A DNA stretch of 64,000 nt from a virus. The notes below the pieces were generated by a model that saw nothing but the letters and a program-made list of their open reading frames with translations, had not been told where the DNA came from and did not search any database. The translations under genes were made by a program, and so were the position numbers. This document shows positions 1 to 64,000 of this stretch, one piece after another (positions within the stretch are counted from its first letter, which is position 1; every line of letters starts with the position of its first letter). Location of the stretch: positions 1-64,000 of the IMG/VR virus record IMGVR_UViG_3300008740_000001; one strand, given 5' to 3'.

Positions 1-86
1 CCAACCCTGAAGTTGAGGATATTGAGGAACTTGAGGTACCCGAAGAAGAGGACCGTCCGTGGATTACTCAAGAAAAAGAAAAATAA
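1..86 (+). CDS. C-terminal end of an acidic protein (partial)
   Basis: An open frame runs in from the left edge (codons in frame from base 3) and stops at TAA 84-86. The visible 27 residues are rich in Glu and Asp and end in a Lys/Glu tail. The real start lies outside the window, so no function can be given. A promoter-like element follows directly, which suggests that this gene ends a transcription unit. Confidence 0.6.
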   Translation, partial: NPEVEDIEELEVPEEEDRPWITQEKEK

Positions 87-89
87 TGC

Positions 90-118
90 TTGACTATTGA
101 ACTAAAGTAGGTTAATAT
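90..118 (+). promoter_or_regulatory. sigma70-like promoter
   Basis: TTGACT (90-95) is separated by 17 bases from TAATAT (113-118). It sits just upstream of an AGGAGG ribosome-binding site (125-130) and the GTG start at 137. The same architecture recurs at 18562, 18963, 22076, 26215 and 28833. Confidence 0.6.
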
Positions 119-136
119 ACTAATAGGAGGTGAAGA

Positions 137-391
137 GTGAGTGCACTTTTCCGATTTTTAGGTTATACAACTGTAATTTTTACTTCATGCATGGGCCTTT
201 TGTACGCTGCACTGTTGACAGGCTGGGCGTGGCTATTTGTATGTACGTTCATTTTTGTTGTTCCTGTGTTTCTTTGTAATGTGTTCGTGCATGCTGCAAT
301 CGCACTCGGCGAACACACTAGTGATAAGCAACTAGTTGCTTTGAACAAGGCATATGCTGTACATGAAAAAAACTTGCAAGAGTATATGTAA
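137..391 (+). CDS. small membrane protein
   Basis: 84 residues with a GTG start, chosen because a strong AGGAGG lies at 125-130 at good spacing. Residues of about 8-30 and 33-58 are hydrophobic and likely form two membrane helices, followed by a short charged C-terminal tail. No family was recognised. It is the first gene after a consensus promoter, so it may be expressed early by host RNA polymerase. Its 3' end overlaps the next reading frame by about 30-40 bases. Confidence 0.6.
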   Translation: MSALFRFLGYTTVIFTSCMGLLYAALLTGWAWLFVCTFIFVVPVFLCNVFVHAAIALGEHTSDKQLVALNKAYAVHEKNLQEYM

Positions 392-869
392 GCGTGTAAA
401 TTCGTTGAGTGTAATTAAGAAGCTAAAAAAAATGATCAAATCCTTACTCCAAAATCTAATTAAACGTGGAGATGGACACTCTACGAACAAAAATCCCGAG
501 CCCGAACCAGTTCAGGCAGAGGAAACACCAGTTTCGCAAGAAAATCCTTCTCCTAATTTAAAAGGAGTGGTGGTTTTGGCCGATGATCCAAGCAAATTAG
601 ACCTTGATGAACTACAGAAGATGCTTCAAGAGGCCTTAAGTGGTCGGAAAGGCTCTCAGCAGAAGAGTCCAACACCTTATATACTTAATACTGACTCAGA
701 TAGTTGGTATTGGAATCCGATTGATCGTAATATGATACGTTTGCCGGCCGGCGCACAGTTGGTTTTAGCCGAAGAGACTCCGAATGACGAAGGAAAAATC
801 ATTTGTTTGACCGATTTGGGCTTTGCGTTGATTCCATTTGAGCTAATCATACCATTAGGATACAATTAA
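354..869 (+). CDS. hypothetical protein
   Basis: 171 residues. The N-terminus is very basic (many Lys/Arg within the first 40 residues) and is followed by a Pro/Glu-rich linker. A compact C-terminal half has a WYWNP motif and a hydrophobic end. ATG 354 and ATG 363 are both possible; either overlaps the upstream gene, which is common in this genome. No family was recognised. A membrane or nucleic-acid contact through the basic N-terminus is conceivable but is only inference. Confidence 0.55.
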   Translation: MLYMKKTCKSICKRVNSLSVIKKLKKMIKSLLQNLIKRGDGHSTNKNPEPEPVQAEETPVSQENPSPNLKGVVVLADDPSKLDLDELQKMLQEALSGRKGSQQKSPTPYILNTDSDSWYWNPIDRNMIRLPAGAQLVLAEETPNDEGKIICLTDLGFALIPFELIIPLGYN

Positions 870-870
870 T

Positions 871-1029
871 ATGTTTTTTACCTTTTTTCAAAGCCCTTTT
901 TGGCGCTCTGTGTTGTGGATTGGAAGTTTTTTAACAATTAAAGCCTTTTTGGGCTTCGAAGTCGCTGTAATCACTGCTTTGGCTATCATCGCAATGCGCC
1001 AAAGAGAAAATAAGGCTTGGTTTATTTGA
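871..1029 (+). CDS. 52-residue membrane protein
   Basis: A short frame from ATG 871 to TGA 1027-1029 begins one base after the preceding stop. It encodes about two hydrophobic stretches (residues of about 12-28 and 30-42) followed by a charged tail, MRQRENKAW. It fills the gap before the deformylase gene. The close packing and the clear membrane-helix composition are the support; no clear Shine-Dalgarno site was seen. Confidence 0.45.
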   Translation: MFFTFFQSPFWRSVLWIGSFLTIKAFLGFEVAVITALAIIAMRQRENKAWFI

Positions 1030-1064
1030 AAAAGAGGTAATTATTCGTACAGAGGTGCCTCAAA

Positions 1065-1577
1065 ATGATATATTCACACAAATTAGTAGAATATCCGTTA
1101 ACCGAAGAGGTATTGTACAAAAAAAGCGCCAAAATTGATGAAATTACTGATGAAATTGTTCAATTGGCCCATAATTTAGCTCAAATTATGTATGATAGCG
1201 GCGGAATCGGCATTGCAGCGCCGCAAGTCGGTATTTATCTGAATTTAATCGTTATAGACTGCTCCGAAGAGAAGAATAACACTGTTTATTTGCTAAATCC
1301 CGAAATTGAGTGGCAAACACCAACAACTAGTCATGGAAAAGAGGGATGTTTAAGTTATCCGGGGCTTGTTATGCCCATTACACGGCCAAAAAAGATAAAA
1401 GTCGTTGCAATGAGTCTTGAGGGCGAAAAAATAGAGTTTGAAGCTAGTGGGATTTATGCGAGATGCATATGTCACGAAATTGACCATTTAAATGGGATCC
1501 CGTTCACTCGCAGAGTTTCTCGGCAAGTAAGAAGGCATTTAATGAGGAAATGGGAGCGTAAAAGAGATGATATATGA
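1065..1577 (+). CDS. def: peptide deformylase
   Basis: 170 residues, close to the usual length of bacterial peptide deformylases, which remove the formyl group from N-terminal formyl-methionine. All three family motifs are present: GIGIAAPQVG at about 47-56, EGCLSYPG at 93-100 (Cys95 metal ligand) and HEIDH at 137-141 (two His ligands and the catalytic Glu). Phage-encoded deformylases are known from marine T4-like phages, where they are thought to support the processing of newly made proteins during infection. The gene overlaps the start of the next small gene by 11 bases. Identification is secure. Confidence 0.95.
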   Translation: MIYSHKLVEYPLTEEVLYKKSAKIDEITDEIVQLAHNLAQIMYDSGGIGIAAPQVGIYLNLIVIDCSEEKNNTVYLLNPEIEWQTPTTSHGKEGCLSYPGLVMPITRPKKIKVVAMSLEGEKIEFEASGIYARCICHEIDHLNGIPFTRRVSRQVRRHLMRKWERKRDDI

Positions 1578-1758
1578 TATTTGGGAAGATTGGATGGGGT
1601 ATGCAGTATATTACGTACAAAACGACACTATTCAGGCCTATTCAAAGAATGTTCCATTGGATTTTGCGCAAGAAAGGCTAATTGAACTGCTTAAACGAAG
1701 AAAATGCGCTTGGATCGAGAAAACAGATCCTACTAGCATGGGAGATATCCCTTTTTAA
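1567..1758 (+). CDS. small protein, paralogue of the next gene
   Basis: 63 residues, starting inside the 3' end of the deformylase gene. It has no known family. The segment A-x-x-R-L-I-x-x-L-x-x-R/G-K-C-A-W occurs here and in the downstream product (1758-1991), so the two look like tandem duplicates. The A of its TAA stop is the A of the ATG start of the next gene, which suggests coupled translation. Confidence 0.55.
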   Translation: MIYDIWEDWMGYAVYYVQNDTIQAYSKNVPLDFAQERLIELLKRRKCAWIEKTDPTSMGDIPF

Positions 1759-1991
1759 TGGCCGAACAAGTTGATATTTTCGAAGACGTGATCTTCGTTT
1801 GGGTACATATCGATTCTAAATTGAAGTGTCTAGGTCCTTATTATTGTTACAATAAAGCCAAAAATAGACTAATTACGTACTTAACTAAGGGCAAGTGCGC
1901 ATGGATGTCATCTAATGAAAGAAAAACCAAGCCTAGGCAATTCAAAGAAGATCAAAGTTGGCGATCTGGTTCAGTGGAGGCACTGGGCTGA
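1758..1991 (+). CDS. small protein, paralogue of the previous gene
   Basis: 77 residues. It shares the R-L-I...K-C-A-W core with the preceding gene, over residues of about 34-50. Its last 25 residues are encoded in DNA that also encodes the N-terminus of the following gene (1915) in another frame. That part may therefore be poorly constrained, or the gene may be a remnant. Function unknown. Confidence 0.45.
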   Translation: MAEQVDIFEDVIFVWVHIDSKLKCLGPYYCYNKAKNRLITYLTKGKCAWMSSNERKTKPRQFKEDQSWRSGSVEALG

Positions 1992-2175
1992 TGGCTGGCT
2001 AGCCATTACGGGGGTCGTAACAGAGACCTCTACCACTAAATTAGCCGGCCGGCGTATTATAATGGCCAAGGTGACGACAACAAGCTCAGAATCCCCACGG
2101 ATCCGCGTCGGCCAAGAAATAGAATTAAACCCTTTGAGTCTTAGAATTATTTCGACCCGAGCCATCAGTGATTAG
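1915..2175 (+). CDS. small SH3-like phage protein
   Basis: 86 residues. The opening K-V-G-D-L-V-Q-W followed by a G-W-x-x-I-T-G-V-V-T-E strand pattern and a terminal L-N-P-L-S-L-R-I-I strand resembles the small beta-barrel (SH3-like) phage proteins seen next to structural genes. It overlaps the preceding frame by 77 bases. The function is unknown; the fold assignment is by pattern only. Confidence 0.55.
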   Translation: MKEKPSLGNSKKIKVGDLVQWRHWADGWLAITGVVTETSTTKLAGRRIIMAKVTTTSSESPRIRVGQEIELNPLSLRIISTRAISD

Positions 2176-2181
2176 TTTTGT

Positions 2182-2194
2182 GACTATTTACTTA
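2182..2194 (+). promoter_or_regulatory. possible phage late-promoter element, GACTATTTACTTA
   Basis: This intergenic motif is nearly the same as AACTATTTATTG at 6505 and at 10810, each in the gap before a gene of the head or cargo region. The genome encodes a gp55-like late sigma factor, whose T4 homologue recognises a short AT-rich element (TATAAATA). The link is inference. Confidence 0.25.
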
Positions 2195-2205
2195 TAGTAA
2201 AAGTT

Positions 2206-2382
2206 ATGAAGGCTCTATTAAGAAACATATGTATTCTTGCTACTGGGATTAATCTGCCAATTATTGGATTGTCCGTATATCTAGGGGATCTTAATTTGTT
2301 TCTTCTTTCCGCAGCTTCGGCAACATTGACTTTAACGGGCGCCCTTTTCGTATATTCAGAGGATGATGAAGATGAACTTTAA
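2206..2382 (+). CDS. 58-residue membrane protein
   Basis: A short frame from ATG 2206 to TAA 2380-2382. Two hydrophobic segments (about 7-25 and 29-50) are followed by the acidic tail SEDDEDEL. Its 3' end overlaps the start of the 768-residue gene. A membrane protein of unknown role. Confidence 0.5.
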   Translation: MKALLRNICILATGINLPIIGLSVYLGDLNLFLLSAASATLTLTGALFVYSEDDEDEL

Positions 2383-4678
2383 CAATTGGCGTGAATTTTT
2401 AGCTGAGGCGAAAGCTCAGCCTGATACCCTTTTAAGAGAAATCTCAGAAGATGAAATGGAGCATATCACAGCGGCGCTGGATGAAATGTCTCCCGAATCT
2501 TGGGCATTCAATGAGCTTTTTGAGGGCAAAAATAGAGTAATTATTGATTTTCCTACCCTCGATCCAAGCTCCGATCTGGGCGGATTCTTATTACTCTTTC
2601 AGAACATGGGTTACGATGTCGATTGGTCTAAGGGGATCTTATCTGGTGAGAAGATTTTCCGAGATACTAGCCCTGCGGGCTTTGTAGATGGTCTTCTGAC
2701 CGGGAGATGGGAAACAGGGAAAACAAAAAAGATAAAAATGAAAGTGGGCAAGTTTTTGGCCACAATATATCGTATGGCCAAGAAGAATTATGAAATTTGG
2801 TTAGAATTATCGCGGAAGGATCCCAATGGCCGCGTCACCGGCAACGATATCTTAAAACATCTGGGAGAAGAAGGTGCACAGAGGTATTATCTCACCAACG
2901 ATCAGCTAAATATGTATTTAGGCGATTTGCCCACTGTCTCTCCCAGATCTGCGCCGGAGTTTTGGAAAAAGAAGGCCCAGTATTGGCAACAAAACGCAGA
3001 TTACATTAAAAATAATTTAGATAATGCCGAAACAGACCAATATTCAATTATTATAACTAGGCACCCTATTGATGTGCTGCGCATGAGCGACTTTAACAAT
3101 ATTCAGTCATGTCATTCGCCGCCTAGTCGCGGTGGAGAAGGCAGCTATTATAAATGTGCCGTCGCAGAGGCCCATGGACACGGCGCTGTAGCTTATGTAG
3201 TTAACACAGCAGAACTGTTAGAACAGACCGATTCTAGTGATATTGGAGAGGCTGAAGGGGTAATTCAAGAAGGTGAAGTGTTCGACGATGAGATAAGAGG
3301 CAGCCATGTGGGAATGGGTATACTTCCCTTGAGCCGTGTAAGACTGCGGCAAATGAGGTATTATGAAGAAGAGAATCCCAAGCGCTGGGATGCCGGCGTT
3401 GAATTAGCAGTACCCGAAAATCGAATTTATGGAGATAATATACCCGGCCTAAAAGACCGAGTAACCAAATGGGCCCAGACAAATCAAGAGAAACAAATCA
3501 AGAATGCGCCAAAAACAGATTCAGGGAAATATAATTTAAGTCTTTTCTATAAATTTGGCGGCTCATATGAAGACAGCGGAAGAGCGGACATTGTGGCAGC
3601 GTTGTTCAACGTTAAGCGCGAAGAGTTGACTGGACATCTTAAGCAGCACACAGAAACAGAAGATAACCTTGATGTTAACCTCGTTGGCGGGGTTATGGAA
3701 CAATACTCTCAACAATGTGAAGAAATAGCTGACGGATGGAATTACAGATACCAAGGTGCTGAAGTTGAATATGAAGTTGAAGATGATGGTGCTGGTTCTG
3801 TTTATATTACCATTGGTGCTTCAATGACAATCAAGTGGTCACTAGATGAGTGGAGTCGTTTTCCAAACCAGAATGAGGTTGAGTGGGCCCTAGGCGAATT
3901 GCGAGATATCGGATGGGGGTTCATAAAGGATTCGTATCCCACATTTCTTAAGAAGCCGGGTATCGGAGATGTCGAGGTACATCTTACGTTCGGGATTGAG
4001 CCGGAACACCTGCCAGATTTCGGCGGCCAAGCATATGCATATGATCCGGATATGTTTGAAGATTTCTGTGTTGAAATCAACAAAGTGGATGATGCATACG
4101 AAGCTATTAAAGGCGAGCTTGAAAGGTTTTTTAAGCGCAATGGAGATATGCAAGGCGGTGCATTTATACAAATGAACTATGATATCGAACAGAAGGATAT
4201 TAGCGCCTACGAGTGGGAAATAGAAAATGATAATAAATGGGATCCCGAAGATGCAACAGAGATCATCGCTTCGACAACTCACTATTTCGACCCAGAAGAA
4301 TATGGAATGGATCCAAGAGTAATGTTCCAAGTTTTGGACTCTCGTGAATATCGCTTAGCTGTAAGAACGGCAATTCTTGCTGGGCCTCGTGAAGAGGTAG
4401 GTACTGAGTATTATCTAGATGTGGACTCGTCTGTCGTGGAGCATGCTGGAGAATTAAAATATACTTTACAGTTTAAAGTATACGAACATCACCCAGATAT
4501 ATTGATAGATCTTCTCAAGGCAGTTATAGAGGATATGGATGACGAGGATGTATTAAATTCGATTTTTACAACAACATTCAAACAGGCACAAAATAGTCGC
4601 TTGCCATCGGGCATGCAAAAGGAATTAAATGAAACAGGGCACGTTGTTAAAAGATGGAAGCAGTTTTTAAGGGGATAA
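2372..4678 (+). CDS. large protein with N-terminal capsid-targeting-like tag
   Basis: 768 residues from ATG 2372, chosen because AGAGG at 2358-2362 is nine bases away; the ATGs at 2363 and 2366 are too close to it. The N-terminus, NNWREFLAEA, matches the tag shared by seven downstream genes and carries an L-x-E site like those cut by T4 prohead protease gp21. A central segment near residue 240 (TRHPIDVLRMSDF then SCHS) is distinctive, but no known domain was assigned. The C-terminus ends in KRWKQFLRG, a second copy of the tag core. Likely an internal virion protein; its activity is unknown. Confidence 0.75.
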   Translation: MNFNNWREFLAEAKAQPDTLLREISEDEMEHITAALDEMSPESWAFNELFEGKNRVIIDFPTLDPSSDLGGFLLLFQNMGYDVDWSKGILSGEKIFRDTSPAGFVDGLLTGRWETGKTKKIKMKVGKFLATIYRMAKKNYEIWLELSRKDPNGRVTGNDILKHLGEEGAQRYYLTNDQLNMYLGDLPTVSPRSAPEFWKKKAQYWQQNADYIKNNLDNAETDQYSIIITRHPIDVLRMSDFNNIQSCHSPPSRGGEGSYYKCAVAEAHGHGAVAYVVNTAELLEQTDSSDIGEAEGVIQEGEVFDDEIRGSHVGMGILPLSRVRLRQMRYYEEENPKRWDAGVELAVPENRIYGDNIPGLKDRVTKWAQTNQEKQIKNAPKTDSGKYNLSLFYKFGGSYEDSGRADIVAALFNVKREELTGHLKQHTETEDNLDVNLVGGVMEQYSQQCEEIADGWNYRYQGAEVEYEVEDDGAGSVYITIGASMTIKWSLDEWSRFPNQNEVEWALGELRDIGWGFIKDSYPTFLKKPGIGDVEVHLTFGIEPEHLPDFGGQAYAYDPDMFEDFCVEINKVDDAYEAIKGELERFFKRNGDMQGGAFIQMNYDIEQKDISAYEWEIENDNKWDPEDATEIIASTTHYFDPEEYGMDPRVMFQVLDSREYRLAVRTAILAGPREEVGTEYYLDVDSSVVEHAGELKYTLQFKVYEHHPDILIDLLKAVIEDMDDEDVLNSIFTTTFKQAQNSRLPSGMQKELNETGHVVKRWKQFLRG

Positions 4679-4702
4679 ACCAATTCCGAGGTCATAATTA
4701 TT

Positions 4703-5125
4703 ATGAAAGGTTATGTTAAAGCGTGGAAGGAATTCTTGGAAGAAGCAAAAAACAATAAAGACTCCAAAGAGATAGCGAAAGCTGTTTTATATAAAGAGGA
4801 TAAAGTACTTTTGCTTAAAAGATCTGACTACATGAAAAAGCATGCCGGCGAATGGGATCTACCCGGGGGCCACCTTATCGAAGGAGAAGACATCACAGAT
4901 GGCCTTATAAGGGAGGTATGGGAGGAAACCGGCCTACGTATTAGAAACCCTGTTAGACTCCACTCAAACGGCAATGACACGTATTATAAGGCATCTATGC
5001 CAGACTCTGAAGTTGAATTAAGCGATGAGCATACCGAGCACAAAATGTACACATTGGATGAAATTGAAAGCTTGGACTTTCCAAGCAAGTATAGGAAAGC
5101 AGTCGAGGAAACCATAAATGAATAA
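4703..5125 (+). CDS. Nudix hydrolase with capsid-targeting-like tag
   Basis: 140 residues. After the tag (W-K-E-F-L-E-E, residues 8-14) comes a Nudix domain. The full Nudix box G-x5-E-x7-R-E-x-x-E-E-x-G-L lies at residues 56-78, with the metal-binding REVWEE core intact. Nudix enzymes hydrolyse nucleoside diphosphates linked to another group (NTPs, ADP-ribose, NADH, caps); the substrate cannot be told here. It follows another tagged gene by 24 bases and overlaps the next tagged gene by 8 bases. If the tag works as in T4, this enzyme would be packaged in the head and delivered with the DNA. Confidence 0.9.
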   Translation: MKGYVKAWKEFLEEAKNNKDSKEIAKAVLYKEDKVLLLKRSDYMKKHAGEWDLPGGHLIEGEDITDGLIREVWEETGLRIRNPVRLHSNGNDTYYKASMPDSEVELSDEHTEHKMYTLDEIESLDFPSKYRKAVEETINE

Positions 5126-6230
5126 CAAAAAGTGGAAACAATTTTTAACAGAAGCAAACCAGCCTCAGTGGCACGGCCTTGCGTTCGATGGCCGGAACCC
5201 CACCGAAGAAGAGATCAAATTGATGGATATCTTTCCGGGCAGCGGTGCACAAGCTCTGGAATTGGCTGAGTTGACCGGCAATGAGGAAATGGCGGTTGAA
5301 TTCCGCAAGATGCTTAAGCCAATCAGAGAAATAATTGCAAAGATTGAAGTGACCATAAAGCAAATCCGTAACGGGACCATGACGAGCGAGAGGCTGGATG
5401 TTATAGCTACAGAATTGGAGCTGGATGCAGAGAAGGCATGGATGAGCAGCCGCAACCACGAGTGGTTCGTAGCCGAGGACTGGTTTGAGGACAGCCTGTA
5501 CGAAATGAAGGATTATATTTGGCACCACGGCATGACTTATAGCGGTGTGGTTGGTCTAGGAAATGTTGCATCAGAAGAAAAGTCGAAGGAAGATTTGGAT
5601 AAGATAAAAACATGGGCAGGAATGGCCGGTCAGGTTGAATTACCCTTAAGTGAAAAGAAATTTTCAGACTTCGAGGATGGGCCCGGGCAATGGACAGATC
5701 TTGCAGTGGCAGATCTGAGAAATCCAGAAAATATAGATTTGTCTATTGAGTTATACAATTTGATTGCCAATGCATATTCACATATGAAGCCCCCGGGGCA
5801 TTTTGATTTTAAAACACCAGAAGATATTCCTTCTGATCATGATGTGTGGGCGGCTGTTAATATAGATGATGATCCTGAGCCTGACGCGCTAAGGGTTGGT
5901 AAAAACAAACCAAGTGGATTGAAATTGACAGCTAGTGGTCACGATGGCAGCAGAGAAGGAAAGGACGCATACATTAACAAAACAGCAGAAATGCTATTGC
6001 AAAATGGATATTATGCAGAAATGTCTAAAGGTATTGCACATTTAATGATAAAATATCACAGTGTACCACATGTTGGAGAAGAAGAGACGGTTAGAAAAGT
6101 ACTAGGAAAGGAAATAGAATGGATCGGGCCCCACCCCGAGGGCAAGTATCCCGGCTATGATGGTTGGTATATTCGCGATATTAGTGGACATAGAGAATTA
6201 AAAATCATGTTAGGAACACCTAACGCTTAA
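5118..6230 (+). CDS. unknown protein with capsid-targeting-like tag
   Basis: 370 residues. It begins MNNKKWKQFLTEA, so the W-K-Q-F-L-T-E tag is present with the cleavage-like L-x-E. The rest is a mostly helical N-terminal half (residues 20-150) and a C-terminal domain from about 250 with G-H-D-G-S-R-E-G-K and G-Y-D-G-W-Y motifs. No family was recognised. It overlaps the Nudix gene by 8 bases and belongs to the same cluster of tagged proteins. Confidence 0.75.
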   Translation: MNNKKWKQFLTEANQPQWHGLAFDGRNPTEEEIKLMDIFPGSGAQALELAELTGNEEMAVEFRKMLKPIREIIAKIEVTIKQIRNGTMTSERLDVIATELELDAEKAWMSSRNHEWFVAEDWFEDSLYEMKDYIWHHGMTYSGVVGLGNVASEEKSKEDLDKIKTWAGMAGQVELPLSEKKFSDFEDGPGQWTDLAVADLRNPENIDLSIELYNLIANAYSHMKPPGHFDFKTPEDIPSDHDVWAAVNIDDDPEPDALRVGKNKPSGLKLTASGHDGSREGKDAYINKTAEMLLQNGYYAEMSKGIAHLMIKYHSVPHVGEEETVRKVLGKEIEWIGPHPEGKYPGYDGWYIRDISGHRELKIMLGTPNA

Positions 6231-6242
6231 ATTGGAGATAAA

Positions 6243-6440
6243 ATGGCTAGAGGCAAAGTGACGACATCAGAGGCTCTCAAGAATGAAAGAGACTCCTTAC
6301 AGGCTAAGAATAGTAAATTGGAGCAGCGTAATGATATGCTGCTGCAGCGGATTGGCGGTCTGAGGGCTCACATCATTCAGAATAATGTAGAGGCCGAAGA
6401 AATTGCTAGATTGCTTGAGCGAATTCTGCTTGATTCGTAA
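6243..6440 (+). CDS. small coiled-coil protein
   Basis: 65 residues, mostly one helix with heptad character (residues of about 8-60; regular Leu/Ile spacing within Glu/Lys/Gln). No family was recognised. It is the last gene before a strong terminator. Confidence 0.6.
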   Translation: MARGKVTTSEALKNERDSLQAKNSKLEQRNDMLLQRIGGLRAHIIQNNVEAEEIARLLERILLDS

Positions 6441-6462
6441 AAGTAAACTAAAATACAATTTT

Positions 6463-6490
6463 AAGCGGGGATTCTTCCCCGCTTTTTTGT
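6463..6490 (+). terminator. rho-independent terminator
   Basis: The stem AAGCGGGG / CCCCGCTT has a six-base loop and is followed by a run of T. It lies 22 bases after the stop of the coiled-coil gene and separates the 2372-6440 unit from the next one. Confidence 0.85.
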
Positions 6491-6504
6491 TTTGCTGTAA
6501 TGTG

Positions 6505-6516
6505 AACTATTTATTG
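6505..6516 (+). promoter_or_regulatory. possible late-promoter element, AACTATTTATTG
   Basis: It sits between the terminator and the ATG at 6522. The identical 12-mer occurs at 10810-10821. It probably restarts transcription after the terminator, but the ATG is only six bases away, so the leader would be very short. Confidence 0.3.
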
Positions 6517-6521
6517 GTGTT

Positions 6522-6836
6522 ATGAAAAATCCTTTTACTCAACACCCTCAAGAAGTGGGTGAGACCTATTTTCAACATATGTGTGCCGCGCTTGGAATTA
6601 CCGGGAGGCTAGCGCTAGCAACTCACTGTCATTTAATACATGCAGTCTTCCCCTTTATCCACCCTCCCCTTGGAACTGATTTGGAAAATTTAATAAAAGA
6701 ACTCAAAGAGTGTTTACCGAAAGAACGCGCCAAGAAGGAATGCCACCTTGATGAAGCACTAAACAACCTTGTTGGTGATGAACTCGAAGAATATGAAGAG
6801 GCTATTGATCTTTACACGACCTACGGAGGAGATTAG
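6522..6836 (+). CDS. DUF6356-like protein
   Basis: 104 residues. The opening N-P-F-T-x-H-P-x-x-V-G-E-T-Y-x-x-H and a later H-A-V-F-P-F-I-H-P-P segment match the small family of unknown function found in alphaproteobacteria and their phages. The middle part (about 25-55) is hydrophobic with two conserved His and may associate with a membrane. It is the first gene after the terminator and precedes the second group of tagged genes. Confidence 0.65.
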   Translation: MKNPFTQHPQEVGETYFQHMCAALGITGRLALATHCHLIHAVFPFIHPPLGTDLENLIKELKECLPKERAKKECHLDEALNNLVGDELEEYEEAIDLYTTYGGD

Positions 6837-6847
6837 TTGGATAAATT

Positions 6848-7453
6848 ATGAAACTACTATTTGAAAATTGGCGCAAGTATTTGAACGAGGGCCAGTGGGA
6901 CTTTGAGAATATCCCACCTTCACAACGAGCGAGAAATATTATAGTAGACGAATTTCTCACCGAAGATGATCGTCATATAGTTATTGTGAAAACTCTCGGC
7001 GGGCCCGTGGCTTTTTACAGAAGCACTGGTGGTGGAAGTGGATCGTGGACAAAAGGAATGTACTTACCCTTCGATGGTGTGAGTCCAGACGGGCCCGGGA
7101 CAGGATCAAAATTTTGGTTTGCTAAAATGGATCCAAGCCATCCACAATCTGGGGAGAAAAGCTCGAAAGTTCCCGAAGAGGGAAGTGAATTTGATAAAAT
7201 TGGAAAACACTTATCTTCTATATACAAACAAAGTGGAGGTGGTCAAAATGCCGGTGAATTTATGAATTCGATTGGATATAAATCTTCCGAAGAACTTGGA
7301 ATTAAGGCATCTCCGGTGTATGGAAACCCGCTTTACGATGCTATGGCCACTAATCTCTTTCTTCAAAAATGGAGAGCGCTGGGTGCATTAGGAAACGATT
7401 ATCGTTGGTGGGGAATAGACGAGATAGACGGCTTTAAGGCGGAGAAAAAATGA
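6848..7453 (+). CDS. unknown protein with MKLLFENWRKYLNE tag
   Basis: 201 residues. The tag occupies residues 1-14 and ends in L-N-E. The body holds a Gly/Ser-rich strand-loop (about 55-75: Y-R-S-T-G-G-G-S-G) and a middle part with P-F-D-G-V-S-P-D-G-P-G-T-G-S-K-F-W-F. The pattern suggests a beta-rich fold, but no family was recognised. It overlaps the next tagged gene by four bases (ATGA). Candidate injected protein. Confidence 0.75.
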   Translation: MKLLFENWRKYLNEGQWDFENIPPSQRARNIIVDEFLTEDDRHIVIVKTLGGPVAFYRSTGGGSGSWTKGMYLPFDGVSPDGPGTGSKFWFAKMDPSHPQSGEKSSKVPEEGSEFDKIGKHLSSIYKQSGGGQNAGEFMNSIGYKSSEELGIKASPVYGNPLYDAMATNLFLQKWRALGALGNDYRWWGIDEIDGFKAEKK

Positions 7454-8085
7454 AACTCCTGTTTGAAAATTGGCGAAAGTATTTAAATGAGTCTTTAGAA
7501 GGATTCAAGTATCTTTCTGCGTCACCATGGTCTACCGCAGATGCAAAACAAGAGTGGGGAGAAGAAGTAAATACATCACTTGAAAACGGCGACGATTATA
7601 TTGCGCAGCGCTGGCCCGGTTTAAGCAGAGAGGTAATAGAAGAAAAGTATCCTTTTTTGCTCTCTGCGGAAGATTTTGCAAAAACCCTAAATTCTGCACC
7701 TATACAAAATTTGCCACTATCACAAATGAAAAATATACACAATCATGCGCAAGTTTATGACATTATCGAAATGTATGAGAACGGTAGCTCATCGGAAGAA
7801 GTGCAAAAAGCTATGTATAGTTTCTTTAAAGGTACTGGTGTTAAATCAGATCCAGATGCATCTGGAAAAAGTTATACCAAAGAATCTAGCTATCAAAGAT
7901 GGGTGGATATGTTTAAAGAGTCTGATTCAATAGACAAGCCATCTGTGGTGTTGGAGTTGCCAGATGGCGGATTAGCTCACGTTAGTGGACAAACTAGACA
8001 AACTGGAGCTTTAACAAGCAGAAAAATTGTTCCATATGCTGTTCTAAGGCCAATTCAAGGAGAACAGAATGAAACTCCTGTTTGA
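7450..8085 (+). CDS. tagged protein with ParB-like C-terminal segment
   Basis: 211 residues with the tag MKLLFENWRKYLNE at the start. The C-terminal part (about 170-205) reads V-V-L-E-L-P-D-G-G-L-A-H-V-S-G-Q-T-R-Q-T-G and then I-V-P-Y-A-V-L. This resembles the G-x-x-R core of ParB/sulfiredoxin-fold proteins, a family that includes nucleases and NTP-binding proteins. The resemblance is weak and the function is unknown. Its 3' end overlaps the kinase gene by 17 bases, so its last residues are read from the DNA encoding the next tag. Confidence 0.7.
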   Translation: MKLLFENWRKYLNESLEGFKYLSASPWSTADAKQEWGEEVNTSLENGDDYIAQRWPGLSREVIEEKYPFLLSAEDFAKTLNSAPIQNLPLSQMKNIHNHAQVYDIIEMYENGSSSEEVQKAMYSFFKGTGVKSDPDASGKSYTKESSYQRWVDMFKESDSIDKPSVVLELPDGGLAHVSGQTRQTGALTSRKIVPYAVLRPIQGEQNETPV

Positions 8086-9106
8086 AAATTGGCGAAGATT
8101 CTTAGCTGAAGATGAAACAACCATTGAAATTCCCAACTCTGCAAAGAATTTAGCAAAGCAATGGCTTAAGGACGCACAGGAGCTACTTGGTAACCAAGGG
8201 CTCTATGTTAACAAAGAACTTGGCCGAGGCAAGATGGGTATTGTCTATGAAGTGGAAGACGAGAATAGCGGCAGGCGTCTAGCTGCCAAATTCGTCAAGA
8301 AGGATAACCCCAATGCACGTCGAGAGCGGGAAAATTATGAATGGATGATGAATAATCGTGAGCGTCTTCCAGAAGATGTTTCAAAACACTTGGTAGAAGT
8401 ATACGACATCATAGAAAGGGATACAGTATACATTTTTCTAATCGAGCTTTTGGAGGCGCCCGATAAAAAAACTGTGCGACAACTATTAGCGCTGGGCGAT
8501 TATGATGATATGGCTCGGCCCGATAAAGAAGCGCGTATTTTCAAAGATGAGGGCGCTATTTTTGATTTGGTTAAAGACGTGGTTATGTCAGCAGACTCAC
8601 TAATGGCTCAGGCTAATGCTAGTCAAGCTGAAACAAAGTCTACCGTAAGAGAGATCCATCGAAAGTTTTTATCTGGCGAAGGCGCCTCTAGGGAGTTAAT
8701 AGGCAAAGTTTACTTTGGTGATTTGGACTATTACATGGGTGCAACCGAGGATCGCCGGCGACTCATTAATCTTATACTATCGGAATTATTATCCTTGATC
8801 GAGCCTGAAATGGTCGAACACATTGCTAACTCTCTTGCAAGGATAGTTGATTCTAAAACAAATTACTTTTTACAAAAGCAGGTAATTCCCATCCACGATT
8901 TCTCCCCGCGTAGTGGTCTTACGGGCGGCGCTGAGGGATATACGAAAGAAGCTTTCCCAGAAGCGGACAGTCTCATGAGAGCGATGCAGCATTTGACTAA
9001 GAAGGAACAGTTTAGCCCGGGCGATATTCATGTGAAGAACGTGATGGCGCGCCCGGGGTCGAGAGAACTAGTTATTATGGATTTAGGATTATTTAAAACC
9101 TTGTAA
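8069..9106 (+). CDS. protein kinase-like enzyme with capsid-targeting-like tag
   Basis: 345 residues. The tag MKLLFENWRRFLAE is followed by a kinase fold. There is a glycine-rich loop L-G-R-G-K-M-G-I-V-Y-E at about 51-61, an ATP-binding Lys in L-A-A-K-F-V at 74, and a catalytic loop G-D-I-H-V-K-N at 318-324 (Asp319, Asn324). A metal-binding D-L-G stands in place of DFG at 338-340. The long stretch between the lobes is helical, and the C-terminus is cut very close after the D-L-G, so there is no full activation segment. It could phosphorylate protein or small molecules. Packaging in the virion is inferred from the tag. Confidence 0.8.
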   Translation: MKLLFENWRRFLAEDETTIEIPNSAKNLAKQWLKDAQELLGNQGLYVNKELGRGKMGIVYEVEDENSGRRLAAKFVKKDNPNARRERENYEWMMNNRERLPEDVSKHLVEVYDIIERDTVYIFLIELLEAPDKKTVRQLLALGDYDDMARPDKEARIFKDEGAIFDLVKDVVMSADSLMAQANASQAETKSTVREIHRKFLSGEGASRELIGKVYFGDLDYYMGATEDRRRLINLILSELLSLIEPEMVEHIANSLARIVDSKTNYFLQKQVIPIHDFSPRSGLTGGAEGYTKEAFPEADSLMRAMQHLTKKEQFSPGDIHVKNVMARPGSRELVIMDLGLFKTL

Positions 9107-9117
9107 TAATTATTAAT

Positions 9118-9645
9118 ATGAAATTTTTAATTCCCATTCTATTGCTGGCCGGTCATACTACGACACCAGTGTCTCACGTCGAAGCGGGATTTGTCTTTGG
9201 CCCGCCAGTACGACAAGCCTCGTGGGCTCTGCCTCCAGATGTTATTGTTTGTCACGATGCTCCGGTTAAGGAAGGAAGGGTTCAGCAAGCTGTCGCCTTT
9301 TGGAGAAACCTAGGCTATGATATCGGCACTGTGACCATGGCCGAGAAAGATGATTTTGCTTGTGCTCGTGATTTGGTCCTGTATGGCGAAATTATGGTTA
9401 AACTCATTGGACAAGATTTTCAAATTGGTAAACATTTGGCAACAACGCAAACTTGGTTCAACGCAGAATCAAAAACCATATTTAAAGCCAAGATCCAAAT
9501 AATGAATGGTTGGGGTAGCACAGAACGAATCTTAGAACACGAACTTGGGCATGCCCTCGGCTGGCGTGATTATAACCAAACAGGGCACATCATGAATACT
9601 AACTGGAGTATGGGCGGATATCGTACTAAAGGATTACACTTATGA
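9118..9645 (+). CDS. secreted metzincin-type peptidase, snapalysin-like zinc site
   Basis: 175 residues. A short hydrophobic N-terminus (residues 1-12) followed by a small-residue stretch looks like a signal peptide. The zinc site H-E-L-G-H-A-L-G-W-R-D (141-151) is the metzincin HExxHxxGxxH form, except that Asp replaces the third His, as in snapalysin (peptidase family M7). A Met-turn H-I-M-N follows at 157-160. Its neighbours on both sides carry the head tag but this protein does not. It may act in the periplasm or cell envelope, possibly at lysis. The catalytic class is clear; the substrate is unknown. Confidence 0.8.
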   Translation: MKFLIPILLLAGHTTTPVSHVEAGFVFGPPVRQASWALPPDVIVCHDAPVKEGRVQQAVAFWRNLGYDIGTVTMAEKDDFACARDLVLYGEIMVKLIGQDFQIGKHLATTQTWFNAESKTIFKAKIQIMNGWGSTERILEHELGHALGWRDYNQTGHIMNTNWSMGGYRTKGLHL

Positions 9646-10151
9646 AACTTTTATTTGAAAACTGGCGGAAGTATTTGGCTGAAGACCAGCCGGCCTGTAT
9701 AACTATTCAGGATTATCGACAAGGTATAATAGCTGCCGAAGATGAAGAGCATCGAGAGGAGATGATCCAAAAGGGTAAAGAGACGGCAGTAAAGGTAGGC
9801 ATGTTCGTTCTGGGCTTCATTCCGGGGGCGGGGCCTATCGCGGACGTAGTTGGTGGAGGAGAGTTCATAAAAGACCTGTATGATACTATTAAGGATAAAG
9901 ATGTCGAACTAGATGACCTAGATGACTTCCCAGTACTGAAGAAGCTTAGAATGGACAAAGAATTGGTCAAAGCTCTAGAGGATGACATTCTCAGTGATAT
10001 CGACGAAAAATATCTGGCCTATTTAGACAACTTAGAGCCTAGCACTTGCATTGATCAGGTACCAGATATTAACGAATTTATTCGCAACTATGTTGCCCAA
10101 CTGACTAGTAATCATGTGGTGATCAGCGATCAATCGGGAGGAAGTGTATAA
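9642..10151 (+). CDS. unknown protein with tag and glycine-rich hydrophobic segment
   Basis: 169 residues with the tag MKLLFENWRKYLAE. A hydrophobic, glycine-rich segment (about 50-75, V-G-M-F-V-L-G-F-I-P-G-A-G-P-I-A-D-V-V-G-G-G) could insert into or span a membrane. It is flanked by strongly acidic helices. Membrane insertion after injection is conceivable. No family was recognised. It overlaps the peptidase gene by four bases and abuts the next tagged gene. Confidence 0.7.
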   Translation: MKLLFENWRKYLAEDQPACITIQDYRQGIIAAEDEEHREEMIQKGKETAVKVGMFVLGFIPGAGPIADVVGGGEFIKDLYDTIKDKDVELDDLDDFPVLKKLRMDKELVKALEDDILSDIDEKYLAYLDNLEPSTCIDQVPDINEFIRNYVAQLTSNHVVISDQSGGSV

Positions 10152-10784
10152 ATGAAACTCCTATTTGAAAATTGGCGAAAACACATTCTTATCAAAGAAG
10201 AAAAAGGTAAGCACCAGATCTACTGTGATATGGATGGTGTTCTTGTCGATTTTGTGAAAGGAGCAGTCGACCAAATTAATGCCGATATCAGAAATAAAGC
10301 CTTAACGGGTAAAAAATTAGATGCCCTGCGCGCTAAATTAGAAGAGATTGGCAAAAAGAAAATCGAAGAGGATGACTTACACATCAATTCCTCACTGGCC
10401 ATAGAAGAGGCTAGGAAGTACATGTACAGCCGCTTGGCTGGTGATAAGGGGTGGTGGGCCGAACTGCCATGGATGTCCGATGGAAAGCGATTATGGGACT
10501 TTATAAAGAAGTACGATCCATATATTCTAACGACACCGATGAACAGTCCAGCCTCTCAAGAAGGTAAACTTATTTGGGTCGAGTACAATCTTAGTATTCC
10601 CCGCGCAAGAGTAATCTTTTCACATAAAAAACATGAGCATGCCAAAGATGGGGAAAACCCAAATATTTTGATTGATGATTTCCTAGGAAGAAATATTAAG
10701 CCTTTCAACGAAGCGGGCGGAATTGGAATACATCATACTAGTTCGGATCTATCTATTGCTGAACTTAAGAAATTAGGCTTTTAA
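10152..10784 (+). CDS. HAD-type 5'(3')-nucleotidase-like enzyme with tag
   Basis: 210 residues. The tag MKLLFENWRKHILIKE is followed by a HAD phosphatase domain. Motif I D-M-D-G-V-L-V-D is at 26-33 (Asp26 nucleophile, Asp28 acid/base), motif II is I-L-T-T-P at about 130, and the motif IV region I-L-I-D-D-F is at about 174. The D-x-D-G-V-L-x-D form and the length fit the deoxyribonucleotidase group, which dephosphorylates nucleoside monophosphates. This is the last of the tagged genes. The tag is slightly diverged (I-K-E in place of L-x-E). Nucleotide handling at the start of infection would fit injection. Confidence 0.8.
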   Translation: MKLLFENWRKHILIKEEKGKHQIYCDMDGVLVDFVKGAVDQINADIRNKALTGKKLDALRAKLEEIGKKKIEEDDLHINSSLAIEEARKYMYSRLAGDKGWWAELPWMSDGKRLWDFIKKYDPYILTTPMNSPASQEGKLIWVEYNLSIPRARVIFSHKKHEHAKDGENPNILIDDFLGRNIKPFNEAGGIGIHHTSSDLSIAELKKLGF

Positions 10785-10809
10785 TAAAAAGCGGTTTTAC
10801 TAAGTCTTT

Positions 10810-10821
10810 AACTATTTATTG
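10810..10821 (+). promoter_or_regulatory. possible late-promoter element, AACTATTTATTG
   Basis: Identical to the 12-mer at 6505-6516. It lies in the 62-base gap before the 969-residue gene. Role inferred from repetition in intergenic positions and from the gp55-like sigma factor in the same genome. Confidence 0.35.
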
Positions 10822-10846
10822 ACGTACCTTATGGGAGTTTTTATAA

Positions 10847-13756
10847 ATGAATCTACAAGATTATAACTTATTGACAAAAGAAGAGATTAGTGAAGTGGTC
10901 CAAGAAGTGTTGGCCGGCGCTGGAATTGTGCAAGAGGCAGACTACCTAGAAAAAGATGGACCCATGTCCAAGAGGCGGAAGCCGACCCCTGTTGACGCAG
11001 AAGAAGAAGGCAATGCCCCGGACAATCCGATGGGGGGCGCGCCAAGGCGGGGAAGTGGAACAAGATATCAGTCGGGGGCGGGATACACGGATAGCAAAGG
11101 GAAGCCGATAGACGCCACTGGCATGCCCAGACCGGATGATGGACAGGCGAAGAAGCCGGCAGCGCAGAGCCAAACTGGCGGTGTCGACACGAAGGCAATG
11201 CCCGGTACGCCGACAAAGCATCCAGAAAGGCCTGCGCCCGACAAAAAGAGGAAAGGCGTGGTAAATCGGGTGCTCGGAGTGGGAGATGACCCTCAATACC
11301 CCCGCCAGCAGGCCCATGCCGCGATGGGTCAAGACGCACAAAATAAAGGTATCTCTTCCGCTACGGCCGACACTCCCTCCGTCGCGGACACCGTGAACCC
11401 CGATAAGTTGAAGAGAGGCGCCCCCGATGCAGTGGCCAAGGCGGGCAGTCAAGAAGATGGCATGCCCGATTCCGGTGCGGAAGGCGACTTTGGCGATATG
11501 AACGACGCATGGTTTGCGCCGGGATCGTCGACTTTGCCTGACAAGGCCGTTAGAACGATTGCCCAGAAGTTTGGCGACAATAGAATGGCTCCTCTGCAGG
11601 TTATCGACTTTTATATCCGCGCTGGACATGGTGATACGGGTGGACGAACCCATATGATGGCTCAGCAAGAACGTGGGATGCAAATCACTCGAATAAAAGG
11701 ATTAATTCAGAAGGCTGCTGCATCTGGCGATTCAGGTCACAAGATGAATGTTAAGAGAGCCCTCGATTCCCTTTTATATGACGCCGCCATGAAAGGCGGT
11801 GGCAGAAGCGACGGGGGTGAAGGTGGCAAAGATGGTAAAGACGGCAAAGATGGTCGCGACGGCAAAGATGGTCGCGACGGCAGAGACGGTACAGACGGCG
11901 GAAACGGCGGCGGTGACGGTGGCGGTGACGGTGGTGGTGAAGTAACGCCTGAGCCACCGCCAGAAGATCCTGATGACCCGGGTGCTGGGCTGCCGATTCC
12001 TGTTAACAAGAAGTGGTCCGGTGAAGAAAGAAAAATGGCCGGCCTTGATAAGAGCGCGGCAGGAAGTCTTGCTAGCCAGCTAGCTAAGCTGTTTCCCGAT
12101 GTTGATAAGAGCATTATTACACAGATTCTTAAAGATGTCGCAGGTCAACTTAAAGCACAGGGTCTTCCCATTCAAGAATCCCTCAGAAAGTTTATTGTAC
12201 AAAGAGTTTTGGAAGAGTACATTGTAAAGAAGACAAAAATTCTTATGGAATTTCAAGACACGACGGGTAAGTATACCGGTGCTGCTGCCGGCGAAGAGTC
12301 GCCGGGAGGTGGCGGTGATGAGAAAGAAGAAGCCGCTGTTAAAAAGCTCAGTGTGTACCTGAAGAAAAATAAAGAGTTTTACGAAAATGTGGAATTGGTT
12401 CTCAGCGCTAGTGACGATATTGATGATTTAGTCTCCAATGCAAAGGACAATCTAGAACTTCCGGAGGTTACTCTTGAAGAAGGTCTCAAGAAGGATCTGA
12501 AGAAATGGATCGAAAGAGGACGTTTTGGACAGGCTAGCCGAGAGTTGCTTACTAGATTGCAAAAGGCTAAGAAATATATTGCGCACGAATTGGCCAAGGT
12601 TGAAAAGTATATTGCTGCTGATAAAGATGCATCTCGACAAAAAGAAGATGTAAAGACGGCTATGGAGAAATTTCTCAACTTGTTCAAGGGTGGTCAGGAA
12701 GTACTTGACGCGTATAGTGATAGGGATCAGGAGCCCGAGGAAACAACCGAAGAGCCACCCGAGGAACCACGAGAACCACAAGAATTAAGTGGCGACGTTG
12801 TTCTCGACGCACTCATGGCACGGCTGAAAGAGTTGGACCTTGATTCTGATGATGGTATGTACCAAGCTACACAACCGGGCAACGAACAGGCGTATCTTGG
12901 CGGCTATATGTTTTATAAGGCAATGCTTAAACTTCAAAAGGCACTTACAAAGAATCCAAATGCGTCTACACAAGAATTGATTGGTCTCGTTCAGAAAGAA
13001 CTTGGCGGAAATGAACATGGTTCTGGAAGTCCTTACTCTCCGAAGAGAAAGGGGGCTGTTGGTGTAAGTGCCGATCAGCGGCGCGCCACTAAATATGGCC
13101 CGGGCCCGGTTAACGAAGCCATGCTTCTTGAAAGGGTTGAGGCCATTATCGAACGTGCGGCCGGATTATTCCTTATTAATCTTTTAAAGGAAGCAGTATT
13201 ACTGACCGAGCAAGAAGGTGAGGGTGGCGATATCATGAAGTGGCTTGAAGACACTATTGCCAAGTTCAAGAGCTATCAGTTAGATGATTCCAGTCGCGCT
13301 GTGAAAGCATCAAGGGCGGCTAGGGGCGCCAAGGATCCCAAGGATCTTTCAGAGCCCCAAGGAGACGAAAGCGCAGAAGATGTGGTTAAGAGAGTGGCTG
13401 CTGATGTAAAAGCCGGCAAGGCAACAAAAGCAGATCTTGCAGCCGCCAGACAAAAGGCTAAGGCCGGCGGAGATGAAACGGCGCGCCGAAGCGGGCAAGC
13501 TGGTACAATTAATATGAAGTCTGTTGTCGGGCCTCGACTCAAGCAGGGTGGACTGGCTCTAAAGAACCCAGACGGAAGCCCGGGCCCCGGGGCCAAATTG
13601 CAAAAGAAGATGGGTAAAGTTATTCGTCGATTCATTAACAAGCAATTGAAAAGAATGGGCAAAACTGATATTAAGGTCATTGCAGAAAGTAAAGTACTTC
13701 AGACAGAACTGAGGAAAGTTGTTGTGAAACACCTTAAAGAATATGAACTTCTATAA
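10847..13756 (+). CDS. large virion or core protein with collagen-like repeat
   Basis: 969 residues with low-complexity regions rich in Gly, Pro, Asp and Lys. Residues of about 20-310 are disordered-looking. Residues of about 322-350 are Gly-X-Y triplets (G-K-D, G-R-D), then Gly-rich. The C-terminal two thirds is helical, with repeated amphipathic helices (R-K-F-I-V-Q-R-V-L-E-E at about 447, I-I-E-R-A-A at about 766, R-K-V-V-V-K-H-L-K-E at the C-terminus). A scaffold, internal head or fibre-associated role is possible. It overlaps the following peptidase gene by 14 bases. Not recognised as a named family. Confidence 0.65.
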   Translation: MNLQDYNLLTKEEISEVVQEVLAGAGIVQEADYLEKDGPMSKRRKPTPVDAEEEGNAPDNPMGGAPRRGSGTRYQSGAGYTDSKGKPIDATGMPRPDDGQAKKPAAQSQTGGVDTKAMPGTPTKHPERPAPDKKRKGVVNRVLGVGDDPQYPRQQAHAAMGQDAQNKGISSATADTPSVADTVNPDKLKRGAPDAVAKAGSQEDGMPDSGAEGDFGDMNDAWFAPGSSTLPDKAVRTIAQKFGDNRMAPLQVIDFYIRAGHGDTGGRTHMMAQQERGMQITRIKGLIQKAAASGDSGHKMNVKRALDSLLYDAAMKGGGRSDGGEGGKDGKDGKDGRDGKDGRDGRDGTDGGNGGGDGGGDGGGEVTPEPPPEDPDDPGAGLPIPVNKKWSGEERKMAGLDKSAAGSLASQLAKLFPDVDKSIITQILKDVAGQLKAQGLPIQESLRKFIVQRVLEEYIVKKTKILMEFQDTTGKYTGAAAGEESPGGGGDEKEEAAVKKLSVYLKKNKEFYENVELVLSASDDIDDLVSNAKDNLELPEVTLEEGLKKDLKKWIERGRFGQASRELLTRLQKAKKYIAHELAKVEKYIAADKDASRQKEDVKTAMEKFLNLFKGGQEVLDAYSDRDQEPEETTEEPPEEPREPQELSGDVVLDALMARLKELDLDSDDGMYQATQPGNEQAYLGGYMFYKAMLKLQKALTKNPNASTQELIGLVQKELGGNEHGSGSPYSPKRKGAVGVSADQRRATKYGPGPVNEAMLLERVEAIIERAAGLFLINLLKEAVLLTEQEGEGGDIMKWLEDTIAKFKSYQLDDSSRAVKASRAARGAKDPKDLSEPQGDESAEDVVKRVAADVKAGKATKADLAAARQKAKAGGDETARRSGQAGTINMKSVVGPRLKQGGLALKNPDGSPGPGAKLQKKMGKVIRRFINKQLKRMGKTDIKVIAESKVLQTELRKVVVKHLKEYELL
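11818..11940 (+). repeat. collagen-like Gly-X-Y repeat within the 969-residue gene
   Basis: Tandem nine-base units (forms of GGC-AAA/CGC-GAT/GAC) encode about ten Gly-Lys/Arg-Asp triplets. These pass into Gly-Gly-Asp and Gly-Gly-Gly units. Such repeats form trimeric collagen-like stalks in phage fibres. Confidence 0.8.
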
Positions 13757-14255
13757 TATAGAAAATAAATCTGGCCTCGATCTTCAAGAAATGGGTGAGC
13801 TTCTTGGAAGCTTTATGCCCTTTTCTAAAAAGCGCATGGGATATGATCAGCCGGTCACAATAACCTTTGAATCAGATGAGGAAAACGGAAACAATATATT
13901 AGGTAAAACAGCTTACTATAATCCTGAGTCGAAGAGTGTTACAATATATACTGATTCTCGCCATCCTAAAGATATGATGCGCTCATTGTCGCACGAGTTA
14001 GTCCACCATACACAAAATTGTCGTGGAGAATTTGACAAGGCGATGGAAATGGGTGAAGGATATGCTCAGAAAGATGAACATCTGCGAGAAATGGAAAGAG
14101 AAGCCTATGAAACAGGCAATATGTGCTTTCGTGATTGGGAAGACACATATAAACACGATTTAGCAACTAATTATACTGATATGAGTGCTTTGGTTACCGA
14201 AAAAAGGGAGCACTTATTTAATCTTTTAACCAAACAAATTATTAAGGAGAATTAA
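13743..14255 (+). CDS. HExxH zinc peptidase-like phage protein
   Basis: 170 residues. S-H-E-L-V-H-H-T-Q at 83-91 gives the HExxH zinc site (His84, Glu85, His88), and a Glu in R-E-M-E-R-E-A-Y-E (about 117-125) is a candidate third ligand. The N-terminal strand region contains a Y-N-P-x-x-x-x-V-T-I-Y pattern common in this phage family. The C-terminal N-L-L-T-K-Q-I-I-K-E-N helix resembles the helices ending neighbouring proteins. It could mature structural proteins or act on the cell wall. The catalytic type is fairly sure; the target is unknown. Confidence 0.7.
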   Translation: MNFYNIENKSGLDLQEMGELLGSFMPFSKKRMGYDQPVTITFESDEENGNNILGKTAYYNPESKSVTIYTDSRHPKDMMRSLSHELVHHTQNCRGEFDKAMEMGEGYAQKDEHLREMEREAYETGNMCFRDWEDTYKHDLATNYTDMSALVTEKREHLFNLLTKQIIKEN

Positions 14256-14256
14256 A

Positions 14257-14694
14257 ATGATTCACGGTAAGAAAAGAAACGAGCAGCTTATGAAGCGCCT
14301 AATGGAAAGTTGGGGTTATAGTAAGTCTGACGAAGAGGTAGTACCTCTTGATGAGGAAATGGCGGCCGACTCGGAAGACGAGGTTGTCGAAGAGGCCGAA
14401 GAAGACGAGGAACTTGAGGAAGGCGGACGAGCAAACCGTAAGGAGAATGAGTCCGAAGGTGACGAGCGCAGGATGGGTCAGGCTGACCGCATGCGTGAGG
14501 ATCTTGATGCAGTTCCGGTTGAGGACGAAGACGAAGAAGGTGGCAGCGATGCGGCCGTCGAGGAAGGGGTCTACAATCGCGATGAGGACGAGGAAGAGGT
14601 TGTTGAGGAAGAGACTGAGACTGAAATCTCAGAGCTTGAAGAGACTATCCGTAAGGTAGTGCAGAAAGTATTGAGCGAATTTACGACTAAGTAA
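14257..14694 (+). CDS. highly acidic protein, core-like
   Basis: 145 residues, extremely rich in Glu and Asp (residues of about 25-130). There is a basic amphipathic N-terminal helix (Q-L-M-K-R-L-M-E-S-W) and a C-terminal helix I-R-K-V-V-Q-K-V-L-S-E-F. This composition recalls small acidic prohead core proteins such as T4 gp67, but sequence identity cannot be claimed. The L-M-E in the N-terminal helix could be a prohead protease site. It starts one base after the peptidase stop. Confidence 0.6.
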   Translation: MIHGKKRNEQLMKRLMESWGYSKSDEEVVPLDEEMAADSEDEVVEEAEEDEELEEGGRANRKENESEGDERRMGQADRMREDLDAVPVEDEDEEGGSDAAVEEGVYNRDEDEEEVVEEETETEISELEETIRKVVQKVLSEFTTK

Positions 14695-14705
14695 GGAGGT
14701 TAACG

Positions 14706-14966
14706 GTGAAGAATGTCGATTTTGACAAGATGACCCGCGATTTCCTTAGAGGAGTAATGGGCGAGAGCAAATCCACCGACGTTTGGAGTTATATCCAAAG
14801 CGTCATGGAATCGTTGCATTCTATTAAGCCTCGCACGAAAGCTGGTAGCAGGAAAGTTGCTATAGCTCTGGAGCACATGAAAGAGATCCGCCGACATACT
14901 CGGAGGCTCGAAGAACGCGTAAAAGTATTAGAGGAACAGGTTCAGGTTCTAGAAGAGGGTGGATAA
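14706..14966 (+). CDS. small coiled-coil protein
   Basis: 86 residues with a GTG start at 14706, supported by AAGGAGG at 14694-14700. The C-terminal 35 residues form a clear heptad coiled coil (R-R-L-E-E-R-V-K-V-L-E-E-Q-V-Q-V-L-E-E). It probably oligomerises or docks to a neighbouring structural protein. Its TAA stop ends one base before the next ATG. Confidence 0.65.
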   Translation: MKNVDFDKMTRDFLRGVMGESKSTDVWSYIQSVMESLHSIKPRTKAGSRKVAIALEHMKEIRRHTRRLEERVKVLEEQVQVLEEGG

Positions 14967-17297
14967 ATGCGTCGATTATTACTTGAAGGCGGTGTTGCAG
15001 GCCACCTGTCACATTTGTATGACAACCGCGAATTAACTGCTAACCAAATGTTTAAGATTCTGTCTCTCGCGTCTCAAGGCGAACTAGAGGGTACAGAGAA
15101 AACTGATGGATACAATATTTATCTAGGTTTCAGAGACGGCCAAGCTCGTTGGGCGCGCAACAAAGGTGATATGCGCAGCGGTGGTCGGACTATGGAAGAA
15201 CTGATTAACCGTATATTTCAAGGTGGCGAACAAGTAAAAGACGTGTATGTACGCGCATTTAAAGGATTTGAGGACTTTGCCAACAAGTTAGGGCAACGTG
15301 TCCAAGCAAATATCTTTGGCGAAGATGGATCCATTTTCTACAACACAGAAATTCAAGGTCCGGGCGCGAACAACGTTGTTAATTACGATGCAAATGTTGT
15401 GTCGATTCATCACGGGAACCATAAGAGATATGATGCTGAAACCGATACTGTAGAAATTATCGATGCGGAAGAAAATTCTAGATATCTCGATCATGCTTTA
15501 AACCGAATTGAGCAAGAAGCTCACGAGCAGAACTTTACTGTTAAACGCACCGCCGTATTAAAGTTGCGTCGTCTTGACGATGACACCGATTTGCGTATTG
15601 CTATAGCCAAGATCGAAAAAACTGGCTTTATAGGGGATATGACCATCAACGAATACCTTGAATCTAAAATTCTCCCAAAAATTCAACAGAAGGTGCCGTA
15701 CATGGATAGTAACGTGCATCAAATGATGGTCGACTATATTCTAGATAAGCGAAATGAGGCTGGTCAAAAGACGGTCAGTATGAGATCTATTTACAAAGGC
15801 TTCCCAGTCGAGCAACGTGATGTGGTGCGGAATCTGTTAAGTACCGGCGGGACTTTAATCAAGGCTGCAATCTGGCCTATTGAAGATGCAATTCACGATT
15901 TTGCAGTAGAGCTTTTAAGGGGCCTAGAGAGCGTTTACATCCTCGATAATCACGCAGAGGTAACCAGACTCAAAGCTGAGGTGGACGCCGCTGTGAGGGC
16001 TATACAGGCCTACTCTGGGCCGGGTGCGGATGAAGCTCGTAATGTGTTGCAGCACCAGCTGAGAAAAGTCAAGCACTTGGATAATATTAACTCTGCTGTC
16101 GAGGGATTTGTGTTCCACCATGGCGGTCAGATGTATAAATTCACAGGTAACTTTGCACCAGTTAATCAAATCTTGGGGTTGTTCCGATATGGACGTGGAA
16201 ATGTTCCTGCAATCTCACGGGACAATCTTGACGCCGACGACGGTGGAGAGCTTGAAGAAGCAGAAGTTGTTTCTCACGCCACCCCAGAGCGTGTAATTGC
16301 TATCTTGCCGGGCGCTTTTAAGCCTCCGCACAAAGGCCACTTTCAGATGGCCCTACATTATGCCGAGATTGCCGATGCAGTTGCGGTGTATATTAGTAGA
16401 ATTCCCAGAGAGGGCGTGGACTTTGGAACATCGAAGGCGCTGTGGGACATTTATATACAAGCCTCTCAAAATCCAGCAGCTAGCAAAATCGCAGTACTGC
16501 CAGAGCCCTCCGAAAATGCATCCCCTGTAGGAGCAGCCTTAGAGTTCGTTGGAAACGAAAGCCAAAGCCCAAACTTGGCTCAGCCGGGTGATTATGTAAT
16601 TTTGGGCGCCAGTTCAAAACCAGATTCAAAGGGTAACCCAGATTATATGCGATTTAAAGATGCACAAAAGTATTATGCGCACGGAGTACTGGGTGGAGAT
16701 CTGGAAGATACCAAGAAATATGCCTTTAAGGTCTCCGAAGAGCCATTAAGTGCACGAGATCTTAGAGCAGCCATCAGCAGAGGGGACATTGAAATCATTA
16801 AACGCTATATTCCAGACGGAGTGCTGCGACATGAAGGTGGTTTTGAGTCGGTTCTTGATCTGTTAGATGTTACGGTCGCACCGGTGGAAACTTTAGAAGA
16901 AATGCTTATTCGGATGGTTGAAGAGCGTTTAAACGAGATCAGCGAAGCTGTCGGTGATGATAGCGCTGGATGGCCAACAGTGCCTCCTACTCGATCCAAG
17001 GGGACGCCATGTATCAAATATAGTCGACAAGGCACCCAGATGCTTTATAAAGGCGATGAGGGCTACGAGGAATGTGTGAGCGAGAAAGAATTAGAAGAAA
17101 TAAGCGCGATGGGCGGCGGTGCAGTCCAAGGCGCGATGATAAGTACCGGTACCGGCAACGGTGCATGGGATGGGGCCGCAACTAAGAAGTTTAATAAGAA
17201 GCAAAAGAAAGATCAAAAGCTCAAAGGAACAAAACTTACCAAAGAGGCGCTAATTGAAAAAGTAATGGACTATTTACTAACACAGGCGGTAAACTAA
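14967..17297 (+). CDS. ligase-like and cytidylyltransferase-like nucleotidyltransferase fusion
   Basis: 776 residues. An N-terminal domain contains E-G-T-E-K-T-D-G-Y-N-I-Y-L-G (about 38-51), which resembles the lysine motif (K-x-D-G) of nucleic acid ligases and capping enzymes, followed by G-D-M-R-S-G-G-R. A second domain from about residue 448 has A-I-L-P-G-A-F-K-P-P-H-K-G-H (HxGH-type site of NMN/cytidylyl transferases) and later E-E-P-L-S-A-R-D-L-R. The C-terminus is basic and ends in a helix like its neighbours. Both domains transfer nucleotidyl groups; the substrates are unknown. RNA or NAD metabolism is possible. Confidence 0.7.
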   Translation: MRRLLLEGGVAGHLSHLYDNRELTANQMFKILSLASQGELEGTEKTDGYNIYLGFRDGQARWARNKGDMRSGGRTMEELINRIFQGGEQVKDVYVRAFKGFEDFANKLGQRVQANIFGEDGSIFYNTEIQGPGANNVVNYDANVVSIHHGNHKRYDAETDTVEIIDAEENSRYLDHALNRIEQEAHEQNFTVKRTAVLKLRRLDDDTDLRIAIAKIEKTGFIGDMTINEYLESKILPKIQQKVPYMDSNVHQMMVDYILDKRNEAGQKTVSMRSIYKGFPVEQRDVVRNLLSTGGTLIKAAIWPIEDAIHDFAVELLRGLESVYILDNHAEVTRLKAEVDAAVRAIQAYSGPGADEARNVLQHQLRKVKHLDNINSAVEGFVFHHGGQMYKFTGNFAPVNQILGLFRYGRGNVPAISRDNLDADDGGELEEAEVVSHATPERVIAILPGAFKPPHKGHFQMALHYAEIADAVAVYISRIPREGVDFGTSKALWDIYIQASQNPAASKIAVLPEPSENASPVGAALEFVGNESQSPNLAQPGDYVILGASSKPDSKGNPDYMRFKDAQKYYAHGVLGGDLEDTKKYAFKVSEEPLSARDLRAAISRGDIEIIKRYIPDGVLRHEGGFESVLDLLDVTVAPVETLEEMLIRMVEERLNEISEAVGDDSAGWPTVPPTRSKGTPCIKYSRQGTQMLYKGDEGYEECVSEKELEEISAMGGGAVQGAMISTGTGNGAWDGAATKKFNKKQKKDQKLKGTKLTKEALIEKVMDYLLTQAVN

Positions 17298-18203
17298 ATG
17301 GATGATTTAAAAAGAATAGAGTTTCTTAAAGAACTCAAAGCTCGCAAGCTTATGCGTGAAGCAGTAAGAAAAGCAATTCATACTGTTTTAGAGAAGCGGA
17401 ATGAAGAAGACTTTGAAAGATTGCAGATAGAACAAGAAGAGACAGCACTCAGGTCTTATATCAGGTCTTACTTGTCCGAAACGTCGACGCAAGACACGGA
17501 TCCCGCACCTCACAGATCGACGGGAATTAACGTGCTCTCGGACCTGTTGAAGAAGATCATTCCCGTATTAGAAGACGACTATAAGATTCTTACTACAGAC
17601 GCTGATCAACGCGCATCTTTCCGTGCACACGTAATTCATGGTGTCCAGAACTCATTGGCTCCGCTGCAGTCAATTGATGACGTTGGGCCAGATGCCGGAG
17701 CTGAAACTCTCCAAGAAATTGATGTACAAGTTGGAGGTGCAGACGAGGATGCCTTTATAGACATCGAAGACACTGGCGGTGAGGACGAAGAAATTTCTCC
17801 TGAAGAAGAGTTTGGTACTGGTCTAGACGGACAAGATTTGACCGGCCGGAACATGGCTTATTCTTCCTTCAAAAAGATCGAGCGGAATATTCTAGATTCT
17901 TACGAACTGCTGAGCAACAATGAAGACAGGGAACTTTTTTACGACTACCTTATCACTAACCTTAAACTATATTTTGATAAGTTTGAAGATGAATTGGCCG
18001 GTAATCTAGATGAACCCACTACACCAGAGTACGAAGATGCCGCAGATGAAATGGCTGCAGATGAAGCTGGAGAAGACTTTGCACCCGCTGGAGAAGAACC
18101 GATGGCTGGAGAAGATGACGAGGAGTTAGTCGAGTGGCCCTTTTCTATAACAAACGGCTGGGGACAGAAGCAGAAAGGTAAGGGCAAGGGCAGAAAAGGC
18201 TAA
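17298..18203 (+). CDS. unknown acidic helical protein
   Basis: 301 residues, starting directly after the preceding stop. The N-terminal helix (E-F-L-K-E-L-K-A-R-K-L-M-R-E-A-V-R-K-A-I-H) is basic and amphipathic. An acidic linker (about 140-185) and a second helical domain (about 190-235, ending L-Y-F-D-K-F-E-D-E-L) follow. The protein ends in an acidic stretch and a short Lys/Gly-rich tail (K-G-K-G-K-G-R-K-G). It resembles the other proteins from 10847 on in composition and may be part of the same internal or core assembly. No family was recognised. Confidence 0.6.
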   Translation: MDDLKRIEFLKELKARKLMREAVRKAIHTVLEKRNEEDFERLQIEQEETALRSYIRSYLSETSTQDTDPAPHRSTGINVLSDLLKKIIPVLEDDYKILTTDADQRASFRAHVIHGVQNSLAPLQSIDDVGPDAGAETLQEIDVQVGGADEDAFIDIEDTGGEDEEISPEEEFGTGLDGQDLTGRNMAYSSFKKIERNILDSYELLSNNEDRELFYDYLITNLKLYFDKFEDELAGNLDEPTTPEYEDAADEMAADEAGEDFAPAGEEPMAGEDDEELVEWPFSITNGWGQKQKGKGKGRKG

Positions 18204-18212
18204 TGAGGTAAC

Positions 18213-18548
18213 ATGCTGGCAAGATACTATGATCTATTATCGCTCACTAAACAGCTTAGGATCATTGTTATTTTGACTTTGTTTGATCTTCTCATGACTC
18301 TAGTTTGGGTACTCTCGGGTACCGCATCCGAAGCAAATCCGATCATGGCTTACATGCTTAATAAAAGTGCGTTGGCATTTGGTTTGTCCAAATTGGTTTT
18401 AAGTTTAGGATCGATCTGGATATTATTTAAATATCAGACATCTAGGTTGGTACAATATGCAGTACCTATTATATTTTTGCTATATTTTTCTGTATCAGTC
18501 CATCATTGTGTAGGTTTTCTAGGTAGTTTAAACTTAAAACTAGGCTAG
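18213..18548 (+). CDS. DUF5658-like membrane protein
   Basis: 111 residues with three to four membrane helices (about 18-35, 46-70, 78-98). The segment D-L-L-M-T then S-E-A-N-P-I-M-A-Y-M-L matches the pattern of a widespread small membrane family of unknown function. Its stop codon lies in a perfect six-base inverted repeat (TAGGCT...AGCCTA, 18541-18560) that lacks a T-run, so it is not called as a terminator. Confidence 0.65.
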   Translation: MLARYYDLLSLTKQLRIIVILTLFDLLMTLVWVLSGTASEANPIMAYMLNKSALAFGLSKLVLSLGSIWILFKYQTSRLVQYAVPIIFLLYFSVSVHHCVGFLGSLNLKLG

Positions 18549-18561
18549 CCAGTCAGCCTAA

Positions 18562-18590
18562 TTAACTATAAAGTTATTAGTATATAATAT
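18562..18590 (+). promoter_or_regulatory. sigma70-like promoter
   Basis: TTAACT (18562-18567), 17-base spacer, TAATAT (18585-18590), followed by an AT-rich start region. It precedes the GTG start at 18620. Confidence 0.5.
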
Positions 18591-18619
18591 ATAATTACTA
18601 CTCCAAGTTTGAGGTTAAA

Positions 18620-18985
18620 GTGGGTACAAGTAAACAAGGTAAGTATAGAATCTATTCTACCGCAAAAAAGTTGAAAATTGCAGGAAAAATTACAGAAGAA
18701 TTCGAAGTAATGCTGGCAAATTTGACCCTTGAGGAATTAATTGCCCTTAAGCTGGAAAACGCAGCAAAAATGATCAATAATAAACCATACGGTCTTGATT
18801 TGTGGCATGCCATACCCAGAATCGCGAGAGATGCAGTTCTTAAATTTGCCATCTCAGCGGCGCAAACGCAGCAGGATGCATGCCGGATCTTAGGTATTAA
18901 GCCCACGCAGCTACGAAAATTAAAAAACATCTACGGCATCGAGGAATATTTTGAAAAAAAGATCGACAAATCGCCAAAGGTGTGA
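18620..18985 (+). CDS. helix-turn-helix protein
   Basis: 121 residues, GTG start. The C-terminal segment A-A-Q-T-Q-Q-D-A-C-R-I-L-G-I-K-P-T-Q-L-R (about 84-103) and L-K-N-I-Y-G-I resemble the Fis/NtrC-type helix-turn-helix with the A-C-R-x-L-G-I turn. The N-terminus is basic. It is preceded by its own promoter-like element. A DNA-binding regulator is the most likely role; the target is not known. Confidence 0.6.
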   Translation: MGTSKQGKYRIYSTAKKLKIAGKITEEFEVMLANLTLEELIALKLENAAKMINNKPYGLDLWHAIPRIARDAVLKFAISAAQTQQDACRILGIKPTQLRKLKNIYGIEEYFEKKIDKSPKV

Positions 18986-18991
18986 TATATT
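18963..18991 (+). promoter_or_regulatory. sigma70-like promoter for the RNA region
   Basis: TCGACA (18963-18968), 17-base spacer, TATATT (18986-18991). It overlaps the end of the preceding gene and points into the structured region at about 18998 and the tmRNA beyond. Confidence 0.55.
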
Positions 18992-18997
18992 GTTAAT

Positions 18998-19312
18998 ACA
19001 AGTAAAGGTAAGACACTTAATGATTATGCACACTGAATTTTGGTGACGGATCAAGAGGTCTGATCGGCTGCTTTAAGCGTAAATTAATTTAGGTTCTATA
19101 TCCGTACAGAACCTAGCTGATGTGCACTAAAGGATAAAAAACCCATTAGAAGGGCAGCAAATTAAAATCGGACTGGCAGGGTGACGAGCGAGGAGAGTCA
19201 CTCAGTCGATCAGTACCTCCGCTCACATGCTTGAAATGATTATGGGATGAGCACGTAATTTGAGGATATTTTAAATTTAGGCTAGGCACAACCCCTTACT
19301 AGCGAGAAGATG
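18998..19312 (+). ncRNA. candidate structured non-coding RNA of unknown class
   Basis: About 315 bases with no convincing reading frame, directly after a promoter-like element. TGCACA (19027-19032) pairs with TGTGCA (19121-19126) and encloses two hairpins: GATCA/TGATC near 19050-19070 and the 8-bp TAGGTTCT (19090-19097) / AGAACCTA (19108-19115). Further on, GTGAC (19181-19185) pairs with GTCAC (19197-19201), and its loop GAGCGAGG can pair with CCTCCGCTC (19216-19224), giving a pseudoknot. No known class was recognised. It could also be a long leader for the 19315 gene. Confidence 0.45.
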
Positions 19313-19314
19313 AG

Positions 19315-19557
19315 ATGTGGCAGTTTTGGAAATGGAATGGAAGATATATTCAGGGCGATTTGGTAAGTAAACACAAAACCAAAACTGCTGCAATTTCAAA
19401 AGCAAAAAAGGAATTGGGAAACGACGTAATATTTACAGAGAGTACATGGAAAAAAGAAGAAGTTATTTGGATAGATAGCAAAACCCATACTCCCATGGGG
19501 ATTATTTGTAAATCAACGGGGGCGAAACGGTCTCGACAGGGTAAGAAAGGAGTATAA
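19315..19557 (+). CDS. small basic protein overlapping the tmRNA 5' end
   Basis: 80 residues: a Trp-rich N-terminus, a Lys-rich helix (about 19-34) and a strand W-I-D-S-K-T-H-T-P-M-G-I-I. The last 13 residues are encoded by DNA that also forms the 5' arm of the tmRNA (from 19518), so the natural C-terminus may be accidental. Weak ribosome-binding site. Function unknown. Confidence 0.45.
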   Translation: MWQFWKWNGRYIQGDLVSKHKTKTAAISKAKKELGNDVIFTESTWKKEEVIWIDSKTHTPMGIICKSTGAKRSRQGKKGV

Positions 19558-19938
19558 GAGTGCAAGTGGTCTAACGAAACAGAAGACCCTAAATTCAGTT
19601 TCAAAAAACATAATTGCCAATAACAATTATTATTTCGAAGAAAGCCGCTTAGCGGCCTAATCGGCGGGGTTGTCAATGACCTTGTTTCCCAACATTGAAT
19701 AACAGGCGGAGTCCTGCGAAAACAAAAAACCACAATGGAGACCTCGGCTTTATGAAAACATCTTCGGATGGACTACCTCACTAAATGTGAGAAAGGTGAG
19801 TGGGGCGCAACAGGTCAGTAAGCGCCGGAGGACGACTGACTATCTTTGTTAATTTGTGATAGTAAATTGACTAAACTTGTGAACGACTTGATACTGGACT
19901 TATTTTGGACGCGGGTTCGACTCCCGCCGCCTCCACCA
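19518..19938 (+). ncRNA. ssrA: transfer-messenger RNA (tmRNA)
   Basis: The 5' end GGGGGCG (19518-19524) pairs with CGCCTCC (19928-19934), followed by discriminator A and an encoded CCA. The T arm GCGGG-TTCGACT-CCCGC is at 19911-19927. A G3-U70 pair, the alanine identity element, is present. A likely PK1 stem (GGTCT...AGACC) lies at about 19568-19589. The tag frame ends at TAA 19658-19660 and encodes roughly KNIIANNNYYFEESRLAA; the resume codon is near 19604. tmRNA with SmpB frees stalled ribosomes and tags the peptide for proteolysis. tmRNAs are known in some phages. Confidence 0.93.
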
Positions 19939-19942
19939 ACTT

Positions 19943-20017
19943 GCGGGTGTAACTCAGTGGTAGAGTATTACGTTGCCAACGTGACTGTCGCTGGTTCGAA
20001 TCCAGTCACCCGCTCCA
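19943..20017 (+). tRNA. tRNA-Gly (GCC)
   Basis: A full cloverleaf: acceptor GCGGGTG/CACCCGC, T loop TTCGAAT, anticodon GCC within loop TTGCCAA, encoded CCA. It begins four bases after the tmRNA CCA and is probably processed from the same transcript. Confidence 0.95.
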
Positions 20018-20042
20018 CTGATGAAAAGGATAAAAACAAACA

Positions 20043-20408
20043 ATGAAAAAGAGATTAATCGAAGCATGCCTCTTTATGACGCTACTAGCCTTGTGCACCT
20101 CGCTTGTCTTTGCGATCACTGGGTGTTCAAAGCACAATATCGATTTTAATCCGTCGAATAGCATGTGTTTGGATGCAGTGGTGGCCAACATTCATGCCGC
20201 CGGCTGTGAAGCAGTTTCAGTAGAAAAGGCTACATATGGCATTACTAAGGTGCGCTGCTATGATATTGATATTGTTGAGAATGAGACAGACTCAGAATGG
20301 CTGAGAAATGAATTTTATGGAATCGCATTTGGCACAAGAATCCCGCCAGAGGTAAAGCCAATCTGTACAGATCCATATATGATTATGACGACTGCAGAGC
20401 GCGACTAA
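20043..20408 (+). CDS. putative lipoprotein
   Basis: 121 residues. A basic start (MKKR), a hydrophobic core and the lipobox A-I-T-G-C (Cys28) indicate export and lipid attachment. The mature part has several Cys (about 42, 54, 72, 106) that could form disulfides in the periplasm. No family was recognised. An envelope protein made by the infected cell is the simplest reading. Its TAA stop and the next ATG share one base (TAATG). Confidence 0.65.
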   Translation: MKKRLIEACLFMTLLALCTSLVFAITGCSKHNIDFNPSNSMCLDAVVANIHAAGCEAVSVEKATYGITKVRCYDIDIVENETDSEWLRNEFYGIAFGTRIPPEVKPICTDPYMIMTTAERD

Positions 20409-20641
20409 TGAAAAAGAAAATTCACGTTAATCAACACAAGATTCGCTCAAACCACAAGACTGGCGAAAGGGTACCGGTAATTACGGTTAAAACGTATAAG
20501 ACGAATACCTATTGCCACGAAGTTCAGGTTAATGGTCCTTGCAAAGTAATTTATTCGCCAGATAAACCATTGCCCTGCGGCGCCAAGGTATGGATTGAAA
20601 CGGATTCCGACGTTGTTTGTGTAACAGACAAGGAATCGTGA
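20408..20641 (+). CDS. small beta-rich protein
   Basis: 77 residues, basic N-terminus. Alternating strands (V-P-V-I-T-V-K-T-Y; H-E-V-Q-V-N-G-P-C-K-V-I-Y; G-A-K-V-W-I-E-T-D) suggest a compact beta-barrel. It has no recognised family. Translation is probably coupled to the upstream lipoprotein gene. Confidence 0.55.
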   Translation: MKKKIHVNQHKIRSNHKTGERVPVITVKTYKTNTYCHEVQVNGPCKVIYSPDKPLPCGAKVWIETDSDVVCVTDKES

Positions 20642-20701
20642 GAAAGTGGTTATAAGTAGACGACGTACTAGTTATAGGCGTCTATATAGGAGGTACATAT
20701 C

Positions 20702-20836
20702 ATGTTAGACAAACTTAAAAGCGGAGCGCTCCACATGTGGGACGATCTCGTGCACGGCGAACATCGTTGGTGTATGCGACTGGTCCTTGTTGGTTCGGCT
20801 CTAGCTGGTGCTTGCGTGGGCCATTGCCTGCTTTAA
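20702..20836 (+). CDS. 44-residue membrane protein
   Basis: A short frame from ATG 20702 to TAA 20834-20836 with a strong AGGAGG at 20688-20693. A soluble, acidic N-terminal half is followed by a hydrophobic helix (L-V-L-V-G-S-A-L-A-G-A-C-V-G, about 27-40). The good ribosome-binding site and the following terminator support a real gene. A TAGACG/CGTCTA hairpin (20657-20684) lies in the leader. Confidence 0.6.
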   Translation: MLDKLKSGALHMWDDLVHGEHRWCMRLVLVGSALAGACVGHCLL

Positions 20837-20874
20837 GCTGAAATAAATGGCGTTTCCCTACTTGTAGGTGGATC

Positions 20875-20904
20875 GGACAGTGGTGGTGGCTGTCCCATTT
20901 TTTT
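20875..20904 (+). terminator. rho-independent terminator
   Basis: GGACAG / CTGTCC stem with a nine-base loop followed by CATTTTTTT. It ends the unit containing the 44-residue membrane protein. Confidence 0.8.
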
Positions 20905-20939
20905 ATGAAAAAATATTCCATATGTGTTAATATTTTATT

Positions 20940-21221
20940 ATGGTATGGAAATATGCAATGATTAAGGTTGCCGAGGAACATGACTTAGCAACCGATGAGA
21001 AGATTGAAGATATTTGTGAACTGGTAGAAATATATCAGAACCCACTAGGCGATTGGACATACTATTGTCGACCTTCAATTACTTCTTTTGAGATGCTCAA
21101 AAAGGCAGTATCAGATATCACACGCGACGGTACAAACACATGGTTTTGGGACAACGGTAATTTTGTTTGGTCTATGGAAGAAAAGTTCTGGGACTGGATC
21201 CCATATAACAAAATTTCGTGA
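20940..21221 (+). CDS. hypothetical protein
   Basis: 93 residues (or 87 from ATG 20958). It is acidic and rich in aromatic residues (W-F-W-D-N-G-N-F-V-W and F-W-D-W-I-P-Y near the C-terminus). No family was recognised. Neither start has a strong ribosome-binding site. Confidence 0.5.
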   Translation: MVWKYAMIKVAEEHDLATDEKIEDICELVEIYQNPLGDWTYYCRPSITSFEMLKKAVSDITRDGTNTWFWDNGNFVWSMEEKFWDWIPYNKIS

Positions 21222-21399
21222 GAAGACGGAATATACGGTAGCCACAGTACATCTGTACGGTTTACTATTCTGCGTAGCCTGTATCTATTCTCTATTAGAA
21301 TGGTATGGCGGTGTTCGAAGAAAATGGGAAAATCGCTTGAACAATAAAAAAAATACTGATATAATTAATGTAGACTTTGAAGAAGTCACAAAGGAATAA
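21088..21399 (+). CDS. small membrane protein, start uncertain
   Basis: The convincing part runs from about 21220: a hydrophobic helix (H-L-Y-G-L-L-F-C-V-A-C-I-Y-S-L-L), a basic stretch and an acidic C-terminus. The only ATG in frame (21088) would overlap the previous gene by 134 bases. No near-cognate start with a ribosome-binding site was found around 21220. The gene may use an unusual start or may be partly decayed. Confidence 0.35.
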   Translation: MRCSKRQYQISHATVQTHGFGTTVILFGLWKKSSGTGSHITKFREKTEYTVATVHLYGLLFCVACIYSLLEWYGGVRRKWENRLNNKKNTDIINVDFEEVTKE

Positions 21400-21401
21400 A
21401 A

Positions 21402-21671
21402 ATGGAAGAAACTACAAATAACGACTCTCCACAATTTTATATTACGGCAGTTAGAAAAGGTGAAGCAGAAAACGAGATCTTGGTAGACTATCAATTGACT
21501 GATGAGTTCAAGCAGTGGTACAAAACCAAAAATAATCTCAAGCGCTGGTCCCGAAAGCGTTTTGAAAACGAGCTAACTGAAATGGTAAAATTGAAAATGG
21601 CCCAAGACATTGGCTCAATTGAGACCGTTCCAGAACCCCCTACTCCGGATTCTGAAAATGAATCCGAATAG
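21402..21671 (+). CDS. hypothetical protein
   Basis: 89 residues with an N-terminal strand region and a central basic helix (Y-K-T-K-N-N-L-K-R-W-S-R-K-R-F), ending in an acidic Pro-rich tail. It starts two bases after the preceding stop. No family was recognised. Confidence 0.55.
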   Translation: MEETTNNDSPQFYITAVRKGEAENEILVDYQLTDEFKQWYKTKNNLKRWSRKRFENELTEMVKLKMAQDIGSIETVPEPPTPDSENESE

Positions 21672-21933
21672 TACAGTAGAACAGAAGCGTTGGAAACAAG
21701 TGGGCAGACTTGTTAATAGTTATGAAGAAGCCCGGGCCATCGCAGAAGATACGATTAAGCGCTTGACCACTGAAGACGATATCCCCGGAGTCGAAATTAA
21801 AATCAAGCGCTGCGGCCCAGCAGGTACCCGCTTCAAGATTAAAGTATGGTACCCTGCTTTGGCGCCAAAGAAGAAAAAGAAAAATGAAAAAGCAAAAAAG
21901 AGAAATAAGACATCAGCCAGTTCCGGTAGATAG
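21658..21933 (+). CDS. small basic protein
   Basis: 91 residues from ATG 21658, preferred to the upstream frame start at 21610 because that would overlap the previous gene by 62 bases. A helix (about 14-33) and two strands precede a Lys-rich C-terminal tail. It is probably nucleic-acid binding by composition; no family was recognised. Confidence 0.5.
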   Translation: MNPNSTVEQKRWKQVGRLVNSYEEARAIAEDTIKRLTTEDDIPGVEIKIKRCGPAGTRFKIKVWYPALAPKKKKKNEKAKKRNKTSASSGR

Positions 21934-22063
21934 CCCCAAGTGTATTGATATTTGGTCATTGCCCGAAACTGAGGATATTACTGAAGAGTTTAATGTAACT
22001 TTGGAAGAAATTAAAACAACTTATGATATCCCAACTGACGAGATCAAGAAAGTCCGAAATTAA
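21884..22063 (+). CDS. 59-residue protein
   Basis: A short frame from ATG 21884 to TAA 22061-22063 that overlaps the Lys-rich tail of the previous gene. The N-terminus is basic and the rest acidic, with T-E-E-F-N-V-T-L-E-E-I-K and Y-D-I-P-T-D-E-I-K-K. It ends just before the tRNA-Lys promoter. Plausible but unrecognised. Confidence 0.4.
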   Translation: MKKQKREIRHQPVPVDSPKCIDIWSLPETEDITEEFNVTLEEIKTTYDIPTDEIKKVRN

Positions 22064-22075
22064 TAAAAAAAGAGC

Positions 22076-22104
22076 TTGACTCACAGCGTTAAATACGTTA
22101 TATT
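22076..22104 (+). promoter_or_regulatory. sigma70-like promoter
   Basis: TTGACT (22076-22081), exactly 17 bases, TATATT (22099-22104). It is placed to transcribe tRNA-Lys and the structured RNA downstream. Confidence 0.7.
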
Positions 22105-22123
22105 AATAATGTAAGGAAGCTTT

Positions 22124-22200
22124 GGGTCTATAGCTCAACAGCGTAGAGCAACGGACTTTTAATCCGTAGGTTCTGGGTTCAAGTCCCAGTAGACCCACCA
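22124..22200 (+). tRNA. tRNA-Lys (TTT)
   Basis: Acceptor GGGTCTA/TAGACCC, anticodon stem ACGGA/TCCGT with loop CTTTTAA (anticodon TTT), T loop TTCAAGT, encoded CCA. It lies 20 bases after a consensus promoter. Confidence 0.95.
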
Positions 22201-22830
22201 TCATCGATTCTTTGAAATTTTAGATAGACCCTAGTTCTCGGGTCTCAAAACCTGAATGGAAATACCGACCTTCAGGCACCGGCGAAAGCTAGTGATAGAG
22301 AAAACTTCGCTTAGGAACGGGATGTTCTTACATCCTATGGGTGCCGCCTAACTAAGAGAGGGAATGAGTTAAGGAGGGTGGTACTTCCGAAAATCATTTA
22401 GTAGTTCAACGCGTGAGCTTTCATACCACTGAAAGAATACTGCTGAGAATATCCACGGATTTGTAGGTTCATCGTGGAAACGGGATTAAGGCACATCCAA
22501 GAAAGGCTTGGGAAGGAGGAATAAACGCCTCTAGAATCTAACTGTCGGTGACAGAAGACTCTCTGATGGAATTGGAAACAAGACCATCGTCCCGAAAGGG
22601 GTCATGTGGACATCCTCCCAAGGTTTGGAAATATGACGCGCAACGGCGAGGTGAAGTGTACAGCTTACTCAAAGGAACGCAGAATGTCATGGCGATAGTA
22701 GGGCGTGCTGTTCCGTGGTCTTTGCAGATCAAGAACAGGGAGAAAGTTTGTGAACGGCGTTACTTGCCGGTGTGCTTACCTCTCACGCGAAATGCGGACA
22801 GGCTCAAAAGGCTTGAGGGTCACAAATGAG
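22201..22830 (+). ncRNA. candidate large ornate non-coding RNA (GOLLD/ROOL-like setting)
   Basis: About 630 bases follow tRNA-Lys directly and show dense paired structure. Elements include GACCC/GGGTC; CCTGAA/TTCAGG; long-range GGCACC (22276) with GGTGCC (22340); GGATG/CATCC; GTGGTA/TACCAC; CCACG/CGTGG; CCAAG/CTTGG; CTGTC/GACAG; CTGTTC/GAACAG; CGGC/GCCG; and CTCAA/TTGAG near the end. Several GNRA-like loops (GAAA) occur. The reading frames present are short and overlapping and look accidental. Size, phage origin and a tRNA neighbour match the GOLLD and ROOL RNA classes; membership is not proven. Confidence 0.6.
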
Positions 22831-22874
22831 GAACAAAGAAGTGCTAAGTGTTCCACCTTTTTAAGAGAAACAAC

Positions 22875-23114
22875 ATGCAAGAAAACTATGACAAACATTT
22901 GGTTACTACAATCGCAAGTGGACTGGTTAAAACAACTTTATGCCTTTGTAGTACCGCATTAGGATGCATGTGGTTATCAAATTGTGCTTTAGACGAAGAT
23001 TTAATTATCAGTTGCGAAGAATCTTGTAGTGGCATAGGGAGTCACATGGAATCAGTTACTAGCAGAAAATGTATATGTACAGCCCCAACCAATGACATAT
23101 GGGTTTTACCTTAA
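22875..23114 (+). CDS. small Cys-rich exported or membrane protein
   Basis: 79 residues from ATG 22875, chosen because AAGAGA lies just upstream and because the earlier ATG (22848) has none. A hydrophobic segment (about 12-34) with several Cys is followed by a Cys-rich, mostly polar part (C-E-E-S-C-S-G). It may be an exported disulfide protein or a lipoprotein. No family was recognised. Confidence 0.5.
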   Translation: MQENYDKHLVTTIASGLVKTTLCLCSTALGCMWLSNCALDEDLIISCEESCSGIGSHMESVTSRKCICTAPTNDIWVLP

Positions 23115-23123
23115 TGAACTTAT

Positions 23124-23218
23124 GGGGCTGTAGCCAAGTGGTTAAGGCAGCCGGCTTATATCCGGTTTAGCGTCTGATAAACGCGAGATCGTGGGTTCGA
23201 ACCCCACCAGCCCTACCA
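23124..23218 (+). tRNA. class II tRNA with UAU anticodon
   Basis: Acceptor GGGGCTG/CAGCCCT, D stem GCC/GGC, anticodon arm GCCGG-CTTATAT-CCGGT (anticodon TAT, codon AUA), T arm GTGGG-TTCGAAC-CCCAC, discriminator A, encoded CCA. The variable region is about 24 bases and contains a GCGT/ACGC hairpin, as in Leu, Ser or Tyr tRNAs. By anticodon it would be Ile, but bacterial Ile tRNAs have short variable loops, so the amino acid it carries is uncertain. Confidence 0.85.
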
Positions 23219-23237
23219 TTTTAAAACAAAGGAAACA

Positions 23238-24056
23238 ATGACAGTTAAAAACATTATATTATTTGATATGGACGGTACTCTTACCGAGCCTAGACAGATT
23301 ATTGATCAGAATATGATTGATACTCTTGCTCAAGTCACTCGCAGTGGCCACGACGTGGGCATTGTTACTGGCAGTCCGATGAATTATATGGAAGAACAAA
23401 TAGGCCCACTCTTAAGTGCGCAGTATAGTGAGATCGATAGATACCACCTTCTTCCATGTAACGGTATAGAATATACCTTTTGGGAAAATGGGATTTCAAA
23501 CGCCACAGTTGGTAATACTATGGCAGAAGAATTGGGCACTTCAAACTTCCAGAATTTAATGGCGGCTCTTGTCCACCTTCAAGCAGAAGTATCTAAAACT
23601 ATGTTGGATCGCGGCCTCTCCTTAACAGGAAATTTCATTCAGTATAGGGGTGGCCTGATTAATTGGTGCCCCATCGGCCGAAACGCAACCCAACCCCAGC
23701 GCGCCGCGTTTGTAAACTTTGACCAAACGACAAACTTTCGAAATGAATATTGTCGCTTGATCAAGAAGTGGCTTAGCTGGGCCGGCTTGGAAGATAAAAT
23801 GACAGTTGTTAAGGGTGGATCCACCTCTTTTGACATATATCCAGCCGGCTGGGACAAAACTTACGCTCTGACATGGTTCGGAGATTACGAATGTTGGTTC
23901 GTTGGTGATAAATGCCACCCCGGCGGCAACGATCAACAAATTTATGAGCTTTTACAGAAGAACGGAAAAGCTTTTGAGACCACGGGACCTAATCAAACTA
24001 TTGAAATTATTGACAATATCTTGAACACCCTAGGCCCCGATAGCTCAGCAGGATAG
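23238..24056 (+). CDS. phosphomannomutase-like HAD enzyme
   Basis: 272 residues. Motif I F-D-M-D-G-T-L-T-E-P-R (about 9-19) and the later G-S-T-S-F-D-I-Y-P-A-G-W-D-K (about 195-208) and F-V-G-D-K motifs match the alpha-phosphomannomutase type of HAD fold that is usual in eukaryotes and some bacteria. It would convert mannose-6-phosphate to mannose-1-phosphate, a precursor of GDP-mannose, which links it to the glycan locus. The last eight codons and the stop lie inside the following tRNA-Arg gene. Confidence 0.8.
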   Translation: MTVKNIILFDMDGTLTEPRQIIDQNMIDTLAQVTRSGHDVGIVTGSPMNYMEEQIGPLLSAQYSEIDRYHLLPCNGIEYTFWENGISNATVGNTMAEELGTSNFQNLMAALVHLQAEVSKTMLDRGLSLTGNFIQYRGGLINWCPIGRNATQPQRAAFVNFDQTTNFRNEYCRLIKKWLSWAGLEDKMTVVKGGSTSFDIYPAGWDKTYALTWFGDYECWFVGDKCHPGGNDQQIYELLQKNGKAFETTGPNQTIEIIDNILNTLGPDSSAG

Positions 24057-24110
24057 AGCAACGGCCTTCTAAGCCGTAGGTCGTAGGTTCGAATCCTACT
24101 CGGGGTGCCA
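24034..24110 (+). tRNA. tRNA-Arg (TCT)
   Basis: Acceptor GCCCCGA/TCGGGGT, anticodon loop CTTCTAA (anticodon TCT, codon AGA), T arm GTAGG/CCTAC, encoded CCA. Its 5' 23 bases overlap the end of the phosphomannomutase-like gene. Confidence 0.95.
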
Positions 24111-24123
24111 TTTGGAGATTGAA

Positions 24124-24558
24124 ATGACGTACAGAGACACATCAAATCAAAGCGGAGACATTAGCGAAAGGGCGGTGTCGTTAGAATTAGTAAGGCGAGG
24201 TTGGCACGTACTAGAACCCATTAGTCGTGATGCAGTATATGATTTGGTTGTCGACATCGATGGTGCGTTTCAGACAATCCAAGTAAAGACAATGACAGGT
24301 AATAGTATTGCCAGAATTGTCGACCGGTCGGGGGAGGTGGTGAGTGAAAATGGTAAAACAAGAAACTCAATTGATTATGCTGAACATGGTATTGATTGGT
24401 TAGTTGGGTATGATAAACGAAATGGCAAATGTCATTTCTATAGTCATGAAAAGTATTCACAAATACCGACAAAATCATTCAGCATAAACAAACACCCCCC
24501 CGATGACTTTCCCACAAGAGAGGTACCAAATAGACATTCAAAAAAGAAAGGAAACTAA
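24124..24558 (+). CDS. PD-(D/E)XK endonuclease, I-Ssp6803I-like
   Basis: 144 residues from ATG 24124 (GGAGAT upstream). The pattern G-D-I-S-E-R-A-V-S-L-E-L-V-R-R-G-W-H-V...Y-D-L-V-V-D-I-D-G...I-Q-V-K-T (about 9-56) is that of the PDDEXK_5 family, which includes the group I intron homing endonuclease I-Ssp6803I from a tRNA gene. Catalytic residues are Asp (Y-D-L), Gln/Lys (I-Q-V-K-T). It lies 13 bases after tRNA-Arg. No intron was seen here, so it may be a free-standing homing endonuclease. Confidence 0.7.
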   Translation: MTYRDTSNQSGDISERAVSLELVRRGWHVLEPISRDAVYDLVVDIDGAFQTIQVKTMTGNSIARIVDRSGEVVSENGKTRNSIDYAEHGIDWLVGYDKRNGKCHFYSHEKYSQIPTKSFSINKHPPDDFPTREVPNRHSKKKGN

Positions 24559-24564
24559 CAAGAA

Positions 24565-25074
24565 ATGGGTTACCATTATGGAGATTTTTTAGGATATGGA
24601 AGGAACAACAAAGGTATGAGAAGAACACCGTATGATACAGTCGTGGTTAGTGGAGGATTTGATCCGATTCACGTAGGCCACGTTCGAATGATTTTAGAAG
24701 CAGCGCGAGAATATGGAGACGTTATTATCGTGGCTAATTCAGATGATTGGCTTTTGCGCAAGAAGGGATATGTATTCATGCCCTTTGAGCAGCGAGAAGA
24801 GATTCTGATGGGCATTAAGGGCGTCACCCGGGTCGAGGCCGTCGATGACACTGATGGCACGGTCTGTGAGGCTCTGAGGCGAATTAAACCTACGTATTTT
24901 GCTAACGGCGGAGATCGTCACTTGCAAAACACGCCAGAAATGCAAGTTTGTAAAGATATGAAAATTCAGATGGTTTGGAATGTTGGTGGCGGTAAGATCC
25001 AAAGCAGTAGCGACTTAGTAAAGAGTTCTAGTGACCATTTGATTAACAAGGCTAATTGGCCGGGAGCAGTGTAA
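24565..25074 (+). CDS. cytidylyltransferase-like nucleotidyltransferase
   Basis: 169 residues. V-V-V-S-G-G-F-D-P-I-H-V-G-H-V (about 26-40) is the HxGH-type active site of the cytidylyltransferase family, and N-G-G-D-R (about 113-117) is the second conserved motif. The form resembles the C-terminal domain of HldE/RfaE (ADP-heptose synthesis) and glycerol-3-phosphate cytidylyltransferase. It may activate a sugar phosphate for the glycan locus. The sugar and the nucleotide cannot be named. Confidence 0.75.
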   Translation: MGYHYGDFLGYGRNNKGMRRTPYDTVVVSGGFDPIHVGHVRMILEAAREYGDVIIVANSDDWLLRKKGYVFMPFEQREEILMGIKGVTRVEAVDDTDGTVCEALRRIKPTYFANGGDRHLQNTPEMQVCKDMKIQMVWNVGGGKIQSSSDLVKSSSDHLINKANWPGAV

Positions 25075-25075
25075 G

Positions 25076-25168
25076 ATGTATAAGTATTTTGATAGCAGCG
25101 ACATGATGTTTCTTAAGATCCTAGGGGGTCTTTCATTTATTTCGTTTATGCTAGTGATGATTGCATAG
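25076..25168 (+). CDS. 30-residue membrane peptide
   Basis: A short frame from ATG 25076 to TAG 25166-25168, starting one base after the previous stop. A polar N-terminus is followed by one hydrophobic helix (about 11-29). Size and position fit the many small membrane peptides in phage genomes, but the support is limited. Confidence 0.35.
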   Translation: MYKYFDSSDMMFLKILGGLSFISFMLVMIA

Positions 25169-25175
25169 TGTATGA

Positions 25176-25457
25176 ATGAGACTATATCAGTACATACTCG
25201 AAAATGAGTTTGTAACTTACTACCATTATCTTTCATATTCAGCAGAAGTAAAGGACATTCTAGGGATCCTCACACGTAACATAGATCAAGCAATAGACAT
25301 TGTAGATATCTTCCCAGAGCCCAAAGTTCAAAAAGGTACCACAACAGAGCCGCTGCTGGTCCACACCGCATCTGGCCAAGAAATGTATTTACCACCCGGG
25401 TTCGATATTACAATCGTTGGGCACTCACGAATATTGTTCCAATTTGTAGAGCCATAA
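25176..25457 (+). CDS. hypothetical protein
   Basis: 93 residues, helical at the N-terminus. The C-terminal P-L-L-V-H-T-A-S-G-Q-E-M-Y-L-P-P-G-F-D-I pattern looks like a small beta domain. No family was recognised. Confidence 0.5.
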   Translation: MRLYQYILENEFVTYYHYLSYSAEVKDILGILTRNIDQAIDIVDIFPEPKVQKGTTTEPLLVHTASGQEMYLPPGFDITIVGHSRILFQFVEP

Positions 25458-25495
25458 TCTTTTTATAAGCTTTTTGAAAAAATCGGCATGCCCCC

Positions 25496-25516
25496 TACCT
25501 ATTAGTATAGGAGGTA
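25496..25516 (+). promoter_or_regulatory. inverted repeat covering the ribosome-binding site
   Basis: CCTAT (25498-25502) and ATAGG (25507-25511) form a hairpin, and outer TACC can extend to GGTA with a small bulge. The 3' arm contains the AGGAGG of the next gene, so folding could hide the ribosome-binding site. It could also be an operator. Confidence 0.3.
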
Positions 25517-25522
25517 TGTGTG

Positions 25523-26209
25523 ATGAGAGCTTTATTGAGCATTATGGCTTTATGCTTGGCCGCCTGCACGGCGCCTTATGACAAAGCCGAACCTGACGAG
25601 AACAACGAAAGCGAGTCAGAAGTAGTAGAGGGAATTGGACCAGAGGTAGGGGAAGTCGACGTTAGTCAGCCGGATCTTCCAAAAGACACCTCGGCCCCAG
25701 AGGATACCGGAGATCCTGTTTTAGCAACCGGGTTTTTAGAAAATACTGATTGTGGATATGACATTGGCGAAAGTGCCTGCAATTTTAGATTAACTGATCA
25801 GAATGGAAACTATTGGGAATTAGATGAACACTTAGGTGATTTGGTATTAATTGATTTATCTGTAATGTGGTGTGGTCCCTGTAAATTGGCTGCAGAAACC
25901 GCACAGCGAACTCAGGACGATTACGCAGATCAAGGTTTTCACTACGTCACCGTGTTGATAACGGATTCGCAGAATGATACTCTTGAGCAAGCTGAGGTAG
26001 CTGACTGGGCAAATTCATTTCATATTTTATCAGCCCCTGTCCTTCTCGGCAGCAGAGATTTGTTGACCACTGGAGGCGCTCCGGGGTATGGATTCCCAGC
26101 TACAAGTTGGCCAACGTTCATTTTGGTAAGCCGTTCAGGCGATGTCGCATGGGGCTTATATGGTTTTAACGAGTCAATGATTCGGACAGCTATTGAAGAT
26201 AATCTATAA
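25523..26209 (+). CDS. thioredoxin-like lipoprotein
   Basis: 228 residues from ATG 25523 (AGGAGG eight bases upstream). A signal peptide ends in the lipobox L-A-A-C (Cys15). A Ser/Glu/Asp/Pro-rich linker (20-65) leads to a TlpA/thioredoxin domain with the active-site W-C-G-P-C-K (116-121) and the F-P-A-T-S-W-P-T cis-proline region (about 190). It would sit on the periplasmic side of a membrane and act as a disulfide or thiol exchange enzyme. Such lipoproteins are usual in bacteria, not phages, so the gene was probably acquired from a bacterium. Confidence 0.85.
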   Translation: MRALLSIMALCLAACTAPYDKAEPDENNESESEVVEGIGPEVGEVDVSQPDLPKDTSAPEDTGDPVLATGFLENTDCGYDIGESACNFRLTDQNGNYWELDEHLGDLVLIDLSVMWCGPCKLAAETAQRTQDDYADQGFHYVTVLITDSQNDTLEQAEVADWANSFHILSAPVLLGSRDLLTTGGAPGYGFPATSWPTFILVSRSGDVAWGLYGFNESMIRTAIEDNL

Positions 26210-26214
26210 TTTAA

Positions 26215-26243
26215 TTGACAACTGTAATATAATCAGTTATTAT
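26215..26243 (+). promoter_or_regulatory. sigma70-like promoter
   Basis: TTGACA (26215-26220), 17 bases, TATTAT (26238-26243). It supports a start of the next gene at ATG 26310, not at 26250, where the transcript would be leaderless. Confidence 0.7.
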
Positions 26244-26309
26244 TAGAGTATGACTATCCGAGAAAAAACCCGAAGAGAGCGATATGACAATAAAAAATCT
26301 GGAGCAAAA

Positions 26310-26825
26310 ATGTACCCAATTAGTTTGTGCTGCGTTAATTTCCAATGCGACGGTAATTTGGGGTATTTACTTCGAGCCGCTGCTTGTTTTGGCGCTACTT
26401 CTGTACATGTTATAGGTTCGGTACCTGATAGGAAAACATTAAACCCGTCTTCAGGAACATTATATGATTATGTGGAGATTATCCAACATGCTAACCCGAG
26501 GGACTTCTTGGATTTTGCAGAGCGCGAAGGCTACAATATTGTATCTGCGGAAATTACTGACGGTGCGATCCCCATCTCGACTTATAGTTTCGATTATTCT
26601 AGCCATAATATTATGGTGGTGGGTAACGAAGAATCAGGCGTACCACCTGAAATTTTAAAGAATAGCGATAAAGTATACATACCAATGCCCGGTGTGGGAT
26701 ATTGCCTCAATACTTCTCAAACTGCGAATATATTATTGTACGAAGCAGTAAAAAAATACGAAAGACAACAGGAGTTTACAGAACAACTTTGGCATGATGA
26801 CTGGGAATGTTATCACTTGCCATAA
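26310..26825 (+). CDS. SpoU/TrmH-family RNA 2'-O-methyltransferase
   Basis: 171 residues from ATG 26310 (GGAG upstream); ATG 26250 is too close to the promoter. SPOUT-fold motifs: N-x-G-Y-L-L-R-A-A-A-C-F-G (motif 1), I-M-V-V-G-N-E-E-S-G-V-P (motif 2) and I-P-M-P-G-V-G-Y-C-L-N-T-S-Q-T-A-N-I-L-L-Y-E (motif 3, the SAM-binding knot). Family members methylate ribose in tRNA or rRNA. It lies within the tRNA cluster, so it may modify phage or host tRNA. Confidence 0.85.
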   Translation: MYPISLCCVNFQCDGNLGYLLRAAACFGATSVHVIGSVPDRKTLNPSSGTLYDYVEIIQHANPRDFLDFAEREGYNIVSAEITDGAIPISTYSFDYSSHNIMVVGNEESGVPPEILKNSDKVYIPMPGVGYCLNTSQTANILLYEAVKKYERQQEFTEQLWHDDWECYHLP

Positions 26826-26826
26826 G

Positions 26827-26902
26827 TGGGGTGTAGCACAATTGGCCGTGCATCCGGTTGTTACCCGGAAGGATGGTGGTTCGAATCCACCCGCCCCAGC
26901 CA
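26827..26902 (+). tRNA. tRNA-Asn (GTT)
   Basis: Acceptor TGGGGTG/CGCCCCA, anticodon arm TCCGG-TTGTTAC-CCGGA (anticodon GTT), T arm GGTGG/CCACC, encoded CCA. It starts one base after the methyltransferase stop. Confidence 0.9.
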
Positions 26903-26965
26903 TTAAATAATGAAACAACTGCCTATATACAACAGACGGGTTTATTTCCTGTCCCATAAAGTTGA

Positions 26966-28312
26966 ATGAAAAAGAAAAATTATATTATAGACACTAGTGT
27001 CTTTTTAACAAATGCCGAAGCAATTTTTGACTTTGGACGTAACGACATCGTTATACCACTTAAAGTTTTAGAAGAAGTGGATAAACACAAAAAACGTCAA
27101 GATGGCGTAGGTGCCCAAGCAAGGAAATTTATCAGAATTCTAGATGGCCTCCGCGAAAAGGGGTCGCTCCATTCTGGTGTACGCATCCAGAAAGGGCTGG
27201 GCTTGGCGTGCACAAGAAGTATTAAGGATACAGATCTCAGTTTATTGCCAAGAGACCTCAATTCTAAAATACCGGATCATATTATAATTGCTACCGCACT
27301 GATGGTCGCGAAAGAGGATCCAACAAGAAAGACAATAATGGTTTCCCGCGACATTAATCTTCGGGTTATCTGTGACGCCGTTGGTCTGGATGCACAAGAC
27401 TATATTGCTACCAAAGCGGTCGAAAGCTTGGAAAAGCTGTATACCGGCTTTGATACTTACTTGGTTGATGATCAAACAATTGATCAGTTTTATGCTGGTG
27501 ATAATGTGTTTGTTGACGATGAGGATCTTAATGGCGGCAAATTTTATCCAAACCAGTATTTGATGTTAGTTTCAAATGCAAATGAGAAAAAGACAGCTTT
27601 AGCCAAATACCAAAGTCCCCAAGGGCCATTAAAAAAGCTAGTTCATGATCATTTGCCCACATTTGGCATCCGATCCAGAAACAAAGAACAGGCCTTTGCA
27701 ATTGATCTGTTATTAAATCCAGAGGTAGAGGTTGTTACGCTGATTGGTAAAGCCGGCTCAGGGAAGACGCTTTGTGCCCTTGCTGCAGGCTTAGAACAGG
27801 TTATGGGGCACAAGAATTCAAAAGAAGACTCATTGTATACGAGAATGGTTGTCTCTCGTCCAATTATGCCTATGGGCCGCGACATCGGCTTCCTGCCGGG
27901 CTCAATGGAGGAGAAGATGCATCCATGGCTCATGCCTATCCAAGATAACCTACAACTTTTGATGGGTAACGACAAAGTAATGTTAGAACAATACATGGAA
28001 AAGGGAAAAATAGAGATTGAGGCATTAACTTATATTAGGGGACGTTCAATTTCAAAAGCCTTCATAATTATTGATGAGGCGCAGAACTTGACTGCGCACG
28101 AAATTAAAACCATCATTACGCGTGCTGGTGAGGGCACGAAGATCGTCTTGACTGGGGATATAGAACAGATCGACAACGCTTATACCGATGAGACCTCAAA
28201 CGGTCTAGCTTATGCTATCGAGAAATTTAAGCACTATGATTTATCGGGACATATCACCTTGCGAAAAGGAGAGCGCTCTAAAGTTGCCACACTTGCTGCT
28301 AAAATACTATAA
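26966..28312 (+). CDS. phoH: PIN-PhoH ATPase
   Basis: 448 residues. An N-terminal PIN nuclease domain (I-I-D-T-S-V-F at 7-13; V-S-R-D-I-N-L-R at 127-134) is joined to a PhoH ATPase domain with Walker A G-K-A-G-S-G-K-T (261-268) and Walker B I-I-I-D-E-A-Q-N (367-374), plus S-R-P-I-M-P and T-G-D-I-E-Q motifs. This PhoH2 arrangement is linked to RNA unwinding and cleavage in bacteria. PhoH genes are very common in marine phages, but their role there is still unclear. Confidence 0.9.
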   Translation: MKKKNYIIDTSVFLTNAEAIFDFGRNDIVIPLKVLEEVDKHKKRQDGVGAQARKFIRILDGLREKGSLHSGVRIQKGLGLACTRSIKDTDLSLLPRDLNSKIPDHIIIATALMVAKEDPTRKTIMVSRDINLRVICDAVGLDAQDYIATKAVESLEKLYTGFDTYLVDDQTIDQFYAGDNVFVDDEDLNGGKFYPNQYLMLVSNANEKKTALAKYQSPQGPLKKLVHDHLPTFGIRSRNKEQAFAIDLLLNPEVEVVTLIGKAGSGKTLCALAAGLEQVMGHKNSKEDSLYTRMVVSRPIMPMGRDIGFLPGSMEEKMHPWLMPIQDNLQLLMGNDKVMLEQYMEKGKIEIEALTYIRGRSISKAFIIIDEAQNLTAHEIKTIITRAGEGTKIVLTGDIEQIDNAYTDETSNGLAYAIEKFKHYDLSGHITLRKGERSKVATLAAKIL

Positions 28313-28321
28313 GGGATAGCA

Positions 28322-28849
28322 GTGAAAATCAAAGTTGCATTTTATAAAGGCCATGGCGGATGGAAAAACAAATTAATTCGCTGGTGGACAAAGAATCCAT
28401 ATAGTCACGCAGAGCTAGTATTGCCAGATGAGATTACATGGGTGAGCATAAGTCCACTATTAACATCTAAAGTGCAAACGAGGACGAAAAAAGAGTATAA
28501 TAAAGAAAGTTGGGACTTTGTTGAATTACAAATAACTGAAGAACAGTTCGTAACAATAATGGAATTTTATGAGTTTACGAAAGGTTCCTCTTATGATTGG
28601 GTTGGCATGATATTTTCTCAATTCTTACCATACACTATAAAAAGACAAGGAAAGTGGTACTGCAGCGAATGGATTGCTTACGCACTAAGAATTTCAAATA
28701 TAATCGATTGGAAGATTATAAAAATATACGATAGGCACGATTTATCACCGGGAGTATTACACCAAATACTTCTTCAGCAGATGTGTTTATTGGCCACGCA
28801 GAAAGAAAAAGAAAAAAAGGATGAATTTTTAATTGACATTTCTGTATAA
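28322..28849 (+). CDS. YiiX-like permuted NlpC/P60 hydrolase
   Basis: 175 residues, GTG start. The pattern Y-S-H-A-E-L-V-L (about 26-33), Y-D-W-V-G and W-Y-C-S-E-W-I-A (about 118-125) is that of the circularly permuted papain-like YiiX/YebB group, with His in S-H-A-E and Cys in Y-C-S-E as catalytic pair. Members cut amide or thioester bonds in cell-wall peptides or lipid-linked substrates. A role in the envelope or in lysis is possible. Confidence 0.7.
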   Translation: MKIKVAFYKGHGGWKNKLIRWWTKNPYSHAELVLPDEITWVSISPLLTSKVQTRTKKEYNKESWDFVELQITEEQFVTIMEFYEFTKGSSYDWVGMIFSQFLPYTIKRQGKWYCSEWIAYALRISNIIDWKIIKIYDRHDLSPGVLHQILLQQMCLLATQKEKEKKDEFLIDISV

Positions 28850-28860
28850 TGTGTTATATT
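28833..28860 (+). promoter_or_regulatory. sigma70-like promoter
   Basis: TTGACA (28833-28838), 16 bases, TATATT (28855-28860). A further TATAAT lies at 28845. It precedes an AGGAG and the ATG at 28877. Confidence 0.6.
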
Positions 28861-28876
28861 ATTAATAGGAGAAGCT

Positions 28877-29179
28877 ATGAACGAAACACTTGATCAACAA
28901 ATTGAGGCTGCATTTGATAATAAGAATCAGCCCGATTGGCCCGAGGGCCCGCTTAAGCAACTAGTCGTTGACTATGTTGGAGAAAAATCTGAAACGGAAC
29001 AGGACGTGACCATGGAGATGATGGTTGAGGTGATGGCTAAAGAATTCCCTGAATTTTTATTGGCCGTTGCAGAGGAAAACTGGATTCGTGGATATCATCA
29101 AGCCATGCACGATGTTGACGAAGGACGTAAACTTTTAGAGGCTCATCAGACTGAGAACAATGAAACCGGAACAAACTGA
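28877..29179 (+). CDS. hypothetical protein
   Basis: 100 residues, acidic and helical, with E-N-W-I-R-G-Y-H-Q-A near residue 72. It has a good AGGAG ribosome-binding site and its own promoter. No family was recognised. Its 3' end overlaps the next gene by 20 bases. Confidence 0.6.
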   Translation: MNETLDQQIEAAFDNKNQPDWPEGPLKQLVVDYVGEKSETEQDVTMEMMVEVMAKEFPEFLLAVAEENWIRGYHQAMHDVDEGRKLLEAHQTENNETGTN

Positions 29180-29885
29180 AAGCCTCAATCAAAATCTGAA
29201 AAACTATGTCAGTAAATCTATGAAAGAGTCAAAGGATTCTAGAAGAGAGTACTCTCTATTTGGCCATGTATATGTTTATGTACAAGACTTCTTACCGGAT
29301 TCTGTTGACATTGTAGAGGTTTTGGAAGAGATTGAAAATAGGATCCCGGCTCATCTATCTAACGAGATTGATACGATTTTTATCGGAGATTATGATTATT
29401 TCGATCAATTGTCGGTAACTGCCATGTATGATTCGGGAGCTATTTACGTTTCGAACAAACAGACTGATTCGTCCGATATGATCGATGACATCGTGCATGA
29501 AATTGCACACTCTCTTGAGCAGCCATACGGATATCATCTTTATTCTGACGAAGTATTAGAAACGGAATTTATACAAAAGCGCTCAGCCGGCTTTCAGGCC
29601 CTGCATGCCCACGGGTATGCAACGAAGAAACAAAAGGAAATGTTTCAGTACATTGATTACTCTAGCACTTTTGATGCCTATTTATATAAAGAAGTGGGTT
29701 ATGATCGCTTGGTGCATTTGTTCATGGGCATCTTTACGACCCCATATGCGGCCACCTCTTTAAGAGAGTATTTTGCTACCGGCTTCGAAGACTACTTTTT
29801 AAATGATAGAGAATATTTGAAAAAGGTAAGTCCAAAATTGTTTAATAAAATTCATAGACTTACAAAAGGAGATTATGATGAATGA
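29160..29885 (+). CDS. zincin peptidase, lethal-factor-like pattern
   Basis: 241 residues. V-H-E-I-A-H-S-L-E-Q (about 111-120) gives the HExxH zinc site, and S-L-R-E-Y-F-A-T-G-F-E-D-Y-F (about 198-211) supplies the downstream Glu in the E-Y-F-A-x-G-F-E form seen in anthrax-lethal-factor-like metallopeptidases of phages and bacteria. No signal peptide was seen, so it probably acts in the cytoplasm or in the virion. The substrate is unknown. Confidence 0.7.
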   Translation: MKPEQTESLNQNLKNYVSKSMKESKDSRREYSLFGHVYVYVQDFLPDSVDIVEVLEEIENRIPAHLSNEIDTIFIGDYDYFDQLSVTAMYDSGAIYVSNKQTDSSDMIDDIVHEIAHSLEQPYGYHLYSDEVLETEFIQKRSAGFQALHAHGYATKKQKEMFQYIDYSSTFDAYLYKEVGYDRLVHLFMGIFTTPYAATSLREYFATGFEDYFLNDREYLKKVSPKLFNKIHRLTKGDYDE

Positions 29886-30219
29886 AAATATAAATATCCT
29901 GATACACGAAAATAAAAGTAACGATGCCGTGGTTTTACAAGTCGACATTGCACCTGAAAATCACAGGAAGCGGATTCCGCCAATTGTTTTCAACAGTGAA
30001 GACGCTCGCCAACATCTTACCGAAATATACGGCAATAGGCTCGGCCGGCTTATAAATGGCTGTACTTTAGAAAACAGGCCCCACATTGCTAACCTCAGTG
30101 GTCGTTTTGTTTTTGAACTTATGAGCACCCGCCCCTTCCTCCGAAAAAGCGCGCCAGCGACACGTAAGACTCCTACAAAGCGGCGCTCGACTAAGAAAGC
30201 ATCTAAAACCACAGAATAG
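29875..30219 (+). CDS. small basic protein
   Basis: 114 residues. Strands in the first 45 residues are followed by a helix and a strongly basic Ser/Thr/Lys/Arg-rich tail (P-A-T-R-K-T-P-T-K-R-R-S-T-K-K). The tail suggests nucleic-acid contact. AAAGGAG supports the ATG at 29875 or 29878. No family was recognised. Confidence 0.55.
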   Translation: MMNENINILIHENKSNDAVVLQVDIAPENHRKRIPPIVFNSEDARQHLTEIYGNRLGRLINGCTLENRPHIANLSGRFVFELMSTRPFLRKSAPATRKTPTKRRSTKKASKTTE

Positions 30220-30227
30220 AGAAAAAT

Positions 30228-31001
30228 ATGCAAAAGCCTCACATTTCTTTTAGTGAGTTAAAAGACTGGGTTACCTGCCCATTCTATCATAAGCTGGTTC
30301 ATATGGAGAGACTTAAGGGTTTCCTTGGTAATGAATATACAGCATTCGGTACCGCAATTCATGATGTCTGTGAAAAGACCCTGCTGCAAGAGGACATGAA
30401 AGCAGAAGAATATTTCCTAGATAGATTTGAATCACAACTTGAAGACTTGATAGGAAAGAATGTGCCGCTTCGAGATTCACTTGTTGAAGATCTTCGTGGC
30501 CAAGCAACAAACATTATCCCCCTCATCGAGCCCGCTCTGAAGGATTATTTTCCAGATGGATATGAGGTTGTTAGTACCGAAGAACAGCTAATGGTGCCTA
30601 TTGACGGCCATGACAAGAAATTTAAGGGCTACATCGATGCGGTATTTAAGACACCAGATGGCGTTATCCACATTGTTGATTGGAAATCCTGCTCATGGGG
30701 CTGGGATGCGCGCAAACGCGCCGATCCAATGGTGGTATACCAACTAATTTTATATAAACATTTTTATGCTTTACAGCACAATCTTGACCCAAAAAACATC
30801 GAAACACACTTTGCTTTGCTGAAAAGAACAGCAAAAGACAACAATGTTGAGTTCTTTCGTGTTACAAGTGGTCCAAAAAGAATTGATAATGCGCTAAAAC
30901 TTTTACAAAAAGCACTATATAATGTTTCTAGAAAGAGATTTATGAAAAACAGACTTTCATGTAAATCTTGTACATTTTATAAGACAGAACATTGTCCTTA
31001 A
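30228..31001 (+). CDS. Cas4/RecB-like PD-(D/E)XK nuclease
   Basis: 257 residues. F-S-E-L-K-D-W-V-T-C-P at the N-terminus, G-T-A-I-H (about 44-48), the nuclease core G-Y-I-D-A-V-F...H-I-V-D-W-K-S (about 134-152), Q-L-I-L-Y-K (about 170) and C-K-S-C-T-F-Y...C at the C-terminus match the Cas4/RecB family with an iron-sulfur-type Cys set (one Cys near the N-terminus, three at the end). It is a DNA exonuclease by family, with a probable role in phage replication or recombination. No CRISPR array is nearby. Confidence 0.85.
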   Translation: MQKPHISFSELKDWVTCPFYHKLVHMERLKGFLGNEYTAFGTAIHDVCEKTLLQEDMKAEEYFLDRFESQLEDLIGKNVPLRDSLVEDLRGQATNIIPLIEPALKDYFPDGYEVVSTEEQLMVPIDGHDKKFKGYIDAVFKTPDGVIHIVDWKSCSWGWDARKRADPMVVYQLILYKHFYALQHNLDPKNIETHFALLKRTAKDNNVEFFRVTSGPKRIDNALKLLQKALYNVSRKRFMKNRLSCKSCTFYKTEHCP

Positions 31002-31014
31002 TAACGGAGTTAAA

Positions 31015-32280
31015 TTGACAAAAAAGACAATTGTAACCTTATCCGACCATCCATTGAGTCCGTCCGGTGTAGGTACACAAACTAAGTATGTGTTAGAGGC
31101 ACTACTAAAGACGGGCAAATATAAGATCATATCTTTCGGTGGCGCAATCAAACACAACGATTACCGCCCCATCAAGGTAGAGGAGTGGGGTGATGACTGG
31201 ACGGTCTTCCCTGTTAATGGATATGGCGACCATCAGATGATCCGGTCGATCATGAGAACAGAACGTCCAGATTTATTGTGGTTCATGACCGATCCACGTT
31301 TCTTTGGATGGCTCTGGGAAATCGAAGATGAAATTCGCTCCCTGTGCCCCATGTTGTATTATCATGTTTGGGACAATTATCCTCTGCCGGATTTTAATAA
31401 GCGGTGGTACGACTCAACGGATGTCATTGCGTGTATTTCAAAAGTGACGCACGACATTGTTAAGAATGTCTCCCCAGAGGTAGAATCGCATTATCTGCCA
31501 CATGCTGTTGATCCAAACATTTTTAAGACATACTCGCCCGCAGATGTTAAAGAGTTTTCAACTGCAGTGCTGAATGATGGCGACGTTTGGGAAGATAAAG
31601 TAACCTTTTTCTGGAACAATCGAAACGCCCGACGCAAACAAACCGGCTCCGTCATGTTTTGGTTTAAGGAGTTTTTAGACAAGGTGGGTCACGATAAGGC
31701 GCGCCTAATTTTACATACAGATCCTAGAGATATGAACGGCCAAGATTTGGTCGCGATTATCCACAACTTGGGCTTGAACGCCGGCGAAGTCTTGTTATCG
31801 ACTGCTAAGCTCCCTCCTGAGTCTATGGCTCTTATGTACAATATGGCAGATTGTACGATCAATATTGCAGACGCAGAAGGGTTCGGTTTAGCAACGCTAG
31901 AATCACTCTCTTGTGGAACTCCTATCATCGTTAACATGACTGGTGGTTTACAGGAACAGGTCACGGATGGGGAAAACTGGTTCGGTATTGGCATTGAACC
32001 CACATCAAAATGCATTATCGGATCCCAGCAGGTACCATATATTTACGAAGATCGTGTATCTAAAGAGGATTTCCTCAAAGCCTTAGAAGACATCTACAAC
32101 ATGACAGCCGAAGAAAGATTCGAATTAGGACTTCAAGGCAGAAACCATGTCATGACAAATTACAACTTTAGTGAATTTCAAGATTCTTGGAGAGAACTGG
32201 TTGAAAAGACAATGGAATCTCACGGCTCTTGGGAAACTCGAAAAAATTATCAACGTTGGCACTTTATGGAGGTTGCATAA
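31015..32280 (+). CDS. GT4-family glycosyltransferase
   Basis: 421 residues with a TTG start (ACGGAG upstream). It has a GT-B fold: N-terminal S-P-S-G-V-G-T-Q-T-K-Y loop and C-terminal E-G-F-G-L-A-T-L-E-S-L-S-C-G-T-P (about 284-299), the E-x7-E donor-binding motif of GT4. This is the first gene of the 21-kb glycan locus. It transfers a sugar from an activated donor; donor and acceptor are unknown. Confidence 0.85.
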   Translation: MTKKTIVTLSDHPLSPSGVGTQTKYVLEALLKTGKYKIISFGGAIKHNDYRPIKVEEWGDDWTVFPVNGYGDHQMIRSIMRTERPDLLWFMTDPRFFGWLWEIEDEIRSLCPMLYYHVWDNYPLPDFNKRWYDSTDVIACISKVTHDIVKNVSPEVESHYLPHAVDPNIFKTYSPADVKEFSTAVLNDGDVWEDKVTFFWNNRNARRKQTGSVMFWFKEFLDKVGHDKARLILHTDPRDMNGQDLVAIIHNLGLNAGEVLLSTAKLPPESMALMYNMADCTINIADAEGFGLATLESLSCGTPIIVNMTGGLQEQVTDGENWFGIGIEPTSKCIIGSQQVPYIYEDRVSKEDFLKALEDIYNMTAEERFELGLQGRNHVMTNYNFSEFQDSWRELVEKTMESHGSWETRKNYQRWHFMEVA

Positions 32281-33555
32281 ATGAAAAAGAAAGTTATTAT
32301 TAGAGGACCAATTCTCACGCGGACTGGCTATGGAGAGCAAGCTAGATTTGCGTTTCGAGCCCTGAAGTCCCGTCCGGATTTGTTTGATGTATATGTGATG
32401 CCTACAAATTGGGGCCACACTGGTTGGACCGTTGAAGATGATGAAAATCGCAGAGAGCTTGATCAGATTATTCGGGAGACTCCGATATATATCAATGAGT
32501 GTAACGAGGCCCAAGTCCAGCCATTTGACATCTCTATTCAGGTTACTATCCCGCAAGAGTGGGAGCCATTGGCTGCCAACAATATTGGCTTCACAGCCGG
32601 CACAGAAACGACACACATTTCTGCGAACTGGATAGAGAAATCAAATGAGGTCGACAGAATCATTGTAGTTTCAGAACACACGCGCTCTGGATTTGTGAAT
32701 ACTGAATATAACGCAAAGGCGCGCAATGGTGCCGATGTCGTATTGAGATGTGCTACTCCTGTAGATGTTGTGAATTTTCCTGTTAAGCATGTAGAACCCG
32801 AAGAACTGGACTTTGAGCCAAGTACGGAGTTCAACTTTTTAACAGTCGCACAATGGTCGCCCCGTAAAAACTTGGAACATACAGTTAAGTGGTTTATCGA
32901 GGAGTTTATCGATAACGAAAATGTCGGCTTAATTCTCAAGGCCAACATTGCAAAGAATTGCCTTCTTGATAGGGTTGCGATAAATCAGCGCCTGTCTGAA
33001 CTAACGGCTAAATATCCAGATCGGAAATGCAAGATCTATCTTTTGCACGGTAACCTCACTGATGAGGAGATGGCCGGCCTGTATCAGCATCCCAAGGTCA
33101 AAGCTTTGGTTAATATTGCTCACGGAGAAGGGTTTGGTCTGCCGATGTTTGAGGCTGCAGCTAACGCGTTGCCGATTGTTGCTCCAAACTGGGGAGGCCA
33201 GAAGGACTACTTAAGTGCGGAAGTTACCACTAAGCGAAAGGGCAAGAAGACCACAAAGACGCGATGTTTGGCCACAAAGGTTGATTATACTCTAGGGCCA
33301 ATCCAAGCGGAAGCGGTTTGGGAAAATGTCTTAATTCCAGAATCATCATGGTGTTATCCAACAAAGACTGCTTATAAGAAAGCACTCCAGACGGTATATA
33401 AGAACCACAATAGGATGGTTAGTGATGCCAAGAAGCTGCAGGCTAGTATTGTAGAGAATTTTTCCGAAGAAAATCAGATTGAGAAATTTGTCGACTCTGT
33501 GCTTAAAACCACTGGGGCGAGTTCTTCTGAATTTAGTAAGGTTGTTACATTATGA
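32281..33555 (+). CDS. GT4-family glycosyltransferase
   Basis: 424 residues. R-T-G-Y-G-E-Q-A-R (about 15-23) at the N-terminal loop, Q-W-S-P-R-K-N-L (about 197) and G-E-G-F-G-L-P-M-F-E-A-A-A (about 283-295) mark a GT-B enzyme of the GT4 type. It follows the previous glycosyltransferase without a gap and overlaps the next by four bases. The three may act in sequence on one glycan. Confidence 0.85.
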   Translation: MKKKVIIRGPILTRTGYGEQARFAFRALKSRPDLFDVYVMPTNWGHTGWTVEDDENRRELDQIIRETPIYINECNEAQVQPFDISIQVTIPQEWEPLAANNIGFTAGTETTHISANWIEKSNEVDRIIVVSEHTRSGFVNTEYNAKARNGADVVLRCATPVDVVNFPVKHVEPEELDFEPSTEFNFLTVAQWSPRKNLEHTVKWFIEEFIDNENVGLILKANIAKNCLLDRVAINQRLSELTAKYPDRKCKIYLLHGNLTDEEMAGLYQHPKVKALVNIAHGEGFGLPMFEAAANALPIVAPNWGGQKDYLSAEVTTKRKGKKTTKTRCLATKVDYTLGPIQAEAVWENVLIPESSWCYPTKTAYKKALQTVYKNHNRMVSDAKKLQASIVENFSEENQIEKFVDSVLKTTGASSSEFSKVVTL

Positions 33556-34817
33556 CAACAAAGGTGCTATATCAAGGTCAGGTTTATGACCCAAGCGGAT
33601 ACGCCGTCGCCGGCCGAGGCTATATTCGTTCAATGTATGATTACATTAAGGCCAATAACTTAGATATGGAACTTAGAGTTGTGGCTGTTAGTGCTGACCA
33701 GCATAAGAGCTTGACAGAAGAAGAGACCAAGTTCCTCGATTCTCTAGGTTTTGATTCAGCAGAGGCTATGGACGAGTGGATTGAAGATGAAGATTATCAT
33801 TATATTTTTCATCACCCACCGGTATATGCTTGGAAACTGCCAATTACCAAGAAGCTTGCGGCACGCTCATTAACTACAACGTGTTTTACTGTGTGGGAAA
33901 CAGACGAGATCCCACCTGTTTGGAATGACATTTTTGAATCTTTTGATGTTGATAAGGTTGTGGTGCCCTGTAAGTGGAATCGTGACAGTTTTGTACAAAG
34001 CTTGCAGAAATTTGATCGCCCCCGCCCCGTCGAAATGGTGCCACACCTTATCAACGATAACTTTATCGAGTCGGACAACGCAGTTACTGAAATTGAAGGG
34101 TTCCCGATGAATAAGGATGCCTTTAAGGTATTGACAGTGGGCCAATGGACAGATCGTAAAGCACTCAAAGCAGTCGTAAAGGCCTTCTTGATGGAGTTTA
34201 AGGATAATACAGACTGTGAACTCATTGTAAAAACATATGGCAATATTCAAGATCCACGACCGGAGATGCAGACTGCGCAACAGCAATCGATTGCTCAGGA
34301 GATGGTTATACTGAAACAGTCTATCCTCGGGAACAGTTTGACCGATTTACCTAAGTGTTCTTTACACCTATTGTATGGTCTTTTTCCCAAAGATCAGATG
34401 AACTATTTGTTTAAAGAAGCAGACTTGTTTGCTTTACTTAGCAAGGCAGAAGGCTTCGGCTTGCCTATCGCAGAAGCAATTGCTAGCGAAACACCTGTTT
34501 TGGTCCATGACAAGGGTGGCCATGTTGGCTTTACCGATCCTGAGAATAATTTTTTAGTTGACTGTCACCTTACTCCCGCTAATTGTACTGTATTTCCTTT
34601 TGTTTACTCCTGCGATAGCAACTGGTTTGATACTGATTATCTTTCAGCCAGAAAACAATTTCGAGCGGCATACAATGCATGGAAGGAAGACAAGGCAGCA
34701 TATACCGCTCGCGCCACCGCCTCGAAGGCGTATATGTTAAACGTCACCGGCGATAGCTTAGTATTAGGCAAAAAGCTGGTTGATTTTGTTGTAGGCGAGA
34801 ATGCACAAGAGGACTAG
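33552..34817 (+). CDS. GT4-family glycosyltransferase
   Basis: 421 residues. D-P-S-G-Y-A-V-A-G-R-G-Y (about 12-23), G-Q-W-T-D-R-K-A-L (about 198) and A-E-G-F-G-L-P-I-A-E-A-I-A (about 300-312) give the GT4 signature. It is related to the two preceding genes, so the trio probably arose by duplication. Its 3' end overlaps the next gene by 17 bases. Confidence 0.85.
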   Translation: MTTKVLYQGQVYDPSGYAVAGRGYIRSMYDYIKANNLDMELRVVAVSADQHKSLTEEETKFLDSLGFDSAEAMDEWIEDEDYHYIFHHPPVYAWKLPITKKLAARSLTTTCFTVWETDEIPPVWNDIFESFDVDKVVVPCKWNRDSFVQSLQKFDRPRPVEMVPHLINDNFIESDNAVTEIEGFPMNKDAFKVLTVGQWTDRKALKAVVKAFLMEFKDNTDCELIVKTYGNIQDPRPEMQTAQQQSIAQEMVILKQSILGNSLTDLPKCSLHLLYGLFPKDQMNYLFKEADLFALLSKAEGFGLPIAEAIASETPVLVHDKGGHVGFTDPENNFLVDCHLTPANCTVFPFVYSCDSNWFDTDYLSARKQFRAAYNAWKEDKAAYTARATASKAYMLNVTGDSLVLGKKLVDFVVGENAQED

Positions 34818-35571
34818 AGAAACCAAAAGAGCTTTAAACCGGCTTAACACTTACCACGAAAAAGTCGCTCATTTGAAAGATTTATATGCAAATGAGCGAT
34901 TATTTTTGTTGGCACCGGGCCCTTCTCTGGGAGAGGTGGACGAGCAAGAACTAAGGGCGAAATTAAAAAATAGCCTTACTTTTTCTGTAAAACAAGCTTA
35001 TCTTAAGTATAAAAACGAAACAGACTTTCACTTCATCAACGATTGCAATTTGCCGATGATTAACGGGTACCCCGGATATGTATATGGAATAAAATCTGGG
35101 CCCATAACAATCGCTTCCAGCGGATACCCAGAGGAGCATGCTAGGCAGAGATACGCGCACCATCAGCATTGGGACATTTTTTGTCGAGTCCTAGATCCGC
35201 TGGTATATCAGGATCAGAACCTTCAGCGTTTGTGTGAGAGTAATGATTTTGATTCTGGCTTGTTCGATAATATGCTTGATCGCCCATGTGGCCCAAGCAT
35301 AACCCTAGAGACAGTTCTTTATATGGCAGTGCATGTTGGAGCCAAAGACATATACGCTATTGGTTGGGATAGTGGTGATAAGGCCGGAGAACATTTCTAC
35401 GATGACGAAACACACCTGACCAGCAATCGAGAATTTGAATATGCAATGGTGCAAAAAGCTTCCAGTCCATTGTATAATTGGCTAAAGGAGCAAGGAGTAA
35501 ACTTGCACTTAATTAGCAAAATCAGCGCTCTAAGCGATGAAATCCCCAGACTAAATTTAAAGGATATATAA
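34801..35571 (+). CDS. MptE/DUF115-like protein
   Basis: 256 residues. L-F-L-L-A-P-G-P-S-L (about 34-43) and I-Y-A-I-G-W-D-S-G (about 184) are the two Rossmann-type motifs of the MptE-like (DUF115) fold. In bacteria this fold is found in Maf flagellin glycosyltransferases, which transfer nonulosonic acids. Placement next to neuB and the cytidylyltransferases fits that role. Two more relatives are at 36400 and 41343. Confidence 0.65.
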   Translation: MHKRTRETKRALNRLNTYHEKVAHLKDLYANERLFLLAPGPSLGEVDEQELRAKLKNSLTFSVKQAYLKYKNETDFHFINDCNLPMINGYPGYVYGIKSGPITIASSGYPEEHARQRYAHHQHWDIFCRVLDPLVYQDQNLQRLCESNDFDSGLFDNMLDRPCGPSITLETVLYMAVHVGAKDIYAIGWDSGDKAGEHFYDDETHLTSNREFEYAMVQKASSPLYNWLKEQGVNLHLISKISALSDEIPRLNLKDI

Positions 35572-36398
35572 TGTCAACTTATATTATTGCCGAAATTGGC
35601 ATCAATCACAATGGCGATCTAAATATCGCTAAACGATTAATAGATATCGCTGCAGTGGCTGGTTGCGATGCGGTAAAGTTTCAAAAAAGAAATCCCGATG
35701 TGTGCGTACCCGAACACCAAAAGGGCGTCATGAGAGAGACGCCATGGGGAACGATGACATACTTGGATTACAAATACCGCATGGAATTTGGAAAAGCCGA
35801 GTATGATGAAATTGATCAATATTGTCGAGACAAAGGCATTGCATGGTCAGCCAGTCCGTGGGACATGGATAGTTTAGAATTCTTAAAACAGTATGATCTA
35901 CCGTTTATTAAAATACCATCTGCCATGATTACAAATGAGGAGTTGATGCGAGGCTGCGCCAATTCTGGCATGAAGGTGATCTTTTCTTCTGGTATGAGCA
36001 CTATTGAGGAAACCGATCAGGCTGTCAATTGGATGCGGGACGAAAACACTGAATTTGCACTTTTGCACTGTAATTCTACATATCCCGCGCCACTTGAAGA
36101 TTTGAATCTTAGATGCATACAGACTTTGAAGGAGCGCTATAATTGCGAGGTTGGCTATAGCGGTCATGAATTTAGACTAGGCACCTCGGTGGCTAGCATT
36201 TATTTGGGTGCTACGATTATCGAGCGTCATATCACGCTAGACAGGACGATGTGGGGTTCAGACCATTTAGCATCCGTAGAGCCCCAAGGGTTGATTAAGC
36301 TGGTAAAGGGCATTCGAGAATTGGAGATTGCCCTAGGCGACGGAGTTAAGAGAGTTACGGAAGGGGAACTTCCGGTAAGAAAGAAGTTGAGAGGCTAA
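35571..36398 (+). CDS. neuB: NeuB-type nonulosonate synthase without SAF domain
   Basis: 275 residues. E-I-G-I-N-H-N-G-D (about 7-15), A-V-K-F-Q-K-R (about 36-42), K-I-P-S-A-M-I (about 117-123), F-S-S-G-M-S-T (about 139), L-L-H-C-N-S-T-Y-P (about 165) and E-R-H-I-T-L-D (about 218) are the conserved NeuB TIM-barrel motifs. The enzyme family condenses phosphoenolpyruvate with a hexosamine to form sialic, legionaminic or pseudaminic acids. Normal NeuB has a further C-terminal SAF (antifreeze-like) domain; this protein stops at its boundary. Confidence 0.85.
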   Translation: MSTYIIAEIGINHNGDLNIAKRLIDIAAVAGCDAVKFQKRNPDVCVPEHQKGVMRETPWGTMTYLDYKYRMEFGKAEYDEIDQYCRDKGIAWSASPWDMDSLEFLKQYDLPFIKIPSAMITNEELMRGCANSGMKVIFSSGMSTIEETDQAVNWMRDENTEFALLHCNSTYPAPLEDLNLRCIQTLKERYNCEVGYSGHEFRLGTSVASIYLGATIIERHITLDRTMWGSDHLASVEPQGLIKLVKGIRELEIALGDGVKRVTEGELPVRKKLRG

Positions 36399-36399
36399 A

Positions 36400-37386
36400 A
36401 TGGAACTTGGTGCGCATTGGGGCCCATATCAGTTGGTTTTTAACAAAAACAACAAAGAAATGTTAAGCGAACACATAAGTGGCGTGCTACAATATATGAG
36501 ATATTATCCAAATTCAGTCTACGAAAACATATGGCTAGACGGGAATACTAATGAGTTGTTTAGTGCATCTCAAACTCTTTCTACTGGCAAATGTCCCATA
36601 AACCACATGTTCTGTTTGACACGCGAAGAATTCATCAATGATCAATATCCGACACACCAGCTTGGAATGAAACACAATTACGATGCGTTAAGGAATGTTT
36701 TTCTTAGTGAGAACACATTTGAGGCAATAAGTACAGAATTAAAATGTGGAGTCAACGAAGATCTGTTATCGCTAAGACACCAAGAAAAGGTTTTAATTGT
36801 GGGCGGAGGCCCTTCTACAAAACAAGTCGACTTTGCGAAACATAAAGATACTCCAGTTTGGACCATGAACGAGTTTTGGAAAAATCCGGTATTTGAATTT
36901 TTTAACAACATTCAGGCGGTGGCCTTGTGTGATGACGTTGATATCAATAGTTCGCAGCTGTGGGATTCGATTAATAATAATAATGCTGTGGTCCTGCAAG
37001 AGTTAAGTGATTTGGGCCCTGAGCGTGTCCAGTCAATTTATAACAAGGCCGGCCGGTCGACGTTTATTCATACACGATACAGATCAAAGCTGGGCATTGG
37101 CCCGAGAATGATTGTTTTAGCGATTATCCTAGGGGCCAAAGACATATATTTTTGTGGACTAGATGGCTATGATTCTGCTTCTGACGATACACACTCCTTT
37201 GAGTCTGGCAAAGACTATCCATATTGGTTCAAAGTGGGGGGTCACGCAATGCAAGCCCAGCAGCATGTGGTAACTTGGGATTATATTTTAAACTTTTTAA
37301 GACCCAGTTATGATTTCCGATTACACGATTTGTCTGCTGGAATGCCAAGTGTTAAGTATGGTTTTATGCAAGAGAATATTAAGTGA
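36400..37386 (+). CDS. MptE/DUF115-like protein
   Basis: 328 residues. V-L-I-V-G-G-G-P-S-T (about 130-139) and I-Y-F-C-G-L-D-G-Y-D-S (about 249-259) are the family motifs. An additional N-terminal region of about 120 residues is unlike its relatives. Probably a glycosyltransferase of the Maf type using the CMP-sugar made by the neighbouring genes; this is inference from fold and context. Confidence 0.6.
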   Translation: MELGAHWGPYQLVFNKNNKEMLSEHISGVLQYMRYYPNSVYENIWLDGNTNELFSASQTLSTGKCPINHMFCLTREEFINDQYPTHQLGMKHNYDALRNVFLSENTFEAISTELKCGVNEDLLSLRHQEKVLIVGGGPSTKQVDFAKHKDTPVWTMNEFWKNPVFEFFNNIQAVALCDDVDINSSQLWDSINNNNAVVLQELSDLGPERVQSIYNKAGRSTFIHTRYRSKLGIGPRMIVLAIILGAKDIYFCGLDGYDSASDDTHSFESGKDYPYWFKVGGHAMQAQQHVVTWDYILNFLRPSYDFRLHDLSAGMPSVKYGFMQENIK

Positions 37387-38072
37387 AAGATATTAACGAA
37401 ATAGCAGTAGTAATTCAGGCCCGCCTCGGCTCCCAGCGCGTTCCACGAAAAATGATTCGACCATTTGCAGACACAACTCTTCTTGATGTTGCATTAAAGA
37501 AGATTAGGCGATGCACTTCTTTTTCTCAAAATAATTTTTATTTGTCGGCGCATGAGCCAGAACTGGTGCTTCTTGGCGAAAAACACGGAGTCAACGTTTA
37601 CCGTCGATCAGCCAAGTCTGCGAATTCCGAAGGTACCCCCATGACTGAGATGTATGAATGGTGGGACCGCCTACCACATAAATATTGCGTATTGATAAAC
37701 GCATGCGCACCTTTTTTGCGTCCTGAGACAATAGACAACTTTGTAGAGGCCTACAAAATAAGCGATCAAGATGGGCTTTTTGGTGTAATTCATAAAAAAA
37801 ATTATTTTTGGAACGAACAACGAGAACTGTTAACTCCTCTTACCGAAGCGGTGATGAATACCAAGACGGTACCCGCAACATATGAGGCGGCTCATTGTCT
37901 CTACGCCGGCCGATTGGATAAAATAGGGGAAGATATATGGATGGGAAACTTTAATACACCGGGAGAAATAGGGCTATACATAATGGACGAGAAAGAAGCC
38001 TTGGACATTGATTATGAATGGCAATTTAATACATATGAAAAGCTATATAGAACATTATCAGAAGTGCGTTAA
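37383..38072 (+). CDS. SpsF/CMP-sugar cytidylyltransferase-like enzyme
   Basis: 229 residues. I-Q-A-R-L-G-S-Q-R-V-P-R-K (about 10-22) is the nucleotide-binding signature of the SpsF, KdsB and NeuA group. It probably activates a sugar acid or sugar phosphate with CTP. It overlaps the previous gene by four bases. It is one of two such enzymes in the locus. Confidence 0.75.
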   Translation: MKDINEIAVVIQARLGSQRVPRKMIRPFADTTLLDVALKKIRRCTSFSQNNFYLSAHEPELVLLGEKHGVNVYRRSAKSANSEGTPMTEMYEWWDRLPHKYCVLINACAPFLRPETIDNFVEAYKISDQDGLFGVIHKKNYFWNEQRELLTPLTEAVMNTKTVPATYEAAHCLYAGRLDKIGEDIWMGNFNTPGEIGLYIMDEKEALDIDYEWQFNTYEKLYRTLSEVR

Positions 38073-38868
38073 GCAAGCCCATGGGCCTGACCATATGTTC
38101 CTTGTCAAGCCAGTCTCCCCCGAGGATACTTTAGGCGAAGATATCGATTTAACACTAGAGGAGAATATTGAAACTTCAAAAGAATTCCGACAATTAGTAA
38201 AGTCGTTGAGTTTGAAAGTTTCGGATATTTTCCAAGACGGGACTCACATTCAAAGTACTTCGTTTTCGAACGAAATAATGGACACGCTGCAATTCCCCGA
38301 AGTTCATGAAATTTATGAACTTGCGTATGAACAGTTATTCAACTTGTATAAGTGTCACGTTACTACTAATCGTATACAAATATATCAAAACATATATTCC
38401 AAAGATACACCTTTGTCTTCATGGCAATGGCACTATGATGACAATCCTGTTCCGCAAAGAAAACTGTTTGTCTACTTGACGGATGTTGGTAGAGATGACG
38501 CTCCCTTTTGTTACTTGGGTGGCCCAACCGTTATTGGTACCACCCGAGATCAAGAGAGTACTGCATATCCATACAGAGTTGGGTCCTCGCGGATCTCACC
38601 TACCTATAGAAAAGAACAGGTGTTTAAAACTTCAAGAATTCCCGATCATTATATACGAAAGTTGCAAATGCGCCACGATGCCAGAGAATATTTTATCTTG
38701 GGCGAAGCAGGCACATCTTTTGTCTTTGATCCCAATATTATTCATAGAGCCACGATTCCCAAGCAGGGTCATCAACGCATAGCGCTTGTTTATCATCTTC
38801 ATCCGACATTGGAGAAGACTGAGCTACAAAATTTTTACAACAAGGATGTTAAAGTATATGCAATCTGA
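38035..38868 (+). CDS. 2-oxoglutarate/Fe(II) dioxygenase-like enzyme
   Basis: About 277 residues. The start is uncertain: TTG 38008, ATG 38014, ATG 38035 and ATG 38095 are all in frame without a clear ribosome-binding site. W-H-Y-D-D-N-P (His-x-Asp iron ligands) and a later P-N-I-I-H-R-A-T-I-P (distal His, Arg for oxoglutarate) follow the PhyH-like pattern. Likely hydroxylates a sugar or a lipid. A second such enzyme is at 49923. Confidence 0.6.
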   Translation: MKSYIEHYQKCVKQAHGPDHMFLVKPVSPEDTLGEDIDLTLEENIETSKEFRQLVKSLSLKVSDIFQDGTHIQSTSFSNEIMDTLQFPEVHEIYELAYEQLFNLYKCHVTTNRIQIYQNIYSKDTPLSSWQWHYDDNPVPQRKLFVYLTDVGRDDAPFCYLGGPTVIGTTRDQESTAYPYRVGSSRISPTYRKEQVFKTSRIPDHYIRKLQMRHDAREYFILGEAGTSFVFDPNIIHRATIPKQGHQRIALVYHLHPTLEKTELQNFYNKDVKVYAI

Positions 38869-39721
38869 CAAAACATCATGCTTCGTGATCCCGTGCAAAT
38901 ATAGTAAAGAGATCCCGATTATTTTTAACTGCCTAAAGAGCATAAGAAAATTTCATCCGGATGATGAAATCTTTGTAGTAGACAGCAATTCAGAAGATAA
39001 AAGCTATTTTCAAGAGGCCTCCGAACAATATGGGGCTACGGTTTTAGATGTATCAAATAACAATTATTTAACCGGCGCCATTTGGTATGTGTTCAATCAT
39101 TACAAAAGGGACTTTTATTACTGTATTCACGATTCAATAGAACTGCTAGATAATCTCGCATCGCTGCAAGAACACAGAGTCTCACCTATTATGTACCATA
39201 AGCACTGGGAATGGCCCAAGGAACCCGAGACGGGAATGCGTATAGTTGACTGGTCAAAACAGCAAATAAAGAGCCACACTAATTTCACTTTTAGAGCCAG
39301 TGACTTTTATATTCTTCTGGGCGCAATGATGTGCTGCAAGAGGGAAGTCCTTGAAGGACTTAAAATGCAGGGGTTTGATAAGATCGTGCCATCCAACAAG
39401 TATCAAGAAGAATGCACGGAGAGATTGTGGGGATTCGCACTGGGAGAAATGGGATATAATCAAGACATAGAAGAAAACTCTATCCTCGGGCCCATGCGCC
39501 AAGGGCAAGGTCTCGGAACTGATTTTATTTCTAGCATTGCAGAAGATGATGATAGGGTTGTCTTTGAGGGAGTTAAATATTATAAGGATCCTGTCGGCAA
39601 ATATCATTTAGGAAATACGGACAGGGTGGTGTTGGATGACATACCCTTTGCTTTAAAACGAAACAAAATGTATGACGGTGACAAAGTGGTAAAATACTGG
39701 TGCAGCGTTAAGAGGAAGTAA
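38858..39721 (+). CDS. GT2-like glycosyltransferase
   Basis: 287 residues from ATG 38858, which overlaps the previous stop by 11 bases. C-F-V-I-P-C-K-Y-S-K-E (about 7-17) and E-I-F-V-V-D-S-N-S-E-D-K-S (about 36-48) form the nucleotide-binding strand-loop of GT-A enzymes. The later part has an unusual acidic ladder and a R-Q-G-Q-G-L-G-T-D motif. Substrates are unknown. Confidence 0.6.
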   Translation: MQSDKTSCFVIPCKYSKEIPIIFNCLKSIRKFHPDDEIFVVDSNSEDKSYFQEASEQYGATVLDVSNNNYLTGAIWYVFNHYKRDFYYCIHDSIELLDNLASLQEHRVSPIMYHKHWEWPKEPETGMRIVDWSKQQIKSHTNFTFRASDFYILLGAMMCCKREVLEGLKMQGFDKIVPSNKYQEECTERLWGFALGEMGYNQDIEENSILGPMRQGQGLGTDFISSIAEDDDRVVFEGVKYYKDPVGKYHLGNTDRVVLDDIPFALKRNKMYDGDKVVKYWCSVKRK

Positions 39722-39722
39722 G

Positions 39723-40376
39723 ATGGCGGTAGCATGCTTTATCCCAATCAAAGAAAAGAGTACCAGAGTACCAAGAAAAAACTTCAGATATCTGCAGGAT
39801 CGGCGCCTTTTTGAACACATCATCGATACCGCAATCAAATCTGATAGTTTTGATAACATATATGTGGACACAGATAGTACAGAAATTAAGGAATATTGTA
39901 GAAAATCAGGAGTTTCGGTCATTCACAGGGAGCCCAAACTGGCAGAAGACACCGCTAACGGAAACGATTTGCTAAATCATTGGACTATGTTACACCCTGA
40001 ATACGACTATTATTTCCAGCTTCATGCCACCGCGCCATTTTTAAGCTCAACAACTGTTAAAAAATGTGTTAATATATTGACAGAAGCGAAGAATTATGAT
40101 TCTGTTTTTACAGCATATGAAAATTGCGGATGGTATTGGTATGAAAATACGCCGATTAATTATGATCCGGCCGAATTGCCTAGAAGTCAAGATGCCAAAA
40201 AGGTATACAGCGAAACTACTGGCCTATATGGAATAACTTCTTCGGCATTGAGGCATCTTGGGTGTCGTATCGGCTCTAAACCATATGTTTATTTTGTAGA
40301 TGAAGTTGAGGCGCATGATATCGACAATGAATTTGACTTTAAAATAGCGGAATTGATAGCGAGGGAATTAAAATAA
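39723..40376 (+). CDS. NeuA-like CMP-nonulosonate cytidylyltransferase
   Basis: 217 residues. I-P-I-K-E-K-S-T-R-V-P-R-K-N (about 7-20) is the CTP-binding signature of acylneuraminate cytidylyltransferases. F-Q-L-H-A-T-A-P-F-L and D-E-V-E-A-H-D-I-D (about 199-207) add the later motifs, including the acidic metal ligands. With the NeuB-type enzyme it would give a CMP-activated nonulosonic acid. Its stop overlaps the next start (TAATG). Confidence 0.8.
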   Translation: MAVACFIPIKEKSTRVPRKNFRYLQDRRLFEHIIDTAIKSDSFDNIYVDTDSTEIKEYCRKSGVSVIHREPKLAEDTANGNDLLNHWTMLHPEYDYYFQLHATAPFLSSTTVKKCVNILTEAKNYDSVFTAYENCGWYWYENTPINYDPAELPRSQDAKKVYSETTGLYGITSSALRHLGCRIGSKPYVYFVDEVEAHDIDNEFDFKIAELIARELK

Positions 40377-41359
40377 TGTTAGACACTGAAAATATTGAAA
40401 GCAAATTTCATTCAATTATCAAATCTCAAGGATGGAATGATTATGTTAAGCAATTGAACTCTGTTGATGATGTGTATGTGATAGGGAACGGAGGCAATTG
40501 GGCGGTCGGCAGCCATGGGGCTATCGACAATCTCAAGATGTCAAAAGATAAAAGATTTTTTAGTCCGGACAGTACCGCTTATGTCACTGCGGCTTCGAAT
40601 GATTGGGGTTACGATAACTTATTTTTAAACTGGCTTAAGCATCAAAACAAAAACGGCGATCTATACAATGGCAAGGTGATGGTACTAGGACTTTCGTCTT
40701 CTGGAAATTCAGAAAACATCATTAGAGCGCTAAGGTGGGCTTCTGATGCCGGCATTCCGACATGTCTGATAACAGGGCAAAAAAGTAAAGAGCTTGAAAA
40801 GTATCCAACCATCAACACAGTAGAGGTTGACTTGGGGGTGCAGTATTACCACTCAGCAGAACTGTTAACGTTGTGGCTATTTTACGAAATGGTACACGTT
40901 ACGGGCGCCACCTGTCCGAAGTTCGTCGATAGAAAAGACGATTCTGTCGAAAGAAAACAATGGACGGGTATTAGAAAGCATAGCTATCCAGACGAGATGA
41001 TCAATATTGGTATTGACTTTGATGGTGTAATACACAGGTGTTCTAAGGGCTTCTATGATGGAACGATTTACGATGAACCTGTCGACGGCGCCGCAGAAGC
41101 TTTGAAGTCTTTAGCCGAAAAATACAATATTATAGTTTATACAGCAAAGGCCAAGCCAGATCGGCCATTGATAAGCGGAAAAACCGGCCAAGAGTTGGTG
41201 TGGGAATGGCTTGACAAGTGGAACTTTAGCCAGTATGTATGTGAAGTTACAGCAGAAAAGCCTAGGGCCAAGTTCTACATAGATGACAAAGCTATCCGGT
41301 TTGTTGATTGGGCAGATGCACTGGAGGCCATAGATACTCTTTATGATGAAAGTTATTAA
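40376..41359 (+). CDS. fused SIS sugar isomerase and HAD phosphatase
   Basis: 327 residues. An N-terminal SIS domain has G-N-G-G-N (37-41) and S-S-S-G-N-S-E-N (107-114), as in GmhA-type sedoheptulose-7-phosphate isomerases. A C-terminal HAD domain from about 205 has D-F-D-G-V-I (Asp214 and Asp216). The pair resembles GmhA and GmhB of heptose synthesis joined in one chain; KDO-type isomerase and phosphatase are an alternative. It would provide a sugar precursor within the cytoplasm. Confidence 0.75.
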   Translation: MLDTENIESKFHSIIKSQGWNDYVKQLNSVDDVYVIGNGGNWAVGSHGAIDNLKMSKDKRFFSPDSTAYVTAASNDWGYDNLFLNWLKHQNKNGDLYNGKVMVLGLSSSGNSENIIRALRWASDAGIPTCLITGQKSKELEKYPTINTVEVDLGVQYYHSAELLTLWLFYEMVHVTGATCPKFVDRKDDSVERKQWTGIRKHSYPDEMINIGIDFDGVIHRCSKGFYDGTIYDEPVDGAAEALKSLAEKYNIIVYTAKAKPDRPLISGKTGQELVWEWLDKWNFSQYVCEVTAEKPRAKFYIDDKAIRFVDWADALEAIDTLYDESY

Positions 41360-42026
41360 AAATATATTTGCAGAAGAGAAACAGAAGAAATGTTTTATCA
41401 TGGGCACCGGCCCGTCTTTATCAGACACTCCTTTGCACTTGTTGAAAGAACATATCACAATAGGTGTCAACTTGGTGATGCATTCAGGATTTGTGCCAAA
41501 TTATTTATGTGTTAGTGATAGAGAGATGGCCGTCGATAACTTTGATGCTATTTTTAATGAGAAGATGGATAACGGTACATATGTTATAGCTAGAACCAAA
41601 AATCAACATGTTAATAATTTCCTAATGAGAAAGAGTAATGTGTATTTAATTGAAGGATTTAAAGAAAACAGACCAGTTAGGCCGCCCCATATAGATGAAC
41701 AGTTTTTGAAATTTGCAATGACTAAAAACGGGGTTGTCAACGACTTAGCTGTTCCGCTGGCAGTCTATCTGGGATTTAAGGAAATTTATTTATTAGGAGT
41801 CGATGGCGAACATGGCCCAGAGGCCCACTTCTATGATCACGTCAACGCTAAGGACAAGAAGGAATCAATCATAAGAGGGCCCCGCACGCCAACGAAATAT
41901 GACTTATTGCTCGAAATATTAAAACATAGAGACATAAGCCTGTATAATTGTAGTGTTAATGGAAATAAGACGCCCGAAATAGAAACTAAGAAACTAGGAG
42001 ACGTATTAAATGGTTCATGCCTCTGA
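41343..42026 (+). CDS. MptE/DUF115-like protein
   Basis: 227 residues; ATG 41343 and ATG 41346 are both possible. C-F-I-M-G-T-G-P-S-L (about 18-27) and I-Y-L-L-G-V-D-G-E-H-G (about 149-159) are the fold's motifs. It is the third relative in this locus. Both ends overlap their neighbours by about 17 bases. Confidence 0.65.
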   Translation: MMKVIKNIFAEEKQKKCFIMGTGPSLSDTPLHLLKEHITIGVNLVMHSGFVPNYLCVSDREMAVDNFDAIFNEKMDNGTYVIARTKNQHVNNFLMRKSNVYLIEGFKENRPVRPPHIDEQFLKFAMTKNGVVNDLAVPLAVYLGFKEIYLLGVDGEHGPEAHFYDHVNAKDKKESIIRGPRTPTKYDLLLEILKHRDISLYNCSVNGNKTPEIETKKLGDVLNGSCL

Positions 42027-42732
42027 CATGCATTATCATCAAGAATTGATTGAGAAGCTGGTTCGCGCCACTTCTGCAAAAGTTGTATTAGAACTTGGCG
42101 TCCGTGCCATCGTTTCCCACCCGCGCAAAGGCACCTCGACATTCTTTTTCTGGAAATCATTGGCTCCAGAAGAGGGAAAACTTTATTCAGTTGATCTGAA
42201 AAACCCGGCAAGTCATAATCATTCAGAAGAATTCCTACTACGCGAATTACGAAGTTCAGGTAGATGGGAGTTTATCCAAGGAAATACCATGAATGTGTTC
42301 GAGGACATAGAGGCTCGCTTCCGGAAAGAGAATATAAGTGTGGACATTCTTTTCATCGACACGGACAAAGAAGGTGACTTAACAAAATATGAATTGGAAA
42401 ACTATTCTAAGCTGCTGGGGCCCAAAGGCATTATCATGATGCACGATACAGGGTGGGTACCCAGCAAGAGGGTGCATGAACTAGCCAGAGCAAACTCAGG
42501 CTGGCCGGCCCATGATTCGGCGGTTCAAGATTTCTTGCAGCAGACAGATTTTAAGATGAAAGCACAACTCGGAAGTTACAATATGGTCGTACTTTATAGA
42601 GATGTTGCCGATCTATGCGGAGTGAAGATTGATAATGATCTCCCGGTCGACGAAAATAGGGCGCCCTATGAAGACTCAAAAGTTGCACTACGGCGCCGCA
42701 AGTTTAACGAAATTTGGAGTAAATACGAATGA
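42010..42732 (+). CDS. class I SAM methyltransferase
   Basis: 240 residues. V-V-L-E-L-G-V-R (about 25-32) followed by G-K-L-Y-S-V-D-L (about 56-63) and I-L-F-I-D-T-D-K-E (about 114-122), with M-M-H-D-T-G-W, follow the Methyltransf_24/cephalosporin-hydroxylase-like pattern. It probably methylates a sugar hydroxyl. It lies directly upstream of the RuBisCO-like gene with a four-base overlap. Confidence 0.75.
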   Translation: MVHASDMHYHQELIEKLVRATSAKVVLELGVRAIVSHPRKGTSTFFFWKSLAPEEGKLYSVDLKNPASHNHSEEFLLRELRSSGRWEFIQGNTMNVFEDIEARFRKENISVDILFIDTDKEGDLTKYELENYSKLLGPKGIIMMHDTGWVPSKRVHELARANSGWPAHDSAVQDFLQQTDFKMKAQLGSYNMVVLYRDVADLCGVKIDNDLPVDENRAPYEDSKVALRRRKFNEIWSKYE

Positions 42733-43913
42733 AAATTTTTAGAGAAAGTCTCGATAGCGAGAAGTATATTATGGTCGAATACTATTTAGAGTCCAAGACG
42801 ACACTAAGAGATGCCGCATGGAGCTTGGCCATTGGACAAAGTGTAGGTAATCCCAATGTAAGAAACCAGTGGGAGACCGATGAACTTTTTGAAAACCACG
42901 CATGTATGGTGCTCGGTGATGAAGAGTGGCTAGCATCTTCAAATTCTGGACATGTCGCCATTGGTTTTCCAGTCGACAATATCGATTTGTCAACTGATGG
43001 GATTTCTCACCTGTTATGTCAGATTATGGGAGGCCAGTTAGATATTGATATTGTTTTAAAATGTCATGTGCTGAATATTGAATTTCCCCAAGCGGCTTTA
43101 CAACATTTTCGTGGGCCAAAATATGGAATCTCTGGTATTCGAAAGTTTACAAAGGTGTATGATAAACCGCTTTTGGGCGGAATCGTTAAGCCCAAGATTG
43201 GCATTAGTCCAGAAGTGCTGTTGGAAATGGTCAAGGAAATGGTTGAAGGCGGTGTAAACTTTATTAAAGAAGACGAGATTATGTCTAACCCGCATTTCTG
43301 CACAATCGAAGATCGTGTCCCGAGAATAATGGAATATCTGAAAAACAAGAATGTAATTTATTCGGTTTGCATTAATTCTGATGCTCCGTACTTGTTAGAC
43401 AGAGTTCGACAAGTTCACTCTTTGGGCGGAAACTCTGTACATGTTAACTTCTGGAGCGGCTTAGGATCTTATAAGGCGATTAGAGATCTGGACTTACCAT
43501 TGTTTATTCATTTTCAGAAAAGCGGCGACAAGATCTTGACGAACAAAAGTCACGACTATCACATTGACTGGAGAGTCGTATGTGATCTGGCCGGCCTTAT
43601 GGGTGTTGATTTCATCCATGCTGGCATGTGGGGCGGCTATATGAGTGACAATGAGAAAGAACTCAAAGCAGTTGTGTCCACGCTACATAACCACGGAGTG
43701 GTGCCTGCATTAAGCTGCGGCATGCATCCGGGCTTGGTACAAGCCATCAACAGCCGCTTTGGGGTAGACTACATGGCGAACGTAGGAGGAGCCATCCACG
43801 GCCATCCTAGTGGCTCTCTTGGTGGCGCCCGAGCCATGCGCCAGTCAATTGATCACGACCACGGTTTAGAATATGAGCTAGCTATAGACAAGTGGGGTCT
43901 GGTTGATGGCTAG
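42729..43913 (+). CDS. RuBisCO-like protein (form IV-like)
   Basis: 394 residues. Both RuBisCO large-chain domains align by eye. K-P-K at 154-156 (Lys175/Lys177 of the plant enzyme), F-I-K-E-D-E at 178-183 (Lys201, Asp203, Glu204: the carbamate and Mg site), His261, His297, Ser329 and G-G-x-x-x-G-H-P at 353-360 are kept. Asn123 is replaced by Gly102, the Arg295/His298 positions are not kept and loop-6 Lys334 is Tyr304. This rules out ordinary CO2 fixation. Form IV proteins act as enolases, isomerases or decarboxylases on sugar phosphates. It lies in the glycan locus between methyltransferase and sulfotransferase genes. Confidence 0.9.
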   Translation: MKIFRESLDSEKYIMVEYYLESKTTLRDAAWSLAIGQSVGNPNVRNQWETDELFENHACMVLGDEEWLASSNSGHVAIGFPVDNIDLSTDGISHLLCQIMGGQLDIDIVLKCHVLNIEFPQAALQHFRGPKYGISGIRKFTKVYDKPLLGGIVKPKIGISPEVLLEMVKEMVEGGVNFIKEDEIMSNPHFCTIEDRVPRIMEYLKNKNVIYSVCINSDAPYLLDRVRQVHSLGGNSVHVNFWSGLGSYKAIRDLDLPLFIHFQKSGDKILTNKSHDYHIDWRVVCDLAGLMGVDFIHAGMWGGYMSDNEKELKAVVSTLHNHGVVPALSCGMHPGLVQAINSRFGVDYMANVGGAIHGHPSGSLGGARAMRQSIDHDHGLEYELAIDKWGLVDG

Positions 43914-44823
43914 GGACATCATAACAACTATGCCGGATTATAATGTTAGAATCTTAGTCTGTGGTATGTCGCGCAGTGGCAGTACGCTGTTAGTAAAAAT
44001 GATACGAAAGTATTTCGCTGAATACCACGGTTTAGTTTTACCAGTGTTGAGTAATAAACAGTTCTTGAACGCCCCACCTCGTTCGGGCAATTACATTGTC
44101 AAGACACACGTTCCAGATGTTAGTATTAAAAGAAAATACAAGCACGACCAACCCCGGGACCCTGATGATAAAGAACTTAAACAATATTTCTCGCTTACTG
44201 ATATTTTCCGTACAAAAAGAGATATAAGAGATGCAGCTGCTTCAGAAATTATAAGTTTGAACCTGCGTGAGCATTTCTTTCCGAGCGATGCCAAGGCGCT
44301 CCTAACTAAAAACGAAGATTACGAGTCTCCTTACTTAAGGGAAATTGTTAAAAAATTACACAGAGAACATATGATTTGGGCACATACCTTATCCCGCGTC
44401 CACACTCATCCAGATTTTACAGCATCCAGCACTAACACCAAGTGGTATGAGTGGAAATATGAAGATAGTATATCTGATCAGCACGCGGCATTTCGAAACG
44501 TTTTAGCGTTTTTAAAAGAAAGGCACGACTTTATCGAAGATTTGGACGACGCCTCTATCGCAAATTTGCTGGCCTCGCTGCCCGATCCAGTAGAATTACC
44601 TCGCAGCGAGGACGACTTCCGAGGCCTGCCTAGAGAATTCTGGAGAGACCCCGAAAAATTCGCAAGCGAGAACGTACCCTACAAAAAGAGGCTTGGTTGG
44701 GATGTGGGGGTGTCTAGTACCGGCGGCAAAATTGGATATTATAAAGAATTTTTTACAAAAGAACAATTAAAAGTCATTGATGGACAATGTGTTCAGTGGC
44801 TAAAAAGGAATGGTTATAAATGA
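43906..44823 (+). CDS. sulfotransferase-like enzyme
   Basis: 305 residues from ATG 43906, which overlaps the previous stop. G-M-S-R-S-G-S-T-L-L (about 16-25) is the PAPS 5'-phosphosulfate loop, and D-I-F-R-T-K-R-D-I-R-D-A (about 98-109) is the 3'-phosphate region of cytosolic-type sulfotransferases. It would move sulfate from PAPS to a sugar hydroxyl. A second sulfotransferase is at 49282. Confidence 0.75.
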   Translation: MARDIITTMPDYNVRILVCGMSRSGSTLLVKMIRKYFAEYHGLVLPVLSNKQFLNAPPRSGNYIVKTHVPDVSIKRKYKHDQPRDPDDKELKQYFSLTDIFRTKRDIRDAAASEIISLNLREHFFPSDAKALLTKNEDYESPYLREIVKKLHREHMIWAHTLSRVHTHPDFTASSTNTKWYEWKYEDSISDQHAAFRNVLAFLKERHDFIEDLDDASIANLLASLPDPVELPRSEDDFRGLPREFWRDPEKFASENVPYKKRLGWDVGVSSTGGKIGYYKEFFTKEQLKVIDGQCVQWLKRNGYK

Positions 44824-45752
44824 AAAGATTGATTGTAACGACAGCAGATGATAAATTTGCACCCGGCACTGCTTTATTGTTATATTCCCTTAAAAGAAAT
44901 ATGGTGAGATTCGCAGAAACTGACGTAAAGGTGCTGTATACAAATTTGTCCGATGAGAATAAGAAAATGATTAAAAGTGTACTCTCTAGAGTACAGTTTG
45001 AAAAACCAGATATGGATTTTTGCGCAGGTATTAAGACGCTTTACGGCGCCGACAACCAAGACACTTATTTGTGTCTTGAGGCATTTAGACAACACGAATA
45101 CGATCAAGTAATATGCTTAGATAGTGATATGCTTTGTATAGGGGACATCTCCCCGTTGCTCGGCTATGATAAGGTAATCATGGCATGTATTGGAAAAAGA
45201 AACCTTAACACAAAAGAACAGACCTATCATCATGGAATTGACAAGTTTAATGCCGGCTTTATGGTGATTGGTAAGCAAATTCTACAGAACAATAGGGTGT
45301 ATCAAGACTTGACATCAATAGTACGACATATTAGAGACAACAAGCGTGATGGCCTATACAACGTCTTTGGTGATAATCGAAAAGTGTTTAACGATCAGGA
45401 TGTAATAAGAGTATACTTTAGCAGTGCTCCAACACATATTCTGCCGGATTGGTATAATTTTAAGAATTTTTGTTTGGGCCCAAACTTTGAAGAAACAAAC
45501 AAGATTTTCGATACTCACCAAAACGACGTAAAGATTCTGCATTTTTCGGGGAAAAGAAAACCATGGGCGAATAAGACGGACCGCTCTGGTGGACCCGTTG
45601 ACGGGAAGATAGCAGGGATTTATGATGTCTGCTCAGTGGCAGATCCGGAGGAAATGAACAACAGCGCCGCCTGTCACATATGGCACGATTATTATGAAGA
45701 ATGTTTCGGAGAGAAGTGCATTAATGATTGGTACAGGCACGACAGGAGTTAA
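44820..45752 (+). CDS. GT8-like glycosyltransferase
   Basis: 310 residues. V-T-T-A-D-D-K-F-A-P-G (about 5-15), the D-S-D-M-L metal motif (about 101-105), F-N-A-G-F-M-V-I (about 144) and I-L-H-F-S-G-K-R-K-P-W (about 239) follow the glycogenin/GT8 pattern. Probably retains anomeric configuration and uses a UDP- or GDP-sugar. It overlaps the sulfotransferase gene by four bases. Confidence 0.8.
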   Translation: MKRLIVTTADDKFAPGTALLLYSLKRNMVRFAETDVKVLYTNLSDENKKMIKSVLSRVQFEKPDMDFCAGIKTLYGADNQDTYLCLEAFRQHEYDQVICLDSDMLCIGDISPLLGYDKVIMACIGKRNLNTKEQTYHHGIDKFNAGFMVIGKQILQNNRVYQDLTSIVRHIRDNKRDGLYNVFGDNRKVFNDQDVIRVYFSSAPTHILPDWYNFKNFCLGPNFEETNKIFDTHQNDVKILHFSGKRKPWANKTDRSGGPVDGKIAGIYDVCSVADPEEMNNSAACHIWHDYYEECFGEKCINDWYRHDRS

Positions 45753-45758
45753 GGCATC

Positions 45759-46493
45759 GTGAATATTTTAATTCCAATGGCCGGCGCCGGCTCTCGTTTT
45801 ACGCAAGAAGGCTACGAACTGCCTAAACCACTGATCGACATAGCCGGCCTCCCGATGATTCAGAGATGCATCAACAGCTTAGATATAACAGGACAGTATA
45901 TTTTTATCATTAGAAAATATGAGACTCTAGCTGAGACCATTTTACTTCGAGATATTTTGAAACAAATAACGGAAGAACCAATTATCATTGAAATAGATCA
46001 CGTTACAGAAGGCGCCGCATGTACATGCTTGTTGGCAAAGGAACATATAAACAATTCCGAACAACTGATTTCAGTCAATTGTGATCAGATAATGAATTGG
46101 GACTCTAAGGAGTTTCTAAATCTTGTAGAAGGTGCAAACGTTGATGGTTGTGTGGTAACATATAATTCTGATTCGATCAAAAATAGCTACATTGAACTAG
46201 ACGAGCAGGGGTTTGGCGTTCGGCTAGCCGAGAAGGATCCAATTAGTAACCTCTCTTTAACAGGAATCCACTATTGGAAACAGGGTCGCTACTTTGTAAA
46301 ATCGGCGGAAGCTATGATAAACGACAACATCAGAGTAAATAACGAGTTTTATGTGGCACCAACCTATAATCATATGATTTCGGATGGACTAAAGGTCAAC
46401 AATTATCATATTGAGAACTCCAACTTTCACCCTGTTGGTACTCCAGAAGATTTAAAGAAGTATCTTCATAGCCATTATGGTATAGAGAAATGA
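45759..46493 (+). CDS. sugar-phosphate nucleotidyltransferase
   Basis: 244 residues with a GTG start (AGGAG upstream). I-P-M-A-G-A-G-S-R-F (about 5-14) and P-K-P-L-I-D-I-A-G (about 22-30) are the classic signature of RmlA/GMP/HddC-type enzymes. It activates a sugar-1-phosphate as an NDP-sugar. The nucleotide and the sugar are not resolved. Confidence 0.85.
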   Translation: MNILIPMAGAGSRFTQEGYELPKPLIDIAGLPMIQRCINSLDITGQYIFIIRKYETLAETILLRDILKQITEEPIIIEIDHVTEGAACTCLLAKEHINNSEQLISVNCDQIMNWDSKEFLNLVEGANVDGCVVTYNSDSIKNSYIELDEQGFGVRLAEKDPISNLSLTGIHYWKQGRYFVKSAEAMINDNIRVNNEFYVAPTYNHMISDGLKVNNYHIENSNFHPVGTPEDLKKYLHSHYGIEK

Positions 46494-46816
46494 AAATTTT
46501 AAAGCTAAAAGACATGAAGGCCGGCTGGTTTATTGGTAATTTTGAACCAACTGCCTATAAAACTTCTGATTTTGAGGTATGTTATAAAGAACACCCCGCC
46601 GGCGAATCATGGGATGTGCATTTTCATAAGAAAGCTCTGGAAATTAACTATCTGATTCGTGGAAAGATGTGTATACAGGGCAAAATTTTGGAGCAAGGCG
46701 ATATTTTTATGTTATATCCGTGGGAAGTGGCAGACCCAGTTTTCATAGAAGACTGTGAGGTTGTTGTGGTCAAAGTACCTTCCGTTCCAAACGATAAATT
46801 TACAATTAAGGAATAA
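46490..46816 (+). CDS. cupin-domain protein
   Basis: 108 residues. H-P-A-G-E-S-W-D-V-H-F-H-K-K-A-L-E (about 34-50) and G-D-I-F-M-L-Y-P-W-E (about 70-79) are the two cupin motifs. It could be a sugar epimerase or isomerase, or it could bind the ligand as a sensor. The function is unresolved. It overlaps the previous gene by four bases. Confidence 0.65.
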   Translation: MKILKLKDMKAGWFIGNFEPTAYKTSDFEVCYKEHPAGESWDVHFHKKALEINYLIRGKMCIQGKILEQGDIFMLYPWEVADPVFIEDCEVVVVKVPSVPNDKFTIKE

Positions 46817-46818
46817 AA

Positions 46819-47517
46819 ATGGGAATTAATCATATAGGCAAGCTAGAGCGTCTTGAAACGGCGCTCCTACAAGCTGGAAAAGAATATCAAGGAGCAAAAG
46901 TGTGTGACTTGGGAAATCAAAGAATGTGGGAATCTGCTGCAGAAGGTTTGGGTATACCGATGGATTATTATGCAGGAGCTTATCTGCTTAAAGATTATTT
47001 TAAAAAGAAAAGGGTCTCTTTTCACACTTCAATCGATTTAAATGGAAAGGATGGTTCTTTGAGTCTAGATCTGACAAAACCAATTGATGTAGAAAAGATT
47101 GGGGGCCCCTTTACTGTGGTTACAAACTATGGTACTAGTGAACATGTGCCCGGTCAATATTGGTGTTTTAGAAATATTCATCATTTAGTAGAGCTTGGTG
47201 GCCTAATGTGTCATGTGGTGCCTCGTGTTGGAAATTGGGATGGCAAAAATTGTGGTTGCAAGAAACCTCATTGCCCATATTATTACGATACAGACTTTTT
47301 TGGTCTTTTGGCCGAGGCTAATGGTTATAAAATCATAGAGAACGATATATGCAATTATGATCACGAAACTCCCAAAAGAGCCCGGGAAGAATGTTTTGTA
47401 ATATATCAAAAGACCACAGAACAAGAGTTTGTTTCGCTCGATAAATTTGAAAAATTTCCAATAAAGTGTATTTCAAATCCGTCAAAAACAGGGAATTATT
47501 CCCCGGGAGGAAGATAA
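46819..47517 (+). CDS. SAM methyltransferase-like protein
   Basis: 232 residues. K-V-C-D-L-G-N-Q-R (about 26-34), T-N-Y-G-T-S-E-H-V (about 102-110) and L-V-E-L-G-G-L-M-C-H-V-V-P (about 124-136) resemble the SAM-binding core of class I methyltransferases, but the glycine motif is diverged. A Cys-rich patch (C-G-C-K-K-P-H-C) near 151-158 may bind a metal. Probably a sugar methyltransferase. Confidence 0.55.
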   Translation: MGINHIGKLERLETALLQAGKEYQGAKVCDLGNQRMWESAAEGLGIPMDYYAGAYLLKDYFKKKRVSFHTSIDLNGKDGSLSLDLTKPIDVEKIGGPFTVVTNYGTSEHVPGQYWCFRNIHHLVELGGLMCHVVPRVGNWDGKNCGCKKPHCPYYYDTDFFGLLAEANGYKIIENDICNYDHETPKRAREECFVIYQKTTEQEFVSLDKFEKFPIKCISNPSKTGNYSPGGR

Positions 47518-48510
47518 ATGTCAGAAACGGTTTTAGTAACCGGCGGAGCCGGCTTCATTGGCCATGCGGTAATTGAATATTTATTGGCCAACACAGATCA
47601 CAATGTGGTCTCACTAGATAGGTTGGATGTCTCAGGCAACTTGAATCGCTTGGGCGCCCTGATAGGGGAACATCCAGAATGGCGAACCCGACTAAGGATA
47701 GTGTGGCACGATCTTAAGGCCCCAGTGCACGATTACGTAATTAACAAAATTGGTCAGGTTGACTATATTTTACATTTGGCAGCCGGCTCACATGTTGATA
47801 GAAGCATTTTATATCCGCTGGAATATGTAATGGACAATGTTGTGGGCACATGTAACATCCTTGACTATGCACGTAAAGAGTGTGAAGATCTAAAGCTGTT
47901 TTTATATTTCAGCACGGATGAGGTCTTCGGCGCCGCCCCTCGTGGTATAACCTTTAAAGAAAATGATCGCTATAATGCCGGCAATCCTTATGCTGCATCT
48001 AAAGCTGCTGGGGAGGAGTTGTGTGTCGCATACGAAAATACATATAGCATGCCAATTATCATAACCCACACAATGAACGTATACGGACCTAGGCAGCATC
48101 CTGAAAAGTATTTGCCTCTTATTATCAACAAGGTGCTCAATGGAGATACACTGGAGGTGCATTCAAATCCGCAGCTTACAGAAGCTAGCAAGAGGCATTA
48201 TTTGCACTCTAGGGATGTAGCTGCAGCAGTTCATTTTTTGATGCAAAATCACAAAGTTGGCGAAAAATACAATATTGTGGCAAACGAAGAGACAGATAAT
48301 TTAGATTTAGCAATTAAGATTGCCGAAATCATTGGCAAGCCTTTAAAGTATAAATTGGTCGACCCACAGATTACCAGACCCCGCCATGACTTTCGTTACG
48401 CACTGTGCGGAGAAAAGCTGAGAGAAATGGGATGGACTCAGGAAATTGAACTTGTGTCGGGATTAGAAGAAGTTGTTCAATGGTTTATTGAAAACGAGCA
48501 CTGGAGGTAA
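47518..48510 (+). CDS. NAD-dependent sugar epimerase/dehydratase (SDR)
   Basis: 330 residues. T-G-G-A-G-F-I-G (about 7-14) is the NAD site, S-T-D-E-V-F-G (about 128-134) and Y-A-A-S-K-A-A (about 157-163) carry the catalytic Thr/Tyr/Lys set. This is the pattern of dTDP-glucose 4,6-dehydratase, and the S-T-D-E-V-F-G match is strong. It would modify an NDP-sugar. It starts directly after the previous stop. Confidence 0.85.
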   Translation: MSETVLVTGGAGFIGHAVIEYLLANTDHNVVSLDRLDVSGNLNRLGALIGEHPEWRTRLRIVWHDLKAPVHDYVINKIGQVDYILHLAAGSHVDRSILYPLEYVMDNVVGTCNILDYARKECEDLKLFLYFSTDEVFGAAPRGITFKENDRYNAGNPYAASKAAGEELCVAYENTYSMPIIITHTMNVYGPRQHPEKYLPLIINKVLNGDTLEVHSNPQLTEASKRHYLHSRDVAAAVHFLMQNHKVGEKYNIVANEETDNLDLAIKIAEIIGKPLKYKLVDPQITRPRHDFRYALCGEKLREMGWTQEIELVSGLEEVVQWFIENEHWR

Positions 48511-48514
48511 TTAA

Positions 48515-48958
48515 ATGATTTGGATAGCACATAGGGGGAATATTGATGGCCCAAAACCCGAAATGGAAAACCGGCCGGAATATTTATTAGCCGCCACTGA
48601 AAAAGGTTATGATGTAGAAGTAGATGTTTGGCTAGCCGGAGATAAATTATTTCTTGGTCATGACGAGCCTCAATATGAAACAAATATCGAGTTTTTAAAT
48701 AATGAGCATTTTTGGTGTCATTGTAAAAATGCCGAAGCGCTCAAGCTTTTGCTTGAGCATGGAATTCACTGTTTCTTCCATATCGGAGATGATGTTACAT
48801 TGACCTCAAAGAACTACATCTGGACCTTTCCGAAGAAAAGATTGATCTCCGGAGCCATTTGTGTCATGCCAGAATATGGCTACAGGGGCGATATTGATGG
48901 ATGTATCGGCGTGTGCAGCGATAATATTCTTGAATGGGAGAAGCGATATAATGGCTGA
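48515..48958 (+). CDS. GDPD-like phosphodiesterase fold protein
   Basis: 147 residues, about half the usual length. I-A-H-R-G-N (about 4-9), V-E-V-D-V-W-L-A-G-D-K-L-F-L-G-H-D-E (about 33-50) match the first half of the glycerophosphodiester phosphodiesterase TIM barrel, with His, Arg, Glu, Asp and His of the active site. The C-terminal half is short. It may cleave a phosphodiester in a glycan or lipid. ATGGCTGA overlaps the next gene start. Confidence 0.65.
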   Translation: MIWIAHRGNIDGPKPEMENRPEYLLAATEKGYDVEVDVWLAGDKLFLGHDEPQYETNIEFLNNEHFWCHCKNAEALKLLLEHGIHCFFHIGDDVTLTSKNYIWTFPKKRLISGAICVMPEYGYRGDIDGCIGVCSDNILEWEKRYNG

Positions 48959-49301
48959 AGTATATACAGAAGAGCGTCCATGGGGCAAGTTTGAGAACCT
49001 ATTAGAATCAGATTACTGTAAAGTAAAGAGGATTACGGTTAACCCGGGTCAAAGGTTGAGTTATCAATATCACCATAAGCGTAATGAAGTTTGGACAATC
49101 GTGCAGGGTACTGGGCTGATAACTATAGACGACAACGCAACTTGGATCCAAAAAGGAACAACGGTTGAAATCCCCGCCGGCTCAAAACATAGGATTCAAA
49201 ACGCGACCGAGGGACCCCTTGTATTTATCGAGGTCCAGCACGGCTCCTATTTCGGTGAAGATGACATTGTAAGGATTAGTGATGATTACGAAAGAAACTG
49301 A
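48951..49301 (+). CDS. mannose-6-phosphate isomerase type II cupin
   Basis: 116 residues from ATG 48951, which overlaps the stop of the previous gene. R-P-W-G-K-F-E (about 9-15), P-G-Q-R-L-S-Y-Q-Y-H-H-K-R-N-E (about 31-45) and E-I-P-A-G-S-K-H-R-I (about 75-84) are the metal-binding cupin motifs of the ManC C-terminal domain. It would convert fructose-6-phosphate to mannose-6-phosphate, the substrate of the phosphomannomutase-like enzyme at 23238. Confidence 0.85.
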   Translation: MAEVYTEERPWGKFENLLESDYCKVKRITVNPGQRLSYQYHHKRNEVWTIVQGTGLITIDDNATWIQKGTTVEIPAGSKHRIQNATEGPLVFIEVQHGSYFGEDDIVRISDDYERN

Positions 49302-49926
49302 GGATAAAGTTTCAAAGGTGATTTGCAAAGACAAGGAATTGTTCTTTGTGCATATACCGAAAAACTATGGCACTTCAATAATGCACATCGTATTCCAAGA
49401 TATTCGCGGTGCCGCCACTCACATGACGGCGGATCAGATCAACTCGATAGAACAATATTCAGAGTATAAAAACTTTTGTTTTGTCAGAGATCCTATTGAA
49501 AGGTTCATAAGTGTATATTTGTGGCGTAAGCGAAAAGACGAGCTTATTGCCCCTTTGGGCCTTGCTGGTACGCTGGATCTTCTGTGTGAGTCGGGCATGA
49601 ATCAAGTAATTGGGAAAGATTTCCAAACTGAGCCAGACAAGCTTAATAGAATGTTTTTGAAACAATCAACGTGGGTTAATCAAAATACTGTATTTGTGGG
49701 CAGGTGTGAAAACTTTGTTTACGATTTGAACAGTTTGAAGAATAAGTATGATTTGGATTTCCCCATCCGCGAGCTTAAAACCAATCGTCAACTTAAGTCT
49801 ACAAAAAAAGAAACAAAAAGTAAACTTCTCAATATTTTTGATAATTCTCCCGACTTGAAGAATAAATTTTATGAATATTACGACGAAGATTACGAGCGCT
49901 TCCAATACAGTAGGGAGACCTCATGA
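49282..49926 (+). CDS. sulfotransferase family 2-like enzyme
   Basis: 214 residues from ATG 49282; the GTG just before is the alternative. F-V-H-I-P-K-N-Y-G-T-S (about 22-32) corresponds to the HIPKTGGTS loop, and F-C-F-V-R-D-P-I-E-R-F-I-S-V-Y (about 67-81) to the 3'-phosphate site of Golgi-type (carbohydrate 2-O) sulfotransferases. It would sulfate a glycan. Different subgroup from the enzyme at 43906. Confidence 0.8.
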   Translation: MITKETEDKVSKVICKDKELFFVHIPKNYGTSIMHIVFQDIRGAATHMTADQINSIEQYSEYKNFCFVRDPIERFISVYLWRKRKDELIAPLGLAGTLDLLCESGMNQVIGKDFQTEPDKLNRMFLKQSTWVNQNTVFVGRCENFVYDLNSLKNKYDLDFPIRELKTNRQLKSTKKETKSKLLNIFDNSPDLKNKFYEYYDEDYERFQYSRETS

Positions 49927-50825
49927 CAGCAGAACAGAAATGGTTAACCCCAGATCATGCCGGTTTTTATAGGGGCGGCCACCCATCGGTGTATTGGTAT
50001 AATGATAGAGTCATGGAACGCAGAAAGTTGTATCCAAACTGGGAATCTCTGCGGGATGAAAATAAGGCTCTCACTGCAGTCGCCCACCGTGTAGCTCACG
50101 ACGGGTATTATAAAATTGAGGATTTTTGGAACACAGATTTGTTAGATCAGCTTAGAGATCAAACATTGCAACTTATGGAGCAAAACCACCCGGACAAAAT
50201 TAAACACCCCCAAGAAGGTCGCCATACACAGGTTTATATGCCTTTGTTGAATGCTCCTGTTGCAAATCAGCTGGCAACCGATCCACGCATCCTTGCTATA
50301 GCGACTGCTTTTCTAAATTGTTTCCCGGCATTAGGCACATCAAATTTACGATTGAGTACGGCGGAAAAGTCCGAATCAAAGGGCACCTGTATGTTCCATA
50401 GAGATTTTAACAGCCCAGTAAAGTTTATTAAGTTTTTTACATATCTCAACGACGTTACAATGGAAAATGGTCCGTTTACTTACGTGGAGGCCTCGAACAG
50501 AGAAATGCCAGTACAGCCACATTGGAGCACTCATCACCGATGGCCAGATGAAACAATAGAGTCGATTTATGGAAAAGATAGAATAAAGAACATAACGGCG
50601 AATTACGGCGATCTCTTGATAGCCACAACGGTTGGTTTTCACAAGGGCCTACAGTTACAAAAAGGCAGTCGATTAATGCTTACGTTGAATTATCTTGTAC
50701 ATCCCGAGCTTGGCGGACAGGGCATTTATGGTCCGCCCGAACAACCGCATCAAGTTTCAATGGAAACATTTAAGTCTACAAAGCACCCTGAATCTGGCTT
50801 GTACGATTTTATGACCAAGGTATGA
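49923..50825 (+). CDS. PhyH-family Fe(II)/2-oxoglutarate dioxygenase
   Basis: 300 residues. M-F-H-R-D-F-N (His-x-Asp, about 156-162), T-Y-L-N-D-V-T-M-E-N-G-P-F (about 171-183) and G-F-H-K-G-L-Q-L-Q-K-G-S-R (distal His and Arg, about 239-251) are the PhyH motifs. It probably hydroxylates a sugar or a lipid. It overlaps the previous gene by four bases. Confidence 0.8.
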   Translation: MTAEQKWLTPDHAGFYRGGHPSVYWYNDRVMERRKLYPNWESLRDENKALTAVAHRVAHDGYYKIEDFWNTDLLDQLRDQTLQLMEQNHPDKIKHPQEGRHTQVYMPLLNAPVANQLATDPRILAIATAFLNCFPALGTSNLRLSTAEKSESKGTCMFHRDFNSPVKFIKFFTYLNDVTMENGPFTYVEASNREMPVQPHWSTHHRWPDETIESIYGKDRIKNITANYGDLLIATTVGFHKGLQLQKGSRLMLTLNYLVHPELGGQGIYGPPEQPHQVSMETFKSTKHPESGLYDFMTKV

Positions 50826-50826
50826 A

Positions 50827-51660
50827 ATGAAAACTGCACTAATTATCCCGGGCCACATAAGAAATATAGACCAGACAATAGATAATCAAAAGTCAAAACT
50901 GATTAAGCCCAACGATTGTGATATTTTCGTGTATACATCAACCATGAATACTCAACGCTGGACCATCCACACTCAGGATCGCAGATACTATCATGCTCCG
51001 AAGGGCGAAATTCACCATAGCAACAGGTATTTGAAACAAAGCGCCGGCACTGTGGGTTCTATTTATCTTCTAGATAAAGAATATGTTGCAGATGTGTTAA
51101 GAAGGAATTATGGTGAAAGATTGAAAGGCTATGTCATAGAAGAAGAAATTCCAAATGACGCCAGCAGAGAACTGGATCACTTGAAATGGGAATTTCACAG
51201 AGTTAGACAATTTAAAAAAGCATACGAATGCAACAAATTAATGCATGAGCACGAAGAAGAGCATGGGTTTAAATATGATTTTGTCATCCGCGCCCGCACG
51301 GATATCACATTAGACCAAACAATCACTCCGGTTGATTACGCCAGTGCTTATATCAGTGAATATTCACGGGAAGAATACGAAAAGTCTGTATTTCTCTTTG
51401 GAGGCTGGCCCGATCCCACCGGAAGAAGCAAATCTGGTAGGGGGTTGTTTGATGGATTTGCTTTCGGCCACCCCACAGCGATGGATGTTTATTTTGATGT
51501 TTATAATACCAAAAAGATATACGAAAACAGTGGCCACCCAACGGATCTTGAACATCCCGCTAACCAGCTAGAACAACATATAGAAGAAAATAATGTGGAA
51601 CTGGTTTATCTTAAAGGCTGGACAGGGAAGCATAATCGGGGATATAAACTTACTAGGTGA
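50827..51660 (+). CDS. glycosyltransferase-like protein
   Basis: 277 residues. A-L-I-I-P-G-H-I-R (about 4-12), D-I-F-V-Y-T-S (about 36) and Y-D-F-V-I-R-A-R-T-D (about 149-158) resemble bacterial surface-polysaccharide proteins that carry an R-x-R-x-D motif and are probable glycosyltransferases. Substrates are unknown. Confidence 0.55.
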   Translation: MKTALIIPGHIRNIDQTIDNQKSKLIKPNDCDIFVYTSTMNTQRWTIHTQDRRYYHAPKGEIHHSNRYLKQSAGTVGSIYLLDKEYVADVLRRNYGERLKGYVIEEEIPNDASRELDHLKWEFHRVRQFKKAYECNKLMHEHEEEHGFKYDFVIRARTDITLDQTITPVDYASAYISEYSREEYEKSVFLFGGWPDPTGRSKSGRGLFDGFAFGHPTAMDVYFDVYNTKKIYENSGHPTDLEHPANQLEQHIEENNVELVYLKGWTGKHNRGYKLTR

Positions 51661-51669
51661 AAATAACAA

Positions 51670-51990
51670 ATGATTGTATACATTGACATAGACGAAACAA
51701 TAGCAGACACACCAGCAGATAGGAATTACAGCCTATCGACACCAATTAGAGAAAATATTGAAAAAGCCAACAGATACTACGAAGATGGCCACACTGTTGT
51801 TTATTGGACAGCACGAGGCAGCGGCAGTGGAATTGATTGGTATGAGATAACCAGAGATCAACTTCAGTCATGGGGCGTCAAATACCATGAACTCAAGTTG
51901 GGAAAACCAATTTATGATTTATTCATTGATGATAAAGCAATGAACCCAGCAGAATGGGAAAACAAAGGAGAAAAAAATGAATCAGAATGA
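51670..51990 (+). CDS. HAD phosphatase of capsular-sugar type
   Basis: 106 residues. I-D-I-D-E-T-I (Asp5 and Asp7), W-T-A-R-G-S-G (motif II, about 44) and L-K-L-G-K-P-I-Y-D-L-F-I-D-D-K-A (about 76-91) match the small HAD phosphatases found in polysaccharide loci. The L-x-x-G-K-P-x-Y-D-x-x-I-D-D end is typical. Probably dephosphorylates a sugar phosphate. It is the last sugar gene of the block. Confidence 0.75.
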   Translation: MIVYIDIDETIADTPADRNYSLSTPIRENIEKANRYYEDGHTVVYWTARGSGSGIDWYEITRDQLQSWGVKYHELKLGKPIYDLFIDDKAMNPAEWENKGEKNESE

Positions 51991-52207
51991 AACAGAGAAA
52001 AATATGCACTTATCCGAACAGGCAATGGGTGCAGTTATGATGGCTTTACAAAAGAGTCTTTTGGAACAATCGGACATAGTGCCGGTTCTCAAGCAAATGA
52101 AGTTCAGGCTTTCTGAGCAGGGGCTGATTGTGATGAACCCACCGATTGTACATGCGAACTCTCCTGCTGTCGAAACGACCGAAGTCGATACAGCGACATT
52201 TGAATAA
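51977..52207 (+). CDS. hypothetical protein
   Basis: 76 residues. A helical part (about 12-45) and a Pro/Val-rich C-terminus that ends in an acidic stretch. It overlaps the HAD gene by 14 bases and meets the next start in TAATG. No family was recognised. Confidence 0.55.
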   Translation: MNQNETEKNMHLSEQAMGAVMMALQKSLLEQSDIVPVLKQMKFRLSEQGLIVMNPPIVHANSPAVETTEVDTATFE

Positions 52208-52470
52208 TGCCGAGGTATTCGTATTATTGTGAAATTTGCAGAGAGGCCTCAGATGTATTTCATTTAATTGGCGAATCTGTCGAACACTGCCCAATATGTG
52301 ACGTGACAGGCAGCTTATCCAAAATGGTTTCAACGCCGACTATAAATTCGAAAGCTGCTGTCCAAAACACTTCGGTTAAAGAGAGGGTAGTTAAACATAT
52401 TGATGATGCTAAGAGAGATTTAAAACTACAATTAGAAGAATTAAAAAACGAGGATTTAATTAACGAATGA
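52207..52470 (+). CDS. FmdB-like zinc-ribbon protein
   Basis: 87 residues. Y-x-C-E-I-C (about 7-11) and C-P-I-C (about 28-31) form a zinc ribbon of the FmdB type, and the C-terminus is a charged helix. The protein is probably a small regulator or a structural zinc protein; many T4-like phages carry a similar one just before the late sigma factor gene. TAATG overlap with the previous gene. Confidence 0.75.
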   Translation: MPRYSYYCEICREASDVFHLIGESVEHCPICDVTGSLSKMVSTPTINSKAAVQNTSVKERVVKHIDDAKRDLKLQLEELKNEDLINE

Positions 52471-52841
52471 CAATTGCAACAAATTTAATAATTGTATTGA
52501 CAATTATTTTTACAATATCCGCACTTTTAAACGCAGTGCTGATTTGGTACACGAGGGTATCAATACAAAAGTTTTCATTTATTTCAGAGAACATACAAGA
52601 CTTAAAAGATTCCATAGCACATTATGAGAATCACTTAAAATCAGTATACGAAATGGAGATGTTTTATGGAGACGAAACCTTAAAGAGCCTAATCGAACAC
52701 ACCCGAGCTTTGAGCGGGTCGATGTCTCTCTATGATGACTTTTATGATCTTTTTGGAATCGAAGTATTGGAGGAAGAAATCGAGGAAGAAGAAATCGAGG
52801 AGGAACTAGCAGATGACGAAGCGCAGACGCAGGCGATCTAG
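52467..52841 (+). CDS. membrane-anchored acidic protein
   Basis: 124 residues. A hydrophobic N-terminal helix (about 5-27) is followed by a coiled-coil-like part and a very acidic C-terminus (E-E-E-I-E-E-E-E-I-E-E-E-L). It overlaps the sigma factor gene by 29 bases. Function unknown. Confidence 0.6.
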   Translation: MTIATNLIIVLTIIFTISALLNAVLIWYTRVSIQKFSFISENIQDLKDSIAHYENHLKSVYEMEMFYGDETLKSLIEHTRALSGSMSLYDDFYDLFGIEVLEEEIEEEEIEEELADDEAQTQAI

Positions 52842-53517
52842 GGGTGGCTCTGGAAAGCAATATTTCACAAAAGATCACGAAGATGCGATAATCAAATACG
52901 TTGCTACGACGGATATCCGCGAGCGCACATATTTATATGAAAAATGGATCGGTCCTGCTTTTAACGAGATGGTCGATAAAATTTGCTACACATATAACTT
53001 TACTAATCTGTCAAATGTAGCTGAGTTGAGAGAAGAGTGTAAGGTGTGGTTAACTACAATTCTTGACAAGTACGATCCCAGCAAGGGCTCTAAGGCCTTT
53101 TCTTATTTTTCGGTGATCACAAAAAACTGGTTTATTCACAAAGTAAAGAGGCAACAAAAACAGCTTTGCCGTGAACAAGATATCGAGTCGATTTCTAATC
53201 AAACTCATCTCGATCACATGTCGACAGAAAACAAGTATTTGCCGGAGAGGATGGAGAGGGAATTCTGGATGCTTTTATGGAAAGAGATGGAGTCGTGGGA
53301 TACAGAAACCATGAAAGAGAATGAAAGAAAGGTTTATGAAGCGATAAAGATTTTGTTATCAAATCCAGATGATATAGAAATTTTTAACAAAAAAGCTATT
53401 TATTTATACTTGAGGGAAATTACTGGTCTGAATACAAAACAGGTCGTCAACAATCTCAATAAAATGCGCAAGCGATATCGGACCTTTAAAGATAAGTGGA
53501 ATGGTGGAGAGTTATGA
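52813..53517 (+). CDS. gp55-like late sigma factor
   Basis: 234 residues. The basic N-terminus (K-R-R-R-R-R-S-R) is followed by a sigma region 2-like helical core (about 50-115: N-E-M-V-D-K-I-C-Y-T-Y-N-F, K-Y-D-P-S-K-G-S-K-A-F-S-Y-F-S-V-I-T-K-N). This corresponds to T4 gp55, which directs host RNA polymerase to late promoters. It is longer than T4 gp55 (185 residues) because of a C-terminal part with a helix-turn-helix-like L-N-T-K-Q-V-V-N-N-L. It should drive expression of the late genes, including the hub genes downstream. Confidence 0.85.
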   Translation: MTKRRRRRSRGGSGKQYFTKDHEDAIIKYVATTDIRERTYLYEKWIGPAFNEMVDKICYTYNFTNLSNVAELREECKVWLTTILDKYDPSKGSKAFSYFSVITKNWFIHKVKRQQKQLCREQDIESISNQTHLDHMSTENKYLPERMEREFWMLLWKEMESWDTETMKENERKVYEAIKILLSNPDDIEIFNKKAIYLYLREITGLNTKQVVNNLNKMRKRYRTFKDKWNGGEL

Positions 53518-53798
53518 AACTAGATGACTACATTACTGAAGTAATTGATAACATCCGCGAAGATCGAGAAGTTACTAAAGAACTTCTAAACGACGCGATC
53601 AATTATATGAGCAATAAGACCGACGCTCACGAGTCAGTTGGTCAAATTGCGGCAAAGTATGTAGAAACGCTCCAGCGTTCAAACGAGCAACTGGTGAAGA
53701 TCACTGGATTGCTGCACAAACGAGAGCAGGGCACCGAAGGGCTGACCGAAGAAGATAAGAAAGCCGTGTTCGATATGATCAGCGCGGGAGAGGTATAA
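53514..53798 (+). CDS. hypothetical protein
   Basis: 94 residues from ATG 53514, preferred because GGAGAG lies just upstream; it overlaps the sigma gene stop by four bases. It is helical and acidic, with a coiled-coil-like middle. It overlaps the hub gene start by one base. No family was recognised. Confidence 0.55.
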   Translation: MKLDDYITEVIDNIREDREVTKELLNDAINYMSNKTDAHESVGQIAAKYVETLQRSNEQLVKITGLLHKREQGTEGLTEEDKKAVFDMISAGEV

Positions 53799-55201
53799 TG
53801 ACAACAGAAGATCGATATTTACCCGGCACTCTAAACCCCGAGGCTATGAAGATCTCGGCGGATCATTATGAATTTCCAGCTTCTACAGATAATACAGACT
53901 TCTTTCCAAGGTTTCACGAATCGATCCTCAAGGGGGCAGCCCCTGACAGTTTTAAAGGCGTTAGTAGATATAAGGGCATGGTGATTTCCCAGCCAACCAA
54001 GGAAGTGGTAGGCGGAGGCTGGTTTAAAAAAGGAAAGCCCAGATATAGTTTCAGAGTGAGAATTCCAGAACTACACAGTGCTATACAGGATCCTTGCTCT
54101 ATTGCTCCCGATGGAGGTACTGGTGCAAACCTTGAAGACTCGCAGAGAAAGCTTGTGTGTATGCACCCGATGGCCATTACCGCAAACGATAATGAGAATG
54201 GTGATACTTTGCCGGAACCTAGCTTGGGCGATATAGTCTGGATTGAGTTCGAAAAAGGGCCCTCTGGGGGCCGCATGGGCTCACCAATTTATGTTGGCCG
54301 TTTTAGTAAAGGTGCCGGCACAAACGGCCTAAGTGATGCGTGTTCTTCTTTAGCAAACCTTAATTGGGACGGCTCTACGCTTGGTGGAAACGGCTATGCG
54401 CCTGCCGGCGGCTACCCCGGGGATCCATCTTCGTGGCCAGTTAGTGAAGGCGCACAGCATATAACAGACGAAGCGGCGGAAGATCTGCACGAAGTGGCCA
54501 GAACTTATTACGAAGAACACGGGTTTGATTGGCGTACTAATCCGTCAGAGCTTAACATTATGGGAATGAGAAACACAAACACACAAACAAACAACTCTTT
54601 CGATGATAAGATGATATGCATGTATACTGATGACGCCGGCGCTCAATATGTAGACGTGTGGCCCTGCACCACCCGCCCGGGCCGGTCTTCTATGACTGGT
54701 GCCGGAGGCTATGGGATTGCGATTTTGATTCCGTCTGCGGCCCAGTATCATTCGGATGATCCGTCATTACATCCCGACAGCAGAAAGATCCCAAGCGCCG
54801 GCCAAAAGTCATATGATCTTGGCCGAGGCGGGTCGAACAAAGAAGAAAGAGGCCGGCCAGATCGATCCGATCCGGGTCAGGCATATCGTGATAGCAACAA
54901 TGATGATGTGTTCAACTATGATCCCAACACAATTGGAGGGTGCATTCAATGTCAGCTTCATGATACATCTCCGGGCAGATCGATGAGCAAAGGGGTTGAC
55001 GGCTACTCAGAGGGATGCCAAGTTTGGGGCCAATACGAGGATTTTCAGTTTTTCTTGTCTCTATGGAAGAAGCAGATAGCTGTAGGGGTGTCTGATCTTG
55101 ATTACGTTCTTATCAACGCAGAAGACTTGAGCGAGTTGTGGAGCACAACGACATCTTCAACGGCCACTGACGAGCCACAAGCAGGAGATCCGGTAGAGTA
55201 A
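53798..55201 (+). CDS. gp5-type baseplate hub with cell-wall domain
   Basis: 467 residues. R-Y-K-G-M-V-I-S-Q-P (about 56-65), R-Y-S-F-R-V-R-I-P-E (about 82-91) and L-G-D-I-V-W-I-E-F-E-K-G with S-P-I-Y-V-G-R-F (about 145-170) form the OB-fold seen in T4 gp5 and VgrG. The C-terminal part holds N-S-F-D-D-K-M, T-T-R-P-G-R, Q-L-H-D-T-S-P-G-R (His388) and Y-S-E-G-C-Q-V-W (Cys407), a set found in phage peptidoglycan hydrolase-like proteins. It is likely the tip that pierces and cuts the cell wall at entry. A T4-type lysozyme domain is absent. Confidence 0.75.
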   Translation: MTTEDRYLPGTLNPEAMKISADHYEFPASTDNTDFFPRFHESILKGAAPDSFKGVSRYKGMVISQPTKEVVGGGWFKKGKPRYSFRVRIPELHSAIQDPCSIAPDGGTGANLEDSQRKLVCMHPMAITANDNENGDTLPEPSLGDIVWIEFEKGPSGGRMGSPIYVGRFSKGAGTNGLSDACSSLANLNWDGSTLGGNGYAPAGGYPGDPSSWPVSEGAQHITDEAAEDLHEVARTYYEEHGFDWRTNPSELNIMGMRNTNTQTNNSFDDKMICMYTDDAGAQYVDVWPCTTRPGRSSMTGAGGYGIAILIPSAAQYHSDDPSLHPDSRKIPSAGQKSYDLGRGGSNKEERGRPDRSDPGQAYRDSNNDDVFNYDPNTIGGCIQCQLHDTSPGRSMSKGVDGYSEGCQVWGQYEDFQFFLSLWKKQIAVGVSDLDYVLINAEDLSELWSTTTSSTATDEPQAGDPVE

Positions 55202-55212
55202 TGAGGAATTAA

Positions 55213-56265
55213 ATGGGACTTTGGAGCAAAGGCCGCGATAAAGGTCGTGAACAAAAAAACATAGACCCCGAAAAGGCAAAAAAGCTAGAAGAGATTAAGT
55301 CGGGCGAAGGCTCCTTTACAGAGGAGGGCGCCCAAGCACGTAAGCGAGTTGTAGGCGGCATTGGTTGTGACACAATCATCGAGCCCGTGCCAGAATTCGA
55401 CCGTGCACCCTGTGAGACGGTGATGCACGGAGAGAACAATCAATGGATTGTTTTAGGCAGAGATCGTCCTGCGAACCGCGCTAGCGGTTATGGTGGAGCC
55501 GGCCATACTCACTGCGGAATGGTTGATATTGTTGTTGGTAGGGCATCTAGTAAGAATAACGGTCTTAAGGCCGCCGGCCCAAGTGACGAAGATGTTGTAG
55601 GAAACAACTGGTTCAACGACGCAGCTAGAATTTATATTAGTGCTAAGACTGATATTGATAAGAACTTGGGCCTCTCTCGTGGCACCTTGGGGAATAAGAA
55701 GGCGCAGTCTGGCATCGCGCTTAAAGCGGATCAGGTCCGCATCGTTGGTCGCGGCGGAATCAAGATTGTAACAGGAAAGGCTCAAAATGTTAAGGTTGGT
55801 GCCGGCGGAGAAAAGCTTTCTAATGGGGCCAAGGAAATTACACCATCCCCTATCATTGAGCTTATTGCGGGAAATCAAGACGGCTCTTCAAGACACTTCT
55901 CTATCGACAAAGGCTTTTTTACAGTTAACAATGTCCAACCGGCCGTTTTAGGAGAAAATTTGATAGAAGCCATGACCGAACTGATTGATTTAGTAAATCA
56001 GCTTCAGGGCGCCGTTACAAATTTTGCAACTCAGCAGACTATTTTTAACGGCGTGGCGGCTGTACATACTCATCCAGTTGTTCTGGCGTATACAACACCT
56101 TCTCCCGAGATGGCATCGACGGGTATCAACAATCTAATCAAAATGGCGACAGATGTCCATATACCTCTCTTTTCACAAAAGGTTAACACTATGTTATATG
56201 AAATGAACTATTTACAGCCATTCGGAATGAACTATATTAATAGCCGGAGCGTTAGGATCACCTAG
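55213..56265 (+). CDS. baseplate spike-like structural protein
   Basis: 350 residues. A strand-rich repeated region (about 145-200: A-R-I-Y-I-S-A-K-T-D, S-G-I-A-L-K-A-D-Q-V-R-I-V-G-R-G-G-I-K-I) looks like the beta-helix of a central spike, and the later part is helical with H-T-H-P. It follows the hub gene, so it may be its C-terminal spike partner made as a separate chain. AGGAATT upstream serves as a weak ribosome-binding site. Confidence 0.6.
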   Translation: MGLWSKGRDKGREQKNIDPEKAKKLEEIKSGEGSFTEEGAQARKRVVGGIGCDTIIEPVPEFDRAPCETVMHGENNQWIVLGRDRPANRASGYGGAGHTHCGMVDIVVGRASSKNNGLKAAGPSDEDVVGNNWFNDAARIYISAKTDIDKNLGLSRGTLGNKKAQSGIALKADQVRIVGRGGIKIVTGKAQNVKVGAGGEKLSNGAKEITPSPIIELIAGNQDGSSRHFSIDKGFFTVNNVQPAVLGENLIEAMTELIDLVNQLQGAVTNFATQQTIFNGVAAVHTHPVVLAYTTPSPEMASTGINNLIKMATDVHIPLFSQKVNTMLYEMNYLQPFGMNYINSRSVRIT

Positions 56266-56273
56266 GAAAAACC

Positions 56274-59200
56274 ATGGCCGAAACAGATACTGAAACTACA
56301 GAAACAGAAGAAACACCTTCTGACGAGACCAGCTATATTGATTATCAGTCAGTGCCCTCGTCCGCCAGCGATTGTGATCTTGTAGAAGAAGAGGTAGTTG
56401 AAGAAGAACAGGATTGCCCAACGTGCACTCCAAACCCGAAAGCTCCTCTGATTGACTGGACCAAGACAACGGACACTACTCCATTCTTGAATGAGAGAAA
56501 GTGCATGTATTCTATTTGCATCCGCACTGATTATGAGGGCACCGGGGGCAACCAGCTTCAGACACGCTTAGACGAATATGTAGAAGAAGGTGTCATCAAA
56601 TTATTGGCGTATTATGACAAGGCGTTAGATGAGAATACTGTTGCGGCCATGGTGAGCATCGCCGGCGCCACTGATCACTTCATCCCGCCAAGACCTAAGC
56701 TTAAAATGAAGGCTCTCATTGAGATCGACGCCAATGAGTTTGATAAGATGCCTTCCTCGACAGATGTTCCGGAAGACAGTACAGTAGATGAAGAGCAGCA
56801 AGACGAAGTAACAATACCAGACATGTCCGCCACGATTAACATCGAAGGTGGCGATGAAAAGTTTAAGAAAATCGTGCATGGCTTCGAGGCGTATGCAAGA
56901 TATCAGGCAATATATTATAAAATCCAGCGAGGAAAAGTAACCTTTCCCGGCGGCCAAATGGTCAATTTGTTACATGAGGCCAAACATCTTAGAAAAGTTT
57001 ATCCGGCTATAAAGAGATTCCTTAGAACAAAAGGTTGGGTCCTCCGCGAACGCCGGGGAATGTCCAAGATAGGTCAAAAGCCCGGGCTGAAGTTGGCAAA
57101 CAAAGTAGAGTTCGGTTTCGATTCAGAATATAAAATTATATCTGTTAAGGTGTATCAACACGGCACTTGCGAGGAATCTCCTGTCGAATATAAGGATATG
57201 AAATTATATGCCTTACAGGGCACATATCCTTTCGACCGACCCACCACCATGGCATTGCTTCCAAATTTAGATGCCATGGAGGACGATTTGACTCGTCGGG
57301 AAGGTATGATGCCATGGACAGAGTTTGTTCAGACATATATTTATCCGACTCCTACGGTTAACGAAGGTGTCGATCTAACAGCAACGACTACCGCTCTTGT
57401 CGCCGCCTCCACTGGTACTGCTACCGATACTGATTTAGAAACATTAACAAAAGCGGCGGTTCAATATAGCGATGAAAACGCCATGGCCGCGAAAACTCCC
57501 GGCTCTTGGGAAGATGCCTCGTCAGATGAACACTATCACGGCGGCGGAGCCATGGCGGATCGCGATTGGAACCCATGGGCCGAAGGCGCCACCGATGGTA
57601 TGACTGCCGAAGAGTACACAACAGCCATGACTGAGTACTACGAGAATACAGTCGATAGCAAAACATTAGATTATGATGAACAAGTAGCAGCATTATGCAA
57701 TGATGACTTCGCCGGCTGGGGAGATGAATTCGTCGACGGGTTTATGGATGAACTGTTCAGCATCTGGGATGCTATTCAGTACCAGTTCCAGAACTATTTG
57801 TGCATGTCTCCTGACGAGCGGGAGCAGTTACTCACGAATCTGCAAGAGATGAACAATCAGGTTGCGGCAGAGGCTTTTGCGGAATACGTCGCTGTTCTAA
57901 TTGGCTTTAGCGAGATGATTGAATCTATGTTTGAGGGCTTGGACGAACTTAAGGATCTTAAAGACCTCTATCCCGGGGCAATGGACAAGATTAAACTTTG
58001 TGGCCTTTTTAATCTGCTTTTGGCATTTGCAGAATGTCTAGTTGCTGGCTTGGACTTCTCAGAGATGTTGGAGCCCATTATTGCTGCTGCCTTATCGAAT
58101 ATGGATCCAAAGAGTTTTGAGAAGCTGTTTGTTGGTCTCCCTCCCGACCGTCAAGCTGCCGTTATGGCCGCAGTCGAGGCAGAGCTTGGTTCCCACGTTA
58201 TGCCATGGGAGGCTTATGAGATGCAAGGCCAGCCTGACCCGGCCGCACATACGGCATACGGCTCAGAACCTCATTCTGGAACGGTAGTGACATGGGGATC
58301 CGGCGGCTTAAATACCGAGAAGGCTGCAGCCAGACAGGATCCTTCTTACATATCACCAAAAGAAATCTCTTTAGCTAGGAAGATGGAAAACATTCTGGGC
58401 GATGACCCCGAATCTGGAGACTACTTCAGACTGATTATGGATCTAGACGGGGACTCTACTTGGAGCACTCTCGCGGAGTCTTTCGGCCTGCAAAATGATC
58501 TGGAAGACGTATATTATGCAGAATCTGGATTTAGTAAATTATCGGCCGATGGGTGGGACTCCCCCGGCTCGGATTATAATCTCATGGTTGGTCATATTAA
58601 TGATTTAATTGAACAAGCCAACAGCACCGGCGTCCAGTATGCAACGACTGTCGACCGCAGCAAAACAATCACTTATACTGCGACTTATCAAGATGCCTTA
58701 ACTGAATACTGTGATGATGCTTTTGCTGATGCTTTTATGGCGACTGATGATGGTGAGATGGGTATGTCTGCCGATGAGTGGAAGGCTGATTGTGCCACGT
58801 CATCCGCCGCAATTGCTTATGCAGAAGCCGCAGCAGAAGCCGCAGACGCAGCACAGGCAGGAGAGGCTACATACGGGTCTGAGGGTCCATACGGCACAAG
58901 AGGCTCCCTCGGCGCCGCAGCAGGTGCAACGGTAACGACCTTGTTGTCTGTATATGCGCAGCAGTTATTAGAATACTATGTTGAACATGGGCTCTTAGAA
59001 GAACTCATGGACGGATTAAACAAGCTCCCCGGCGCCGAAATTGTTGCTAAAATTATTGCGATGTTTGACTGCGTAGTGCCGCCCTTGTTCGACCCCCCAT
59101 TATTCGACTTTTTGAAAACTCTAGAAATCGACTTTTGTAATAACCAATATGGTATTGTACTTCCGAGATTACAGTCTTTGCCGATTCCGAACTTTAAAGA

Positions 59201-62200
59201 TTTCTTCAAATATCTTTTAGAATATGCAAAACAGATCTTACTTTATATATTGTTCCGATTATTGCTTTATATACTTACTAAGATATTATTTATGCTTTTC
59301 GACTCACTATGTAAAGCATTATCAACACTAGGAGAAGCAGCCTCAAATGCTTTGGCCGACGCCGCATGCAATGCTATGTCGAATGCTGGAGGTTTCTTGG
59401 GCGATGTTGCAGAGGAGGCTTCCAAGGATGACATGGAATACAATCCTGAAACTGGATTAGAACAGCCAGTTGAGGGTTCTAGTTTCTGTGAGGATCCGCC
59501 TAGAGACTTTCTCTCGTGTATCAAGGAGGCCTTCTGTGGGCCACAAGCAACAGATGAGCAAGCAACCGACACAATGAACCAGATGATGAGCACATATGGT
59601 GGTATCACTGAAGAGGACGCTGCGCAAATGGCTAATACTGAAGCCGTCAATCAGTTGGTTGCAGACATGTCTTCATGCTTGACTGGCGCCGAGATGACCG
59701 ACTTATTGCTTGGGCGCCCCAACCCTGTTGCGCAGCAAATGATTCAAGAAGTCGTCGCGACAGAAAATCCCGCCTTCGCGTCTGTATTGGGCAGCACTGG
59801 CCAAGTTGGTGATTTGTTTAAGAACATCGGTGATATGATGCCAATGGAGTTCCGGGCCAAACTAAGAGATGAGGTCAGTCCTCAGTCTGGAGAGGAGATG
59901 CCCGCCAATCCATCGTTATGTGTAACTAAGTCAGATGTGGATAGGTTTAGGCAACTAAGACAAACAATTTTGACGAACAAGGAACCTGACGACGGTACCG
60001 GAACCACTGGTACTACACCGGCACAGGCAGACCAACAGTTCGACGCTATGCGCGGTAGGGCTTTGAATGATTTGGCCGAGGTTGCAGATCTGCTGCAGGG
60101 CGGTCCAGAGAGCTTCATTGCCAACAACCTGCCTCCGATCTTAGGAGAGCCAGATGAGAATGGGTGCGTTCCTCCAAACGCTATTCTTCCCCGCGAACCG
60201 GAAGAACTAATGGATCTGCTCAGTTCTTCAAACGAAAAGCTATATGATATTGTCGGCCGGGCATTCAATAGAGATATTATGGGCCGTTATGGCTTTCTCA
60301 ACATGGTCTTGTCAGACACAAACGGAGTTCCGTATACTCGCCACCACCGCAAAGCTCGTCGAAATATCATGTACAGTGACAGCTATGGCGATGCCTTTGA
60401 AATTTTTGGAATTGAGCCAACTGCCGGTGATTCCATCGAAGATTCAGACATTCCTTTCTTCTTAAAACCCCTGTTAGCCAGAGAGCGCGGCTATTATCCA
60501 GAAATAGTTGGACAATATTTAATCGATCATCTTAATAACGAAGAGCATTTGGGCGATGGTTATGAATCAACCACCACCTACGTGGCTGGTTCGACATCCA
60601 CCTATGAATCCCCCGTGGGAACAGTTATAAAATCAGGAGATTATCCGAGAGATGACAAAGGTGCCCTAATGGGTACAGAAGAGAATCCGTTTGTTGAAGA
60701 AGGATCTAAAGATCCAGATTTGACATTGACATTCAAGGATGCAAACAAGGGGCTAAATTTGCCGATGTTGTCAGACGATATGCAGTTTTCAGAAGGATTC
60801 AAACTTGAATATCTCTCTTATATTATTGAAGAAGATGAAGATGGGGTTGCTTCTGCAAATACTGACAATGTGTATCAATTAAATGTAGTAGAGGTTACTA
60901 ATGAGGCGGCCCTTGCTCCAGCAAACATAGCAGAAGCCCAAGCACTAGCGGATCAAAGCGACCACGCACTGGGAGACCTTGGCACCTATGAGGGTACTGA
61001 GGATGAGATCTACTCGTTAACCATATATGGTTCTTTGTCCGAGGAAGCAGAAGAACTGAGATCAGCCTATGATCTTACTCAATTAGATGCATCTCCACAG
61101 GTTAATCTATGGAATCAGTACCTTATTGCACAATACCAAAAGCTTGGTTTAGACGACGAGTCGGCCGCTTTGTTCAATACTTACGCAGCCTTCTATGGCT
61201 CTGGCGCCGGAAATGTTACGCATGATAACATCATGAATACGCTTTTGGGATATATGGGCAAAAACATTGCCGCAAACACGCCAGCCTTTAAATTCGGCTA
61301 CGATGCCTCAACAGATGACGACCTCGACATCACAGACAAAGCATACATGTCCCCAGAAGACTATGAGGGTACCCCGAAGTTGTTCGCACAGTGGGTGGTA
61401 GAAGATCTTGTGCCATCACTCGGCCCGGATTATGTGCGCGAATCCAACGGCAAGCCTCGCTGGCGAAAAGTTAAGAAATATATCAAAGAAAACCAAATTA
61501 TGGGTACATCAAACCACTCACGCTTGGAATTTTTGAACCCATCAGAGTTTGGTGGGAGTTGGATGGCACCGCCATTCTATATCGAGCCTCCGGTGTATGA
61601 AGGTTGGTTGGGCATTCGAGATGCATTGATCCCCGAAGTAGATGGAAAGGATCCGAAGCGAGTTCCTGTGTGTAATTTCGAAGATATTAAAGATCGCGTA
61701 GATGAATTGACAAAGAAAATGCCAGATGATCCTCGCTTATCAGAATGCCCCGATTGTGTTGTAGAGTTACCTTATTCTAGAATTCTCGACCGTGCTGCAG
61801 CTTCTGGTATGGAAGGTCCGATTTTAGCCATGATTCGAGTTTACGTCTTGGAAGAAATGCTGAAAGCCATGCCTGTATTTTCTAATTTTAAAGCAGTAAT
61901 TCCTGAAGTAATGGACTATACGTATGTTGAATACATCATTGCTAAGATGAAAGAAGACTTTGTTGAAAATCTAGGTCGAAAACGTGGGTTCCTGAAGGGT
62001 GACGCACTATGGTACACCTTCTTGGAGCAGTGCGTACAGTCATATGCCAGACAAATTCAGCTAGACGGAAGAGAGCCTTCCTATGATGTTCAAGAGGCCA
62101 TGGATAAGCTGAATGCACTCCAGAAAGACTTTCATTATCCAAGCGAAGAGGATCTCTATACTGCTAAGCGAAAGGCTGGTGAGAATCCATGGGAGAGCTA

Positions 62201-63842
62201 TGGAGTCGACGCAGAAGAACAAGACTCAGAAATTGTCTTTGGCCGAGAAGTTACCAAGACTACAAAATTAGCATGGTACCGACGTTGGGCCCTTCTTCAA
62301 GCCGTTAAGGATACTGAGGAATATGCAAACGTGATTCTTCGTTCGTTGATTGAGGAACAGCTGGAATATATGGCTGATAGGTTAGAGACCTCTTTGGACT
62401 CCATTGACATGAAGCCGGAGATTACTAATATCTACAAATACTTTATTGGCTCAAGTGGCATGTGTGCTGGTAACATCGAATTTACGCCAGATTTAGAGTC
62501 GAGCACCGGAGGAGATGTGTTTAACGTCGCCGCCGATTTAGATGACAACCCTCTTAACCAATATGCTGCATCCGAGTTGGATGTGAAATTTAAGGTTGTA
62601 GAAAGCTCTTCAGGTACTTCCACGGTTGATGATCCAATTTCCAGATTTAGCACAGGTGAGTTCATATTAGAAAAATATATAAGAGTTTACGACAAGGAAG
62701 ATCTGGGAGTTACCGAAATAGATTTACCAGAATCAGTTTCTACGAGAGATGACAAGTTACGCGGTGTTGTCAACATTGACGAGTGGAAAACGTGGTTGGA
62801 GTCAATCTCTGACGAATTGGGTGATAGTAAACTATCTGAGTATTTTGGTGATTTGGCGTACATATATGAAACAGATGAAAACGGAGATCCAACTGGGGAT
62901 CCGACCGGAATCGAAGGCTCTATGGGCGTGGCTTATGGATTAAGGCTCAGTTATGTTCCTCCACAAGATGCGGTTAATGCTCTCAGCGGCTCAGTCCTCC
63001 CCGGCCTGCAGGAAAATGCTTCGTGGGCTACGTGGCAATCTGAGGCATTAAAAGAGAAAGCGTTTTTCTTAGCCCCTCCACAATACGATTATACGGATTT
63101 AAATGTAACAGACGTTACTTTGTATAATTCCTCTGACGAAGAGATGGAGGCCACTACAGGCACTACGGAGACGCAGGACACTATTTTGGACATTGAAAGT
63201 GGAGTCTACCCCGGAACATATACCATTAGGGAGGCCGGTTTTATCATACCTTTGGCATATGCAGAATATGATGCATTAGATCATACGATTTCAGATCATA
63301 TTAATCAAATCGAAGAAGAAATGGACCTAACATGTCTCGCGAATGATCTTATTGAAACTCCAGAGTTTGAGATGCTGTTCCAGTATGTGTTCCCCCTAAA
63401 CAGAATTACATCGCTAATGAGCATTTATGTTGGGCGCGCCTTCTTAATGTCAATTGGAGAAAAGGTTTTAGAAATGGATCCAAAGGACATTCTCAACCTC
63501 ATGTCGGGAGGATTCCCTATACCTGATAACGCCGCCGGCGAATGGCAGGCGTATGCACTAAGAAGGGGGCAAGGCAGATGGGGAGCGACATACGACAAGT
63601 GGGATTTCGACTTCTTATTTAGAAGAACAAAGAAAAGGCTAGTAAGAATGTTTAGAACTTACTTTAAATCTAGGGAGTTTTTGTCTAACAAGGATGATGA
63701 TAATATCGGCGGAGGCAGTCACTCTGATGGCGAGTCTGATCGCAACAAGACTCGTAATCGGCCCAACAAAAATAAGGGCCTAGGTTCTCGCAAGATGCGC
63801 CGTAGGCGCCGGGATCGTCCATACGACAAAAATGGAGAGTAG
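56274..63842 (+). CDS. giant virion structural protein
   Basis: 2522 residues, acidic, with many Ala- and Asp/Glu-rich stretches. Weak repeats and an unusual hydrophobic block (about 980-1010, Q-I-L-L-Y-I-L-F-R-L-L-L-Y-I-L-T-K-I-L-F-M-L-F) lie in the middle. The end is a basic tail (R-K-M-R-R-R-R-R-D-R). It lies between the spike and gp25 genes, so it probably belongs to the baseplate or tail. It could be a tape-measure-like, pilot or wedge protein, but no family was recognised. Confidence 0.6.
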   Translation: MAETDTETTETEETPSDETSYIDYQSVPSSASDCDLVEEEVVEEEQDCPTCTPNPKAPLIDWTKTTDTTPFLNERKCMYSICIRTDYEGTGGNQLQTRLDEYVEEGVIKLLAYYDKALDENTVAAMVSIAGATDHFIPPRPKLKMKALIEIDANEFDKMPSSTDVPEDSTVDEEQQDEVTIPDMSATINIEGGDEKFKKIVHGFEAYARYQAIYYKIQRGKVTFPGGQMVNLLHEAKHLRKVYPAIKRFLRTKGWVLRERRGMSKIGQKPGLKLANKVEFGFDSEYKIISVKVYQHGTCEESPVEYKDMKLYALQGTYPFDRPTTMALLPNLDAMEDDLTRREGMMPWTEFVQTYIYPTPTVNEGVDLTATTTALVAASTGTATDTDLETLTKAAVQYSDENAMAAKTPGSWEDASSDEHYHGGGAMADRDWNPWAEGATDGMTAEEYTTAMTEYYENTVDSKTLDYDEQVAALCNDDFAGWGDEFVDGFMDELFSIWDAIQYQFQNYLCMSPDEREQLLTNLQEMNNQVAAEAFAEYVAVLIGFSEMIESMFEGLDELKDLKDLYPGAMDKIKLCGLFNLLLAFAECLVAGLDFSEMLEPIIAAALSNMDPKSFEKLFVGLPPDRQAAVMAAVEAELGSHVMPWEAYEMQGQPDPAAHTAYGSEPHSGTVVTWGSGGLNTEKAAARQDPSYISPKEISLARKMENILGDDPESGDYFRLIMDLDGDSTWSTLAESFGLQNDLEDVYYAESGFSKLSADGWDSPGSDYNLMVGHINDLIEQANSTGVQYATTVDRSKTITYTATYQDALTEYCDDAFADAFMATDDGEMGMSADEWKADCATSSAAIAYAEAAAEAADAAQAGEATYGSEGPYGTRGSLGAAAGATVTTLLSVYAQQLLEYYVEHGLLEELMDGLNKLPGAEIVAKIIAMFDCVVPPLFDPPLFDFLKTLEIDFCNNQYGIVLPRLQSLPIPNFKDFFKYLLEYAKQILLYILFRLLLYILTKILFMLFDSLCKALSTLGEAASNALADAACNAMSNAGGFLGDVAEEASKDDMEYNPETGLEQPVEGSSFCEDPPRDFLSCIKEAFCGPQATDEQATDTMNQMMSTYGGITEEDAAQMANTEAVNQLVADMSSCLTGAEMTDLLLGRPNPVAQQMIQEVVATENPAFASVLGSTGQVGDLFKNIGDMMPMEFRAKLRDEVSPQSGEEMPANPSLCVTKSDVDRFRQLRQTILTNKEPDDGTGTTGTTPAQADQQFDAMRGRALNDLAEVADLLQGGPESFIANNLPPILGEPDENGCVPPNAILPREPEELMDLLSSSNEKLYDIVGRAFNRDIMGRYGFLNMVLSDTNGVPYTRHHRKARRNIMYSDSYGDAFEIFGIEPTAGDSIEDSDIPFFLKPLLARERGYYPEIVGQYLIDHLNNEEHLGDGYESTTTYVAGSTSTYESPVGTVIKSGDYPRDDKGALMGTEENPFVEEGSKDPDLTLTFKDANKGLNLPMLSDDMQFSEGFKLEYLSYIIEEDEDGVASANTDNVYQLNVVEVTNEAALAPANIAEAQALADQSDHALGDLGTYEGTEDEIYSLTIYGSLSEEAEELRSAYDLTQLDASPQVNLWNQYLIAQYQKLGLDDESAALFNTYAAFYGSGAGNVTHDNIMNTLLGYMGKNIAANTPAFKFGYDASTDDDLDITDKAYMSPEDYEGTPKLFAQWVVEDLVPSLGPDYVRESNGKPRWRKVKKYIKENQIMGTSNHSRLEFLNPSEFGGSWMAPPFYIEPPVYEGWLGIRDALIPEVDGKDPKRVPVCNFEDIKDRVDELTKKMPDDPRLSECPDCVVELPYSRILDRAAASGMEGPILAMIRVYVLEEMLKAMPVFSNFKAVIPEVMDYTYVEYIIAKMKEDFVENLGRKRGFLKGDALWYTFLEQCVQSYARQIQLDGREPSYDVQEAMDKLNALQKDFHYPSEEDLYTAKRKAGENPWESYGVDAEEQDSEIVFGREVTKTTKLAWYRRWALLQAVKDTEEYANVILRSLIEEQLEYMADRLETSLDSIDMKPEITNIYKYFIGSSGMCAGNIEFTPDLESSTGGDVFNVAADLDDNPLNQYAASELDVKFKVVESSSGTSTVDDPISRFSTGEFILEKYIRVYDKEDLGVTEIDLPESVSTRDDKLRGVVNIDEWKTWLESISDELGDSKLSEYFGDLAYIYETDENGDPTGDPTGIEGSMGVAYGLRLSYVPPQDAVNALSGSVLPGLQENASWATWQSEALKEKAFFLAPPQYDYTDLNVTDVTLYNSSDEEMEATTGTTETQDTILDIESGVYPGTYTIREAGFIIPLAYAEYDALDHTISDHINQIEEEMDLTCLANDLIETPEFEMLFQYVFPLNRITSLMSIYVGRAFLMSIGEKVLEMDPKDILNLMSGGFPIPDNAAGEWQAYALRRGQGRWGATYDKWDFDFLFRRTKKRLVRMFRTYFKSREFLSNKDDDNIGGGSHSDGESDRNKTRNRPNKNKGLGSRKMRRRRRDRPYDKNGE

Positions 63843-63896
63843 GCGATATTAAATATAAAACTAATTACATGATAGTTATTGTAAGGAGAGACGAAA

Positions 63897-64000
63897 ATGG
63901 CCTATGATGCATCGCTACCGCTGAGGCGGGATCCCACATCTGGTTTTGGCGAGTTGAGTACTTTAAAGGCAGCGGTACATCAAGACTTGCTGATTCTATT
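63897..64000 (+). CDS. gp25-like baseplate wedge protein (partial)
   Basis: ATG 63897 with GGAGAG upstream; the gene runs off the window after about 34 residues. S-L-P-L-R-R-D-P-T-S-G-F-G-E-L-S and V-H-Q-D-L-L-I-L resemble the start of the gp25/W family. In T4, gp25 forms part of the baseplate wedge. Only the N-terminus is visible, so the call is tentative but agrees with its neighbours. Confidence 0.6.
   Translation, partial: MAYDASLPLRRDPTSGFGELSTLKAAVHQDLLIL

Follow-up and report, generated by a model that had tools for sequence, protein, structure and literature searches.

Two classes of large ornate RNA encoded by phages, ROOL and GOLLD, are known to build cages, that of ROOL being octameric and that of GOLLD a 14-mer. 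Both are RNA-only cages formed through kissing loops; the RNAs contain variable linkers and are encoded near phage tRNAs (PMC12286853). The ROOL RNA env-120 is 659 nt in length with multiple pseudoknots, and ROOL is found in both phages and prophages, in many cases close to tRNA islands (PMC12286853). An abundant ncRNA of phage ICP1, encoded between gp139 and gp140, ~800 nt in length and without ORFs, was likened by its authors to both GOLLD and ROOL (PMC7567579). The RNA described here is located in a giant phage genome, and its likeness to ROOL and GOLLD is one of kind (size, pseudoknots, a variable linker and phage tRNA regions), not of membership; the family is considered new, as it matches no Rfam 15 family and no description of it was found in the open-licence papers searched.

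The window, the whole stretch of 64,000 nucleotides that was analysed, is part of a virus record of 203,859 bases. On its plus strand, a tRNA-Lys(ttt) gene with encoded CCA (22124-22200) precedes a structured noncoding RNA (22208-22862) of ~650 nt; among copies, its size ranges from 636 to 700 nt. A sequence-only reading of this DNA had proposed a large ornate RNA at 22201-22830, separated by a tRNA from a consensus promoter 120 bases upstream. The RNA and the intervening tRNA-Lys were confirmed, but the limits were not; the molecule extends from a boxA-like element at 22208 to a U-rich tail that follows a 3' hairpin (22830-22862). A sigma70-type promoter sequence, TTGACT-17-TATATT (22076-22104, plus strand; 10/12 matches), does exist ~97-125 bases before 22201, but such a bare match is at chance level (two promoter-type matches observed vs 2.1 expected from shuffles). 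With the copy designated L006, TTGACA-17-TACATT is found immediately upstream of the RNA. Given that the spacer between the tRNA and the boxA-like element is 7 bases, tRNA-Lys and the RNA are presumably co-transcribed; seven of the 19 full-length copies have a tRNA on the same strand, no more than ~60 nt upstream, the rest having none nearby. The 670 bases following tRNA-Lys fold at -205 kcal/mol, compared to -190 +/- 5.6 for shuffles (z -2.7), and this single-sequence energy alone is only moderate evidence for a structured RNA. Elsewhere on the same strand of the window are a phage tmRNA (19518-19938; tag ANNNYYFEESRLAA) with a tRNA-Gly close behind, the tmRNA being present also in several related phages, and a gene for a 394-aa protein (42729-43913) with a RuBisCO large-chain catalytic domain (PF00016, E 2.9e-33), neighboured by glycosyltransferase and NeuB genes.

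BLAST searches against isolated phages returned no match beyond the tRNA. The 1530 phage records obtained were largely driven by the tRNA, since a query lacking it yielded just two chance-level records, and only chance-level matches were found among the isolated phages and plasmids searched. Relatives were therefore gathered through the PhoH gene at 26966. One contig fetched in this manner, L006, contains a diverged full-length copy directly upstream of PhoH and without a tRNA, and its conserved hairpin CTGTTC...GAACAG served as a search pattern for viral contigs. Of the 30 stretches returned, ~21 were recognized as true copies by nhmmer and by local alignments with shuffled sequence as the control, and the others were unrelated; further patterns yielded L089, L090, L092, L093, and L115. 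With duplicates left out, the family comprises 24 distinct homologues besides the window copy, thus 25 members, plus one probable distant relative, and the member contigs are of phage, up to 316,664 bases in length. The family is probably larger than counted because the scans demand exact matches to short patterns. The RNA was not found in the possibly incomplete contigs L002 and L003, which encode the closest PhoH relatives (78 and 77%), the protein at 23238-24056 fetched no relatives when used as bait, and L094-L101 did not match the family. Several candidates were rejected: the region in L084 is coding and its match was attributed to chance, as were the weak matches of L083, L085, L087, and L088, which are confined to the fetching pattern. 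A match of G028 to R1, a model of the family's 3' domain, falls inside a methyltransferase-like ORF and was likewise ascribed to chance; as it reached E 0.002, R1 values near that level are unsafe.

The candidate distant relative is encoded on the minus strand at L102:1255-1980, on a contig (128.5-kb) shared with L086. It comprises ~700 ORF-poor bases with a fold z of -9.8 and contains the GTCCCGAAAGGG core, the pattern that fetched it. Its 3' domain matches R1 with E 5.1e-5, a match that is independent of that pattern. Kinship is graded as probable, not certain, because the chance match to R1 in coding DNA had attained E 0.002. L086 gave no meaningful match to the GOLLD model.

The evidence for the RNA itself is derived from covariation. 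An alignment of 22 sequences was analyzed with RNAalifold, which predicted 135 pairs, 93 of them with compensatory changes, and a search for covarying stacks outside of this nested structure revealed six pseudoknots or kissing helices. The combined structure has 159 pairs in 30 helices, with 97.8% of cells paired. Two-sided changes were observed at 106 pairs, compared to 64 with shuffled and 26-40 with slid alignments, and the covariation score was 0.488 vs 0.226 (shuffled) and ~0.1 (slid), the slid control being biased in favour of the structure, which was derived from the same 22 sequences. Not included in this scoring are the stems of P1 and of the 3' hairpin, where some rows are off by a single column; these stems were assessed by eye or script. 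With so many two-sided changes and agreement across all 30 helices, a structured RNA is hardly in doubt. The dense folding and GNRA-type loops that the sequence-only reading had noted were thus borne out, the former decisively by the covariation among the 22 homologues and the latter by GAAA loops at 22284-22287, 22575-22578, and 22594-22597. That the window encodes a conserved structured noncoding RNA is close to certain, and the aligned sequences indicate a stand-alone RNA whose family has ~30 conserved helices.

The 5' part of the plus-strand molecule begins with hairpin P1 (22226-22245; stem AGACCC/GGGTCT assigned by eye), which was preferred over RNAalifold pairs 65-67/334-336. Its loop, UUCUC (22235-22239), forms a pseudoknot with GAGAA (22298-22302; helix 1). 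A hairpin at 22321-22334 contributes the loop UCUU (22326-22329) to a second pseudoknot with AAGA (22354-22357), the element as a whole spanning 22321-22358 (helices 5 and 6). Kissing loops pair GUGGUA (22378-22383) with UACCAC (22424-22429; helix 9), and further pseudoknots join UAGGUUC (22464-22470) to GAAUCUA (22534-22540; helix 14) and CUUGGGA (22507-22513) to UCCCAAG (22616-22622; helix 15). The linker at ~22485-22506 varies in length among members and contains CCAAG (22497-22501), an alternative partner of CUUGGGA; as either pairing is feasible in most members, the element is a possible switch, and CUUGGGA, paired to the linker or to its distant partner, might open or close an RNA particle. 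Towards the 3' end are a conserved GNRA hairpin, CCC-GAAA-GGG (22591-22600; helix 20), a self-complementary loop hexamer UGUACA (22657-22662), and the hairpin conserved most, CTGTTC...GAACAG (22706-22740; helix 25), which provided the family search pattern. Eighteen sequences have UGUACA at this position, L059 and L089 have UAGCUA instead, and no palindrome is present in L006 and L062; the hexamer is a candidate contact between two copies in a dimer. UAGCUA occurs also in a hairpin loop of L086. A hairpin module of the 3' domain, GTGAACNGNNTTACNNNCNGGTGT, was found in rumen phage contigs as well (L104:1324-1347, L105:1471-1494, and L106:6099-6122), within a sub-threshold group I intron match in the case of L104; this is possibly a shared tertiary module or chance.

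The molecule closes with a hairpin, GGAACA/UGUUCC, followed by ACCUUUUU (22830-22862). Its stem changes among members and its loop is conserved, with AAGUGC (22839-22844) pairing back into the 3' domain at GUGCUU (22772-22777; pseudoknot, helix 28). A scan for consensus terminators did not pick up this hairpin, which from its sequence probably marks the 3' end of the RNA or a terminator. The first start codon of an 88-aa ORF (22848-23114, plus strand) lies within it; this ORF, flanked by the RNA and the following tRNA, has no Pfam match. That tRNA (23124-23218, plus strand; called as Ile(tat)) is 95 nt in length and has a long variable arm, unusual for tRNA-Ile.

At the 5' end of the RNA, the boxA-like element TTCTTTGAAATT (22208-22219, plus strand) occupies a fixed place in the alignment. 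TCTTTNANA is kept at one aligned position in all members having a 5' end, and TTCTTTGAAA / GTTCTTTAACA is all that is conserved before the first hairpin. A published survey, which states non-coding RNAs to be outside of its consideration, gives GYTCTTTAANA as the boxA consensus of the gamma-proteobacteria (PMC5725501). L070, L071, L072, L078, and L090 carry this consensus exactly; the window copy, ATTCTTTGAAA, departs from it. The frequency of the 9-mer within the window is at chance level, and so it is the constancy of its position across diverged copies that makes the case for boxA. The element is likely to be functional, and the long untranslated transcript would accordingly appear to use Nus antitermination in the style of rRNA. 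The locus would then resemble the leader or spacer of a bacterial rRNA operon, with a boxA-like element, a tRNA on what is presumably a shared transcript, and a long untranslated RNA; however, the product here is phage-borne and not rRNA, and its boxA is recognized by sequence only. The ROOL copy on plasmid pMP118 has no boxA nearby, and hence boxA does not characterize such RNAs in general.

The sequence-only reading had suggested GOLLD or ROOL as the class and scans with their Rfam models as a check. It was right that the RNA is large, ornate, phage-encoded and tRNA-adjacent, but neither model gave a meaningful match in the 20 RNA-carrying records. With ROOL (RF03087), none of the 20 records matched at E<=10; a positive control, run for this model only, detected the known ROOL on pMP118 with 130 bits. 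With GOLLD (RF02032), there was nothing above the cut-off, and three matches with E 5-9 were chance-like and elsewhere in the records. A cmscan of two copies at E<=10 identified nothing meaningful in Rfam. The earlier reading would have been undercut by an Rfam blank together with missing covariation, or by translation of an overlapping frame; the blank was indeed obtained, but with very strong covariation and no support for translation, the structured RNA is upheld, whereas its assignment to these classes is rejected. The RNA nonetheless has the features of the large ornate phage RNAs, being long, noncoding and phage-encoded, with elaborate covarying structure and pseudoknots and, in the seven copies noted above, a tRNA close upstream. 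It shares with ROOL a length of ~650 nt, multiple pseudoknots, a variable linker and a phage tRNA setting, and differs in its lack of a covariance model match and in its boxA-like 5' element. With GOLLD, it shares the nature of a large phage RNA near tRNAs and the presence of kissing loops, some of which self-interact in GOLLD; provided that L086 is a relative, conservation also seems greater in the 3' part than in the 5' part, as in GOLLD. However, it is ~650 nt long as opposed to 800+ nt for GOLLD. The ICP1 ncRNA is also a long phage transcript without ORFs, but ICP1 has no tRNAs and its RNA, having no match to R1, was rejected as a relative.

The distribution of the RNA suggests that it moves between phages independently of the remaining genome, as similarities of RNA and PhoH conflict. 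Among carriers, the PhoH proteins most similar to that of the window are encoded by L006 and L059 (65 and 62%), yet the RNAs of these two are only 56 and 59% identical to the window copy, while L070 and L076, with PhoH at 41 and 44%, have RNAs at 79 and 78%. Transfer is put forward as a suggestion because PhoH is one gene and the protein at 14967-17297, used as a second kinship marker, was uninformative.

Taken together, the best explanation, which we hold to be somewhat more probable than its negation, is a structural and probably self-assembling phage RNA made by means of a host promoter and boxA antitermination. In the window phage, a host-type promoter would direct the synthesis of tRNA-Lys and the RNA as one transcript, and, as happens in rRNA operons, the boxA-like element would load the host's antitermination complex of NusB-S10. 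RNA polymerase could then finish the long untranslated RNA by escaping Rho termination, and cleavage at the tRNA 3' end would release the 5' end of the RNA. The RNA would fold into a compact particle with a structural, probably self-associating role, working like the ROOL and GOLLD cages though it is neither, with the palindromic and kissing loops as candidate contacts. Self-assembly is favoured because of this analogy and because the self-complementary loop exists in two sequence versions; against it, the kissing helices can form inside one molecule, and two members lack the palindromic loop. As a whole, structural self-assembly is the most likely reading at about even chances, and formation of a homo-oligomer in particular falls slightly short of that. 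That the family constitutes a third, unrelated class of symmetric RNA-only particle, with borrowed rRNA antitermination and self-complementary loops, carried as a cassette between unrelated giant phages, is a speculative and rather doubtful extension.

The most serious competitor is a monomeric RNA that, instead of forming a cage, serves as a decoy or regulator by binding a host complex (the ribosome, RNA polymerase or Nus factors). Several long loops are strongly conserved across the alignment, the 5' boxA-like element could itself titrate NusB-S10, and GOLLD was pulled down with ribosomes according to a report cited in PMC12286853; however, a NusB decoy would need neither 30 covarying helices nor six pseudoknots, and we regard this reading as quite possible, if less probable. 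A ribozyme or selfish element, such as an intron derivative spreading among phages beside tRNA genes, would fit the sporadic distribution, the discordance of RNA and PhoH, and the presence of hairpin GUGAACNGNNUUACNNNCNGGUGU in rumen phage contigs, once within a sub-threshold group I intron match. It is nevertheless improbable: no Rfam model of a group I or II intron matched the copies scanned, the RNA is bounded by 5' and 3' signals of its own and interrupts no gene, and there is no homing endonuclease among the neighbouring ORFs checked. Still more improbable is a long cis-regulatory leader of ORF 22848-23114, which is directly downstream, as the downstream genes differ by member (PhoH in L006, others elsewhere) and the RNA ends in a 3' hairpin and far exceeds known leaders in size. 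A protein-coding region with overlooked frames, suggested by frames of 93 and 85 aa overlapping the 3' half, is refuted on present evidence and scarcely credible, given the covariation, the lack of a Pfam match for any overlapping frame, and stop-free stretches that vary in frame and length among copies, with none open at matching places.

Large ornate phage RNAs remain puzzling, with two classes forming cages of unknown purpose. A class without detectable kinship to them, for which a full covariation model and ~25 variants are at hand, provides a fresh test of the generality of cage building. The boxA-like element would provide a first mechanistic entry into the synthesis of such an RNA, tying it to the Nus factors, and the pseudoknots and palindromic loop offer point mutations that are directly testable.

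Follow-up and report, generated by a model that had tools for sequence, protein, structure and literature searches.

A RuBisCO-like protein from phage glycan loci, assigned by sequence to a new form IV clade and proposed to act on sugar phosphates

The window analyzed here is a stretch of 64,000 nucleotides (positions 1 to 64,000 of the IMG/VR virus record IMGVR_UViG_3300008740_000001), and its parent record is 203,859 bases long. It encodes a RuBisCO-like protein (RLP) together with the following genes:

42010..42732, + strand, methyltransferase (Pfam), directly upstream of the RLP, not a conserved neighbor
42729..43913, + strand, RLP of 394 aa, predicted sugar-phosphate isomerase/epimerase of a new form IV clade (Pfam, model, tree)
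43903..44823, + strand, sulfotransferase-like gene, directly downstream of the RLP, not a conserved neighbor
45759..46493, + strand, sugar nucleotidyltransferase (NTP_transferase/MobA-like; family matches), conserved partner
46490..46816, + strand, small cupin of 108 aa, conserved partner, overlapping the end of the nucleotidyltransferase gene
47518..48510, + strand, NAD-dependent sugar epimerase/dehydratase (large family, general glycan gene)
48515..48958, + strand, mini-GDPD-like protein of 147 aa, conserved partner, with an HRG..EN..E.D..GHD motif
50827..51660, + strand, DUF7796-like protein, conserved-context gene

The RLP gene is intact and overlaps each flanking gene by a few bases. Its product matches Pfam RuBisCO_large (E=2.9e-33; 115.8 bits against a cut-off of 30.1), and its best sequence match in the PDB, among RuBisCO and RLP structures, is 2cwx (E=2.7e-38). 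The structure prediction that an earlier note on this DNA had suggested as a check bore out the assignment: the AlphaFold2 model (pLDDT 92) was matched by Foldseek over its full length to form III RuBisCO and MtnW structures (TM about 0.8-0.88), with a TM of about 0.88 and E about 1e-30 against RuBisCO structures. With a RuBisCO fold, a superfamily match, and replacements at Lys334 and Asn123, the protein belongs to form IV in the broad sense.

Genes for a T4-type Gp23 major capsid protein and a terminase lie on the same record, which is therefore that of a phage. Host contamination, a possibility raised by the earlier note, is ruled out on this ground and is also countered by the hundreds of other viral contigs that carry the gene. 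A search for psbA in this phage found none, and the nearest relatives of its capsid protein come from Flavobacterium phages, a Microcystis phage, and an uncultured phage. Its identification as a cyanophage was not upheld.

Relatives of the RLP were detected by profile search in at least 361 IMG/VR viral contigs and on 23 cellular contigs. The bacterial carriers are SAR11, Crocinitomicaceae, Azospirillum, three Legionella species, Elusimicrobia, Sphingobacteriales, Verrucomicrobiia, and a Patescibacteria MAG, while the archaeal carriers are Pacearchaeota, Woesearchaeota, and Nanoarchaeia. Some short MAG or single-cell contigs counted as cellular could be viral themselves. Among the 93 genomes drawn for the L. 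nautarum family, only L. nautarum itself gave a match. The RLP was not found among the 50,697 INPHARED records or in a search of plasmids, and BFVD returned general TIM barrels only, with no full-length RuBisCO-fold protein. IMG/VR was also scanned with one protein each of forms I and II and with a profile of the canonical KDDE motif; these scans, which reach only sequences that contain the chosen peptides, yielded no relatives.

In a maximum-likelihood tree, the viral and cellular RLPs (31 rows) formed a single clade with a support of 100/100, apart from all of the reference groups. These were forms I, II, and III, MtnW, photo and non-photo/OiaX-type RLPs, and the 3qfw (R. palustris RLP1) group, which represented the R. 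rubrum kind in place of the R. rubrum RLP itself. The clade was also recovered in an earlier tree built from more members, where cellular and viral ones were interspersed. Three cellular members, with a long branch or a partial sequence, were omitted from one or both trees. The NCBIfam models also scored far below their cut-offs on the RLP: rubisco_III 175 bits (cut-off 497), a second forms I-III model 161 bits (438), the MtnW model TIGR03332 125 bits (513.6), and the OiaX model NF042437 138 bits (700). On sequence grounds, we assign the RLP to a new form IV clade, outside the known methionine-salvage groups in which the earlier note had said that a placement would count against it. The family may be included among the 65 RuBisCO homologues outside known groups in the 2007 GOS survey (PMC1821046).

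These results bear on a link to apionate-type metabolism that the earlier note had raised and for which nothing specific was found. On this reading, the RLP would be an OiaX-like keto-acid decarboxylase or transcarboxylase: its substrate would be a branched or acidic sugar phosphate, and its product, a sugar that is branched or shortened, would go to the nucleotidyltransferase. OiaX (3nwr type) belongs to the same superfamily and acts on sugar-acid phosphates, such chemistry is known from members of the RuBisCO superfamily in the 3-oxo-isoapionate pathway (Carter et al. 2018, cited by PMC6302742), and the OiaX model does give the RLP a score. This score, however, is far under the cut-off, the RLP clade is separate, and OiaX-type proteins retain Asn123, His294, Arg295, and Lys334, all of which are replaced in the RLP. 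We consider this explanation improbable.

Residue conservation was counted over 123 RLP sequences, 122 of which cover Tyr304. The roles of the active-site residues are those generally known for spinach RuBisCO, assigned to the RLP by alignment. Lys154, Lys156, Lys180, Asp182, and Glu183 (spinach Lys175, Lys177, Lys201, Asp203, and Glu204) as well as Gly102 are invariant in 123/123 sequences. Replaced in all 123 are Glu60 (by Gln37), Thr65 (Asn41), Trp66 (Pro42), Asn123 (Gly102), Thr173 (Ile152), and His294 (Gln263), and the loop-6 Lys334 is Tyr304 in 122/122. The residue calls first made on this one sequence (Lys154, Lys180, Asp182, and Glu183 present; Tyr304 and Gly102 at Lys334 and Asn123) hold across the relatives. 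In the P2 pocket, Lys264, His297, and Ser329 align with Arg295, His327, and Ser379; position 264, whose correspondence to Arg295 is based on sequence alignment, is Lys in 118 RLPs, Arg in 1, and Ser in 4, position 297 is His in 117, and Ser329 is invariant. Asp105, Gln263, and Ser265 are invariant polar residues specific to the family. The median dN/dS of 0.06 (range 0.01-0.13; 260 pairs) indicates purifying selection.

By this pattern of conserved and replaced residues, the RLP retains its metal/enolate machinery as well as a C5-phosphate (P2) pocket preserved in kind. It has lost the loop-6 carboxylation lysine and that side of the P1 pocket which Thr65, Trp66, and Lys334 form. Of the residues that define forms I-III, the Mg/carbamate site and Lys175 are present in 123/123, and none of Lys334, Asn123, His294, and Thr65 is. 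Form III RuBisCO (P. horikoshii 2cwx, 8dht) provides the best sequence and structure matches and shares the full-length fold, the Mg ligands, Lys175, and Lys177. Where form III has Lys334, Asn123, His294, and Thr65-Trp66, the RLP has Tyr, Gly, Gln, and Asn-Pro, and in the tree the RLP does not fall within the branch of forms I-III. MtnW, the DK-MTP-1-P enolase (2oej, 2zvi), shares the superfamily, the Mg-enolate chemistry, and about 27% identity in the structural match, but the aligned MtnW sequences have lost the P2 residues Arg295 and His327, both of which the RLP keeps in kind, and the RLP has a separate clade and another gene context.

Viral rbcL or RbcL-like genes have been counted as carbon-fixation auxiliary genes in metagenomes (PMC8506154 and PMC12607003), and carboxylation has been reported for a viral rbcL1 co-expressed with rbcS (PMC12615777), which may or may not belong to the RLP family. 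Following this usual reading of viral rbcL, the RLP would be an active carboxylase and would raise CO2 fixation in the host. Against this stand the Tyr at Lys334 (122/122), the Gly and Gln at Asn123 and His294 (123/123), and a conserved context of sugar activation; we regard a carboxylase as extremely improbable, in agreement with the earlier note, which had taken the protein to be RuBisCO-like and no ordinary carboxylase. The available text of the three reports does not mention a sugar-cassette context for viral rbcL, and our literature search found no described role for a phage RLP. The earlier statement that no phage system of this kind was known stands as far as INPHARED and BFVD are concerned; as a statement on viral rbcL or RbcL-like genes at large, it is qualified by the metagenome reports. 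Viral 'rbcL' genes that belong to the RLP family should be left out of any count of CO2-fixation genes. The published carbon-fixation readings are also affected by the contrast between at least 361 contigs with this non-carboxylating family and the lack of any relative in the form I, form II, and KDDE-motif scans.

For the context count, ORFs were clustered around the 123 RLP loci, which make up 73 groups at 90% identity, within a range of 6 kb. A sugar nucleotidyltransferase was found within this distance of the RLP in 66/73 groups, the mini-GDPD-like protein in 57, the small cupin in 51, and a DUF7796-like gene and a sugar epimerase/dehydratase in 35 each. The most common viral order is nucleotidyltransferase, cupin, RLP, mini-GDPD, and the nucleotidyltransferase adjoins the RLP in most relatives. 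Azospirillum and Elusimicrobia carry these four genes as one complete operon. All four are also in the window, where they are dispersed (RLP at 42729, nucleotidyltransferase at 45759, cupin at 46490, mini-GDPD at 48515), with the DUF7796-like gene at 50827. The window nucleotidyltransferase is 1.8 kb downstream of the RLP, with two genes between, and it groups most closely with nucleotidyltransferases fused to a PNKP-HAD, not with the main RLP-linked branches. It is the intact arrangement of close relatives (e.g., loci L003, L004, and L008) that carries the argument.

The earlier note had argued for a function from the methyltransferase and sulfotransferase that adjoin the RLP. The methyltransferase was confirmed, and the sulfotransferase-like gene scored 26.6 bits in Pfam, just below the cut-off of 27. 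Neither is conserved across relatives, and the two genes were dropped as a clue; the conserved partners are instead the nucleotidyltransferase, the cupin, and the mini-GDPD, none of which had been named. The description of the region as a phage glycan locus is upheld, and the proposed look at other phages placed their RLP genes beside sugar-cassette genes as well.

The cupin profile gave weak matches to small cupins in the PDB, one of them named mannose-6-phosphate isomerase (E=2e-4), and a weaker match to the pectin-degradation protein KdgF (E about 0.2-0.5). The catalytic motif of the mini-GDPD (H6, R7, E18, N19, E35, D37, and H49) is invariant, and its model has a pLDDT of 97, with a weak best structural match to the GDPD 2pz0 (E=0.04, TM 0.52); the 147-aa protein has no Pfam match, and neither PF03009 nor the full GDPD fold was recognized in it. 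The DUF7796-like protein is possibly the transferase of the cassette, and its gene directly follows the cupin gene in the cultured cyanophages Bellamy and SynMITS9220M01.

Some further genes were observed around these cassettes. A small ORF at 51670-51990 of the window weakly resembles (E=0.004, 12 bits) the PNKP-type HAD domain to which sister cassettes have their nucleotidyltransferase fused. Three SAR11 contigs (L045, L051, and L052) have a second, degenerate nucleotidyltransferase-like gene without the GxGxR motif beside the RLP. The Azospirillum cassette is followed by genes read by eye as CysD/CysN. The Legionella loci L056, L057, and L059 carry a divergent LicD-family gene beside the RLP and nucleotidyltransferase, identified by a family match in L056 and by position and length in the other two; the case that it makes for a phosphodiester-linked product is weak, as the RLP gene is nearly identical among the three species.

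A sample drawn independently of the RLP, from viral loci with a mini-GDPD or a cupin, contained 94 distinct nucleotidyltransferases. Exactly one sugar-phosphate partner, either fused, adjacent, or near, was found for 84 of these: the RLP in 35, a beta-PGM-like HAD (HAD2) in 34 (28 fused and 6 adjacent), a PNKP-like HAD in 11, and the ribose/galactose isomerase RpiB in 4. Seven had no partner and three had two; in the RLP-sampled set, two partners were found for 4/59. The RLP was present with 36/48 stand-alone nucleotidyltransferases and absent with 43/46 fused ones (Fisher p=2.7e-12, a value in which independence is overstated, since the sequences are related). The partner type tracks the nucleotidyltransferase tree, with 14 changes compared to 51 in shuffles. 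HAD2 as a strict alternative to the RLP was weakened by a few loci that carry both. The RLP therefore occupies a slot held elsewhere by a sugar-phosphate isomerase or a HAD phosphatase/mutase, which is the strongest pointer to its function. It is important to note that, because HAD phosphatase- and mutase-like proteins also fill the slot, its position alone is no proof of an isomerase.

Cyanophage capsule and O-antigen sugar clusters with cupins and nucleotidyltransferases have been described with no mention of RuBisCO (PMC7824862). Bellamy and SynMITS9220M01 resemble the RLP loci in having the same cupin, DUF7796-like, and mini-GDPD genes with a nucleotidyltransferase, but the latter is fused to an RpiB domain where the RLP family has the RuBisCO-like protein. 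These fusions (L325:7489-8646, NC_047838.1; L326:5632-6789, MT408532.1) are annotated 'phosphatase', which is likely a misannotation.

The cupin also invites comparison with the R. palustris RLP1 / R. rubrum MTRu-1-P isomerase kind, the closest functional analogy. The R. rubrum RLP is a ketose-phosphate isomerase that works with a cupin in the MTA-isoprenoid shunt (PMC4958253), and it is a precedent for isomerization by an RLP. The phage RLP could likewise be a sulfur-salvage enzyme, either an MTRu-1-P isomerase, perhaps acting with its cupin, or a DK-MTP-1-P enolase-like protein. Yet the tree sets it apart from both groups, and distantly so from the R. palustris RLP1 group, the MtnW score is low, a general (not family-by-family) scan of the neighbors showed glycan genes and no methionine-salvage gene, and the same cupin also accompanies RpiB and HAD partners. 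A role in sulfur salvage is accordingly very improbable.

We propose that the RLP is a catalytically competent but non-carboxylating, Mg-dependent ketose-phosphate isomerase or epimerase that feeds NDP-sugar synthesis for surface glycans, where it would contribute to an unusual sugar, and give this proposal an even chance of being right. It draws directly on the fold, the conservation, the purifying selection, the linkage to the cassette, and the exclusive partner slot; the isomerase or epimerase reaction, a pentulose-5-phosphate-like substrate, the order of the steps, and the glycan destination are what we infer from these. RpiB acts on pentulose 5-phosphates, and this class fits the retained P2 pocket, which makes a pentulose 5-phosphate a reasonable, if quite speculative, candidate substrate. 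Mg2+ on a (carbamylated) Lys180, Asp182, and Glu183 would bind the keto group of the ketose phosphate, the phosphate being held in the old P2 (C5-phosphate) pocket by Lys264 (RuBisCO Arg295), His297, and Ser329. The Lys180/Lys154 machinery would then move a proton via an enediolate and give an isomeric or epimeric sugar phosphate; CO2 would not be added, since Tyr takes the place of the loop-6 Lys. The step after the RLP may be that of the cupin, and the nucleotidyltransferase would then form an NDP-sugar to be passed to a transferase.

The cassette is also compatible with another Mg-enolate reaction, in which the RLP would act on a sugar phosphate as an aldolase-, dehydratase-, or mutase-like enzyme and supply the same nucleotidyltransferase. 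HAD phosphatase or beta-PGM-like proteins, which are not isomerases, account for half of the slot replacements, and the invariant, family-specific Asp105, Gln263, and Ser265 suggest a reaction unlike those of known RLPs, but the same slot is also occupied by RpiB, which is an isomerase, and isomerization has its RLP precedent. We view such a reaction as possible, on the unlikely side.

If the isomerase/epimerase proposal is true, a biosynthetic, glycan-making role would be added to the RuBisCO superfamily, in which the non-carboxylating members characterized so far serve sulfur salvage or the breakdown of sugars, and the RuBisCO fold would be exchanged with ordinary sugar-phosphate enzymes. 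The proposal makes a concrete prediction of enzyme, partner, and slot, and its novelty lies in a new RLP clade, as assigned above, in a new, biosynthetic context. More broadly, and tentatively, the family might be a new and widespread class of ketose-phosphate isomerases/epimerases dedicated to NDP-sugars, mostly phage-borne, swapped with RpiB or HAD proteins in a modular cassette, and the main RuBisCO-superfamily protein of viral metagenomes, where rbcL is read as CO2 fixation.

Other features of the window were noted in passing. At 35571-40376, genes for NeuB, a CST-I-like sialyltransferase, and two CTP_transf_3 cytidylyltransferases constitute a nonulosonic-acid route within the same phage locus. 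A weak match to an ATLF metallopeptidase-like domain, below the Pfam cut-off, lies at 29160-29885. The phage also encodes a tmRNA at 19518-19938(+), whose tag is ANNNYYFEESRLAA. After it come tRNA genes for Gly, Lys, Ile, Arg, and Asn, five in all, that extend to 26902.
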